Assembly: GCA_030625085.1 (NCBI GenBank) | Contig: DAOURK010000018.1 | Span: 1 to 45,999 of the forward strand | DNA: 45,999 nucleotides | Direction of reading: 5' to 3' | Origin: Pseudomonadota bacterium | Lineage (GTDB): Bacteria; SZUA-182; DTGQ01 | Shown here: piece by piece, positions 1 through 45,999 of the stretch | Layout: the number at the start of each line of letters is the position of its first letter | Numbering within the stretch: the first letter of the stretch is position 1 | Translations under genes and position numbers: made by a program | Notes under the pieces: model-generated | The model's database searches: none | Told to the model about the DNA's origin: nothing | The model's input: the letters and a program-made list of their open reading frames with translations, nothing else

Positions 1-12
1 GGATAAGGAGGG

Positions 13-138
13 CTATGCGCGAAGATAATCGAACAAAGTGTAGTTATACATCGCATCTTCGACTATCTTGATTTCTTCGCTCATTTCTCCGGTATATGCT
101 AACAAATGGCGGAAGATATATACCAGGAATTTGCTTTT
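13..138 (-). pseudogene. possible 3' gene remnant, unrecognised
   Basis: An open stretch of about 41 codons on the minus strand ends in TAG at 13-15 and is bounded upstream by an in-frame TAA at 139-141. The translated text contains RHLLAYTGEMSEEIKIVEDA and ends in TLFDYLRA, which has a protein-like composition, but I do not recognise a family. It may be the tail of a decayed gene or chance. The next 240 bases up to the sensor-kinase stop hold only the palindromic repeat at 261-348. Confidence 0.2.
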
Positions 139-260
139 TTATATCGAATAGTAATAGCGCAAAATTTAGAAAAGTACAAATATTTCTTCCTTTTTAAGAA
201 ATGATTTGCCTTTTTATGGGATTGTTAAAAATTTTGTAAGGAATATACCCTTACAACGAC

Positions 261-348
261 ACGTGTTATTTCGATTTCAGGGAGAAATCTTATATTTTTT
301 AGCATCTTGTGCAATAAAGATTTCTCACGTTCGTTCGAAATGACACGT
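261..348. repeat. palindromic dispersed repeat (copy 1)
   Basis: Outer arms ACGTGTTATTTCGA (261-274) and TCGAAATGACACGT (335-348) are inverted with one mismatch. Inner arms GAGAAATCTT and AAGATTTCTC pair inside them. The interior closely matches 15775-15879, and shorter relatives lie at 2752-2820, 7804-7875 and 18237-18317. The element sits just past the 3' end of the minus-strand sensor kinase, where its hairpin could also stop transcription. Confidence 0.8.
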
Positions 349-377
349 TAAAGAGACTTTTTACGAGTTGATAAAGC

Positions 378-2620
378 TCATACGTTTATTTTTGCTCGCA
401 TAGGAAGAGTAAAAAAAAATGTTGTTCCTTTACCCTCCCCTTTACTTTCAAACCAAATTTTGCCTCCATGAAGTTCAATAAGTTTTTTTGTAAGCGGCAT
501 ACCTAAACCTGTACCTGCATATTGGCGGGAATAAGCGCTGTCTATCTGCTCAAATTCGGAAAAAATTTTACCCCTATCTTTTTCTTCTATACCAATACCT
601 GTATCACGAATTGATATGAGCACCTCATTTTTATTTTCTTTCCTGGCCAGAATTCCTATTTCTCCTCCATCGGGAGTAAACTTGGTGGCGTTAGAAAGGA
701 TATTAAAAATAACTTGTTTCATTTTTCTTTCGTCAGCAGTTATGGATACAATATCATCAGCTACCTCGCACGAAAGTGTTATACTATGTTTCATTGCTTT
801 TTCTTTGATAAGGGTGAGACAATTTTGAAGAAATAATCTCAAATCAAATTCACTCAGTTCAAGCTCCATTTTGCCTGCTTCAACTTTGGAGAGATCCAAA
901 ATATCGTTAATGAGGGAAAGCAGATGTTTGCCGCTTTCTAAGACATCATTTATATATTCTTTCTGTTTATCATTCAAGGGGCCAAAGGCTTCATCCCTTA
1001 ATACTTCCGAAAAACCAATGACCGCATTCAAAGGAGTTCTTAATTCATGAGACATATTAGATAAAAAATCACTTTTGGTGCGGCTCGCAGTTTCGGCTGT
1101 AATTTTAGCTTGTTCTAATTCCTTTTCCAGCATATCTCTTTCAATCACCTTGCCAAGTTTTTCAGCAATTACGTTTATTAAATTTCTCTCTTCTTTAAAA
1201 AACGGCCCTTCATCACAAGAAACCTTTTCTTTTAAATAACAAACCTCAACAAAACCTTTTTTTCCCCATAGACAAAAATATCCGCTGACTGCCTCCATTC
1301 AGTAGAGATAAAATTATCTGTATTATATTGCCTGTGGTCTATTTGAACTCTCGAGCATGTAATTTCAGGATACTGCCATCCTTGAGGTATAAGGGTAACA
1401 ACATGGCTGAAAATATCTTCTAACTTTTCGCCTGCTTTATCACTAATTACTGAGATATTATAAAAACACATAAATTCTTTTAAGCGCTCTTGAATGTTAC
1501 ACGTCATCTTATTAAATGTATCAGCGAAAGTTTGAATTTCATCGTTGCTTTTCACCACAGCCTTGACATTTAAATTTCCACTTGCTATTTTTTTGGCTGC
1601 CGCATCAAGCTGAGAAATCGGTTTTGATATAAGAACAGATACGCACCATATACTGAAAATAATCAAACCCATAGCAAGAATAAAAATATTTACATTCATT
1701 TTTATTTGCTTCCGGACAACTGCCAATGCCTTAGCCTGCGGTATCTTCACAATAAAACTCCATTCAGCCGACTTTATGGGGGCATAACAAAACCATTCAA
1801 CTTTTTTGGTCTCTTCATTGTTCAGCTTGCCTATACCCATCTTTGCTGAAGTTATTGCTTTTACGTGGTCAATAACATCTGCTCGACCATATTGTTCAAT
1901 AAATTGAAAAACAGATTCTTTCATGATGTGGTTAGGATCGGGACTAAACACAAAAGTTCCTGTTCTTTTTGTTACCACGGCAAACACCATATCTTCTTTC
2001 AATTGTATATCCACAAATTCCCTCAATGATTCAAGGGGTATATCAACAGTTGTGACTCCCCAAAATTTACCTTCTTGGTAAAAGGGCGCGGAATAGGTAC
2101 ACATAAGTATGTTACCGGCATCTTCATCAAAATAAGGATCAGTCCATACAGCCTTATTATGCAATTTTGGTTTATTCCACCATTTCCATTGAGGTTGCGT
2201 ATAATCATAACCTTCAACCCCAATATCCATTTGCATCAATCCCTCTTTTTCTCTATATATATAGGGTGCAAACAAACGAAGTCCGGCTTCATATTGATAT
2301 GGTTCAAACCCCATAGCCGCGCCATAAACCAATTTATTTTGCTGAACATTAGAACGTAGCTGGGCAAAAATTTGTTCTGAAGTTATATTTGGCCTATTCT
2401 CGATAAAAGTAGCCGTGGATTTTGCTATTTGAGATACTTCACGCAGATAGCCGTCAAACTGATCTGCATAACCGGATGTCAGTTCAACCATCCTCTCTTC
2501 TATTTCAACAGTAACCCAGTTTTTCATCGTATGTATATTAAAGGCCATGAGTAAAAAATAGACAAAGCTGATGGGCAGCAATATAAAAAGCATCATTTTC
2601 CATCGGATAGGAAACCTCAT
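378..2620 (-). pseudogene. membrane sensor histidine kinase, frameshifted
   Basis: Two overlapping frames together encode one kinase of about 747 residues. The N-terminal part (2620 down to about 1260) has a membrane segment near residues 8-27, a periplasmic dCache-like sensor (WWNKPKLHNKAVWTDPYFDE), a second membrane segment near residue 310 and a HAMP linker. The C-terminal part carries HisKA with the phospho-acceptor box SHELRTPLNAV, the N box (ILSNATKF), DTGIGI and GTGLGMPLTKK. No receiver domain is attached and no partner regulator is in the window. The frame breaks at a run of seven A (1257-1263 on the plus strand reads T7). One more A gives the continuous reading YGEKKGFVEVCYL, so this is either a sequencing error or a recent single-base loss. 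It lies downstream of the Lol-like transport genes in the same direction. Confidence 0.85.
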
Positions 2621-2712
2621 CTATTGCGTCTCCTTAAAAAAACCACTCTCATCATGAATGAGGGCAGCAGTAAAAAATAAACTGCGTCCATTACCTCAGT
2701 CTTATTTTCTCA

Positions 2713-2844
2713 AAGCCTGTCCGGAAAAATCTTTTTTTTACCATTTCAACCATGACGAGAAATCTAAAAAAATTTTCTTTTCAATACGATAAAATTTCTC
2801 GCTCCGCTCGAAATGACAAGGTTGATGAACTTTCAGACAGGCTT
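2713..2844. repeat. MITE-like element with AAGCCTGTC ends
   Basis: The left end AAGCCTGTCCGGAAA (2713-2727) is mirrored by TTCAGACAGGCTT (2832-2844). Between them lies a copy of the GAGAAATCT...ATTTCTC...TCGAAATGAC palindrome family. A half copy of the left end recurs at 8113-8138. The element fills the gap between the kinase start and the barrel-protein stop. Confidence 0.7.
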
Positions 2845-2919
2845 CTAGTAACATCGGAATAAATGCTTGATTAAACGACTGGCGGGACTATATAAAGATG
2901 AGCTATTACTTACTTTGCC

Positions 2920-4245
2920 TTAAAAATAATACCTGGCCCTGAACTCCAGCTTCCAATTATTGCGTTTTTCCCCGAACTCACTTTTCCCCTCGCCAGTGAG
3001 AATGGTCAGCTTTGACATTAATTCCAGATTAGTAAAGGGTTGATACTGCACCTCGGGTGAAAGACTACAGCTTTCATCAACAAGATTATAGATGGTAGTG
3101 AGGGCGGCAGAAAAGTACAGGATATCCAATGGTTCTTTTTGGCTCAAACGCAGATAAAGATAATCCTTCATGGGATTTGGCTTCCCAAAGTTTCCCGGGG
3201 TAATTTGTAATGCCTTTTTCAGTTGGCCATCATCCCCTGAAGAGATGTAACTATCATAGGCTTTATTGATATACGAAAAATAGTCATGCATCTCTTTTTG
3301 ACTATATCCGGTCCCATTATGATAATATTCTCCTATGATGGTGGTATCTGATTCTGTGAGATATCTTAAACCCATTACATAACTTTTGGTATCATCTTTT
3401 ATTTTATGCTCAATTCCATCGCTGGTTATAATTCCCTTCTGAAAATCATTAATCAGGGCAAATTCACCATGAATCTCAAAATTTGAGGTTACATTTCTGG
3501 AAAAATCAAGGCCAAAGCGGCTAGTCTTGCTGGCGCCTGTTAAAGCCATAAGGTCAATATCTGTGTCGTAGAAGAGAAGATATATCTTTTGAGCAAAATT
3601 AATATGATCAATATTCCCGAAATCTTCATTAATATGTTCATACACCGGGACTATCACAGGAGTATAGGAAAAGGTTTGCAGGGGTCCGGAAAAACTTTTT
3701 ATATAATCAACCGAGGCTATGATAAAGCCCTCCATGGAAAGCTCGGGGTCGTCGGGATTTTTTGCTCTATCAACAAAGGCCGCCGGATTCCAGGCATATC
3801 CCTTCCCCCATTTTACTGTCTTTTTCCCTATATCAAAAAAAAGCGCCGATGAGGAAGACTTTAAAGACAGATAGCCTTCGTAGAGCGCTGTATCATCATC
3901 CCACCCAAGATAGGAATTGGTAATAGTGGTGTTTAATTTGGTATACAGCTTGGCCTTCCCTTTTTCATAACTCGCGTTGATCTGAAGAGTAACATTATAT
4001 TCATCATGTACATTTTCTTTATTCCGGTTATAAAGCTTCAGCTTATAAAGGGATGCATCCTTATCAAGGCCATAGAGGAGGGGACGAAATTCAATGTAAC
4101 CGCCGAATTGACATGCTTTTTTTTCTATTTCTGCTAAATCAAAGGAGTATTCTTCAGCCCGGGTCAAGCTCAAGGGAAGAAAAAGGGCGAGCAAAAACAG
4201 TGTGGTTATGAGATGTTTTATAAGGTGTTCCCTGAGATGTTGCAT
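2920..4245 (-). CDS. predicted outer-membrane beta-barrel protein
   Basis: A 441-residue protein with a signal peptide (hydrophobic LITTLFLLALFLPLSL followed by TRA-EE). The mature part has alternating polar and aromatic strands and ends in the terminal aromatic pattern RARYYF expected of outer-membrane barrels. It is the fourth gene in a minus-strand series of ATPase, permease, LolA-like protein and barrel. Comparable gene sets in other bacteria are thought to move a lipid or lipoprotein to the outer membrane; that role here is inferred from context. No porin family is clearly recognisable. The 5' end is odd: a ~12-base repeat of the type CACCTCATGAAA runs from about 4210 to 4340 through the signal-peptide start (QHLREHLIKHLI) and through an upstream mini-ORF (HLMKHLMKHLI then stop). 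The start could therefore be one of several neighbouring ATGs. Confidence 0.7.
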   Translation of the reverse strand: MQHLREHLIKHLITTLFLLALFLPLSLTRAEEYSFDLAEIEKKACQFGGYIEFRPLLYGLDKDASLYKLKLYNRNKENVHDEYNVTLQINASYEKGKAKLYTKLNTTITNSYLGWDDDTALYEGYLSLKSSSSALFFDIGKKTVKWGKGYAWNPAAFVDRAKNPDDPELSMEGFIIASVDYIKSFSGPLQTFSYTPVIVPVYEHINEDFGNIDHINFAQKIYLLFYDTDIDLMALTGASKTSRFGLDFSRNVTSNFEIHGEFALINDFQKGIITSDGIEHKIKDDTKSYVMGLRYLTESDTTIIGEYYHNGTGYSQKEMHDYFSYINKAYDSYISSGDDGQLKKALQITPGNFGKPNPMKDYLYLRLSQKEPLDILYFSAALTTIYNLVDESCSLSPEVQYQPFTNLELMSKLTILTGEGKSEFGEKRNNWKLEFRARYYF

Positions 4246-4344
4246 ATTATGTTATTTATGTTATGAGGTGTTTCATAAGGTGTTTCATGAGGTGTCCCAT
4301 GGGATATTCCATAATATAGTTATGAGGTGTTTTGTGAGGAATGA

Positions 4345-5238
4345 TTATCGTAATGATCCCAAATTAGGCATGAACGTTTGGGTGAATACTTCATCGTTAA
4401 ATTTTCTTTTTTTCATCTTGGCAAATATGATTACTGATTTATGCCCTTTGTATAGAGGACTGTCGGTTTCTATGACCGACGGCCTTGTGATGTCTCCATC
4501 AAAGTCCTTGATGTTCTTAAAATAAAGAGTTTTTATAAGCATGCCGCTTTCAGTGAGGCATTCAACCTTAGTGGGTAAAATTGTATCTTTATTTATCCAC
4601 ATCTTTAATGTGTCGTAGGCAACACCTTTAGTTTTGGCTTTAAGGTGCAGCAGATATTCATTATCTCTTTTTTCTACCTGCATGGCCTTATATTCTGTTG
4701 CGTAATCGAGCCGCAAGATATCCGAATTATTAAATACCCCGCCGACAACCGATTGAAGACTGGTTATTCTAATAGGTTTTCTTACATTGGGGATATAAAG
4801 CCACATATTATCACCAAGCCTTAGGGTGCTTCTTCCCTCCTCGCTTGCAGGTGATAAAAATAAGGCGGCTACCTTATCTTTCCCCTTTTTAATGGTAAAA
4901 AGAATAAATTCCTTCTTTTTCCCATCAGGCTCAATATTGATGAGTTTTTTATAAGACTCATAAGATTGCGGGCTGAGATTTTTATCAACTTGTTCCAAGA
5001 GCTTATTGCCGTCAATGTCCTGGGCGACAACAGTTTGCTGTAAGAGCATATTGCCGTCTACCTCTTGAGCGGCAACAGAGTTGGGTAGACATAATAATAC
5101 CCCCATACACGCTAGACTCATCCAAAAAACCATTTTTTTGTTCCGAAAATAACTATATAACACTTTGGAAAATAAAATTTTCATAATTCGTGGTGGCTCG
5201 AAGAGCCAAGACTGTTTCATTGGAAAATGTAACGCCAT
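4345..5238 (-). CDS. LolA-like outer-membrane lipoprotein-sorting protein
   Basis: A 297-residue secreted protein of the LolA-like (PF17131-type) family. Recognisable segments include DNMWLYIPNVRKPIRI, GGVFNNSDILRLDY and TLYFKNIKDFDG. Such proteins bind a lipid or acyl chain in the periplasm in a LolA/LolB fold and usually neighbour an FtsX/LolD-type transporter, as here. The start at 5238 has a good AGGA-type ribosome site, although it leaves a long ~40-residue n-region before the hydrophobic segment (MSLACMGVLLCLPNS-VAAQ). An internal start at 5184 would give a more ordinary signal peptide. Just after the cleavage site a 45-base unit is duplicated, giving AQEVDGNMLLQQ followed by AQDIDGNKLLEQ. 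Confidence 0.82.
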   Translation of the reverse strand: MALHFPMKQSWLFEPPRIMKILFSKVLYSYFRNKKMVFWMSLACMGVLLCLPNSVAAQEVDGNMLLQQTVVAQDIDGNKLLEQVDKNLSPQSYESYKKLINIEPDGKKKEFILFTIKKGKDKVAALFLSPASEEGRSTLRLGDNMWLYIPNVRKPIRITSLQSVVGGVFNNSDILRLDYATEYKAMQVEKRDNEYLLHLKAKTKGVAYDTLKMWINKDTILPTKVECLTESGMLIKTLYFKNIKDFDGDITRPSVIETDSPLYKGHKSVIIFAKMKKRKFNDEVFTQTFMPNLGSLR

Positions 5239-5302
5239 CTCATTTCCTCATCAATTCTATAGCTTTTCATAAAAATAATTTCATAATCGATATTCAGACA
5301 AA

Positions 5303-5377
5303 AGCGTAGTGCAGGGCTTTAGCCCTGCTAACCCCATCATAAAAAAAAAATTGGCAGGGCTGAAGCCCTGCGCTACG
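5303..5377. repeat. GC-rich inverted repeat (GCAGGGCT family)
   Basis: CGTAGTGCAGGGCTTTAGCC on the left is mirrored by GGCAGGGCTGAAGCCCTGCG and CTACG on the right, separated by an A-rich loop. Each arm also contains its own small palindrome (GGGCTTTAGCCC, GGGCTGAAGCCC). This is a mobile-palindrome type seen in many genomes. It lies between the permease and LolA-like genes and, transcribed, would fold into a stable hairpin that could set relative expression. Confidence 0.7.
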
Positions 5378-5445
5378 AAAAAAAATGATGGGATTAAAAT
5401 GATAAATAAGTTGAGGCAAACAAGTTGCCGGCTAATCTCGCTTCA

Positions 5446-6684
5446 TCATACATGTCGCAGAGCCTCAATTGGCTCCATCCTGGATGCCTTAAACGCAGGC
5501 TGAAAACTGGCTATTATGGAAACCACTATTACTATGGCCGAGATAACCAGAATATCCCACACCTTAATGCTTGGTGAAAGAATCAGCCCGGTATTTCTGC
5601 CAAAATCAAAGGAGACCTTCATGATATTGATAACATAAACGCTTACCGTTCCCAGAACAATCCCGCATACAGTCCCAAAAATTCCAAGAAAAAATCCTTC
5701 GATGATAAACATGGAAAGAATCTTTTCCGGCATGGTGCCTATAGCCGCAATGGTCCCGATTTCTCTTATTCGTTCATAAACGGCCATAATCATTACATTC
5801 ATGATACTTACCAGAACGATGGCTATGAGCATGAGTTTTATAAAAAAGGTCATGAGATCTATCATCCTGGATATATTATAAAAAGGAGAAAGTTTTTCCC
5901 AGGTATGTACCTCAAAGACAGGTTTTCCCTTTGAATTACGTTGTGATGATAAGCTGCTTTGAAGAGAGGCATATATTTGGTGAAGCTTGCTGAAATCACG
6001 AAGCCGCAAGGCAATTTCGCTAATTTCCATCTCCTCCATTCTCAAGATATCCCTGGCATCCTCAATATGAATATACCCATCCCTTCCCCCCGGACCGGTA
6101 GCGCTCTCAAGTACACCGGCAACCCTGAATTGTTTTCCATTCACTGATCCGTCTTGATTGGTGGCAATAATTACAACGCTGTCACCTATTTTAACCTTCA
6201 TGCCTTTTTCAATAAGTTCAGGAATCAGGATCTCCCCCTTTTTTATTCCCTTATCTCCTTTGACGATTCTTGACTGAAGGAGGGGCACAGTTTTGAACTC
6301 TTTTTCAGGCCATACGCCATTAAGCCTGATATTTGTTGTTTCAACAAAGTTGCTGAACATTCCGCCAAATTTAATTCTCTTCGAATAGCATTCTATTTCA
6401 GGCATCGGCTTCAGTACGTTTTCGACCTTTTCGACGGCCTTTGGTTTTAAATTCATGGTAAGCGGCAGGCTATCTAAAGAAGCCACGTAACCCTTCCGGT
6501 GAATCTGCATATGCCCGAGCATGGAATCTGTTACTTGGCCGATTATTAAATTTTTGAATGACCCCGAAACAGAAATAAAAACCAGGACAAATATTACGCC
6601 AATAGCAATTAATGATGCGGTAAGAAATGTCCTTCTTTTATATCGAATAAGATTTCTCACGGCTATTTTAAATAGATCAAACAT
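5446..6684 (-). CDS. FtsX/MacB-type ABC transporter permease (LolC/E-like)
   Basis: A 412-residue inner-membrane permease with the classical four-helix FtsX layout. There is one N-terminal membrane segment (LTASLIAIGVIFVLVFISVS), then a large periplasmic MacB-PCD-like domain (about residues 45-270). Three C-terminal membrane segments follow, within the FtsX block (MNVMIMAVYERIREIGTIAAIGT) and after it. The C-terminus ends in the typical cytoplasmic tail RMEPIEALRHV. With the ATPase at 6824-7507 it should form a LolCDE/MacB-like mechanotransmission transporter that works on envelope substrates rather than pumping across the membrane. The 139-base gap to the ATPase gene contains a repeat shared with 14681-14759. 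Confidence 0.92.
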   Translation of the reverse strand: MFDLFKIAVRNLIRYKRRTFLTASLIAIGVIFVLVFISVSGSFKNLIIGQVTDSMLGHMQIHRKGYVASLDSLPLTMNLKPKAVEKVENVLKPMPEIECYSKRIKFGGMFSNFVETTNIRLNGVWPEKEFKTVPLLQSRIVKGDKGIKKGEILIPELIEKGMKVKIGDSVVIIATNQDGSVNGKQFRVAGVLESATGPGGRDGYIHIEDARDILRMEEMEISEIALRLRDFSKLHQIYASLQSSLSSQRNSKGKPVFEVHTWEKLSPFYNISRMIDLMTFFIKLMLIAIVLVSIMNVMIMAVYERIREIGTIAAIGTMPEKILSMFIIEGFFLGIFGTVCGIVLGTVSVYVINIMKVSFDFGRNTGLILSPSIKVWDILVISAIVIVVSIIASFQPAFKASRMEPIEALRHV

Positions 6685-6703
6685 ATTCTTGCCCTTTAAT
6701 TAG

Positions 6704-6777
6704 CTAACCAGGACAACGCCAAAAAGGTATTAAAATTTTCTATCATAAAAAACACGAAATTCAGAACTAAGTGCCTA
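6704..6777. repeat. shared upstream repeat (copy A)
   Basis: About 74 bases closely match 14681-14759, including the shared core TTCTATCATAAAAA and ATTCAGAACTAAGTGCCTA. Both copies lie just upstream of a minus-strand start codon (20 bases before the permease, about 42 before the propeller gene). They could be a mobile repeat or a common leader or promoter. Confidence 0.75.
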
Positions 6778-6823
6778 ATTAACCAATTTATACAATTTAC
6801 CCTTTTTATCCAATTTATACGCC

Positions 6824-7507
6824 TTACCCATTGGATAATTTTCCATCTTCAAGTGTATAGATTGTTTCAACCTCTCCAACAATTTTGGGGTCGTGAGTAG
6901 AAAAGATAAAACTTGTCCCCAATTTATCTTTCATTTTTTTCATGACATTGATAATCATATAAGCAGTATGATGATCTAAATTAGCCGTTGGTTCATCAGC
7001 CAGAACAATCTTGGGATTAGCAACCAGAGCGCGCGCTATAGCCACTCTTTGTTTTTGCCCCCCGGATATTTGATCCGGATATTTGTCTTTCTGCTCACTC
7101 ATTCCAACTGCCTCAAGAAGGTCATAAACCCTTTTTCGCCGTTCTGCGGAAGGAGTATTCTTCACCATAAGAAGGGGATATTCAATATTTTCATAAACAG
7201 TAAGGATAGGTATCAGGTTAAAATCTTGAAAGATAAATCCAATATGTTCCCCTCGAAAAGAGGCTGCTTGCCGTCTGCTGAGATTTGAAACATTGGTGCC
7301 GACTACGGTTAAATTTCCTGAATTTGGTCTGTCAAGGCATCCAATAAGATTTAAAAGTGTGGTTTTCCCGCTTCCGGAAGGGCCGATAAAGGAGACAAAA
7401 GAGGCGGGTTCAATGGTAAAATTAAGCCCTTTGAGCGCCTCAACGCTTATTTCCCCCACCAGATATGATTTATATACATTTTCAGCTATGACAACACTCA
7501 TACCCAT
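6824..7507 (-). CDS. ABC transporter ATPase, LolD/MacB-type
   Basis: A 227-residue ATP-binding subunit, full length for the LolD class. Visible motifs are Walker A GPSGSGKTT, Q-loop FIFQDFNLIP, signature SGGQKQR, Walker B IVLADEPTANLD and H-loop STHDP. It should pair with the FtsX-type permease at 5446-6684. It is the first gene of the minus-strand series. The start region has a tandem 10-base repeat (GGGCATTAAT twice), which creates an extra out-of-frame ATG and moves the AAGG ribosome-binding stretch away from the true start. Initiation at 7507 (MGMSVV) or 7501 (MSVV) is therefore uncertain. Confidence 0.95.
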   Translation of the reverse strand: MGMSVVIAENVYKSYLVGEISVEALKGLNFTIEPASFVSFIGPSGSGKTTLLNLIGCLDRPNSGNLTVVGTNVSNLSRRQAASFRGEHIGFIFQDFNLIPILTVYENIEYPLLMVKNTPSAERRKRVYDLLEAVGMSEQKDKYPDQISGGQKQRVAIARALVANPKIVLADEPTANLDHHTAYMIINVMKKMKDKLGTSFIFSTHDPKIVGEVETIYTLEDGKLSNG

Positions 7508-7803
7508 TAATGCCCATTAATGCCCTTCAAATAAAAATTTCTATTTTATTAAAATATTGGCCATCATATACTATTAAAGATACGATTACCAGATAAAATA
7601 TTCATTCTTTTAGACCGACTTTTAGGCCGAACAATTCGAACAACATCAACAAAACAAAATAAGTGATCATTCACTTCCCCTCCTTTTTCTGTCTCCAGGC
7701 TTTCATATTTCTTTCATACTATTTTTGACATAAGCTTTCTGTTATTTCAGTGGTTCTGCAAATATTTCAGAGGTTTGCAAAATAACCTTAAACTGGCTAA
7801 TAG

Positions 7804-7875
7804 AGGAGTGTTAGCGACGAGCAATCTTATAGGCTTAAGATCTCTCACATTCGTTCGAGATGACAAAAAAGGGGT
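7804..7875. repeat. palindromic dispersed repeat (degenerate copy)
   Basis: GAGGAGTGTTAGCGACGAG and the right arm CTCACATTCGTTCGAGATGAC match the element at 18237-18317. The left outer arm has been lost. Inner arms AATCTT and AAGATCTCTC remain. Confidence 0.6.
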
Positions 7876-8112
7876 CGAGATGACAGAAGAGGGATTTGAG
7901 CGGTTACATCAATTGATTGTTCCATTTTAAAAATATTTTTTAATTAAAATCCTATTTAAAGTTTATTTTAATTGACAGTATTAAATGAACATGCAAGAAT
8001 AATCTGTTATGGTATATTTTTTAGTTCATTATAAATTTCAAGTTGAAACCATACTTTCTAAATAATCAGTTGTGGCTATGGTGCAGAACAGTATAAGCAA
8101 TAATATTGGCTT

Positions 8113-8138
8113 AGAAGCCTGTCCAAAAAAATCTTTTT
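8113..8138. repeat. half copy of AAGCCTGTC element
   Basis: AAGCCTGTCC followed by A7TCTTTTTT matches the left end of the element at 2713-2844. No right end is visible nearby, so this is a solo or decayed copy. Confidence 0.5.
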
Positions 8139-8271
8139 TCGCCTTATATCATTTATAGGATTCGGCAATTTAGTTATCGCTAACTTTTGCAACCAAGCAC
8201 TAGATAAAGGTTGAAACGAATTTGTAACTCAAGAAAAAATTCAATTGTTAACAAAAAATCCGGGTTACAAA

Positions 8272-9252
8272 ATGAATACTAACATCTCAAAAAATGAAAA
8301 AAAATCCCTTTTTAGGATAGTAAAAACATCACTATATATAGGCCTTGCCCTTTTTATCTCTTTGAGTTTTTTCGGATGCAGCAAGTATAATGCTCAGGAT
8401 AAACCTGCCCAATCAACAACGGAAAAAGATGAAGCCTTTGCCAAAAACATAAAAAAATTTATACTAATTACCTGCCGCAACCACAAACCCTCTTCGATGT
8501 TTATTAAATATCATCATCTTGCAAATTACCTGCAAAAAAGCACAGGTTTTGAAATAGAGTTATATAAGCCAAAAGACTTCAAAGAATTTAAGAACAAGAT
8601 AAAGAATCAGGAGGCGGATTTTCTATTTGTAGATCCGGTTGTGTATTTAGAAATAGAAGATTTTATTAATAAAAATTATATTTATGCCCGATCGTCCGGC
8701 CTTGAGGGTGAATTAAAAGATAAGCCTTTTGAGACAGCCTGCATCATCGCAAGGGCGGATAGTATGATTAAAACCATCGATGATGTAAAAGCCAAAAGGG
8801 TAATATTTGGTTCCCAAAGGTCCGCCACCAAATGGATAGCTGCCAGGAAACTGTTTATGGATAATGGTATAGATATTGAGAAGGACTTAGCTGAATATCG
8901 TTTCGGCAAAAAATGCAAAGATACTGTTTTAGATGTCTTTTACAAAAAAGCGGATGTAGGCTGCATAAGGACAATGGTATGCCCTATTTGCGTAAATTCG
9001 GTCTTTTACAAAAAATGCGGCTTGGATACTACACAATTAGTCCATATTGCGCAAACAGCCCCGATTAATACCTGGGTTTTTACCTGCACCAACAGGATAG
9101 ATGATAATGATATGGAAAAAATTGCCGCTGCCTTACTTGAGATACCTGAATTGGATTTACAAAAAAAAGAAAGATTAAACAGCGATTTACGCTATGGTTT
9201 TATTAAGCTTGATGATAGCCGGTTTGATGAATTAAGAAAAATGATTGACTGA
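8272..9252 (+). CDS. PhnD-like substrate-binding lipoprotein
   Basis: A 326-residue protein of the phosphate/phosphonate-type periplasmic binding family (PhnD-like, type 2 fold). It starts at ATG 8272; an upstream in-frame TTG at 8245 is less likely. A hydrophobic segment ends in SLSFFGC, a plausible lipobox. Family landmarks include ADFLFVDPVVYLEI, the KTIDDVKAKRVIFGSQRSAT-type segment and KADVGCIRT. There is no ABC permease or ATPase next to it. Instead a sensor kinase follows 37 bases downstream on the same strand, so the protein more likely presents a ligand to that kinase than feeds a transporter. The ligand cannot be told from sequence. The domain carries several cysteines (CPICVNSVFYKKCG), which is unusual for a periplasmic binder. 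Confidence 0.8.
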   Translation: MNTNISKNEKKSLFRIVKTSLYIGLALFISLSFFGCSKYNAQDKPAQSTTEKDEAFAKNIKKFILITCRNHKPSSMFIKYHHLANYLQKSTGFEIELYKPKDFKEFKNKIKNQEADFLFVDPVVYLEIEDFINKNYIYARSSGLEGELKDKPFETACIIARADSMIKTIDDVKAKRVIFGSQRSATKWIAARKLFMDNGIDIEKDLAEYRFGKKCKDTVLDVFYKKADVGCIRTMVCPICVNSVFYKKCGLDTTQLVHIAQTAPINTWVFTCTNRIDDNDMEKIAAALLEIPELDLQKKERLNSDLRYGFIKLDDSRFDELRKMID

Positions 9253-9289
9253 TAGAATCCATTTCAACAAGACAAGATAAAGATAGGTT

Positions 9290-11998
9290 ATGGCCAAAAA
9301 AGCATTCATTTATCGCTTGATACCTTCAATGACAAAGATAAATATGACTATAAAAAACAAGATAATACTCCTGGCGACCAGCTTAATCCTTTTGATTGTC
9401 GGTTTTTTTGTAACAGGAATGGTGGGGCTGAATCAAGTGCACAAGGCGGAAGGTGAAGGAGAATTTGCTGATAAAATTCAGGATTCATTTCAAGAATTAA
9501 GGATTTTATTTGAGCAGAACTTGATGGGACCCCATGATTATTTAATTCATGGAAACATTGATGAGAAAAGGATATTTCTGGAGGATTATGAGAACCTCAT
9601 TGTAAAAATGAACAGCCTTAAAAGACAAATCAAAAATAATAAAGATAAATATAACCCGGATTCTGAAAAGGCCCTGAAAAACGCAGAAAACAAACTTTTG
9701 CTGATAAACGAAAAGCTGCCGGAATTTAAGATTAAGGTCCTGGAAATTTTTGACCTTGAATTCCCAAAGGAAACAAACTCCTATAAAGCCGGCTTTTATA
9801 TGGAAGAAATGGACCTTTTTAGCAGGGGGCTGGAAAATGACCTAAAAGATGAAGGGAAGGTATTGCTAAAATTGTCGGATCAAGCAAGAGATCGAATACG
9901 TGCCATCCATTCTCATGTTGATAAGCTCTTTATACTATTCGGTCTGGTTTCCCTTTTTATAGGAATAACATTAAGTTATTACCTTATACAAAGCATAACA
10001 GGCAGGATTGATGGGCTGATTAAAACATCCAGGAAAATACAGGGGGGCGATCTGACCATAAGGGCGGAGGTGCTAAAAAACGATGAAATCTGCGAACTGG
10101 CCTCTTCTTTTAATAAAATGGTGGACGAGTTGGTCAATACCCAGGAATATATCTCCAGCATATTGCAGGGGTCCGGGGATGCCATGTGTGTAATAGATAG
10201 AGATTTTACCATCCTCAAGACAAATAACCAGATGAGAAAACTACTAGGTGAGCCGGATGAAGAAATTTTATATAAAAAATGTTATGAACATCATTGCGGC
10301 AAATTATGCCAGACAGAGGGATGCGTTCTCAAGCGAATATTGAAGGGTGAGGAAAGGGTCGAACTCGAAACAGTGAAGGGATCAGAGCACAGGGGTGGTA
10401 TACCTGTAGACCTTATTGCCACGCCCTTAAAAAGAGGGGGGGAAGTGATCGGGGTTATTGAATCTTTCCGCGACATTTCCGGACGTAAGCGAATCGAAAA
10501 AGAAATCAGACGGGCCCATGAAGATCTCAACCAGATATTCAATACTTCTGTTCCCTTAAGTGTTATAGATAAAGACTATACCATAATCAGGGTAAATAAT
10601 ACGTTCGGTGATTACTTTGCCTTAACCCCGGATGAGACAATCGGCAAAAAGTGCTATGACATCTGGGGAAACCAATCGTGCCATACCCCTCAATGTGCGA
10701 TCAAAAAGATACTGAACGACGAGGAACGCTGTGAATACGAAATAAACAAACATCTCGACGACGGCAGAGACATCTCGTGCCTGGTGACCGCCGTATCTTA
10801 CAAAGACCTTGAGGGCAACATTATAGGAATTGTTGAAAATTTTACCGACCTTAACGAAAAGAAAAAAATGGAAAGAGACGTTATCAACCTCCAGAAACTC
10901 GAATCAATCGGCATCCTGGCCGGAGGCATAGCCCATGACTTTAATAATATTCTGACCCCTATTGTAGGAAATATTAATCTGATGATGATATATACTGATT
11001 CCAAAGATAAAACTTTCGAATTTTTACAAGAGGCTGAAAAGGCGACAAAACAGGCCAAAATGCTGACCCAGCAATTGCTCACCTTCGCCAAGGGCGGGGC
11101 CCCGATTATGAAAACCGCATCTATTCAACAAATCATAGAGGAACAGGTTACTTTTGCCTTACGAGGCTCCAATAGTAAAAGCAGTTTTTTCATAGCCGAC
11201 GATCTCTGGTCTGTGAAAATAGATGAAGGCCAGATAGGCCGGGTAATCAACAATTTAATTATTAATGCTGACCAGGCTATGCCGGAAGGGGGAACAATCA
11301 AAATACAGGCTGAAAATGTAACCCTCGGTCCGGAACAAATAGTGAGTCTTGTCGAAGGGAAATATGTAAAACTTACCATCGAGGACCAGGGGGTCGGCAT
11401 ATCCCCTAACTATCTGGATAAAATATTTGACCCCTATTTCACCACCAAACAACAAGGGAGCGGGTTGGGTCTGGCAACCTGCTATTCCATTGTTAAAAGA
11501 CATAATGGACATATTACAGCAGAATCTCAAGTAGGGATTAGGACCGCCTTTCATATATATCTGCCTGCATCTGAAAAGAAAATAAAAATAAATAAAGAAA
11601 AAACTCTGTCGCCCATCCCGGGAAAGGGAAAGGTCCTTGTTATGGATGATGAACGTCCCATAAGAGTTTTAGCAACCAATATGCTCAAAATGCTTGGATA
11701 TGAAGTGCAAACTGCCGAGGACGGCTTTAAGGCTCTAGAATTATATACAAAGGCCAGAGAATCAGACTGCTCCTTTGATGCGGTGATAATAGATCTGACC
11801 ATACCCGGCGGCATGGGTGGCAAAGAGACAATCAAAAAACTCCTTGAGATAGACCCCGGGGTCAAGGCAATCATAGCCAGCGGTTATTCCAATAAATCAA
11901 TAATGGCGGACTACCAAAAATTTGGCTTTAAAGGCGTTATTTCTAAACCTTACCAAATGCAGCAATTAAGTGAGTTGCTTCATAGTGTGATATCCTGA
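9290..11998 (+). CDS. hybrid sensor histidine kinase (HAMP-PAS-PAS-HisKA-HATPase-REC)
   Basis: A 902-residue inner-membrane hybrid kinase. Membrane segments lie at about 25-46 and 212-232, enclosing a helical periplasmic sensor of about 165 residues. HAMP is at about 233-285 and PAS domains at about 288-400 and 412-522. HisKA has H549 (GGIAHDFNNIL). The HATPase has N655/N659, DQGVGI and GSGLGLATCYSIV. The C-terminal receiver (about 780-900) has D786/D787, phospho-acceptor D835 and K886. Both PAS domains carry clustered cysteines (C331, C336, C340, C345; C455, C464, C469), suggesting a metal or redox cofactor; that is inference. It follows the PhnD-like lipoprotein, its probable sensory partner. 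No separate output regulator is adjacent, so phosphate may pass to a distant phosphotransfer protein. Confidence 0.93.
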   Translation: MAKKAFIYRLIPSMTKINMTIKNKIILLATSLILLIVGFFVTGMVGLNQVHKAEGEGEFADKIQDSFQELRILFEQNLMGPHDYLIHGNIDEKRIFLEDYENLIVKMNSLKRQIKNNKDKYNPDSEKALKNAENKLLLINEKLPEFKIKVLEIFDLEFPKETNSYKAGFYMEEMDLFSRGLENDLKDEGKVLLKLSDQARDRIRAIHSHVDKLFILFGLVSLFIGITLSYYLIQSITGRIDGLIKTSRKIQGGDLTIRAEVLKNDEICELASSFNKMVDELVNTQEYISSILQGSGDAMCVIDRDFTILKTNNQMRKLLGEPDEEILYKKCYEHHCGKLCQTEGCVLKRILKGEERVELETVKGSEHRGGIPVDLIATPLKRGGEVIGVIESFRDISGRKRIEKEIRRAHEDLNQIFNTSVPLSVIDKDYTIIRVNNTFGDYFALTPDETIGKKCYDIWGNQSCHTPQCAIKKILNDEERCEYEINKHLDDGRDISCLVTAVSYKDLEGNIIGIVENFTDLNEKKKMERDVINLQKLESIGILAGGIAHDFNNILTPIVGNINLMMIYTDSKDKTFEFLQEAEKATKQAKMLTQQLLTFAKGGAPIMKTASIQQIIEEQVTFALRGSNSKSSFFIADDLWSVKIDEGQIGRVINNLIINADQAMPEGGTIKIQAENVTLGPEQIVSLVEGKYVKLTIEDQGVGISPNYLDKIFDPYFTTKQQGSGLGLATCYSIVKRHNGHITAESQVGIRTAFHIYLPASEKKIKINKEKTLSPIPGKGKVLVMDDERPIRVLATNMLKMLGYEVQTAEDGFKALELYTKARESDCSFDAVIIDLTIPGGMGGKETIKKLLEIDPGVKAIIASGYSNKSIMADYQKFGFKGVISKPYQMQQLSELLHSVIS

Positions 11999-12006
11999 AT
12001 AAAGGA

Positions 12007-14639
12007 TTAGGAACTTGGCCTATAGTGATAACAAACGGGAGCAGTCCAGGCCATAGCCCCATCTTTCTGTTTAACCTGTACAAAATAATGATAATCATCC
12101 TTCCCGGATAATTCCATGTCCACAAAAGTGATATTTGCCTCTTTTCCTTTGATAATTTTTGAGCTATAGACACATTTAGCGTTGCGGATAATATCTACTT
12201 GTTCCAGTTCGTCAGTGCCGATGATTTTGCACAACATCCGGGGATGTGGATTGTCACCGGGAAATTTTTCACCCATAGGATGTCCCTCCACTGTAAAATC
12301 AAGAACAATCCAATCAGTGGCCACATAATTTCGTCTGTTCTCCAAGGCATCAATAAAAGATTCATCAGTGAAATCTTTTACGTAGGCCACGGTAATTACC
12401 GGCATCCCTTTGGGAATAGGTCTTTTCTGTAAAGAATGACCCAGGGCCCTTTTATAAGGGCTCCTTCCTCTGACATAAAAGGAGAGAAAATCTTTTTTGG
12501 TGGAATAAATCGAGGTTGCTTTTTTGGCCTCCCAGAGAGCATAATTTCCGGAATCAAACCACTTAGTGGACCGATAGGCATAATCAGACACTCCCAAAAA
12601 ATCATACTGCTGATCATCCAGGGCATACTTGAAGGCGTCCACTACAAAGCCGTCCATAGACATCCGACCGCGCAGATCATGTTGCTCGTGTAAAGTACCC
12701 CAAAATAGTTGATATTTTTCCAATCCCAGGGTTGATTCATAGCGTTTTTTAGGAAGCGGTGTAATTTGGGTATACGATACGGGAGTGATAACTTTAGGTT
12801 GATTTTCCCAGAGCACCAGATCCATATTTTTTGGAGAGATCTTTTCCTGATTGAGGGTCCCTACACAGATACTGGCGTGGTCAAGTTTTCGGGAACCGGT
12901 TCGGCGGTTGTCTCCTGCATAGGTAATCCAGATTTCACCATCTTGTTTGCCGACACACGATGAGGCTGCAAAAATATTTCGCCACGTGGTATGAGCAAAT
13001 TCAATGGGGGCCGACCAGATACGTCCATCATAATAAGCCCCATATACCTTCCAGATTTCCATAAGCTTATCATGGATATAAAAGGGTATTTTCCCGATAT
13101 AGTGATGAAAAAAAACCCAGAGACGACCGCTGGAATCAATTTGCAACTCAGGCAAATCAGCATACATTTTCATGGTAGCCGGCATATTGGCATAGAAGTC
13201 CCCGGAGGTCTTATAAAATTTTCCGCCATTATAGCAAACCAGGCCAAGTTTCCGAGAATTATATCTGCCCCGTCTACCTTCCATGGGCGTTTTATTGTAA
13301 TATATTTGAGTTTCAACCGCTTCAAATTTACTTATACCAATAGTTCGTTGCTCATCATTTTCACCGAATCCCCAGTATTCTCCTGATTCATCCCAGGCGA
13401 TCCAGACACGGCCCTGTTCATCTGCAGCCAGACTGGTATGGGCTACATAATTATCAGTGGAAACGACTTCAATTTCAGGTAAAAGGCCACTATTGATAAA
13501 TTTTCGAAGGAGGATAAGGTGCTTCCGGTTTCGGTAAGCGTCCCAGGCCACATATACCTTTCCCTGGTTATCAACTGTGATAGCAGGTTGCCAGTCATTT
13601 CCCTGATGGTCTGTAACTCGAATGACTTTCGACCATTGGCCCCGTTCATGATATTTCATAAAGATATCAGCATTGCCAAACTGGAAGCTTTGCCAGCATA
13701 CCCATAAACGGTTATTTCCATCTATATATGTCCGCTGATTAGTATCCGGCGCGGGGTGATCAGTAAGATATATGTCCGCTGATTAGTATCCGGCGCGGGG
13801 TGATCAGTAAGGCGGATAGTTTTAGACCACCGCCCCTTTTTAAAATACCGTGCATAGATATCCCAGTTCCCTTTAACGCGAGCGGGCCAACATGCCCATA
13901 TACCGCCCTGATAATCTCCTGTCAAAGAAGGCTGCAAATAATATCCTTTCCCCGAAATTTGTATGTCTTTCCCCCATGTAGTTCCATCATATTTTCGAAG
14001 TACCAGCCGCTCTTTCCCCTTTTTAAACCTTATCCAGGCAACCCAAATATTGTCCCTGTTATCCATGGTAATGGCTGAATAATTATCAGTACATTCTTTG
14101 GGGTCAAAAATAAAAGAGCGTGGGACCAATTGAATCTTGACATTTTTCCCTAATCGCTCCAATGGTTTTCCAAAGCTTAAATCCGCTAGAGAAAAAGAAA
14201 AGACACCGCCGGAACTGACAATGGAAACTTGGGCACTTCGCGGTGCATGGAGATCCAAAATAATTCCCTTGGCTACCCGCTCTTCTAAATATTCTCTGGG
14301 AGAAAGCCCTCTTAATTGATCTTTGATCCTACTGCCGCCCAGCCGATCGATAGAGCATTTCCACTGGTTTTTTAGGGGGAATAATTTATCTTTTTCAGTG
14401 AAGTTAACAGTTTGTATGGCTTCAATCTGTCCTTTATTCATTGAAGCTCTGCCGTCCCAAACCAAGGGTTTTGGCCCACGGATTCCAAACATAACCTGGA
14501 CTGTCCAAGGAAGACCCTTCTTCTCTTCTATTTGTAAATTTACCCCCTGGACTTTATAAGGGAGGAAAAACAAATATATGGAAAGTACAATGATTATCAG
14601 AGAAATAAATTGAATTCTGGCCAATAGGCTTTTAAACAT
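12007..14639 (-). pseudogene. secreted beta-propeller/PHP-like protein, split by 44-bp duplication
   Basis: One gene of about 860 codons, interrupted. The first part (14639 down to 13722) has an N-terminal membrane or signal segment (ISLIIIVLSIYLFFLPY) and propeller-like repeats (DNRDNIWVAWIRF, GGIWACWPARVKGNWDIYARYF). The second part (to 12007) continues the repeats (GKVYVAWDAYRNRKHLILLR, GRVWIAWDE). It then enters a region resembling PHP/DUF3604-type phosphoesterases (LFWGTLHEQHDLRG, FKYALDDQQYDFLGVSDYAY), with several expected metal-binding His replaced, so activity is doubtful. An exact 44-base tandem repeat at 13724-13811 shifts the frame and causes a stop. Removing one copy restores QRTYIDGNNRLWVCWQSFQF across the joint. 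The gene is convergent with the hybrid kinase, with 8 bases between their stops. Confidence 0.85.
13724..13811. repeat. exact 44-bp tandem duplication
   Basis: Copy one is 13724-13767 and copy two 13768-13811; the two are identical. Each begins ATATATGTCCGCTGATTAG and ends GGGTGATCAGTAAG. 44 is not a multiple of three, so the duplication breaks the surrounding gene. Perfect identity implies a very recent event or an assembly artefact. Confidence 0.97.
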
Positions 14640-14680
14640 TAATTACCCCCCCCCTCTTCAAATTCAATTAACTATTTAAC

Positions 14681-14759
14681 CTAACCCGGACAAGCCGGAA
14701 CCAAAAAGATTTTGAAATTTTCTATCATAAAAATCACAAAATTCAGAACTAAGTGCCTA
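14681..14759. repeat. shared upstream repeat (copy B)
   Basis: Second copy of the repeat at 6704-6777, again located just before a minus-strand start codon (14639). It abuts the left end of the MITE-like element at 14756-14908. Confidence 0.75.
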
Positions 14760-14908
14760 CTACTACAACGAGACCATGTTTGGGGCCCTATTTTTAAAGG
14801 CTTTTTTTATGTGATGTTAATGGTGATTCAGTGATTGCCGGGTACTAAATCGGCTGATGTATAATCAGCCAGAAAATAAATATTGAGAAGTCTCGTTGTA
14901 GTAATAGG
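14756..14908. mobile_element. MITE-like element, 19-bp terminal inverted repeats
   Basis: The left end CCTACTACTACAACGAGAC (14756-14774) is mirrored by the right end at 14890-14908 with one mismatch. The total length is 153 bases and there is no coding capacity. The interior has short complementary stretches. No source transposase is in the window. Confidence 0.7.
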
Positions 14909-15610
14909 TATCGAAAATTAATATAACCCTAACCTTAAATTAAATATGCATTTTCACTGCCAATGGATATAAACCTTTATAAGGTATTAATTTAATAGAT
15001 TAAAATTGCAACCAACAGGATTCGGCTTATTTTAAGCACCATAGAGGACAATATGCCTCCCAAACCATTCCATGGAGTGGAAAGCAAGAGATTAAACCAT
15101 TTGCCTCTAAATGTTCATATGTTAATATTAAAAAAACATATGAACAAATTTACTAGGGAATACAGTGGGAAGTAAGGATGGATTCAGTAATAGTTTGCTA
15201 ATAAATACTTATTGGAAAATCAATATGTTAGCTGAATACCTGTAGTTCATCAGATCTTCTGGCAAGTAAATTGCGGATGATGTCCTTCAAGCATTAACTG
15301 TAAGTTGAAACAATGTAATTCAGAACAAATCGTTGCTGCCCAGTAGGGGGTATGGGGGGGATACCTGGCAAATCAAAAGCCCATACCCCTTTTTTTATTA
15401 TATGGTTAATGGATAAAAGTATCCTTGATGGAGGAGGAGCGCTTATAGGTAGTGAGATGATTAAAAATTTCTTCTTGGATACAAAATTCTGATTCCTATT
15501 CCTCATAATTGTTGTTAACTGACTAGCAGCTTTTTCTATCAATTTCATTAACTTAAATACAGGTCAGCGCCGCCTTTGTCACCCTTTAAAATATCATTAA
15601 AATTTAAACA
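14909..15610. other. gene-poor AT-rich stretch
   Basis: I see no convincing gene here. The minus-strand open frame at 15294-15548 (84 codons) has low-complexity composition and overlaps a hairpin, so I do not call it. A 12-bp stem (TGTTCATATGTT, 15112-15123, with AACATATGAACA, 15135-15146) and the terminator-like hairpin at 15347-15397 are the only structured features. Confidence 0.5.
15347..15397 (+). terminator. stand-alone intrinsic terminator
   Basis: GGGGTATGGG (15347-15356) pairs with CCCATACCCC (15380-15389), followed directly by eight T on the plus strand. This is a textbook rho-independent shape, yet no plus-strand gene precedes it for over 3 kb. It could end a small non-coding transcript or be a relic of a lost gene. 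Confidence 0.6.
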
Positions 15611-15741
15611 ATATATGACTCTGTTGATTTAGTCCAAAACTGAGTATTTTTTGCGAAAAAAGCACTCATAACATTTTGTTTTTATTAAAGTACAATTTTA
15701 ACAATTTTATAAAATCATAGTAAATCAACGGAGTCATATAT
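15611..15741. mobile_element. MITE-like element, 21-bp terminal inverted repeats
   Basis: The left arm 15611-15631 (ATATATGACTCTGTTGATTT plus A) and the right arm 15721-15741 are inverted, with 20 of 21 positions matching. The whole is 131 bases and AT-rich inside, without coding potential. It directly abuts the element at 15742-15908, and the two share the ATATAT junction. Confidence 0.75.
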
Positions 15742-15908
15742 GATGAACTCGTAAAAAGTCGTTTTCGGCAAATTTGTCATTTCGACTGCAAGGAGAAATC
15801 TTATATTTTTCAGCATTTTGTTTAATGAAGATTTCTCACTGGAGTTTACACTGAACGTAGTGAATGTGTTCAAAATGACTCGTTGGGCAGACTTTTTACG
15901 AGATCATC
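15742..15908. mobile_element. MITE-like element carrying the GAGAAATCTT palindrome
   Basis: Ends GATGAACTCGTAAAAAGTC (15742-15760) and its inverse at 15890-15908 match at 18 of 19 positions. The homology may extend outward through ATATAT on both sides. Inside, 15775-15879 repeats the palindromic family found at 261-348, including GAGAAATCTTATATTTTT and AAGATTTCTCAC. The outer end ACTTTTTACGAG also appears at 356-367, so the copy near the left edge is a truncated version of the same larger element. Confidence 0.75.
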
Positions 15909-16345
15909 ATATATAACAAAAATAAAATAATTAAAAATGTGAACAAAATTTTCATTATGCGGAAAGTAAGCGCCTAAATAAGGGGAGACAGAAAAAAATA
16001 TAGGAAGGTGAGGTTAACTATTTATTCACAATTAATGATTTATAAAAAACCATAATTTCTCAATCCGGGTTTTTTAAGAGTAAAAAAACAGGGGGGGATT
16101 GCCGCCTTGGTAAATCCTCCTCCTCCATTGCAATCTTTGTTGACTCCATCTCTGCTGCTTGGCTTAGGGACACTAGTTCCTTAGAAGGAGTGGAGGGTTA
16201 TAAAATCACGGCACACCGGGCAAACAATCCCCTGCTTGGTGTGCCGTGTATAAAAAAGTCCTTGCTCCTTGGAATTGTGAAATTATTTTTCTAAAAATCT
16301 AGGCAGGTGAGCCTGAAAGACGAAGAATCCTTACTTTAATCTCAT
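15909..16345. other. intergenic region downstream of sigma-54 activator
   Basis: AT-rich sequence between the MITE pair and the stop of the minus-strand activator. A short minus-strand frame of about 29 codons (MESTKIAMEEEDLPRR...) is present but unsupported. The one clear structure is the hairpin at 16207-16248. Confidence 0.5.
16207..16248 (-). terminator. hairpin, possible terminator of the activator gene
   Basis: CACGGCACACC (16207-16217) pairs with GGTGTGCCGTG (16238-16248) in an 11-bp stem. On the minus strand it is followed by ATTTTAT, a weak U-tract. Its position about 100 bases past the activator stop supports a terminator, but a plain repeat is also possible. Confidence 0.45.
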
Positions 16346-18147
16346 TTAATCCAAGGGACCAGGAAAATTATATATCTTCATGAGCTTCCAAAGAGTAGTT
16401 CTACTTATATTAAGAATTTCAGCCGCTTTCTTTTTATTGCCCTTAGTCTTCTGAAGAGTTAAGGCAATTAATTCCTTAGATAAGTCGCGGCTGTTTTGGA
16501 GCCTTATTCTTATATTTACCTTTTTGGGTATTTCTTGTGCTTTTAATACCCTCTGAGGTAAATCAACCGGGGTAATAAAATTGCCCTTGACTTTTATAAA
16601 ACCATATTCCAAAACTCCTTCCAATTCCCGAATATTTCCAGGCCAGTGGTAATTGAGTAAAATTCCCATTGCATCAGGTGAGATATCTGTTATCTCTTTT
16701 TTAAAAATATTTCTGCATCTCTCCATCAAGTGATTCACCAAAAGAGACAGATCTTCTATTCTCTCCCTCAGAGGGGGCACAAAGATCGGGACCATGGCTA
16801 GACGATAATAAAGATCTTCTCTGAATCTTCCCTCCTCAACTTCTTTTTCCAAATTCTTATTCGTAGCGCCAGTACCCTGAGATTGACTTTGATTGTTTTT
16901 TCACCCCCTACGGGCTCGAATTCTCGCTCTTGTAATACTCTGAGCAACTTACCCTGAATCGTGGGGCTGATGTCCCCAATCTCATCCAAAAATATGGTCC
17001 CGCCGTGGGCCAATTCAAACCTCCCTCGTTTATCTCTTATGGCGCCGGTAAAGGCCCCCTTGACATGCCCAAAAAGCTCGCTTTCTAAAAGATTTTCTGA
17101 AAAAACCGAACAGGATACGGCTATAAAAGCACCTTTCTGTGGGCTGTTATAATGAATAGCCCTGGCAATGAGCTCTTTGCCGGTACCGCTCTCTCCTTGG
17201 ATTAGAACTGTGCATTGAGTTTGGGCCACACTGACTATGAGGTCAAAAATTTCTTGCATTTTTTCGCTTTTGCCAATAATGTTGTCAAATTTATATCTTG
17301 CTCGTAATTCCTTTAAATAAGTAAGTTTACATTCCTTAAGCTTTTCTTACAGCCTCCGGTTTTCGCTGATATCCCTAAATATTTGTAAAACAGAGCGGGT
17401 TTTATCCATATTCGGAAAGGGGAAGGAAGTAATCTCAAAAAGATTTCCACGTTGATCTTTTCGATAAAAAATGTGGAATGGCTCATTTTTATTCAATATT
17501 TGAAAATCAGGACATTTGTTTTCGGCACATTTCGATTCTCTTCCATGTAAAATCTTATAGCAGTCGTTACCAACTTCAGAGCCAAATATTTTTATCAGAT
17601 ATTTGTTCATAAATTGTATTTTATAATGAGGATCTATAATTAAAACCCCTTCTTGTATAGTATTTAAAATAGTATCCAGCATATATTGCTTATTTTCCAC
17701 CTCTTCTCTAAGCCTTTTCGTCTCAGAAACATCCTGAAAAAATACCCTGCTTTTATAAATCCTTCTTTTTCCATCATGCACGACATCAATATCAGTATTT
17801 ACCTCCACAATCTTCCCATCTTTTCTAATCAATTGATATCGTATGTTACGAAATTGATTTTCTTTTTTATTCGGATTATGGATAATTTTTTCAGCCAAAA
17901 TCTGAGTCTCTTTAGTGAAAAGAGGGAGCAAAGATTTTCCGATTAATTCCTCTCGTTTATAGCCCAATAAATAAGCAAAAGCAGTGTTACAATCAATAAC
18001 GCCCAATTGTTCATCTACAGAAAAATTAATATCAGGAATATATTCGCAAAGTTCTCCATAGAGTTTTTGAAGCTTATCATATCCCCTTTGGAGTTTTTCA
18101 AACGCCTTTTTTTGGGTTGCCAATTGTGATGTTAGTATGTCTTTCAT
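16346..18147 (-). pseudogene. PAS-PAS-AAA+-Fis sigma-54 activator, doubly interrupted
   Basis: A NtrC-family enhancer-binding protein of about 600 residues in three pieces. 18147-17350 encodes a coiled N-terminus and two PAS domains, the second with a cysteine cluster (GNDCYKILHGRESKCAENKC). An in-frame TAA at 17347-17349 follows ISENRRL; reading through it continues in the same frame as [20 protein letters not shown]. The AAA+ core then has Walker A GESGTGKE, the sigma-54 contact loop GAFTGA and Walker [13 protein letters not shown] one-base deletion near 16867-16869 breaks [19 protein letters not shown]. The last piece carries the AAA+ lid and a Fis-type helix-turn-helix (GNKKKAAEILNISRTTLWKL). 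It is divergent from the ole cluster and might once have regulated it, but I find no sigma-54 consensus before oleA. Confidence 0.88.
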
Positions 18148-18236
18148 ATTTTATTTCTCACTAAGCATTGATAAAAAAACAGCTTTTTATTTCAATGAGA
18201 TTATATTCAATGCCATTAAGTTAAGGAATTATACGC

Positions 18237-18317
18237 TGTCATTTCGAGGAGCGTTAACGACGAGAAATTTTTAAATTTAAAGCAGAACAAGATTTCTCAC
18301 ATTCGTTCGAAATGACA
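18237..18317. repeat. palindromic dispersed repeat (complete short copy)
   Basis: Perfect 11-base outer arms TGTCATTTCGA (18237-18247) and TCGAAATGACA (18307-18317) enclose inner arms CGAGAAAT and GATTTCTC. This is the cleanest copy of the family in the window. Confidence 0.8.
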
Positions 18318-18711
18318 AATGAGAGCTAATCATAGCTTAAGTTAATGACATTGACATTATATTCATAAAATTAAATGATGTTATCAGATTACAATTCAAT
18401 TTATTACGTTCACGTTTATCGAGTCTTCATTGTATGTCTTTTTTAGTAAAATATCAATAACCCGCACCTTGTAAAAAGCACGCTGCGCCTGGCGCACTAA
18501 GATGGTGTTGAGCGGTGTAAAATTTTGGATTGCAAAAAACACGCCTGTAGTATCTAAGTCCTTATAACAATTGAGTGGAATGAAATAAGTTCATACTGTC
18601 ATCATTCCCTTGATTTTTAGGACATTTTTTATTATACTTTTTCCGATTACAGCACTATTCATCTATTGTAGTTCCCATGAGATAAAAATACATAAAGAGA
18701 GAAAATACATA
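18318..18711. other. upstream region of oleA
   Basis: About 390 bases separate the repeat from oleA. I searched the plus strand for a GG-N10-GC sigma-54 core and found none. The nearest look-alike (TGGAATGAAATAAGT) lacks the GC. A GC-richer patch near 18465-18510 (CGCTGCGCCTGGCGCACTA) can form a small hairpin. No gene is visible. Confidence 0.5.
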
Positions 18712-19770
18712 ATGCGTTTCAAAAATGTTTGTATTGAAGCCTTTGGGTATGAGCTTCCTAAAAATATTGTAACCTCAACCGAATTGGAGCAAAGGCTGGC
18801 TCCAGTATATGATAAATTAAAATTATCCTGCGGCCGATTGGAACTGATGACCGGTATCAGAGAACGTCGGTTTTGGAATAAGGGCGCCCTGCCGAGTGAA
18901 GGGAGCATCAAAGCAGGAAAAAAGGCCATTGAAAAGGCTAATATTGACCGAGAAAAATTGCAGTGTCTCATATATTCATCAGTGAGCCGTGATTTTCTGG
19001 AGCCGGCTACGGCCATGATAGTTCATGAGGCGTTAAAACTTCCTTCATCCGCCGTGGCTTTCGATGTATCCAACGCCTGTCTTGGAGTTGTCAATGGAAT
19101 GTTGATTGTGGCCAACATGATTGATCTGGGCCAGATACAAGCCGGTATCATAGTATCCGGAGAACATGCCGGCCCACTTGTTGAGACCACCATTGAACAA
19201 CTTTTAGGTGACCCTGCCCCATCAAAAGAAAAGCTGAAAAACTCCTTTGCTTCTCTTACTATAGGTTCCGGTGCAGTAGCTGTAATATTAACCCACGCTG
19301 ATATTTCAAAAACCGGCCACAGGCTTTTGGGAGGAGCCGGTCGTCTTGATTCAAAAAATAATACCCTATGCCGGGGTGGTGCAAACCACGGCCAATCTAA
19401 TATGGATTGGAATAGCCAGGCAATAACCATGAATACTGAGTCGGAAAAACTTCTGCAGGAAGGTTGTCTCTTAGCCAAAGAAACCTGGGCGGATACAAAA
19501 AACCAATTAGGTTGGCTTAATAGCGATGTGGATCGGATTTTCTCCCATCAGGTAGGCAAAGCTCATCGAAGGGCCCTGCTCAGTCACCTGGAAATAGCGA
19601 TGGAAAAAAATTTCTCCACTTTTGAATATCTCGGAAACATAGGCTCAGCCTCCTTGCCGGTAACCATGGCCATAGGGATTGATCAAGGCCGGCTCCAATC
19701 AGGACAAAAGGCGGCTATGCTGGGTATTGGAAGCGGTATTGTTTGTTCAATGTTTGGAGTTGAATGGTAA
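18712..19770 (+). CDS. oleA: OleA, acyl-CoA head-to-head condensing thiolase
   Basis: A 352-residue thiolase-fold enzyme of the KAS-III-like OleA family, which joins two fatty acyl-CoA molecules into a 2-alkyl-3-oxoalkanoic acid. Start chosen at ATG 18712 (MRFKNVCIEAFGYELP), which aligns with the usual OleA N-terminus; an upstream in-frame TTG at 18610 would add a spurious hydrophobic leader. The catalytic Cys is C123 in SNACLGVVNGM. The OleA-specific Glu is E97 in EPATA. The His (FSHQVGKAH) and Asn (LGNIGSASLP) of the triad are present. It is the first gene of a plus-strand run, with oleB starting 3 bases after its stop. Nothing suggests damage. Confidence 0.95.
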   Translation: MRFKNVCIEAFGYELPKNIVTSTELEQRLAPVYDKLKLSCGRLELMTGIRERRFWNKGALPSEGSIKAGKKAIEKANIDREKLQCLIYSSVSRDFLEPATAMIVHEALKLPSSAVAFDVSNACLGVVNGMLIVANMIDLGQIQAGIIVSGEHAGPLVETTIEQLLGDPAPSKEKLKNSFASLTIGSGAVAVILTHADISKTGHRLLGGAGRLDSKNNTLCRGGANHGQSNMDWNSQAITMNTESEKLLQEGCLLAKETWADTKNQLGWLNSDVDRIFSHQVGKAHRRALLSHLEIAMEKNFSTFEYLGNIGSASLPVTMAIGIDQGRLQSGQKAAMLGIGSGIVCSMFGVEW

Positions 19771-19773
19771 AAA

Positions 19774-20649
19774 ATGAAGCCCACCAATCTGGAACCATTT
19801 AAGGAGCTCTACCCTTTTCGTTCGCACTTTCTGCAGATCAATAATTTTCACCTTCACTATCTTGACGTAGGGACAGGAGAGCCTATAGTAATGATTCACG
19901 GCAACCCTACCTGGTCCTTTTATTTTCGTCATCTGATTATGGGATTGAGTAAAAACTATCGAATCATTGTTCCCGATCACATGGGATGCGGTCTTTCCGA
20001 CAAGCCGCAAAACTACCCTTACACCTTAAAAACCCACATAGATAATCTGGAAACCTTGCTGGAAACACTAAAGGTGTCCAACATTACCTTGGCCATGCAT
20101 GATTGGGGAGGGGCTATTGGTATGGGATATGCTGTTCGCCGGCCCCAGAAAATAAAACGACTCATCATCTTCAATACGGCAGCCTTTTTGTCATCCAGGA
20201 TGCCCTGGCAACTCAGCCTTTGTAGAATACCTGTCTTTGGTTCTATAGCTGTGCGCAGGTTTAATGCTTTCGCCGGCCTGGCCGTTTATATAGCTTGTAA
20301 ACACCATAAACGGATGACTCCTCAGGTGCGGGCCGGATATCTGGCCCCCTATAATAGTTATAAAAATCGTATTGCCACCCTTCGTTTTGTTCAGGATATT
20401 CCCAAGCTCCCTGCAGATCAAAGTTATCCTGTAGTAAAATTTATCCAGCAAAAACTCCCTCAGTTCCAAGGGCTCCCCATTTTAATTTTGTGGGGAGGAA
20501 AAGATTTTTGTTTCAACCAATTATTTTTGGAAACCTGGAAACACTACTTCCCCCAGGCACAGGTCCATGTTTTTGAGGATGCAGGGCATTATGTGGTGGA
20601 AGATGCCTATGAGCGAATTCTTCCACTGATGAGAAAATTTTTGAGGTAA
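19774..20649 (+). CDS. oleB: OleB, beta-lactone decarboxylase (alpha/beta hydrolase)
   Basis: A 291-residue alpha/beta hydrolase related to haloalkane dehalogenases. In the Ole pathway OleB removes CO2 from a cis-3,4-dialkyl-beta-lactone to give the final olefin. The oxyanion region HGNPTWSFYFRHL, nucleophile D110 in HDWGGAIGMGYA and the catalytic His H272 in DAGHYVVED are all present. The start is 3 bases after the oleA stop, consistent with translational coupling. Family members alone could be read as haloalkane dehalogenase, but the setting between oleA and oleC settles the call. Confidence 0.94.
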   Translation: MKPTNLEPFKELYPFRSHFLQINNFHLHYLDVGTGEPIVMIHGNPTWSFYFRHLIMGLSKNYRIIVPDHMGCGLSDKPQNYPYTLKTHIDNLETLLETLKVSNITLAMHDWGGAIGMGYAVRRPQKIKRLIIFNTAAFLSSRMPWQLSLCRIPVFGSIAVRRFNAFAGLAVYIACKHHKRMTPQVRAGYLAPYNSYKNRIATLRFVQDIPKLPADQSYPVVKFIQQKLPQFQGLPILILWGGKDFCFNQLFLETWKHYFPQAQVHVFEDAGHYVVEDAYERILPLMRKFLR

Positions 20650-20659
20650 TGAAATAAAA

Positions 20660-22312
20660 ATGAATATTGCTTCTTACTTGCCCAAAATGGCCCAGGAAAT
20701 ACCCTTTCAAAAGGCGGTTGTCTTTCCCCATGCTCGGGATGCAGAGGGAAGGGTTTCGTATACCCACTATACCTTCCACCAATTGAATGAAGAAGCGGAT
20801 CGCTACGCCTATGGCCTTACCGACTTAGGACTGACAAAAGGAATGCGGGTACTTTTGATGGTAAGACCCGGCCTGGAATTCATAGCCCTTACCTTTGCCC
20901 TCTTTAAGATTGGAGCTGTCCCTATCTTAATTGATCCGGGTATGGGTAAAGCAAACCTGCTCAACTGTATCGCATTGGTGGAGCCGCAGGGTTTAATTGC
21001 CGTCCCCTTTGTTCACCTGGCCAAACTCTTTTACCGGAAATACTTTCACAGCGTAAAGTATTCTCTGACTGTAGGCAGAAAATGCTTTATCGGGGGCCCT
21101 ACAACGCAAGAGATTCGCAGGACCGAAGGCAAGCCTTTTCCCATGATAGAAACCAAAGATACTGATATGGCGGCTATTCTCTTTACCACCGGCAGCACCG
21201 GACCCCCAAAAGGAGTTGTATATTTACACGGCATGTTCATCGCTCAGGTAAAATTGATACAACAGGCTTATGGCATTCAAAAAGGAGAGGTAGACCTGCC
21301 GGGATTTCCTTTGTTTGCCCTGTTCAGCACAGCTATGGGTATGACCTCGGTGATTCCCGATATGGATCCAACCAGACCGGCCCAGGTAGATCCGGTAAAA
21401 ATAGTTGAAGCGATTCAAAATCATGGAGTTACCAATAGCTTCGGCTCGCCGGCTATCTGGAGGCGAGTGACTGAATATTGTCTTCAGGAAGGTATTCAGC
21501 TCCCCTCAATCAAACGCATACTTATGGCCGGGGCGCCTGTGCCGGGAGCAATCTTAAAACGTTTTACCAAAATCTTATCAAAAGGGGCGGATACCCATAC
21601 CCCTTATGGGGCCACAGAATCTTTACCGAGCTGTTCCATCAGCGGCTCCGAAATTCTGGAGGAAACCGAAGCCAAAACACGGACAGGCGCCGGGACTTGT
21701 GTAGGCCTTCCCCTTCCCTCTATCAGGATTAAGGTTATTGAAATTTCCGATAAAGTAATTCCCACCTGGGATATGGTTCAAGAACTTCCCCAGGGCAAAA
21801 TCGGTGAAATCGTTGTTCAGGGGCCGGTTGTAACCCATGAATATTATAACCTGAAAAAAACTACCCAACTCCATAAAATCTATGATGGGATAAAGATCTG
21901 GCATCGTTTTGGTGATGTAGGATACCTGGATAAAAAAGGACGTCTTTGGTTTTGTGGTCGAAAAGCCCATCGGGTTATTACCTCTCAAGGGACCATGTTT
22001 ACTATTCCCTGCGAGGCTATTTTTAATGAGCATCCTCAAGTATTTCGTTCCGCTCTGATAGGAATCGGACAACAAAATCCGAAGCAGCCGACCATTATAG
22101 TAGAACCGAAAAAAGGCAAAATGCCGCGAGGGAAAAAAGAAACTCAAAAATTTTCCAGGGAGTTGAGAGAAATAGGCAAAACGAGCCCATTAACTCAGGC
22201 AATCGACACCTTCTTGTTTCACCCCTCATTCCCTGTAGATATCCGGCATAATGCCAAAATTTTCAGAGAGAAGCTGGCCCTATGGGCTAAAAAAAAGGTA
22301 ATCAGAAATTAA
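20660..22312 (+). CDS. oleC: OleC, beta-lactone synthetase (AMP-binding family)
   Basis: A 550-residue ANL-superfamily enzyme that uses ATP to cyclise the 2-alkyl-3-hydroxyalkanoic acid from OleD into a beta-lactone. The phosphate-binding loop FTTGSTGPPKGVVYLHG is at about 175-191. The aromatic/substrate motif TPYGATESLP, the hinge region GDVGYLDKKGRLWFCGR and a C-terminal Lys segment (DIRHNAKIFREKL) are visible. It starts 10 bases after oleB. Annotation pipelines often call such genes fatty-acid CoA ligase. The oleABCD order supports OleC. Confidence 0.94.
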   Translation: MNIASYLPKMAQEIPFQKAVVFPHARDAEGRVSYTHYTFHQLNEEADRYAYGLTDLGLTKGMRVLLMVRPGLEFIALTFALFKIGAVPILIDPGMGKANLLNCIALVEPQGLIAVPFVHLAKLFYRKYFHSVKYSLTVGRKCFIGGPTTQEIRRTEGKPFPMIETKDTDMAAILFTTGSTGPPKGVVYLHGMFIAQVKLIQQAYGIQKGEVDLPGFPLFALFSTAMGMTSVIPDMDPTRPAQVDPVKIVEAIQNHGVTNSFGSPAIWRRVTEYCLQEGIQLPSIKRILMAGAPVPGAILKRFTKILSKGADTHTPYGATESLPSCSISGSEILEETEAKTRTGAGTCVGLPLPSIRIKVIEISDKVIPTWDMVQELPQGKIGEIVVQGPVVTHEYYNLKKTTQLHKIYDGIKIWHRFGDVGYLDKKGRLWFCGRKAHRVITSQGTMFTIPCEAIFNEHPQVFRSALIGIGQQNPKQPTIIVEPKKGKMPRGKKETQKFSRELREIGKTSPLTQAIDTFLFHPSFPVDIRHNAKIFREKLALWAKKKVIRN

Positions 22313-22362
22313 GCTAAAAAAATACCGTTCACCATAGTTATTGCTGAGTGCACAAAGGAGCA

Positions 22363-22428
22363 CAAAGGGGTCAAATCTTTATTCTTGACAAACGTACGTT
22401 TGTCAAGAATAAAGATTTGACCCCTTTG
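22363..22428. repeat. 66-bp perfect palindrome between oleC and oleD
   Basis: The two 33-base arms are exact inverses meeting at AACGT|ACGTT (centre 22395/22396), with no loop. The arm reads CAAAGGGGTCAAATCTTTAT then TCTTGACAAACGT. The GGGGTCAAATCT-type sequence resembles palindromes moved by REP-associated (RAYT) transposases; no such transposase is in the window. In the ole transcript it would fold into a very stable hairpin and could attenuate or protect the mRNA. Confidence 0.97.
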
Positions 22429-22483
22429 AAGACCAATTCAAGTTAAAATTAGCGCTTACAATTTAAAATGAAGGATGGTGATT

Positions 22484-23467
22484 ATGAAGGCATTAGTAAC
22501 CGGTGGCGGCGGCTTTATCGGAAGATATGTCGTTAAAAAACTTCTTGATCGAGGTGACCGGGTTCGCATCTTAGGACGAAAAAATTACCCGGACCTTCAA
22601 AAGCTTGGCGTAGAAATTGTTCAGGCAGATCTACGTCAAAACCAGGCTGTGGAAAAAGCGTGCCTGGGCATGGATTGTGTTTTTCACATTGGGTCTTTAA
22701 CCGGGATCTGGGGCAAGCGCCGAGATTTTTATCAAACCAATGTTCTGGGCACCCGCTCCATTATCTCCGGCTGTCAAAAGCACGGCGTACCCAAATTGAT
22801 TTATACCAGTTCCCCCAGTGTTGTCTATGATCAAGGAGATCAAATTAATATAGACGAAACTACCCCATATCCTAAAAAATATCTTTGCCCCTATCCTGAA
22901 ACCAAAGCCATGGCTGAACAGCTTGTTCTTGGAGCTAATGATAACCAAAAATTGGCTACTACGGCTCTTCGCCCACATCTGGTAATTGGGCCGGGGGATA
23001 CAAATTTAATCCCCAGGTTGCTGGATCGGGCAAAGAGAGGAAAGCTGATGATTGTCGGAGATGGTACGAATAGGGTTGATCTTACCTATGTGGAAAATGT
23101 TGCTCATGCTCATCTATTGGCCGCAGATAAATTGATCCCTCATTCGCCGATAGCAGGGGAGGCCTTTTTTATCAGTCAGGGAGAGCCGGTAATCCTTTGG
23201 GAATGGATAAACCGGCTTTTGGAAAAAATGGACATTCCCAAGATTACAAAATCTATATCTCTGGCCAAGGCAAAAAAAATAGGCCGGCTCATGGAAATAG
23301 TTTACCACATTTTGCATCTCCAAAAAGACCCGCCAATGACCAGATTTGTTGCTTCACAACTGGGCACATCACATTATTTTAATATCTCCAAAGCAAAAAA
23401 ATATTTAGGCTATACCCCTATTATCAGTTTGAAAGAGGGAGTGGATATTTTGGTGAAATACTATTAA
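22484..23467 (+). CDS. oleD: OleD, NAD(P)H-dependent 2-alkyl-3-oxoalkanoate reductase
   Basis: A 327-residue extended short-chain dehydrogenase. In the Ole pathway it reduces the OleA product to a beta-hydroxy acid. The nucleotide-binding motif is TGGGGFIGRYV near the N-terminus, followed by DCVFHIGSLTGIWG and TSSPSVVYD. The catalytic pair is in YPETK (Tyr and Lys four apart). ATG 22484 is preferred because AAGGA lies 8 bases upstream; an in-frame ATG at 22475 is the alternative. It is separated from oleC by 171 bases containing a 66-base palindrome, so the operon may be split or attenuated there. Confidence 0.93.
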   Translation: MKALVTGGGGFIGRYVVKKLLDRGDRVRILGRKNYPDLQKLGVEIVQADLRQNQAVEKACLGMDCVFHIGSLTGIWGKRRDFYQTNVLGTRSIISGCQKHGVPKLIYTSSPSVVYDQGDQINIDETTPYPKKYLCPYPETKAMAEQLVLGANDNQKLATTALRPHLVIGPGDTNLIPRLLDRAKRGKLMIVGDGTNRVDLTYVENVAHAHLLAADKLIPHSPIAGEAFFISQGEPVILWEWINRLLEKMDIPKITKSISLAKAKKIGRLMEIVYHILHLQKDPPMTRFVASQLGTSHYFNISKAKKYLGYTPIISLKEGVDILVKYY

Positions 23468-23659
23468 ACTAAAATTTTTCTTGCATGAATAGCCTTCTAA
23501 TGGTATATTATTTAGTCTTAAATAAAAATAACTGTCAAATAAATAGAATTTTTTACAAAATAAATTCCCTCCACCACGTGATTCCTGAATAAAATTATAG
23601 AGAGTATATCGGGAATATTTGGAAATTTTAATGATATCAAATTTAAGATAGTATATACC

Positions 23660-24904
23660 ATGCTGCCAGGCTTAAAAAAAAGAGTGGTCATTACCGGACT
23701 TGGATTAACTGCCCCAAATGGAAATTCCTTGAAAGAATATCGAAAAAATCTTCTTGAAGGCAAGTCCGGGGTTCAAAGGTTTAAGACACGCTATATGGAT
23801 GAAGTTCCTGCAGGTGTGTGTGACTTCGACGTATTAAAATATCAAAAGAAAAAAGAAGCCCGCCGCGGAACACGTGCCGGTTCTATTGCCATCTATTGCG
23901 CTCACGAAGCAGTTAAAGATTCTGGAATTGATTTCACCAATTTTGATAAATCCAAAATCGGAATTTATTTAGGAATTACCGAGCATGGGAATGTGGAGAC
24001 GGAAAATGAAATATACAACATTCAGCAGTTTAGCTATGACATAAAATATTGGACCCACCACCACAACCCCAGAACAGTAGCCAACAATCCGGCAGGCGAA
24101 TTATCCCTTAATATGGGCATCACAGGTCCCCATTATACTATTGGCGCCGCCTGTGCAGCAGGAAATTGCGGTCTGATCCAGGGCATGCAAATGCTGCAAT
24201 TACATGAAGTTGATCTGGCCCTGGCCGGCGGAGTATCCGAAAGTATCCACACCTTTGGTATCTTTGCCAGTTTTAAAAGCCAGGGAGCTTTGGCCTGTCA
24301 TGTTGATCCTACGAAAGCCTCACGCCCCTTTGACCGGGACCGAAATGGAATCGTAGTTTCCGAGGGAGGCTGTATTTATATGCTCGAACGATTGGAAGAT
24401 GCCTTAAAACGAGAAGCGAACATCTATGGGGAAATCATTGGTCATGCGATTAATTCCGATGCCATAGATTTTGTAATACCCTATGGTGAACGGCAAGCTG
24501 AATGTATAGAATTAGCTTTGCAACGGGCAAAAGTAACCCCTGAGCAAATAGATATTCTCAGTACTCATGCAACTGCTACCCAAGTCGGAGATAACCAGGA
24601 AGCCAAGGCAATTCTGAGGGTTTTCGGTAACAGCCCAAAAACCTATATTAATAACACAAAAAGCTATATTGGACATACCATGGGTGCCGCCGGCGCCATA
24701 GAATTAGCGGGTAACTTGCCCTCATTCCGGGACAAAACAGTGCATCCGACCATTAATCTTGAGAATCCGGACCCCGAATGTATGATTACCAACCTGGTAA
24801 AAAACCAACCCCAACAAATAAAAAAAGCGGACATTATCCTGAATAATTCCTTTGGGATGCTCGGTATTAACTCTGTTGTTATTGTTAAACGCTTCGAAAA
24901 ATGA
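23660..24904 (+). CDS. FabF-like beta-ketoacyl-ACP synthase
   Basis: A 414-residue condensing enzyme of the KAS I/II family with a complete Cys-His-His triad: C165 in IGAACAAGNCG, H303 in STHATATQVGD and H339 in YIGHTMGAAG. The first His motif is unusual, since most FabF proteins read HGTGT or HGTST after the His and here it is HATAT. It should extend an ACP-bound acyl chain, most likely on the ACP encoded 124 bases downstream. Its place after oleABCD and before a CrtI-like oxidoreductase suggests a specialised acyl product rather than housekeeping fatty-acid synthesis. That is inference from context. Confidence 0.92.
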   Translation: MLPGLKKRVVITGLGLTAPNGNSLKEYRKNLLEGKSGVQRFKTRYMDEVPAGVCDFDVLKYQKKKEARRGTRAGSIAIYCAHEAVKDSGIDFTNFDKSKIGIYLGITEHGNVETENEIYNIQQFSYDIKYWTHHHNPRTVANNPAGELSLNMGITGPHYTIGAACAAGNCGLIQGMQMLQLHEVDLALAGGVSESIHTFGIFASFKSQGALACHVDPTKASRPFDRDRNGIVVSEGGCIYMLERLEDALKREANIYGEIIGHAINSDAIDFVIPYGERQAECIELALQRAKVTPEQIDILSTHATATQVGDNQEAKAILRVFGNSPKTYINNTKSYIGHTMGAAGAIELAGNLPSFRDKTVHPTINLENPDPECMITNLVKNQPQQIKKADIILNNSFGMLGINSVVIVKRFEK

Positions 24905-25028
24905 TAAAAGAATATGGTAAAAAGAACCGAAAAAAAATATCGACAAAAATTTAATGAATTAGTAAAATAATTTTGATAAAATCTACGAGAACAGGTAAAT
25001 GTCAACAAAATAACCGCGGGGAGATGAA

Positions 25029-25280
25029 ATGACAAAAGAAGAGGTTAAGACATCACTTTTAAACATCATTTCTGAAATTGTTCCGGATGAGGACGTGATG
25101 AATCTTGAGGGAAATACTAGTATCCGAGATCAAATCGATCTGGATTCAATGGATTTTTTAGACATTATTATGGAAATTCGTAAGAAATATCAAGTTGAAA
25201 TCCCTGAAGAAGATTATCCGGAACTGGCAACCATGAATAGCAGTGTGACCTATTTGGAACCTTTACTCGTAGATAAATAA
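25029..25280 (+). CDS. acyl carrier protein
   Basis: An 83-residue acidic, mostly helical protein with the phosphopantetheine site S40 in IDLDSMDFLDII, normal for ACPs of fatty-acid and polyketide systems. A GGGGAG ribosome-binding stretch precedes ATG 25029. It lies between the KS and the CrtI-like gene, 8 bases before the latter. The second helix reads DSMDFLDI rather than the DSLDTVEL of housekeeping AcpP, which fits a dedicated carrier. Confidence 0.93.
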   Translation: MTKEEVKTSLLNIISEIVPDEDVMNLEGNTSIRDQIDLDSMDFLDIIMEIRKKYQVEIPEEDYPELATMNSSVTYLEPLLVDK

Positions 25281-25288
25281 AATTATCA

Positions 25289-26680
25289 ATGAAGTATGAT
25301 CTTATCATCATTGGTGGAGGCTTATCAGGTCTTGCCGCCGGGATTCGGTCAGCCCACTTTGGAAATCGGGTTTGTATTTTAGAACAACAAGGCCGGGTCG
25401 GGGGCTTAAATTCTTATTATCATTACCAGGGACGAATCTTTGACATTGGCTTACATGCCATCACCAATTATGTTCCCCGACATATCAAATCCACCCCCCT
25501 GGCTAAAACATTACGTCAACTTCGGTTATCTTACGACGATTTTCAACTCCTTCCACAACAAATCTCCCGAATTACATTCCCTACAAAAGAATTAAGATTT
25601 ACCAATGACTTTAATTTCTTTATTCAGGAAATCAGCGAAAAATTCCCTCATCAAATTGATCAATTCACAAAATTTGTTCAATCGCTCAAGGGTTATGACG
25701 AATTTTCAGCAAAAAAAGAATTTGTATCAACCCGACAAATTTTGCAGTCTTTTTTTTTCGACCCTCTTTTAATTGAAATGCTTCTCTGCCCATTAATGTT
25801 CTATGGATGCTCCTGGGAAAATGATATAGATTTTGCCCAATTTTCAGTTCTCTTTCGAAGTATCTTTTGTGAGGGATTCGCCAGACCACAGGATGGAATG
25901 AGCAAAATAATTCAACTCTTGAAAACAAAATATCAACATTGCGGCGGAGAATTAAAAACCAACTGTAAGGTTCAAAAACTCCATATTCACCAAAACAAAG
26001 TAAGCGAAGTTCATCTGTCCAATGGCCAAACCATGAAAGCTGAAAAAATTATTTCATGTATTGGTCTTCCGGAAACAAAAGACCTCTGTACTTCCTGGGG
26101 AGGTAAAACAACAAATCGAACAACAACCCCAAGGACTGGGGCCCTATCATTTATGGAATCCATTATAATCCTTAATACTATGCCTTCTCAGCTTACATTT
26201 GATACCACTATTCTCTTTTATAATGATTCGGAGCGTTTCTTTTATCAAAGGCCTAAAACTTTAATTGATACATCAAGCGGAGTTATTTGCTGCCCCAACA
26301 ATTATCAAACGGAAAAACCTTTGCCCGAAGGGATGATCCGTCTTACCAATCTGGCCAATTTTACGCTCTGGAATGGATTGGATGAAGAAGAATATCACAT
26401 CCAAAAAAAATTCTGCCTGAGAGAATCATTGAAAAAAGTGGAGAGATTCATTCCCGGTTTGCAAGACAGGATTCTGATTCACGATATTTTTACACCTAAA
26501 ACCATTGAAAAATTTACCGGCCGCCGGCAAGGTGCGGTTTATGGGACACCGGATAAAACAAAAGATGGCCTAACACCAATTAAAAACCTTTTTATCTGCG
26601 GGACGGATCAGGGTTATTTGGGTATCGTCGGCGCTATGCTCAGCGGCATTTCTATGGCCAATGCGCATATTTTGTATTGA
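25289..26680 (+). CDS. CrtI/phytoene-desaturase-like FAD oxidoreductase
   Basis: A 463-residue flavoprotein with an N-terminal dinucleotide-binding fold (IIGGGLSGLAAGIRSAHFGN, then ILEQQGRVGG) and a C-terminal FAD-closing motif (LFICGTDQGYLGIVGAMLSG). The family includes carotenoid desaturases, isomerases and retinol saturase-type enzymes. No carotenoid genes (crtB, crtE) are nearby, and it is coupled 8 bases after an ACP gene. Action on an ACP-bound or hydrocarbon polyene chain is therefore a reasonable guess, not shown. It closes the plus-strand island and converges on the next gene with 11 bases between stops. Confidence 0.9.
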   Translation: MKYDLIIIGGGLSGLAAGIRSAHFGNRVCILEQQGRVGGLNSYYHYQGRIFDIGLHAITNYVPRHIKSTPLAKTLRQLRLSYDDFQLLPQQISRITFPTKELRFTNDFNFFIQEISEKFPHQIDQFTKFVQSLKGYDEFSAKKEFVSTRQILQSFFFDPLLIEMLLCPLMFYGCSWENDIDFAQFSVLFRSIFCEGFARPQDGMSKIIQLLKTKYQHCGGELKTNCKVQKLHIHQNKVSEVHLSNGQTMKAEKIISCIGLPETKDLCTSWGGKTTNRTTTPRTGALSFMESIIILNTMPSQLTFDTTILFYNDSERFFYQRPKTLIDTSSGVICCPNNYQTEKPLPEGMIRLTNLANFTLWNGLDEEEYHIQKKFCLRESLKKVERFIPGLQDRILIHDIFTPKTIEKFTGRRQGAVYGTPDKTKDGLTPIKNLFICGTDQGYLGIVGAMLSGISMANAHILY

Positions 26681-26691
26681 CCTAATTATTT

Positions 26692-28179
26692 CTATGGGCC
26701 TATCATTTTCCAAATTTCACACCCTACATCTTTCCCGGCAATGGTTATACCTATTTGGCTCCCATTAAATCTAGGAACGGGTATACTAAAGATGGTTGCC
26801 GTGCCCGCAAACAGTTGATTATTATGGACAGCGAAAGAGCGAATGCCGTAATTTTTTGGTATTCTGATAGCTTCAGACATCCAAGAGATAGTTTCCCCAT
26901 CAAACCCATGGGAAACAATTTTATAAAAAGTGCCCGGCTCGCCGGATTCAGTAACCCATATCTGCCCTCCACTAATACCGGGGATTGGGCTGGCCAACAT
27001 ATTAAAGGTGCCGATATATAATTTCCCCCTGAATGGAATCATGCGCCATATATAAAAATTAAATAATTCTCCCATTTTCCAAAAATCTAGATTTTTTTCC
27101 CATTGTGTTCCGTCCGCAGTCCGCCAAAGAGCGGTTCTGCCGTTTGCGTTCTGCGGCCCCAGATATAAATGCCCTTTGTAAACCGCCACCGAAGTCACGA
27201 CATCATTGGCCATATTTTCTTCATCATGGAGGCTAAAACCCATTCCATTTCCATAAGCATCATCCTGACCCACTACTTTTTCCCACTCTACTCCATTGCT
27301 ACTTCGCCATACTTCAAATGCTCCGGGTGTTCGAGCAAAAAATTCAGGGCCGCTTACTTCATTAAACGCCTGAGGCGCTATTGTATTACGAATTGTATTA
27401 CGAAATTTTTGATTCATGATGCCCAGGTCGGTAGTCCAGGTAAAAGCATAGAGCTGATTATTAAAAACAGCCAACTCACCAATCATTATATTGTTGGTAG
27501 TTAAAGTATCCGTAACGGGGTCCAACACTTTGGTCGAGGTAAATTTGGGATTAACATCCACCAACTCCCAGGTGAGTCCGTCCTTGCTCCTATATACCTC
27601 AGCGCCGTTATGACCTGCTCCGGCATAAAGATATTCTCCAAAGCGAACCATACACCGGATAGTATCATTGGTTCGGTCCCCAAACCCCCTATTTGTTACG
27701 GATGTCCAGGCTGACCCGTTTGTTGTTCTTAAAATCTCAGCCCCGCGCTTGCTGAATGTACCGGCATATAAAGCCGTATCCCCGTCAGCATAAAGATAAC
27801 GTATCCCTGAATTGGAGAAAAAGAAAGATTTATAAACCCTATCCCAGGTGCCCGGCGCCCCATTGGCGCTGCTCCAAATTTCAGCTCCCCATAAAGAATT
27901 AAGGGTCCCAACGTATAATCGCCCTTTAAATGAAGCCATACTCCAGGCATAATCATTTTTAGGGTCATCAAATCCCCTCTCAACCACCCTTTGCCACTGA
28001 CCATCACCAACCTCATTGTCCACCACATCATTATTGGCATCACTGATTATCCGGGCTGATAATTCATCTCTTTGGTTAAAATTAAAAATCCTTCGTCGCC
28101 GGTTCAGTCCACTACATTCAGGTGAAAAAAAGATGACTAAAAGAAAAGTTATTATGAATGGTTTTAAAATATTTTTCAT
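26692..28179 (-). CDS. secreted beta-propeller (BNR/kelch-like) protein
   Basis: A protein of about 495 residues starting at ATG 28179, which has GGGGGA 5 bases upstream; an ATG at 28191 is less well placed. The signal peptide is PFIITFLLVIFFSPECSG. The body repeats a propeller-blade pattern: GRLYVGTLNSLWGAEIWSS, EYLYAGAGHNGAEVYRSKDG, GHLYLGPQNANGRTALWRT, GKLYIGTFNM and NQLFAGTA. Such blades occur in sialidase-like and sortilin-like propellers. No catalytic residues are recognised, so a structural or binding role is more likely. It converges on the CrtI-like gene. Confidence 0.75.
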   Translation of the reverse strand: MKNILKPFIITFLLVIFFSPECSGLNRRRRIFNFNQRDELSARIISDANNDVVDNEVGDGQWQRVVERGFDDPKNDYAWSMASFKGRLYVGTLNSLWGAEIWSSANGAPGTWDRVYKSFFFSNSGIRYLYADGDTALYAGTFSKRGAEILRTTNGSAWTSVTNRGFGDRTNDTIRCMVRFGEYLYAGAGHNGAEVYRSKDGLTWELVDVNPKFTSTKVLDPVTDTLTTNNIMIGELAVFNNQLYAFTWTTDLGIMNQKFRNTIRNTIAPQAFNEVSGPEFFARTPGAFEVWRSSNGVEWEKVVGQDDAYGNGMGFSLHDEENMANDVVTSVAVYKGHLYLGPQNANGRTALWRTADGTQWEKNLDFWKMGELFNFYIWRMIPFRGKLYIGTFNMLASPIPGISGGQIWVTESGEPGTFYKIVSHGFDGETISWMSEAIRIPKNYGIRSFAVHNNQLFAGTATIFSIPVPRFNGSQIGITIAGKDVGCEIWKMIGP

Positions 28180-28428
28180 CCTTTCCCCCATTACTCAGAT
28201 GTAATAATATTATAAAAATATCAGTTACCTTTTTTATCCATACATTATCAGGATTTATTTGTATTAAATTATAAAAACGCATGTCATCTTATATCGGTAT
28301 TTTTTCTTTTTCTATTTACAAACACATTCTATGAAGGACTCCTAAAAAGCCTCATAAACGTAATCATCTCTTTGTGTACTTTGTGACTTTGTGGTTTAAT
28401 ATGGGAGGGCTGAATGATTACTATCGAT

Positions 28429-31412
28429 TTAACTCAGCACCGTTTCTAGAGACAATTCCATAGGCAGGCGGACCGTGCCGCGATTTTTATTTTCATAAAG
28501 CAGATAGCCGTGCTCAAGGACATGATTGAAAAGGCGGGCAGTAAGTTCAACGTCCATCCGGCAATATTTCTCAATTTCTTCCATTTTGCCTTCTTTCCAC
28601 CAACGCAAGGCGGCCAGACCATCAGCGGTCTTGGGCACTCCTAAGGTGGCTAATCCCAAAGCGCCCAATCCAAGACGAAAACCAAGACGCTTATAAATCT
28701 CTTCCAGAATATCAAGACTGGACAAATCATCAAAGCCATGCCCGGTATAAGCCGTAAGAACTGTGTAGTCAAAGCGTTTCTGGTTAAAACCAACCACCAG
28801 TTCCGCCTCGGAAAGCCTCTGCACAAGGTCTGTTACCTTATCTTCAAAATATGTTTTATACATTCCTGTCCGGCGCTCGTAAATAACCCCCAGAGACATT
28901 CTCATTAAATGAGCATTATGCCAGCCGCCTACCTCCTGGGCTGATAGCTGCGTTTCAAGATCAAAAACAACAATATCGCGACCTTCAATCTGAGACAAAC
29001 GGCTTGTATAAGAAATGGACATTTCATTACCCTTTACATTACCCTTTAATCCTTCAGAAGCCTCCATCGCATCCCTTTCTCCAGGACCCTTTTGTAATAA
29101 TGATAAATCTTTCGAAAAATTTTGTACATCATGTGCCATAACACCCGTACCATCATACGACAACTCCTTCTTGCCTGTAAGGTGTTGGAGCAGGCGAATA
29201 CAGCCTTGCTTATCAAGAGGCACATTCCCATGACCGCATTTTGGCGAATGGATGCAGGAGGGGCAACCATCCTCACAGGAGCATCCTTCAACCAGAGCCA
29301 GCACCTTATCTAAAAGTTTATCGAGAACTTCATAAGCCCTGGCAGCCAAGCCGACTCCTCCGGGGTGACCATCATAAAGAAAAACAGCAGCGCCGCCCAC
29401 CTGGGGATGATGGGTAAAGCTGATTCCGCCAAGGTCATTGCGGTCGCAAAGGGCGAACAGGGGCAGCAGCGCCAGACCGGCATGTTCAATGGCATGAAGC
29501 GATCCCATGGAGTGATGCTTCCTATTCGCCAGCCCTCTCATGGCCGATGCCGTCGGTTGTATCCAAAGGCCCACTGTTTCGTACACAACCGGCGGCAAGT
29601 CTAAGGTATGATCACTTATTTTTTCACGACCTGCAGTGCTGCGCTTCTCAAAGCCCACCACCCGCTCGGTGACCTTAAGACGTCCCAGGCTAACCTGGTA
29701 ATACCCATTTTTACGGCCGGCCAAGACTTTAAGGATTTCTGTATTTTTGTCCGTACACGCTACAGTATAATAGGCGACTCCTGCCTTATGCACCCAGGCA
29801 TCCCGAGCGCCAAGGTCCAGATCTTTGACCACGTAGCTTTGCCCTCCGTGCAGGTATACGGCCCCGGGATGACATTCAGTAAGCGCCTGCAAACCATTGA
29901 CATGGCCGATCAGCCGTCGCTTGCCTTTCTCCACTATACTGTAAGTCTGCCCTGCGCTGCGAATGTTGACCTCCCGTTGGGGGTATTTACGACTGCTGAA
30001 CCATACTTTGCCGCCTGCCGCCTCAAGGAGGTCCCCGCTCTCAATAAGTGCTTTGATCACCAGATGGTACTTTTCTATTGGATAAACCTGATCATCATTC
30101 CTCAGAGGCATCTCTTGGGCGGCACAGACCAAATGGCTTTTTAAAAGATGAGGATTAGCCTCATCTACTACTCCCGCCTCCGCTCCCCGGCGGAAAAAAT
30201 CCTTGGGATAGTGCATATAATATTGATCAAGGGCATCGGGCTGGGCGATCAAAAAAATGGCCGACTCACGCTCTTTTCGTCCAACACGGCCGGCCCTCTG
30301 CCAGGTGGCGATAATTGTCCCCGGGTAACCCACCAGGATACACACATCCAGCCCTCCAATATCTATCCCCATTTCCAGAGCACTGGTAGAAATCACTCCC
30401 CTCAACTGGCCGGATTGCATTTTCTGTTCAATCTCCCGACGTTCGGCAGGCAGATATCCGGCCCGATAGGCGCTGATCTTATTCGCCAGGCGTGGATTGG
30501 ATTGCAAGGTCCAGCGATGAATAAGTTCGGTGATCTTGCGCGCCTTGGTGAAGACAATGGTTTTTTGTCGGCGGTAACAGCCTCGGTAAAAAGACGCGTG
30601 GCCACAGTATAGAGACTGGCTCTCGGGTTGATGAAAAAGATGTGGCGTGTGGCTGAGGGGGCACCATTTTGTTCCACCAGATCAAAGGGCAACCCGGTTA
30701 ATTGCGCTGCCAGATCACTGGGGTTGGCTATGGTGGCTGAGGTGGCCAGAAACTGTGGCTCGGCATGGTAAAAGGAAGCCACCCGTCGCAAACGCCGCAG
30801 GATCTGCAGTACATGGCTGCCAAAAATACCCTTGTAAGAGTGAAGCTCATCAATCACCACATACTGAAGATTTCGAAATAGCATCTCCCATTGGGTATGA
30901 AAAGGTAAAATGCCCTGATGGAGCATATCGGGGTTCGTCAACAGCAAATTAGGCGGGTTCTTACGAATCTTGGCGCGAAAATGTTGGGTAGTATCACCAT
31001 CATAGATAGCGGCTGCCGACTGAGAAAGCCCGAGGCGTGTCCCCATTTCCCAAAGCCGTTTGAGCTGATCCTGAGCCAGGGCCTTGAGGGGGAAAAGCAA
31101 TAATGCACGGGTGTTCGGCTCACTAAGAATGTGCTCGAGTATGGGCAGGGTGTAGACCAGGGTTTTACCGCTGGCCGTTGGAGTAACCGTGACCACATTG
31201 TGCCCCTCCCTGGCCAAGCGAACTCCTTCAGCCTGATGCAGATAAAGATTCTTTACCCCTTCAGCCGATAGCGCCCTTACAAGAGGTTCGGATAAAGGCG
31301 GATCAAGTTGATGAAGGCGAGCGCGATTGCCTACCAATACTCGACGATACACAATGTCCGGCGCTAAACGATGATCGCGTAAAATATCGGAGAGAAAATT
31401 CTTAAGGTCCAA
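28429..31412 (-). pseudogene. MrfA-MrfB-like helicase-exonuclease fusion, frameshifted
   Basis: A ~994-codon gene in two frames. The N-terminal superfamily-2 helicase has Walker A TPTASGKT (77-84), DELH (188-191) and SAT (225-227). It continues with ITELIHRW and ISTSALEMGIDIGGLD, then QRAGRVGRKE and a DUF1998-type domain with a metal-binding Cys cluster (CSCEDGCPSCIHSPKCGHGN). The last ~170 residues form an RNase H-like DEDD exonuclease (VFDLET, GFNQKRFDYTVL, YCRMDVELT). B. subtilis has these as separate MrfA and MrfB proteins in mitomycin C damage repair; here they are one chain. A run of six A near 30557 breaks the frame after TADKK; a seventh A restores KKTIVFTKARKITELI. The start overlaps the hicA stop by 11 bases. 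Confidence 0.88.
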
Positions 31413-31596
31413 AACGATCTCTTAACCCGAGCTGCTTCCTAATCAGTTCGCAAAGGCTTTCCTTGATTTCAGGATGTCGCGGGACCGGAGCTTTCTTCCC
31501 ATTTTTAGAATTTATATATATATCATGATTTTTACCATGACGCTTCAAATAGCAGCCCGCGCTTACCAACTTTCGGATAAAATTACGGCGCTTCAC
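31402..31596 (-). CDS. hicA: HicA-family mRNA interferase toxin
   Basis: A 64-residue basic protein of the HicA (YcfA/dsRBD-like) toxin family, which cleaves mRNA when free of its antitoxin. The catalytic His lies in YLKRHGKNHDIYIN, followed by the family core KAPVPRHPEIKESLCELIRKQLGL. Its start overlaps the hicB stop by 4 bases and its end overlaps the helicase start by 11, so hicB, hicA and the helicase are probably one transcript. Confidence 0.93.
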   Translation of the reverse strand: MKRRNFIRKLVSAGCYLKRHGKNHDIYINSKNGKKAPVPRHPEIKESLCELIRKQLGLRDRFGP

Positions 31597-31805
31597 ACGT
31601 CTACTCCGATTTCCTTTGTTTGAACTCCAGCATGGGTCAAAACTTCCTTCCCTTCCTCTTCTCGCATAAGCTGGTAAGCTTCCCGTATATTATCCTCTAA
31701 TTCCTTAAGTGTTTCACCTTGGCTAAACACTCCGGGAATTTCCTTTAACCTCCCAACATACCAATTGTCATCCAACCAATATTCAAGCGTGAAATGTCTT
31801 AACAT
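31593..31805 (-). CDS. hicB: HicB-family antitoxin
   Basis: A 70-residue protein with the HicB partial RNase-H-like fold: FTLEYWLDDNWYVGRLKEIPGVFSQGET then LKELEDNIREAYQLM. It neutralises HicA. This is the short form without a separate DNA-binding domain, so how the operon is autoregulated is unclear. It precedes hicA, the reverse of the E. coli hicAB order but common in other bacteria. Confidence 0.93.
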   Translation of the reverse strand: MLRHFTLEYWLDDNWYVGRLKEIPGVFSQGETLKELEDNIREAYQLMREEEGKEVLTHAGVQTKEIGVDV

Positions 31806-32000
31806 TATTCGAAACCTCCAAAGTTTCTCCCATAAAACACTAACTACTATATACTAACTACTTATTTACCTCAGTTATCATAACAATCCTCTGCTCTTAT
31901 CCTCTAAACTCGCCACTCCATAAGGCAGGCTTAACATAGCGAAGTCTCCTTATCCACACAGGTGATAAATTACTATAACAAATTTCTATGAGATAACAAG

Positions 32001-32210
32001 GAGAAAGTTCTCTCACGGTAAATTTGTTCTAAGCTCTATCTCACTTTAAAATCATGAAATTCTCATTAATTTAAAAGTGCATTTACCTGTTTTTGCATGT
32101 TTTTGTGTTTATGCTCATAGGCAAAACAGTAGCGAGATCGGAAATGGCTGTAACTGGCTGTTTAATAAGTGATATTGACAGAGAACAAATTTACCCTGAA
32201 AGTTCTCTTA
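32001..32210. mobile_element. MITE-like element
   Basis: GGTAAATTTGTTCT (32017-32030) is the exact inverse of AGAACAAATTTACC (32182-32195). Imperfect homology continues outward (GAGAAAGTTCTCTC against AAAGTTCTCTTA). About 210 bases with no coding potential. Together with the remnants on its right it marks a decayed region. Confidence 0.6.
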
Positions 32211-32266
32211 GGCAGCAATTCGCATTTTAACATTTTTATGTAGCACAGGGCTACAATGAATTTTAA

Positions 32267-32416
32267 AGAAAAAGAGAAATAAGTGCGCTAATAAAGGCGT
32301 CCCGGGAACTGAGATGCGAAAATCTACTCACCATTACCTGGGATGTTGATGGGAAAAAGATCATCAAAGACAAAACGATTCGATTTATTCCTTTATGGAA
32401 ATGGCTTTTGAGCTAA
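32267..32416 (+). pseudogene. 3' remnant of a DUF4143-type AAA+ ATPase
   Basis: The last ~49 codons read ...RELRCENLLTITWD, VDGKKIIKDKTIRF, IPLWKWLLS and stop. This is the characteristic C-terminal end of the prokaryotic ATPase family with a DUF4143 nuclease-like domain (LxIITWD...IPLWKWLL). An in-frame TAA at 32264 and the absence of any ATPase core upstream show it is only a tail. It is the one trace of that gene. Confidence 0.6.
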
Positions 32417-32460
32417 TTACATTCTGAAACCTTCATTTTTCACACCATCTCTATATGATC

Positions 32461-33144
32461 TTAATTAATAAATAAGGTAACCTTTTTACCAATTTCGTAT
32501 AAAGAGCCCTGAGGGCTTTGCTCCAAAATCACCTTGACCAATGGTTTCCCCCCTGCTTGGTTACCGGAAGAGGTAAAATGCTCAATTTGCAGCGTCCCCA
32601 TATAAACATCAGTCAGATCAGACGGTTGATCCTCGAAGGCAATCTTGATCCTTTTCCCGTCGAGGGAAAAAGGTAACTTATTATCCACCTGTATAAAAAG
32701 AAGCTTGTCTGGAGTAAGCTCAAGCAGAGGCGCTTCCCGGTCAATAATTTGATTGGACTCGGTAAAAACCTCACTCACGAAACCTTCAAAAGGGGCCCTT
32801 ATGACAGGACAGTCTGTTAACTGACTAGTCAATGCTTCCAATTCCTTAATCCTATCCTGATAAGCAACTATTTCCTTAATCTTGGTCTTCAGCATGGCTT
32901 GGCTGTCTTCAATATGCATTTTACAACGCTCTAACTCCTCCTTTTGTTCACTTAAGGCGCTCTCATCAATAGAAGTCCCTCATCATAAAGTCCCTCATCA
33001 TAACCTATTTGAGCCTCAGTATAGAGATATTCAGCCTCCTGGGCTATATCCCTTCTTTCATCAATTTCTTTCTCCAAATTGGCTATATCCTCCTATCTCT
33101 GTATTTAACTTTTGCAATCGATAAATTTCGCTTATTTTATCCAT
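32461..33144 (-). pseudogene. HlyD-like membrane-fusion protein remnant
   Basis: About 228 codons in three frames. From ATG 33144 the text begins MDKISEIYRLQKLNTEIG, shifts near 33090 to IANLEKEIDERRDIAQEAEY, and shifts again near 32970 to DESALSEQKEELERCKMHIE. The last, longest piece (from 32919) has a coiled coil, then a lipoyl/barrel-sandwich segment (CPVIRAPFEGFVSEVFTE) and the HlyD beta-barrel. A 15-base exact tandem repeat lies at 32973-33002. No N-terminal membrane anchor or partner transporter is present. It follows the terminator of the giant PKD gene and looks like a dead adaptor gene. Confidence 0.75.
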
Positions 33145-33168
33145 TAAACAAGTGGCAAATAAGACGAT

Positions 33169-33198
33169 AAAAAAAAGCCCGGGGATTTCTCCCCGGGC
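33169..33198 (-). terminator. intrinsic terminator of the giant PKD gene
   Basis: GCCCGGGG (33177-33184) pairs with CCCCGGGC (33191-33198) around a 6-base loop. On the minus strand it is followed by a run of eight T (33176-33169). It is 26 bases past the gene's stop. Confidence 0.92.
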
Positions 33199-33223
33199 CG
33201 ATAGATTATTATCATCTTAATGA

Positions 33224-36200
33224 TTAAGGTCCCGGAATATTGTCAACAGTATAATGTGTTCCGTTATAGTCATAATCAACACTCCATCGCCAACTACCCG
33301 TGGGCCTGATCAGCCGATTTAATAACACTTCAATGTCGGCATCCATAGCTCCGGAATCACAGGCCGTCCATTTTTCACCACCTGGGCCAATATCACCTAG
33401 ATCACTTACACCCTTCGATATTTGAAGGTTGGTTGGTGTTTCCATCAGCGTTATTCTCACATTTTCCGCAGTACCTGCCCCAAGGTTTTTGAACAAAACT
33501 TTAAGTCCCATTCTGTAAAGAGTCCTGCTCAGGGGCACCCTGAAGCAAGTTTGCTGCTCCTGTAACCAGATGTCCACTGCTGGTCCAGAAGAATTCACTG
33601 TTACTACCAAGGTGGCTATATCACTGGCGCCATCATTGTCGGTTACCTGTACTGCTACTGTGTATGTGCCGGCTGTCCCCCAGGCATGGGTCTGATTTGC
33701 TCCCGTATCTCCTGAGGCATCGAAGGTGCCGTCATAGTTCCAATCCCATTCATAACTTACTATTGAATCTGGTGGCGCCACAAATGATCCGCTCGCATCG
33801 TAACTGCCGGTATCACCCTCGTTCAAGGGCGTATCTCCCGTCAACACTGCTGTCGGACCTGCGTGATCATGCACTGTTACTACCAAGGTGGCCATATCAG
33901 TACTGCCGTCATCGTCGGTTACCTGAACGGCTACTGTATATGAACCGTCATCATTCCAGGTGTGATTTTGAGTTGCCCCGGTATCTCCTGAGGCATTGAA
34001 GGTGCTGCCGTTATAATCCCAATCCCATTCATAAAGTACAATGGCATCACAAGGACTAATGGAGCCAGCGGCATTGTAGTTGCCCGAAGCTCCCTCATCA
34101 ATAAGTGTATCTCCGGTCAAGGACGCTGTCAGGCTAAGATCATTGACAGTCACCGTCAGTGTGGCTATATCCGTACTACCGTCATCGTCGGTTACCCGCA
34201 CAGCTACTGTGTATACACCGTCATCCATCCAGGTGTGACTTGCGGTTACTCCGGTATCTGAGGCATTGAAAGTAGTGCCGTCATATTCCCAATCCCACTC
34301 AAAACTCACAATGCAATCACAAGCTCTGCTGGAGCCGGATGCATCATAGTTGCCCGCAGAGCACTCATCTATAGCCATGTCTCCATTCAGGTTTGCTGCT
34401 GGCCCTAAATCGTTCACTGTTACCACTAAGGTGGCCATATCAGTGCTTCCATCATCGTCAGTTACGCGCACTGCTACTGTGTATACACCGTCATCCATCC
34501 ACCTATGGCTTTGGATTGCCCCCGTATCTCCTGAGGCATTGAAGGCACTGCCGTCATAATCCCAATCCCACTCATAAAGTACAATAGCATCACAAGGGCT
34601 GGTAGATCCGTCGGCATCGTAGTTGCCAAATGAGCACTCATCAATAGTGGTGTCTCCCGTCAAATCAGCCGTGGGGCCCTTATCCGTGATAGTTACATCA
34701 TGGGAAATTGTGTCGGTAGACCCGTCATCATCAGTAACCAGCAAGGTCACTGTATAGATACCATTATCATTGAAGGTGAAACCGGGATTCTGATCACTGC
34801 TTGTTCCAAGACCCCCAAAATCCCATGACCAACCAGCGATAATATCTGGTGAAGAAGCGGAAGTATCCGTGAAATTGACGGCCGAGCACTCATCCTGTGG
34901 CTCAGGATGCCAGGTAAAAGAGGCCGTAGGTGCCAAATCATTGACCGTTACCGCGGCTGTGTCCGTATCATCCAATAATGAATCAGATACTCTCAGTCCG
35001 ACTGTATAAACGCCGTCATCTAACCACGTCCAGGTTGGCATTTCAGCGGTTGAATCGTCATAGTCCCCATCATCATCCAGATCCCAGAAAAAATAAAGGG
35101 TATCACCATTAGCATCGGAAGACCCGCTCCCATCCAGGATGAGGAGAGTACCCTCATTCACAACATAGGGTCCGCCGGCGTCAGCCACAGGCGGCAGGTT
35201 TATATTAACCGTTACTGTGGTGTAAACAGGTGTCGAATTCATTGAGATGCAGTCCACTCCAAGGGTGCAGCCGAGAGGATTGAAGGCCCCGTTATCCCAT
35301 ACCTTAAGGCCTATATTATAAACACCAGGCGCTGTGAAAATCCACGTTGCAGTGGTATTGGTGGTTTCAAGATCAACATCATCGAACCAGACCCCATCAT
35401 TGTCCAGGTCCCATTGATAGAGCGAAACGCTGTCACCGAGGTCAACATCATAGGAACCGCTCGCATCCAGAGTAAAGGGTATCCCGACGGTTGCCGTGTA
35501 TGCGCCTCCGTGCATGGCAAAAGGTGCATGAGGCGGTTCAGTGACGGTCACCTCTCTGGTGTCAATATCAGTTTGAGGCGGTTCATTGTCATCAGTGACC
35601 CTGAGTCTTACGGTATAAATTTGAGGAGGATCACCAGCTACCAGGGGCTGGGGATCAGGATAGGTATATTTGGCGTTTGAATCTGAAGGATCAGAAGTAG
35701 TAAAATCCCAGATGCCGTCGCCGTTAAAATCCCATTCGTATCTGACAAGGCTCCGTGAAGGATCCATGTGAAAAGATCCGGAAGCATCAAAGCGTAGTTC
35801 CAAGTCATAGGCCCAAATGATGTCATCTCCGGCATCCGCCACCGGCGGTTGGACAAAGAGGCTGGGGGTCAGCATGATAATTGCCCAGCTTGTATTCAAC
35901 CCGCGTCCGCCGTAACCACCGCTGAGCCATGAACCCCAATATCCTCCGGAGGTAGTTTGCAAATCTAGAATTCTCTTGTTGATACCCGTTATCGGGTCAC
36001 TGTACCAGTCTAAACCAGTGGCCTGTAGGATGACAACAGGAGTGGGCCTGGCCAATCTCATGGCCTTGACCCAGGCATACAGGCCGTAGAAGTTATTATA
36101 TTGCCAAGAATGGCCGTTAGTCTGCCAGTAATTGGCATTGTAATCCTCGGCAGTGATCCACCGTGGATCGGAGGTGTATTTATCGCAGAAGGCAAGCTGA

Positions 36201-39200
36201 ACCATACCCGACGGGGTGGTGGCCACTCCGTTGCCAGGGCCAGTATAGCCGAAGCCGGTGCCGTTATAACTATAATTCAGCCAATAATCATTTTGCTCTT
36301 TAACAAAATCCGGCACATTAATACCAAAGTTGTCTTCTGCTGCCAGCATACCTATGGCAGCCCACTGACAGGCAGAGTTATCTGCATCACTATTCCAATT
36401 ATAACGCCAACCACCTCGGTCACTACCCAAATCATCTTGCCCCCAGGCATACATATCCACCATGTCGGTCAGAATATGGTAGTAAAATCTTCCATTAATA
36501 TTGGTACCTCCGGTGGTGGCAAAGGCTAAAGGCATATTAGAGGAGGCAATGGCGTCCATGACCATACCTCCCTCATATATTTCACGACTGCCGTTGGTCT
36601 CTATCCCAATGCCATTTCCATTACTATCAGGATTCCCATATGTTTGGGCGCTGATATTGTAAGATTGCAAACACTTGAACAAATATTCAAAACCTCGATT
36701 CACCGTCTCTACATATGGGTTCTCCTGATTGTCGCCGTCTTGGAGATGGCCGTTAATCTCAAAAGATTGAATGGCTGAAGCCGTTGGTGAGGCATAATAG
36801 CTGCTGTATGACGACCACTTGCCGTAATCACTGCCGCTCCTGTCCTGGTTTTTATGCTGATACCAGAGGCCCTCGTCAATAGCAATATTCGTCCTTGTAT
36901 CAAGATTATTGGGACGGACAATCACATAGTAGTTATCAGTGCCAACAAGACCACTGCTGTCCCATACAGTCAGGGTGGCCGTATAAGGTGTGCCGTCAGT
37001 AGAATCAGGATAGGTATGGCCGGCCTCAATTGCATACTTGTTGCTCACCGTTGCCGGTGTGGCCGGGGAGACTGCTGATCCATCGCCAAAATTCCACTGG
37101 TAGGTAAGAGTACCCGCATCCCTGACTATGGCTTTCAGTCTAATACTGCGGCCATTGTATGTTTCATGAGGGATGGTTGGATCTCCAGATCTCCAGGGCA
37201 CGCAGATTACATCAGGGGCCAGGTTGGTGGCCACATTCACGGTAGAAGTTGCAACGGCCGTCTGTCCTGCTCCGTCCTCTACAGTAAGGGTAACCGTATA
37301 GGTGCCCGCAGTGGGATAGGTATAAAAAGGCTTTCGACCCACTACATCCATATCGTTAGTAAAATCTCCGTCACCGTCGCTGTCTACAGAATTGTCTACA
37401 TCCCACAAATATTTCACAATGCCGTAGTCGTCTGTTGAGCTGCTGCCGTTAAGGTAAGCCGGAGGTCCTCCGGCGCCGGCATTGTAAGGCCCACCCGCAT
37501 CAGCTACCGGCGGATCACCTGCAGCAATAACATGAACTACCATGGTATCGCTGTCGGACTGCAAGGTTTGATCATATACAGTAAGTGTAACCGTGTAATC
37601 TCCAGTATTCCAATAAATGTGGGTCGGGGTTTTACCTGTGTCGGTTGTCCCGTCACCAAAATCCCATTCATATTTATAGACACCAACATCATCAGTGGAG
37701 TTTCCACCGTTAAAGACAACCGGCCAATACCCCTCGGTGATTTGATCCGGTCCTGCCTCGGCGACTGGAGGATCACCGTTGGTCAAGGTAACCGTAGCAG
37801 TATCAATGGTTGACTGCAAGGCATGGTCAGTCACTCTAAGGGCTACTGTATAAATTCCAGCCCCTGTATAGATATGAGTGGCAGTGTCCGCTGTATCTCC
37901 TGAAGGATCAAAGGTCCCGTCATAATCAAAATCCCACTCATAGGTATAGATGCCGTAATCGTCGGTTGAACCCGTGCCGTCAAAATCAATGATCCAAGTG
38001 TTTTCAAAGGCGTCGCTTTCATCGCCGGATTTGTCCGGCCCGGCATCGGCAACCGGAGGATCATTGGCCTGAGTAGTTACGCTCGAAAAATCCGTGTCTG
38101 CCTGTGCTACCTGATCATAAACCGTGAGGCTGATGGTGTGGCTGCCAAGGCAGTAAAAACGGTAAGAGGGGGTGGGGCCTGCAGCGAATTCCCGGTAATC
38201 ATCTATTGTAAATGTTCCATACCGGATGGTTGTCCCTCTTAAAAAAGCTGTTTCGCTGCTGTAGCTGGAATCATACAAAAAAATCCAGTCCGGTGAGCCG
38301 AGTGTGCGGTAATAGTATCTTGCTCCTTGAGTTTCTTTAAGCTCAATCAGGACTTCATACCAGGTGTTGAAAGAATAATTATAACCGGTGTCGCCCCGGT
38401 TAGCCCCATTTTCATAAATATAGATATTTCCATGATTGAAATAAATGGCATAGGGCATCTGAGTGTAAGAGTAATTGGTATTGGTGTTTTTAAACCCGAC
38501 CATGGCATAATGGCTGCTGTGCTTGACCTTGGCCTCAAAGGCCATACCATTGGCCCTGGTATATGTATCTTTGCTGAAGAGGTAACGCTGACCCCAAGAA
38601 TTATTGCCCACAATGGAGATCTCATCATTCTGGGTCACATTGGAATTATAAACCCACTTGACGTTATTGATAACCGTTCCGTTAAATTCATCAGTGCCCA
38701 GATCCCAAACATATTTGCTGATACTCGATTCATTATCAGAAGATCCGGAACCATCCAGGGCAACTGTCCAGCCCCCTTCAAAGGCGTTCCCGGTGTTTTC
38801 ATCTACCGTATAGGGCCCGTCTGCATCAGCCGTGGGAGGATCACCCTGGGTAATGGTGACGGTCATGGTGTCAATATGGCTTTGAAGGGCATGGTCCGTG
38901 ACCCGGGTGGCCACCGTATAAATCCCCGGCGCCGTCCAGGTGTAAGCAACCGTTGAGCCAGTGTCATCAAAGACCCCGTCATCATCAAAATCCCACTCGT
39001 AGGTATATATTCCATAATCATCGGTGGATCCCGAGGCGTCAAAATTCACCGTCCAGGAACCGTCGGCTGCATCAGTTTCATTCTTGGTCTGATCAGGTCC
39101 AGCATCAGCAACCGGGGGATCACCGTCGGTAATAACCACCGTGGTGCTATCCGTATCACTTTGACCGGCCCGGTCGTAAACGGTCAGATCAAGGCCAAAG

Positions 39201-41989
39201 GTCCCTGTCCCTTTATACAGGGTAAAGTCAGGGCTCTGCCCTGCCGTAGTTTCCAGAAAGTCATCCATACTCCAGGTGCCGCTATGAACGACCATTCCCT
39301 TTCTGAGGTTCGTATCCCCGGTTGTATAACCGGAATTATAAACCTCATGCCAGTCGCTTGTTCCGGAGAGCCGGTAAGAATATACCGCACCCGTTTCTTT
39401 GAGTTCGATTTTAAAATCGTACCAGGTGTTATACGAATAATTGTATCTTGTATCACCCCGGTAACTGCTGTTTTCATAAATGTATATATTTCCATTGGCG
39501 AGATAAAATTCATAAGGAAACTGATTATAGTGGAAATTGGTAGTATTTTCATTCTTAAATCCGAACATGCTCTGCCCACTCCCAGTAGTCATGATCTTGG
39601 CCTGGAAGACCTGCCCTTTCACCTTGGGAAAAGTGGCCTTGCTGACCATATAGCGGGTATTCCAGGTATTCGCTCCGGTAAGGGAGACCGCGTCACTTTG
39701 GGTAATTCCGCCGTTGGTGTGCCATTTTTCGCTTTGAAAGGATGTGCCGTCAAAGGTATCCTGCCCAAAATCCCAGACATATTTTCTGATCTCCACATCA
39801 TCGGAAGATCCTGAGCCGTCCAGGCTGAATGTCCACCCGCCTTCGCTGGCTGCTGACTCATCCGCGCTGTATGGGCCGTCGGCATCAGCCGTCGGAGGGC
39901 CTCCGGCCTGCATAGTCATGGGGATAATGCCGGTATCGGCCTGCTCGGCTGCATCAGCCACAGTCAAATCTACATTAAATGTTCCGCCTTCAAAGGCATG
40001 TTGTACAGTCTGGCCCGTCGCTGTGGCGGTAACCGTCAGGTTATCAAAAAGGGCATCGGTCCTGTAAGTGGAAAAGCCCACCTTGCCGGAGCTGAAAGTG
40101 CTGTCGGAGTGTGTAAAAAGCAAAATCCCGTCCAGGTAAAACTCTATTTGGCTACCAATGCAAACAATTTTGATTCTATAGGTATTGCCGGTGTCGATGG
40201 GATAAGAGGGGAAATCTGAAGGCAGGTCATACTCAAAGACATTGGTAGCGCCCTCGTTCACCCGCCGGTACAAAAGAACATCATTATTTCCTCTTCCCCT
40301 CAGGATATACTCGTAGTTGTTATAATGATTTTTGGCCCGAAATATAATCTGGACCTCCTCACCGGAACCTGACACCATATAGACATCCGCCTCGATGGTT
40401 ACATCCGTATCGAAAACCTTATTGACCAGGGTCCAGGTCCGATCCGGACCGGCATCTGTCTGGCGATAAGAATGAAGGCCGGTTATGGGGGCTGCACTCT
40501 CTATCCCCCAGGTGCCGGCAAAGCCATCCCAGCCCACCGTATCTGCATCCTCAAAATTATCGGTGCAACCGTCATCAAGGTCCCATTGGTAAGAGACAAT
40601 GCCTTCAGTATCAGAGGCATAATTGACGCCGTCAAGGAGTAAATTCCAAAACCCGTCATCAGCCAGAAGCTCGCCAAAGGTCACCGGCGTGGTATCCACG
40701 GCCGGCGTATCACCCTCGACAATGACCACAGCGGCCTCATAATCATTTTTATTATCATCATCCGTCACCTTGAGATTGGGGAGATACGTTCCTTCATCCG
40801 CATAATCATGGTCGGTGGTTCCCACATCCGTTCCAGTGCCGGATTCGGTTGACGTACCGTCGCCAAAATTCCACACCCACGAAGCCAGGACGCCGTCCCA
40901 ATCAAAAGAGCCTGAGCCGTCAAAATCAGCCGTGCCGCCCTCGGCAATGGTTTGTGTGGCAGGAGAAATAACCGCTGTGGGCACTCCGTCCGGCGGCCCC
41001 AGGGGCGGGGCCGACAACCCCATGCAATTGTATGAAGTTGTTCCTATCTCGACAGCAGACCCGAACGTACCATCACCATTACCCGGATAGTAGTAAACTC
41101 TTTTACCGGTATAATTTGCGGCCACCACATCAATATTTCCATCTCCATCAAAATCAAAACCGTCATAACAGCCGTGATTGTTAAAGTCCAGGCTGCCGAC
41201 ATAGCCGACATAAGTAAAGGTGCGGTCGCCATTGCCGGTCCAGAGCTTGGGATCGCCATTGCTGCCATAATTGGCTATGATATCCATATTGCCGTCATTG
41301 GTAAAATCAGCGGCCACCACGCCGTACGGATCAGTCCCTGAATCTCCTACTTGAAGATTACTGGGGAAGGCGCCTGTACCATCTCCCCAGTAAACATTAA
41401 TATATCCACTGCTATATCTTGCCCGAACAAAATCGAGATGACCGTCATGGTCAAAATCTCCAGTATCCATACCGCGACCGTAACTGCCAAGATTCATCTC
41501 GGTTTTCGTGAAATTCCCCATGCCATCTCCAAGATACAAGCCCGTAGTGCTTTGATTGCCATTGGCAATAAAATCCATGTTACCATCGTTGTTGAAATCC
41601 CCGGAAGCCATATCCATGGCCCAAGAACTGGCGTTGCTCAGTGTTCCGACAATACCGCTCTTGGTGAAATTGTTGCTTCCGTCATTCAAAAAAAGATAAT
41701 AATAAGCCGTACTTGATATGCCGCGGCCGGCAATAAAATCCATATGGCCGTCGTTATTGAAATCGTTAATGGTCACCCCGCGGGAGTTATAACCGCCCAG
41801 ATAATCCAGAAAACCGTAATTACTGAAGGTACCGTCGCCGTTGCTCTCAGCATAGTATAAGCGTGAGTAATCATCCACGGCGATGATAAAATCAGCCGCC
41901 CGGGCCAAATTTAAGCCCGCTCCAAAGGTCAAAAACACAATCAATGCGATTGAAACAAAATGCAGATACCTTTTGGCGTGTTTCGTCAT
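33224..41989 (-). CDS. giant secreted multidomain PKD-repeat protein
   Basis: About 2,920 residues from ATG 41989, chosen because AAAGGAG lies 7 bases upstream and a signal peptide follows (FVSIALIVFLTFGAGLNLARA-AD); an ATG at 42049 would add 20 residues. Order by position: FG-GAP/VCBS propeller repeats (about 41900-41000; DFNNDGHMDFIAG, DFDHDGHLDFV), a PKD domain, a concanavalin-like domain (about 40560-40020), then PKD domains alternating with two related lectin-like modules (about 39780-39190 and 38730-38180). More PKDs are followed by an alpha/alpha toroid resembling prenyltransferase/squalene-cyclase repeats (about 36900-35890), then about ten further PKDs and a 100-residue beta-rich tail. 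Aspartate-rich loops suggest calcium binding. No sortase or PEP-CTERM anchor is seen. Likely an extracellular adhesin or matrix protein; the function is not established. Confidence 0.9.
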   Translation of the reverse strand: MTKHAKRYLHFVSIALIVFLTFGAGLNLARAADFIIAVDDYSRLYYAESNGDGTFSNYGFLDYLGGYNSRGVTINDFNNDGHMDFIAGRGISSTAYYYLFLNDGSNNFTKSGIVGTLSNASSWAMDMASGDFNNDGNMDFIANGNQSTTGLYLGDGMGNFTKTEMNLGSYGRGMDTGDFDHDGHLDFVRARYSSGYINVYWGDGTGAFPSNLQVGDSGTDPYGVVAADFTNDGNMDIIANYGSNGDPKLWTGNGDRTFTYVGYVGSLDFNNHGCYDGFDFDGDGNIDVVAANYTGKRVYYYPGNGDGTFGSAVEIGTTSYNCMGLSAPPLGPPDGVPTAVISPATQTIAEGGTADFDGSGSFDWDGVLASWVWNFGDGTSTESGTGTDVGTTDHDYADEGTYLPNLKVTDDDNKNDYEAAVVIVEGDTPAVDTTPVTFGELLADDGFWNLLLDGVNYASDTEGIVSYQWDLDDGCTDNFEDADTVGWDGFAGTWGIESAAPITGLHSYRQTDAGPDRTWTLVNKVFDTDVTIEADVYMVSGSGEEVQIIFRAKNHYNNYEYILRGRGNNDVLLYRRVNEGATNVFEYDLPSDFPSYPIDTGNTYRIKIVCIGSQIEFYLDGILLFTHSDSTFSSGKVGFSTYRTDALFDNLTVTATATGQTVQHAFEGGTFNVDLTVADAAEQADTGIIPMTMQAGGPPTADADGPYSADESAASEGGWTFSLDGSGSSDDVEIRKYVWDFGQDTFDGTSFQSEKWHTNGGITQSDAVSLTGANTWNTRYMVSKATFPKVKGQVFQAKIMTTGSGQSMFGFKNENTTNFHYNQFPYEFYLANGNIYIYENSSYRGDTRYNYSYNTWYDFKIELKETGAVYSYRLSGTSDWHEVYNSGYTTGDTNLRKGMVVHSGTWSMDDFLETTAGQSPDFTLYKGTGTFGLDLTVYDRAGQSDTDSTTVVITDGDPPVADAGPDQTKNETDAADGSWTVNFDASGSTDDYGIYTYEWDFDDDGVFDDTGSTVAYTWTAPGIYTVATRVTDHALQSHIDTMTVTITQGDPPTADADGPYTVDENTGNAFEGGWTVALDGSGSSDNESSISKYVWDLGTDEFNGTVINNVKWVYNSNVTQNDEISIVGNNSWGQRYLFSKDTYTRANGMAFEAKVKHSSHYAMVGFKNTNTNYSYTQMPYAIYFNHGNIYIYENGANRGDTGYNYSFNTWYEVLIELKETQGARYYYRTLGSPDWIFLYDSSYSSETAFLRGTTIRYGTFTIDDYREFAAGPTPSYRFYCLGSHTISLTVYDQVAQADTDFSSVTTQANDPPVADAGPDKSGDESDAFENTWIIDFDGTGSTDDYGIYTYEWDFDYDGTFDPSGDTADTATHIYTGAGIYTVALRVTDHALQSTIDTATVTLTNGDPPVAEAGPDQITEGYWPVVFNGGNSTDDVGVYKYEWDFGDGTTDTGKTPTHIYWNTGDYTVTLTVYDQTLQSDSDTMVVHVIAAGDPPVADAGGPYNAGAGGPPAYLNGSSSTDDYGIVKYLWDVDNSVDSDGDGDFTNDMDVVGRKPFYTYPTAGTYTVTLTVEDGAGQTAVATSTVNVATNLAPDVICVPWRSGDPTIPHETYNGRSIRLKAIVRDAGTLTYQWNFGDGSAVSPATPATVSNKYAIEAGHTYPDSTDGTPYTATLTVWDSSGLVGTDNYYVIVRPNNLDTRTNIAIDEGLWYQHKNQDRSGSDYGKWSSYSSYYASPTASAIQSFEINGHLQDGDNQENPYVETVNRGFEYLFKCLQSYNISAQTYGNPDSNGNGIGIETNGSREIYEGGMVMDAIASSNMPLAFATTGGTNINGRFYYHILTDMVDMYAWGQDDLGSDRGGWRYNWNSDADNSACQWAAIGMLAAEDNFGINVPDFVKEQNDYWLNYSYNGTGFGYTGPGNGVATTPSGMVQLAFCDKYTSDPRWITAEDYNANYWQTNGHSWQYNNFYGLYAWVKAMRLARPTPVVILQATGLDWYSDPITGINKRILDLQTTSGGYWGSWLSGGYGGRGLNTSWAIIMLTPSLFVQPPVADAGDDIIWAYDLELRFDASGSFHMDPSRSLVRYEWDFNGDGIWDFTTSDPSDSNAKYTYPDPQPLVAGDPPQIYTVRLRVTDDNEPPQTDIDTREVTVTEPPHAPFAMHGGAYTATVGIPFTLDASGSYDVDLGDSVSLYQWDLDNDGVWFDDVDLETTNTTATWIFTAPGVYNIGLKVWDNGAFNPLGCTLGVDCISMNSTPVYTTVTVNINLPPVADAGGPYVVNEGTLLILDGSGSSDANGDTLYFFWDLDDDGDYDDSTAEMPTWTWLDDGVYTVGLRVSDSLLDDTDTAAVTVNDLAPTASFTWHPEPQDECSAVNFTDTSASSPDIIAGWSWDFGGLGTSSDQNPGFTFNDNGIYTVTLLVTDDDGSTDTISHDVTITDKGPTADLTGDTTIDECSFGNYDADGSTSPCDAIVLYEWDWDYDGSAFNASGDTGAIQSHRWMDDGVYTVAVRVTDDDGSTDMATLVVTVNDLGPAANLNGDMAIDECSAGNYDASGSSRACDCIVSFEWDWEYDGTTFNASDTGVTASHTWMDDGVYTVAVRVTDDDGSTDIATLTVTVNDLSLTASLTGDTLIDEGASGNYNAAGSISPCDAIVLYEWDWDYNGSTFNASGDTGATQNHTWNDDGSYTVAVQVTDDDGSTDMATLVVTVHDHAGPTAVLTGDTPLNEGDTGSYDASGSFVAPPDSIVSYEWDWNYDGTFDASGDTGANQTHAWGTAGTYTVAVQVTDNDGASDIATLVVTVNSSGPAVDIWLQEQQTCFRVPLSRTLYRMGLKVLFKNLGAGTAENVRITLMETPTNLQISKGVSDLGDIGPGGEKWTACDSGAMDADIEVLLNRLIRPTGSWRWSVDYDYNGTHYTVDNIPGP
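33595..34700. repeat. tandem near-identical PKD-coding units
   Basis: Four units of roughly 270 bases encode PKD domains sharing CDAIVLYEWDWDYDGS-type and DGVYTVAVRVTDDDGSTD-type text. They are far more alike than the other PKD domains in the protein, which points to recent unequal recombination within the gene. Confidence 0.8.
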
Positions 41990-42127
41990 TTCTTGTCTCC
42001 TTTCTCTTCCTTCATCCCCTGTGAGTGTTATTTTTTGTATTGAAACCATAGTTGCTTATTTCTTCTTCTGTTTATTATCCTTAATCTTTTTAAAGGTCCT
42101 TTTTTTTAGGCTGATATAGCAAGCCGA

Positions 42128-42433
42128 TTAATCTGCTGACTGATCTATAGTTAAAGATATGTCTATCAATAACTTATGCAACTCTTCATCAAGTTCCGGG
42201 AGGTTTTGGGGATCGTTCAGGTAGATATCTATTAAGTTATTGATATCATCAGAGATAAGATTTAATTCACTGGGAACAGGTATATTATTGGCATAGAGGA
42301 TGTCATCCTCACCAATTTCAAAGGTTATATCAATGGAGATAGTATCTTGGGCCAAACTTCTGACAGGTACTATCCCTATACTCATAACGAAAAATAAAAC
42401 CACCATTAAGATTACTATTTTTTTCTTTGGCAT
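42128..42433 (-). CDS. small exported acidic protein, unknown
   Basis: A 101-residue protein from ATG 42433 (MPKKKIVILMVVLFFVMSIG). GGAGGAG lies 9 bases upstream of that ATG, while the ATG at 42442 sits almost on top of it. A signal peptide ending near VRSLAQ-D is followed by ~75 acidic residues rich in Asp, Leu and Ile (EELHKLLIDISLTIDQSAD). No family is recognised. It lies 139 bases before the giant PKD gene on the same strand and is the first gene after a sigma-54-like site at 42681-42696. A partner or chaperone of the giant protein is possible but untested. Confidence 0.7.
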   Translation of the reverse strand: MPKKKIVILMVVLFFVMSIGIVPVRSLAQDTISIDITFEIGEDDILYANNIPVPSELNLISDDINNLIDIYLNDPQNLPELDEELHKLLIDISLTIDQSAD

Positions 42434-42680
42434 AACTCTCATCTCCTCCTAGATTATAAAATATTATTTTTTAGATTTACTCATTAAATTCCTTTAGGTA
42501 ATCTTAATTCTATCTTTTTTATGTATTTACTATATAGTTAATTTCAGTAAATCTTTATAAAATACTTGATGCTTTTTACCTCCTTATCTTATTGCTGAAA
42601 GCAAATGTAATATTTATTTTTATATCCAAATATTCTTCACTATAGTCTCTATAGCTCTATATTTACTCTCTTTTGATATC

Positions 42681-42696
42681 CGCAATTTTTATTCCA
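42681..42696 (-). promoter_or_regulatory. candidate sigma-54 promoter of exported-protein operon
   Basis: The minus strand reads TGGAATAAAAATTGCG: GG and GC with exactly 10 bases between, plus the TTGC of the -12 box. It agrees with most positions of TGGCAYG-N4-TTGCW. Transcription would begin near 42670, leaving a leader of about 230 bases, much like the PEP-CTERM gene. No TGTAG-N7-CTACA site is seen upstream. Confidence 0.45.
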
Positions 42697-42894
42697 TGTT
42701 CAGTACTATCTTTACCTGCTTTTAGGTGCTGCTTTTTTTCCGCCTTACATGGTTATTGCATGAGAAACCGAAACATTTTGGAAACTTTGTTATGCTCCTC
42801 TTAATTGTATTGTTTTTTTATTCTATCTTTACATTTTTTTTATGTTCTATGTAATTACATATATGCTTCATACCCCTCCGGAGCATTACAAAGC

Positions 42895-42930
42895 AAAAAA
42901 AAGAGGGGGCAGAAATCAAAGCCCCCTCTT
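42895..42930 (-). terminator. intrinsic terminator of PEP-CTERM gene
   Basis: AAGAGGGGGC (42901-42910) pairs with GCCCCCTCTT (42921-42930). The minus strand runs into a T-tract. It begins 8 bases past the PEP-CTERM stop codon. Confidence 0.92.
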
Positions 42931-42937
42931 TTTCATA

Positions 42938-43558
42938 TTAACTACCTATCTTTCTTTTTAAAAAGCACACCAAGGGTAATCCCAAAAAGAGCAAAAACAT
43001 GGTCGCCGGCTCAGGGACAGGGGCATATTCAAAATTGTCAATATTGAACATATCCCCAACTCCAAATGTGTTCATGTCATCATAAATATGAATTGTATCA
43101 AAACCGGTGGCAAAGGTCAGGCTCATTGAATAATAGTAAAAATTATCAATAAATTGAGATGTTGATGCCACCTGACTGCCTGAAGAGAAGGCAAGAGCAT
43201 AAATGGTTGTGGATAGGTCAGTTAAATACGATTCAATATCAAAAGTGCAGGTCTGAAAAGGATCAACAAGAGGATCTATGCTAATGCCAATAAAGGTGTC
43301 ATATAACCCGGGACTATTACCTATCCCATCGTCAAAACCACTGACAAGGTAAGGATTACCAGGATACCAGGCATCATCTGTCCACGTATCATTCGGCCAA
43401 GATGCACCCGGGTCACCGGCCCAAAAGCTTACGTCTCCTATAATCGGGTCAGATGTACCTAAAGACACTTCACTAAAGTCAATCGAAACGGCTTTAGCTA
43501 CCCCGGTTAGGGCAAGGATTAAAAACAAGGACATTAAAACGAGAGTAATTTTTTTCAT
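42938..43558 (-). CDS. PEP-CTERM sorting domain protein
   Basis: A 206-residue exported protein. It has a signal peptide (LVLMSLFLILALTGVAKA-V), a beta-rich body with many Asp, Ser and Gly residues, and a C-terminal PEP-CTERM signal: VPEPATMF (181-188), a hydrophobic helix (LLFLGLPLVCF) and basic end KRK. Exosortase (EpsH/XrtA) recognises and cleaves such signals, usually for export to the cell surface or extracellular polymer; no exosortase is in this window. AAGGAAGAGGGAAG provides a strong ribosome site. Upstream lie a candidate sigma-54 promoter and two palindromic sites; PEP-CTERM genes in other bacteria are known to be driven by sigma-54 with the PrsK/PrsR pair. Confidence 0.93.
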   Translation of the reverse strand: MKKITLVLMSLFLILALTGVAKAVSIDFSEVSLGTSDPIIGDVSFWAGDPGASWPNDTWTDDAWYPGNPYLVSGFDDGIGNSPGLYDTFIGISIDPLVDPFQTCTFDIESYLTDLSTTIYALAFSSGSQVASTSQFIDNFYYYSMSLTFATGFDTIHIYDDMNTFGVGDMFNIDNFEYAPVPEPATMFLLFLGLPLVCFLKRKIGS

Positions 43559-43790
43559 TCTTCCCTCTTCCTTTATGGATTATGTGTCTAATTTACACTG
43601 TTTATTAAATTGCCTTGTCTAAAAGTTGCCTCAGATGAATAAAAATATCTTTTCATTCTATCTGAGCAAGGAAGTTAAGCAAAAGATATAAAAATAATAA
43701 ATGTAAAATTAATCACCTCCTTTTTATTTCCTGTTAACAACTTCCATTTTGATGTCATCTTGTGATTATTATACAACTGATTTCGTACGG

Positions 43791-43806
43791 TGCAATTTAC
43801 ATACCT
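43791..43806 (-). promoter_or_regulatory. candidate sigma-54 promoter of PEP-CTERM gene
   Basis: The minus strand reads AGGTATGTAAATTGCA, matching TGGCAYG-N4-TTGCW at 9 of 11 defined positions with the invariant GG-N10-GC. Transcription would start near 43780, giving a leader of about 220 bases. Confidence 0.6.
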
Positions 43807-44080
43807 TTTGTCTATATTTAGTGAAAATATTTTTATTTTTGGCTCAACCATCCCTCATCATTGCTCATGAATAATTTACCGTATATTATTTTATCTCTTT
43901 TAAAATAATAAGTTAGACAATGCTTGGTATCCCTTGGGCAGGATGGCTATCAATATCAGCATATATACATCTCTCAGGAGACATCTCCTATTATGGATTT
44001 AATAATATTAAATAATTATTAAAAAAATAAGGTATTATATATTTTTTTTCTTTTTCTCCTTTAATCCAACGATAAAAATA

Positions 44081-44097
44081 TGTAGCCTTTTCCTACA
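44081..44097. promoter_or_regulatory. operator-like palindrome TGTAG-N7-CTACA (site 1)
   Basis: TGTAGCCTTTTCCTACA, followed by CTTTTT. It lies about 280 bases upstream of the sigma-54-like promoter, a normal distance for an enhancer site bound by a NtrC-type activator. Confidence 0.55.
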
Positions 44098-44153
44098 CTT
44101 TTTCCGGATATTTATAACTTATTGATATTATTGATTTTAAAGACATTAAAAAA

Positions 44154-44170
44154 TGTAGTGATTTCCTACA
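44154..44170. promoter_or_regulatory. operator-like palindrome TGTAG-N7-CTACA (site 2)
   Basis: TGTAGTGATTTCCTACA, again followed by CTTTTT, 73 bases from site 1 (about seven helical turns). Conserved arms with a changed spacer suggest a protein-binding site rather than a simple duplication. Confidence 0.55.
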
Positions 44171-44262
44171 CTTTTTACAAATGTCATGATCACTCATATA
44201 ACTGATTGTATTTACTGAGGGCATAATATGCATTGAAGATTTACTGAAGATGTGAATTCACT

Positions 44263-45417
44263 CTATTTTAATTTTTCATGGGTCCACGATAATTCCGATA
44301 CAATAGATTCAACGATTGGCGCTTTGGGACCGGGTAATACCCCATAGGAGTATGTTTCTACTTCATAGTGCTTTTTATTTCCAATACGCGCCTCCCTGAA
44401 AAATTCATCATTTAAAAAAGAGGCGGTGGTAGAAATTTCTCTCCCTGACCAGATCAAGGGCACATGAAAATGAACTCGCCACTCTCCGCAAGGGGCCGAG
44501 GTCAAGGCATCAGGCAAGTCGTAAAATTTTAGGACCTTTCCCTTTGATGATAATACCCGGGTCTGATGTAAGTAGTATTTATCAGCAAAACTGGTAAATA
44601 TATGCTGTAAGTTGTGTGGCCGATTTTGTTTTTGGCGTCTCAGCGGGATTTGGGCCAGGAGAGCAGCAGATATCTGGATTTTGGGCACCTGAATGCCCTC
44701 CCTCCTAAGCTTTTGAAGCCAGAGCAAGGGCGATTCAAATTCTACAGCCGCATGGCAAGTATCCAAACATATTCCCAGATATCTTGCGGCCGATTGATTC
44801 TGAGTATACAATTTTTTCATATAACTCATAGCAGAGTCCAGGGTATCCAATAAACAATCGGGTTCAGGCTCCAAGGCCAAAATTATCTGTTTTCCTGTTT
44901 TTTTCTCTATTTTAGCCAAAGAGGATGCTATTGATAAAAGGTTAGCTTTAGCCCTTGGATTTTCCTCTTTTCCATAATGAGCCGGCACTGTTGAGATGGT
45001 GCCTGTTTCTCCCTCAGGCAAGATGCCGGCCAGGATGTTAGCCAGATCAAGGGTATAGGATACTCTCAAAGACGATGACCAATCGGGTAGATATACTTTT
45101 TCCTTTATGGCCTCACCATGAAAAGGGCCGTATGGAAAACCATTGATGCTAACAACATACATATTGTGTCGGTGAAGGAAAGTAATAAAATCTTTCAGGT
45201 GCGACAAAAGTTCATTTGCTGCATGGGCGGAAAGCCGTAATCCCAAGGCAAAGGGGGCCTTGGGACAAAACCTTTTTTTTACCTCAAGTGCATACTGCCC
45301 AATGGCAGCCAGATTTTCCTCCCAGCGCTCACCAGGATGAATATTGAGGCAGTACATCAAATGGTTATTTTTATGATTATGGTCATTAATTTTATAATGA
45401 CTATTTTTTAGTTTCAT
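44263..45417 (-). CDS. eboE: EboE-like TIM-barrel protein of the EBO cluster
   Basis: A 384-residue xylose-isomerase-like TIM-barrel protein matching EboE, named a metabolite traffic protein. Landmarks are LNIHPGERWEENLAAI, ILALEPEPDCLLDT, GICLDTCHAAVEFE and EWRVHFHVPL, which supply the Glu, Asp and His expected of a metal site. The first 20 residues (KLKNSHYKINDHNHKNNHL) precede the usual start, so an ATG at 45357 is an alternative; overlap with the eboD stop by 17 bases favours 45417. The EBO cluster occurs in cyanobacteria, Bacteroidetes and algal plastids, and is linked in cyanobacteria to scytonemin export. Its last usual gene, eboF, is not downstream here. Confidence 0.85.
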   Translation of the reverse strand: MKLKNSHYKINDHNHKNNHLMYCLNIHPGERWEENLAAIGQYALEVKKRFCPKAPFALGLRLSAHAANELLSHLKDFITFLHRHNMYVVSINGFPYGPFHGEAIKEKVYLPDWSSSLRVSYTLDLANILAGILPEGETGTISTVPAHYGKEENPRAKANLLSIASSLAKIEKKTGKQIILALEPEPDCLLDTLDSAMSYMKKLYTQNQSAARYLGICLDTCHAAVEFESPLLWLQKLRREGIQVPKIQISAALLAQIPLRRQKQNRPHNLQHIFTSFADKYYLHQTRVLSSKGKVLKFYDLPDALTSAPCGEWRVHFHVPLIWSGREISTTASFLNDEFFREARIGNKKHYEVETYSYGVLPGPKAPIVESIVSELSWTHEKLK

Positions 45418-45862
45418 GACTGAAAGAGGCTTTCATTTCTTGTATGGCCTGCTTCACTTCATCAGGGGAAATACTGTTTATCTCACATTTTTTGCCCAGG
45501 TTATTGGGCATGATGAGGGTGAGCTTGCCGCCTAAATGCTGGCGGAATTCTTCCAAGCCATGATAGATACAAAGAAGGCCATTTTCTTCTTTTTTCTCCA
45601 ATAGTGGGTGCCACAATAAAAAACCGCTTTCCTGAAGGCCGCGGCAAACCAATTGGTATTCCTTCTTATTGACCAATTGGCGATTTCGAGCAATAATCAT
45701 ATCCAAGACAATACCTACAGCCACGGCCTCACCGTGTCGCAAGGCATGACCGCTTAACATCTCCAGATGATGAGCGCTCCAGTGACCAAAATCCAAAGGA
45801 CGAGCAGATCCGAATTCAAAAGGGTCGCCGCTGGTTGCTATATGTTCTGCATGCAGTTGAGC
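45401..45862 (-). pseudogene. eboD: EboD (3-dehydroquinate synthase-like), 5'-truncated
   Basis: The C-terminal ~153 residues of an EboD-type sugar phosphate cyclase. They begin AQLHAEHIATSGDPFEFGSA, followed by RPLDFGHWSAHHLEMLSGHA and LRHGEAVAVGIVLD, containing two His of the dehydroquinate-synthase metal site. Family members run to about 390 residues. The N-terminal two thirds, with the NAD-binding domain and the Glu ligand, are missing: an in-frame TAG stands at 45863-45865, and the sequence beyond no longer resembles this family. An internal ATG at 45796 could express a short inactive fragment. The break may be an insertion, a deletion or a misassembly. Confidence 0.82.
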
Positions 45863-45999
45863 CTATAATAAAAAAATTCAGTTGGAAAATCCGCAAGTAC
45901 TTCTCTAATAAGGTTCTTCAAATAATGGCAGTTTTGTATAATTCAGCCTGTCCGAGTATAAGTAGATCTAAATCCTCATGATTTAAGCATAAAATTACG
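45863..45999 (-). other. unrecognised sequence at the eboD breakpoint
   Basis: The minus strand shows a protein-like frame (LNHEDLDLLILGQAELYKTA then II-stop-RTLLEKYLRIFQLN) interrupted by one TGA and running to the eboD junction. I do not recognise it. It may be the end of an inserted element or another decayed gene. Confidence 0.3.

Follow-up and report, generated by a model that had tools for sequence, protein, structure and literature searches.

Organization of the interrupted gene

The window analyzed here, the whole 45,999-nucleotide stretch of contig DAOURK010000018.1 from a Pseudomonadota bacterium, contains a minus-strand gene (12007-14639) that is interrupted by a tandem duplication. 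At positions 13724-13811, both TRF and direct comparison identified two head-to-tail units of 44 bp that were 100% identical (2.00 copies). In plus-strand order, copy 1 occupies 13724-13767 and copy 2 occupies 13768-13811, and the extra unit is indistinguishable from the original. The repeat is exactly 88 bp long and is flanked on neither side by part of a third unit, and direct comparison revealed no microhomology at the unit ends, the repeat reaching 0 bp past the two units. With up to three mismatches allowed, the unit occurred twice in the window, compared with zero occurrences expected from 100 shuffles, and the 20-mer at the junction occurred once in the 4.94-Mb genome. The strand at the array site folded no better than shuffled sequences (z 0.41), which argues against hairpin-driven mispairing as the origin of the duplication. 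Rfam and tRNA searches of the window yielded no matches.

Since 44 is not a multiple of three, the gene is read as two open reading frames (ORFs) of 305 and 550 amino acids in different frames, which overlap within the array. The upstream ORF (13722-14639, minus strand) is the 5' part of the gene and traverses the whole array to a stop at its far edge; residues 1-291 match the intact homologues, and the last ~14 residues are out-of-frame readthrough of the second unit. The downstream ORF (12007-13659, minus strand), the 3' part, is 550 amino acids long when counted from its first in-frame ATG, which sits inside a propeller repeat and by inspection has no visible Shine-Dalgarno sequence. One of the three frames of the unit carries stops; therefore, arrays of two or more units are always closed and only the one-unit form is open. 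An earlier note, made from the DNA letters alone, had proposed that an exact 44-bp tandem duplication splits one gene, which is confirmed by TRF, direct comparison, and the ORF frames. Its estimate of ~860 codons for the restored gene agrees with coordinate arithmetic, which gives 2589 nt after removal of one unit (14639-12007+1-44), or 862 codons plus a stop, and with the lengths of 860-875 amino acids in relatives.

Predicted protein

The upstream ORF encodes an N-terminal hydrophobic stretch, by inspection a putative signal or anchor, followed by the first propeller-like repeats, and the protein is thus probably secreted or anchored. According to profile matches, the downstream ORF encodes the remaining propeller-like repeats and a C-terminal CehA/McbA (PHP)-like part. 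The Pfam model Reg_prop (PF07494, cut-off 20.4 bits) scored 22.8 bits in the downstream ORF, 29.8 bits in the paralogue on contig C106 of the same genome, and 28.7 bits in the homologue of genome G004, but remained below the cut-off in genome G003 (18.4 bits) and in the upstream ORF (13.3 bits). CehA/McbA proteins are of the PHP type. The NCBIfam model for CehA/McbA metallohydrolases (NF038032) matched three of four proteins with 35.2, 26.4, and 23.2 bits, all below its cut-off of 80; the highest of these scores (E 8.6e-9) came from the downstream half of the window gene. The C-terminal part of the window protein therefore resembles part of this model, but differs from the family in its score, in the ~120 residues matched, and in being fused to a propeller-like N-terminal part. 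Of the label "propeller/PHP-like" given in the earlier note, the propeller half holds, whereas the PHP-like half is a weak match. A PDB profile search returned no matches up to an E-value of 1, and the fold predicted for the downstream half had a mean pLDDT of 31, which is too low for a fold search.

Homologues and the ancestral state

Of 97 genomes searched, 16 had a match, and five (G000 to G004) were analyzed, the other matches being partial or weak. G000 is the window's own genome and has two further paralogues of the broken gene, on contigs C106 and C74. Homologues were also found in G001, G002, and G003, which belong to the same family as the window's genome, and in G004, which belongs to the same order. 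The unit was single in all five homologues that could be aligned as DNA over the site (C106, C74, G001, G003, and contig C168 of G002). G004 was too distant for DNA alignment, and its protein alignment showed no extra segment, so that all six site-spanning homologues have one unit. A second G002 homologue, on contig C583, starts beyond the site and was left out of this count. The gene is single and uninterrupted in C106 (869 amino acids), G001 (867), G003 (875), and G004 (860). Because every spanning homologue has one unit and four of the six are uninterrupted, the sequences indicate that the one-unit state is ancestral and that the two-unit state, known from this contig only, is derived.

The third paralogue, on C74 (L085:188-2193), has a deletion relative to C106 that offsets the coordinates by 592 nt and leaves the sequence past the gap in a different frame. 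In the phylogenetic tree of the downstream half, C106 and C74 grouped together with support of 98/97, and the window copy had no firm place. A gene encoding a NapC/NirT-cytochrome c7 protein comes directly after the intact copies in C106, G001, and G003, whereas the next gene after the window copy is a convergent PAS/HAMP sensor kinase. These differing neighbors suggest that C106 represents the conserved position and that the window copy is a dispersed paralogue. The intact gene followed by the cytochrome gene was observed in three genomes (L086:3985-7686, L006:526-4399, and L024:4467-8659); the two genes, the first of which has no specific Pfam name, possibly form a functional pair.

Age of the duplication

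Compared with C106, the downstream half of the window gene had a dN of 0.164 and a dS of 1.872, and the upstream half had a dN of 0.236 and a dS of 1.709, with dS near saturation in both. The corresponding dN/dS values for the intact pair G001 and G003, where dS was also near saturation, were 0.080/1.135 and 0.160/1.075. The values of the window halves are like those of the intact pair, and relaxed selection was thus not seen in either half. Furthermore, both halves were free of additional stops up to the array. The identical sequence of the two units, together with the lack of relaxed selection, supports the view that the duplication, if real, is very recent. The recency proposed in the earlier note is thereby supported, and the comparison with close relatives that it had suggested found the two-unit state in none of the six site-spanning homologues.

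Other interrupted genes in the genome

Three other genes in the window are also broken, all on the minus strand. A gene encoding a PDC-HAMP sensor histidine kinase (378-2620) consists of overlapping ORFs in different frames (378-1298 and 1232-2620), and the split, near 1257, coincides with a short run of A. No close homologue of this kinase was found in the seven relatives searched, and the break was therefore judged from domain order alone. A gene encoding a PAS-AAA-HTH_8 sigma-54 activator (16346-18147) is broken into three pieces by an in-frame stop (near 17350) and a change of frame (near 16866). A gene encoding an MrfA/HRQ1-like helicase (28429-31412) is split between the DEAD and Helicase_C domains near 30460. 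This break, too, coincides with a short run of A, and the helicase gene is whole in G003 (1021 amino acids) and G002 (988 amino acids). It should be noted that the window also contains an ORF of 2941 amino acids (33224-42049, minus strand) in which PKD domains and FG-GAP repeats are numerous, and that an imperfect DNA repeat of ~270 bp lies within this region at 33593-34663.

A homology scan of 1.18 Mb of G000, using ORFs of the relatives and of G000 itself, pointed to four credible places with split genes, after two weak rows with 31-33% identity (L104 and L055) were dropped. Two of the places are in the window (the propeller gene and the sigma-54 activator gene) and two are on contigs C34 and C42; the scan missed the kinase and helicase breaks. 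Each of the split genes outside the window (L058:17712-19479 on C34 and L066:6832-8185 on C42) has an unbroken paralogue next to it on its own contig. The reverse scan found no split genes in 39 target places of G003 and 44 of G001. A first ortholog count in part of G000 gave no split genes, either among 19 with queries from G003 or among 30 with queries from G001, but it took the best place per query and required 75% cover, and the window's copies were therefore missed. The cluster of broken genes would be explained by local decay of dispensable genes or by a poor stretch of sequence, and not by a switch.

Assembly artefact or real mutation

The duplication could be an artefact of assembly or sequencing, in which case the real molecule would have one unit and an intact gene. 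We consider this unlikely. The relatives and paralogues carry one unit, both halves of the window gene look conserved, and the unit ends have zero microhomology, all of which speaks for an artefact. Three other window genes are frame-broken, so that locally unreliable sequence is conceivable, and single-base frameshifts account for several of these lesions, including two that lie at runs of A. The contig belongs to a draft assembly of 247 contigs, and assembly graphs pass contigs of smaller k forward, which makes a one-off error possible. In the consulted part of the GeneTack study, the authors expect BLAST-confirmed singleton breaks to be mostly sequencing errors (PMC3711429).

The structure of the assembly argues against this explanation. 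Among 128 contig ends, the terminal stretches common to two ends were 138-141 bp long in 23 of 25 pairs and 31 bp long in the other two, and the dovetails between contig ends were 108, 111, and 141 bp, with none of 44 bp. These lengths fit a graph-based assembly whose final k was 141. The default k of MEGAHIT ends at 141. This assembler uses iterative k, as described in the part of a study drawn on here (PMC7299287). The 88-bp array and its flanks fit within a single k-mer of this size, and 44 bp is not an overlap length of the assembly. Moreover, no second exact tandem duplication with a period of 20-400 and without a partial extra copy was found in 1,178,160 bases of G000 (81 stretches), and N runs were absent from the G000 stretches except in one contig. 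As 44 is not an overlap length and the scan revealed no second duplication, a systematic join artefact is unlikely. The end lengths rule out a contig join with an overlap of 44 as the likely origin, and the scan of these 1.18 Mb gave no sign of a genome-wide excess of 44-bp duplications. The assembly error that the earlier note had offered as an option is thus improbable as a contig join and possible as a one-off error.

Among the relatives, G003 had one exact tandem repeat with a period of at least 20 and no partial extra copy in 375,809 bases (20 bp), and G001 had two such repeats in 279,091 bases (20 and 21 bp). Short simple duplications are therefore not unusual in the family, and the 44-bp duplication is the longest seen. 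Taken together, we infer that the two-unit array is real in the cell.

Phase variation and other explanations

A real array could act as a phase switch, in which some cells of the population would reversibly switch the protein off and on by gaining and losing the 44-bp unit. Direct repeats of two units are able to shed one of them, the frame is open when one unit is present, as in the homologues, and inspection suggests a signal or anchor at the N terminus of the protein. As at a phase-variable contingency locus, a repeat tract lies near the frame break and the unit length within the coding region is not a multiple of three. The unit is also similar in size to the direct repeats of 54-56 bp in Mycobacterium tuberculosis promoters, for which the part of the study used here gives copy-number variants at 10^-2-10^-3 per chromosome (PMC12817950). 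Similarly, the available part of a fission yeast study describes microhomology-mediated tandem duplications in ssp1 of Schizosaccharomyces pombe, which, like the array, are short two-copy coding duplications that truncate the protein, and which are reversible (PMC13207564).

However, the array is missing from all six site-spanning homologues, and a tract that is conserved or recurrent in homologues was thus not found (0/6). The array consists of only two units, their number was not seen to vary, and every unit number above one is closed, since stops lie in one of the unit frames. In contrast to the yeast duplications, the array spans exactly 2.00 units and lacks microhomology at its flanks, and its reversion is putative. 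The adjacent genes are broken by other kinds of lesion, and the site has no special fold (z 0.41). In addition, the consulted GeneTack text required clusters of at least five members with repeats near the break to call phase variation (PMC3711429). We therefore regard a switch as very improbable, and the suggestion of one in the earlier note is not borne out. A live switch, in which the sampled population contains both one-unit (ON) and two-unit (OFF) cells and a duplication made without microhomology reversibly silences a dispersed paralogue encoding a secreted propeller-metallohydrolase protein, has a slimmer chance still, and the switch is kept above zero because copy-variable promoter repeats of similar size exist in M. 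tuberculosis, as far as that source describes them (PMC12817950).

It is highly improbable that the two ORFs are separately made genes produced by gene fission. Both halves are open and conserved, but translation of the downstream ORF would have to begin within one of the propeller repeats, from an ATG for which inspection revealed no Shine-Dalgarno sequence; no relative with a full-span gene is split at the array site, and the identical units imply an event too young for adaptation. Recoding by programmed frameshifting or transcript slippage is scarcely credible: the two frames do overlap inside the array, but inspection of the 44-bp unit found no slippery heptamer or long homopolymer, the frame break is not conserved, and a bridged product would have ~14 extra residues that are found in no homologue.

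A probable null allele of a redundant paralogue

The explanation that we consider probable is a genuine and very recent 44-bp tandem duplication that arose once in the sampled lineage or strain and frameshifted a redundant, dispersed propeller/CehA-McbA-like paralogue, making it a fresh pseudogene or null allele. As in a recent frameshift pseudogene, the gene is interrupted where four homologues (860-875 amino acids) are not, and the lesion is absent from the relatives. Its redundancy is indicated by the intact C106 paralogue in the same genome, where the third copy, on C74, is itself broken by a deletion. Misalignment during replication or repair without flanking microhomology probably yielded the duplication; textbook slippage is a less natural route because such microhomology is absent. 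A truncated N-terminal fragment of ~305 amino acids would then be translated, the C-terminal two thirds would not be part of the product, and the window copy would presumably have lost its function. Like any direct repeat of two units, the array could on rare occasions lose one of them, which would restore the frame, and nothing points to unit loss at a raised rate, whether selected or regulated.

The case resembles the singletons of GeneTack, which the consulted part of that work describes as one interrupted gene in one genome, with intact homologues found by BLAST and a break that is not conserved (PMC3711429). Such a non-conserved, BLAST-confirmed singleton represents an indel or an error in that scheme. 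It differs from them in that the indel is an exact 44-bp tandem duplication and not a one-base change.

The 44-bp array thus appears to be an ordinary gene-breaking mutation and one example of the ways in which redundant genes become broken. It also serves as a caution that a clean repeat of two units can be mistaken for a switch when it lies in a gene with a broken frame. If both states were found together in the reads, the locus would provide a simple natural case for estimating the rates at which microhomology-free duplications are gained and revert.

Follow-up and report, generated by a model that had tools for sequence, protein, structure and literature searches.

At sigma-54 promoters of the NtrC/NifA type, paired dyad UASs are combined with IHF bending and a -24/-12 promoter. 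For PEP-CTERM genes of Proteobacteria, a PrsK/PrsR sigma-54 module was predicted by Haft et al. in 2006; in that source (PMC1569441), motif 1 is followed by the sigma-54 motif after 32-92 nt (mean 62.8), the sigma-54 element is located at most 221 nt from the start codon, and long upstream regions are typical of PEP-CTERM genes. In D. vulgaris, PrsR (DVUA0057) bound five PEP-CTERM targets by DAP-chip (PMC3333781), and one common motif has been assigned to both DVUA0057 and DVU0110 (PMC4641369). Outside D. vulgaris data, the expression of pepA is RpoN-dependent (PMC9850573). In the literature consulted, the support for PrsK-PrsR control of PEP-CTERM genes consists of computational prediction, one DAP-chip set and genetics in floc-forming bacteria; the statement of the preliminary description of our locus, that PEP-CTERM genes elsewhere are under PrsR control, agrees with the prediction and with the DAP-chip data, and the idea is not new.

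The region that we describe is located in a window of 46 kb (the whole stretch of DNA that was analysed), and we consider it, with a probability of roughly 80%, to be a PrsR-dependent enhancer and sigma-54 promoter of a PEP-CTERM gene. Judged from its sequence, the locus belongs to the PrsR/sigma-54 PEP-CTERM regulon by all features that were compared, with the exception of the box-to-promoter spacing, and carries a lineage-specific box; the switch is a lineage-specific form of the known exopolysaccharide-linked PrsK/PrsR control and not a new kind of regulation. With the PEP-CTERM box regulon of Haft et al. (PMC1569441; TIGR02915/TIGR02916), it shares a 17-nt, sometimes repeated box with TGT...ACA ends, which precedes a -24/-12 promoter and a PEP-CTERM gene that is monocistronic and has an extensive upstream region, and the presence of PrsR, PrsK and PrsT. 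It differs in the symmetric arms of the box (TGTAG/CTACA, as opposed to TGTCG.../TTTACA), in the window spacing of about 275 nt from the box to the -24 element, which exceeds the published maximum of 92, and in the 71-85 bp pairing of boxes with IHF-consensus sites between the boxes and before the promoter, which the available part of that source does not describe. As in the DVUA0057 regulon of D. vulgaris, an NtrC-type response regulator would act on PEP-CTERM genes with sigma-54 promoters (PMC3333781, PMC4641369); the two PrsR proteins are only 44.6% identical, and the examined regions of the D. vulgaris pDV1-type plasmid contain no convincing box of either form with a promoter before PEP-CTERM genes, so that the box in D. 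vulgaris has probably diverged further. The two dyad UASs, the IHF-consensus site and the -24/-12 promoter are also those of NtrC/NifA-type promoters, from which our locus differs in the regulator, in the box and in its targets, which are exopolysaccharide-associated surface proteins. What is new here is the symmetric TGTAG-N7-CTACA box, paralleled by an RPT to RST change in the recognition helix, together with the frequent occurrence of two boxes at 71-85 bp from each other, accompanied by oriented IHF-consensus sites.

All elements of the locus are located on the minus strand, 5' of the PEP-CTERM gene. The distal PrsR-type box, TGTAGGAAATCACTACA (44154-44170), is aligned with the distal boxes of the C174, C164 and G003 promoters, and the proximal box, TGTAGGAAAAGGCTACA (44081-44097), was identified by pattern match and promoter alignment; both are perfect TGTAG-N7-CTACA palindromes, and both are included in a 32-nt direct repeat with a spacing of 73 bp. 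Between them, an IHF-consensus site, TATCAATAAGTTA (44115-44127; consensus WATCAANNNNTTR), has a position with respect to the distal box that is shared with C174 and C164. The boxes are found within the 704-705-bp gap that follows eboE (44263-45417; NF035939, 364.8 bits), the upstream neighbour on the same strand. At up to one mismatch, the window contains four sites, as compared to 0.74 expected, and none of 100 shuffles reaches four; within the 705-bp intergenic region, shuffling gives an expectation of 0.0 perfect boxes, and two of them occur in 0 of 5000 shuffles. A third perfect copy in the window, at 32239, is unrelated.

The candidate sigma-54 promoter, AGGTATGTAAATTGCA (43791-43806), is located 232 nt 5' of the ATG, as compared to the published maximum of 221, contains both the GG and the GC of the -24/-12 element, and fits the lineage consensus TGGYAT-N5-WTGCA that is found 5' of sister genes. 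The preliminary description had reported a 9/11 sigma-54 match, preceded by twin palindromes about 280 and 350 bases upstream: the palindromes are exact, with box edges at about 275 nt (proximal) and 348 nt (distal) from the -24 element, and the strand of the promoter is correct, while the score of 9/11 holds if C or T is permitted at position 4 and drops to 8/11 against the strict consensus TGGCAC-N5-TTGCW. Transcription would be expected to start near 43780, giving a predicted long 5' leader of about 220 nt (43559-43780), in which an orphan AAGGAGGTGATTA (43722-43710) and, by folding, stable hairpins are recognised; no known RNA family scores above its gathering threshold in the window. The PEP-CTERM gene itself (42938-43558) encodes 206 aa with a signal peptide and a C-terminal VPEPATMFLLFLGLPLVCFLKRK, and its previous assignment is confirmed by TIGR02595 (25 bits, cut-off 16) and PF07589 (25.5 bits, above cut-off). 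It is followed by a hairpin that resembles an intrinsic terminator in both directions, GAGGGGGC/GCCCCCTC with runs of T (about 42897-42934), so that the gene is a single-gene (monocistronic) unit with a long upstream region. Adjoining the PEP-CTERM gene, 33224-42049 (minus strand) encodes a single secreted protein of 2941 aa with many PKD-like repeats; at the other side, 45401-45999 (minus strand) encodes the C-terminal third of a 3-dehydroquinate-synthase-like protein, in the EboD-type place beside eboE, up to the contig end.

Pattern searches, on which the genome-wide box statistics are based, have revealed 11 perfect boxes in the genome of the window (4.94 Mb), as compared to 4 for the reversed control; this is the top count of 116 genomes, and six of the 11 boxes precede four PEP-CTERM genes and one PEP-CTERM-like gene. 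In a de novo inverted-repeat dyad search of 31 PEP-CTERM upstream regions, taken from the genome of the window and from the relatives G001-G004, TGTAG-N7-CTACA ranks first, with 11 of the 31 regions (9 of 29 without the two regions that were added for having a box) as compared to a shuffle mean of 0.03; among the other dyads with two or more G/C, the best occurs in three regions. The enrichment before PEP-CTERM genes, which had been set beforehand as the test, is thus directly observed in the sequences; together with the constant sigma-54 spacing and the presence of PrsR, PrsK and PrsT, it supports the earlier proposal that these are PrsR sites in this lineage. PEP-CTERM genes are also boxed in G003, which is another genus of the same family (three by pattern search), and a boxed promoter is located 5' of a PEP-CTERM gene in G004, of the same order. 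In favour of the PrsR reading, the PEP-CTERM genes of G001, a relative with no PrsR above the cut-off, have no box upstream; against it, several PEP-CTERM genes (C230, C68 and the G002 set) have good TGGCAT promoters with no recognisable box nearby. The box offers a simple means, at the sequence level, of finding the whole regulon in relatives that have not been cultured. Perfect boxes average 0.94 per genome in genomes without PrsR and 2.25 (control 2.5) in PrsR-bearing genomes outside the family; box counts alone were rejected as a cross-genome marker, being informative only within this family. A boxed gene at L041:11020-11697 encodes a secreted protein ending in VPIPGSFLLLACGLFGLALLKRERS, a PEP-CTERM-like tail that is missed by the Pfam and NCBIfam models.

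The alignment of the promoters has revealed a shared plan, which begins with AAAGTGTAG-N7-CTACA, an IHF-consensus site and a second box, and continues with a further IHF-consensus site, a TGGCAT-N5-WTGCA promoter and a long leader; some of these parts are missing from individual promoters. The paired boxes are spaced 71-85 bp at seven promoters, and the box is located 68-104 bp from the -24 element at nine promoters (G000, G003 and G004). IHF-consensus sites occur 10 times in 2.56 kb of cassette, all in one orientation, as compared to 0.53 expected (0 of 500 shuffles), while their density in nearby genomic DNA is 0.20 per kb; the window site is located between the boxes only. Three HU/IHF-fold proteins of the genome have their best match to the IHF-alpha or IHF-beta models, below the curated cut-offs. 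The helical phasing of the boxes relative to the promoter (P about 0.02-0.08 at 10.5 bp) is suggestive of spacings compatible with same-face positioning, the statistics being weak. At L034:180-315 (C174), a complete box, an IHF site and a TGGCATAAAAAATGCG promoter are aimed off the contig end, with the target gene unassembled.

The genes prsK, prsR and prsT, and XrtA-type exopolysaccharide genes, are directly observed in this genome. PrsR (C174:2866-4233) scores 571.8 bits against TIGR02915 (cut-off 502.6), and PrsK (450.8 bits, cut-off 300) and PrsT (534.3, cut-off 312.2) are encoded on the same contig; the neighbours of prsR also include two PEP-CTERM genes behind a box pair and XrtA-associated genes. 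Another box, on C194, sits among XrtA-type exopolysaccharide genes, and no convincing promoter was found behind it. More than 20 PrsR relatives with a sigma-54 activation domain are present in the genome, of which only one passes the PrsR cut-off; the many AAA+ enhancer-binding proteins point to the genome encoding RpoN. G003 has two PrsR copies above the cut-off, while G001 has none, and neither does G004, though one of its promoters is boxed. G002 has one PrsR above the cut-off (L127, G002:C246:362-1690), whose reading frame is interrupted by a TAA located between the AAA+ and HTH regions. Within the window, an NtrC-family (TIGR02915-like) gene at 16367-17310 (minus strand) is interrupted by in-frame stop codons and by a change of frame, and looks like a broken enhancer-binding-protein gene.

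PrsR is found above its cut-off in 24 of 386 sampled genomes. By anchoring on the sigma-54 sites of 81 PEP-CTERM upstream regions, we have recovered the box of genomes outside the family, which is 17 nt long and TGTCG-N6-TTTACA-like (13 sites with up to one mismatch, as compared to 0.67 in shuffles), in agreement with motif 1 as given in PMC1569441 (17-nt, ending TTTACA). The window box has the same length and the same TGT...ACA ends, but its arms (TGTAG/CTACA) differ; some distal boxes of its own genome retain one TGTCG arm. The recognition helix reads [S]RPT in most PrsR proteins, a few of them having G, V or N in third position, and [SA]RST in this family; among the aligned proteins, the R-S-T helix occurs only in this family's PrsR. 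We give slightly less than even odds to a co-divergence of PrsR and its box within the lineage, from R-P-T to R-S-T and from TGTCG-N6-TTTACA to the symmetric TGTAG-N7-CTACA, with the enhancer becoming a fixed two-box, IHF-bent cassette and an orthogonal PrsR-box pair; a small number of residues, or even a single one, may then account for the switch in specificity and, since the family members share one ancestor, the change of box and helix may be a single event. In this family the enhancer cassette is clean and repeated, its box is distinct, and the DNA-reading helix of the regulator shows a matching change, so that both the specificity of PrsR and the role of IHF can be tested directly. Ten PrsR relatives from named genomes were below the PrsR cut-off, matching AtoC/NtrC models or nothing at this stringency, and were not used; G035, with 530 bits for TIGR02915, was also rejected as a true PrsR case, since its helix is of the generic Fis type and the genome lacks a PEP-CTERM gene.

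The same palindromes could have arisen by chance in AT-rich DNA, or could be unrelated elements, such as the operators of another repressor. Stray perfect boxes do occur, e.g. in a coding frame (C186), at C139:320 and at the window copy mentioned above, and the control patterns yield four in this genome; these are outweighed by the enrichment before PEP-CTERM genes, with the dyad search already contradicting chance, by the pairing and the constant spacing to sigma-54 sites, and by the conservation in another genus, so that we regard chance as very improbable. It is less far-fetched, though still improbable, that TGTAG-N7-CTACA is read by an NtrC-family regulator other than PrsR: TIGR02915 picks up many paralogs, a box pair is present at C181 of G004 although this genome has no PrsR above the cut-off, and in D. 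vulgaris one motif serves for DVU0110 and DVUA0057 alike (PMC4641369). PrsR remains the preferred reader, as the sole protein above the PrsR cut-off adjoins prsK, prsT and a boxed PEP-CTERM operon, the box agrees in length and ends with that of PrsR in other phyla, and among the aligned proteins only this family's PrsR has the R-S-T helix.

The spacing of the window promoter is the weakest part of the case. The preliminary description had called the layout classical, but it is not that of its own regulon: the sigma-54 site is located 291 bp from the proximal box (start-to-start), the longest spacing found, as compared to 68-104 in its siblings, with the other long spacings being 146 (C239, in which the gene comes after the promoter when read from an internal start that yields a signal peptide) and 178 (C239 of G004). 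The published rule of 32-92 nt between box and sigma-54 motif fails at the window (about 274 nt), whereas nine sibling promoters, at 51-87 nt, conform to it; the rule thus holds for the regulon taken together, and the window promoter is an outlier. The window cassette can be aligned with its siblings through the proximal box, after which the proximal IHF site and the TGGCAT promoter are missing; no GG-N10-GC sigma-54 site is found on the correct strand at 68-104 bp from the box, and the spacer contains no IHF site near the promoter. It is conceivable, although we find it unlikely, that the boxes are genuine PrsR boxes whose promoter, 70-100 bp downstream, has been lost, leaving a decayed or rewired region in which 43806-43791 is a weak replacement or a fortuitous match; its -24 element indeed lacks the T of TGG, the first base, which is the only deviation from the lineage consensus. 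Against this, sites that score at least as high as the candidate number only four in the whole window, both strands included, and this one is located on the correct strand, 5' of the gene; the two boxes and the intervening IHF site are intact, and UAS-promoter distances of more than 300 bp are known from four D. vulgaris cases (PMC4641369). Since enhancer-dependent promoters tolerate such distances (PMC4641369), the window promoter may work. A mobile-element insertion as the source of the long spacer is unsupported: no repeat of the spacer is found elsewhere in the genome, and its inverted repeats are many and AT-rich.

If the region is indeed a PrsR-dependent enhancer, PrsK would activate PrsR, a member of the NtrC family, and phosphorylated PrsR dimers would bind the two boxes; IHF, or an IHF-like protein, would bend the DNA between them, allowing the dimers to meet and form an active AAA+ ring, which would reach the sigma-54 polymerase at the candidate promoter via looping. 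The secreted PEP-CTERM protein would then be made while the exopolysaccharide system is on. We infer PrsR binding, IHF action, promoter use and the signal from sequence only.

An orphan GGAGGTG, a near-perfect anti-Shine-Dalgarno complement with no start codon nearby, is located in the window leader (43710-43722, minus strand), at about 8330 of L034, and in the leaders of C68, G003 C10 and G003 C29, 44-82 nt after the sigma-54 promoter. GGAGG occurs in 6 of 18 PEP-CTERM leaders, as compared to 1.9 expected, with 6 of 500 shuffles reaching six; the element could be a CsrA or ribosome-standby site, the statistics being weak. A strong hairpin, CTCAGAT...ATCTGAG, is part of the predicted fold of the window leader (43556-43779, minus strand), which has -42.3 kcal/mol and a z of -2.28.
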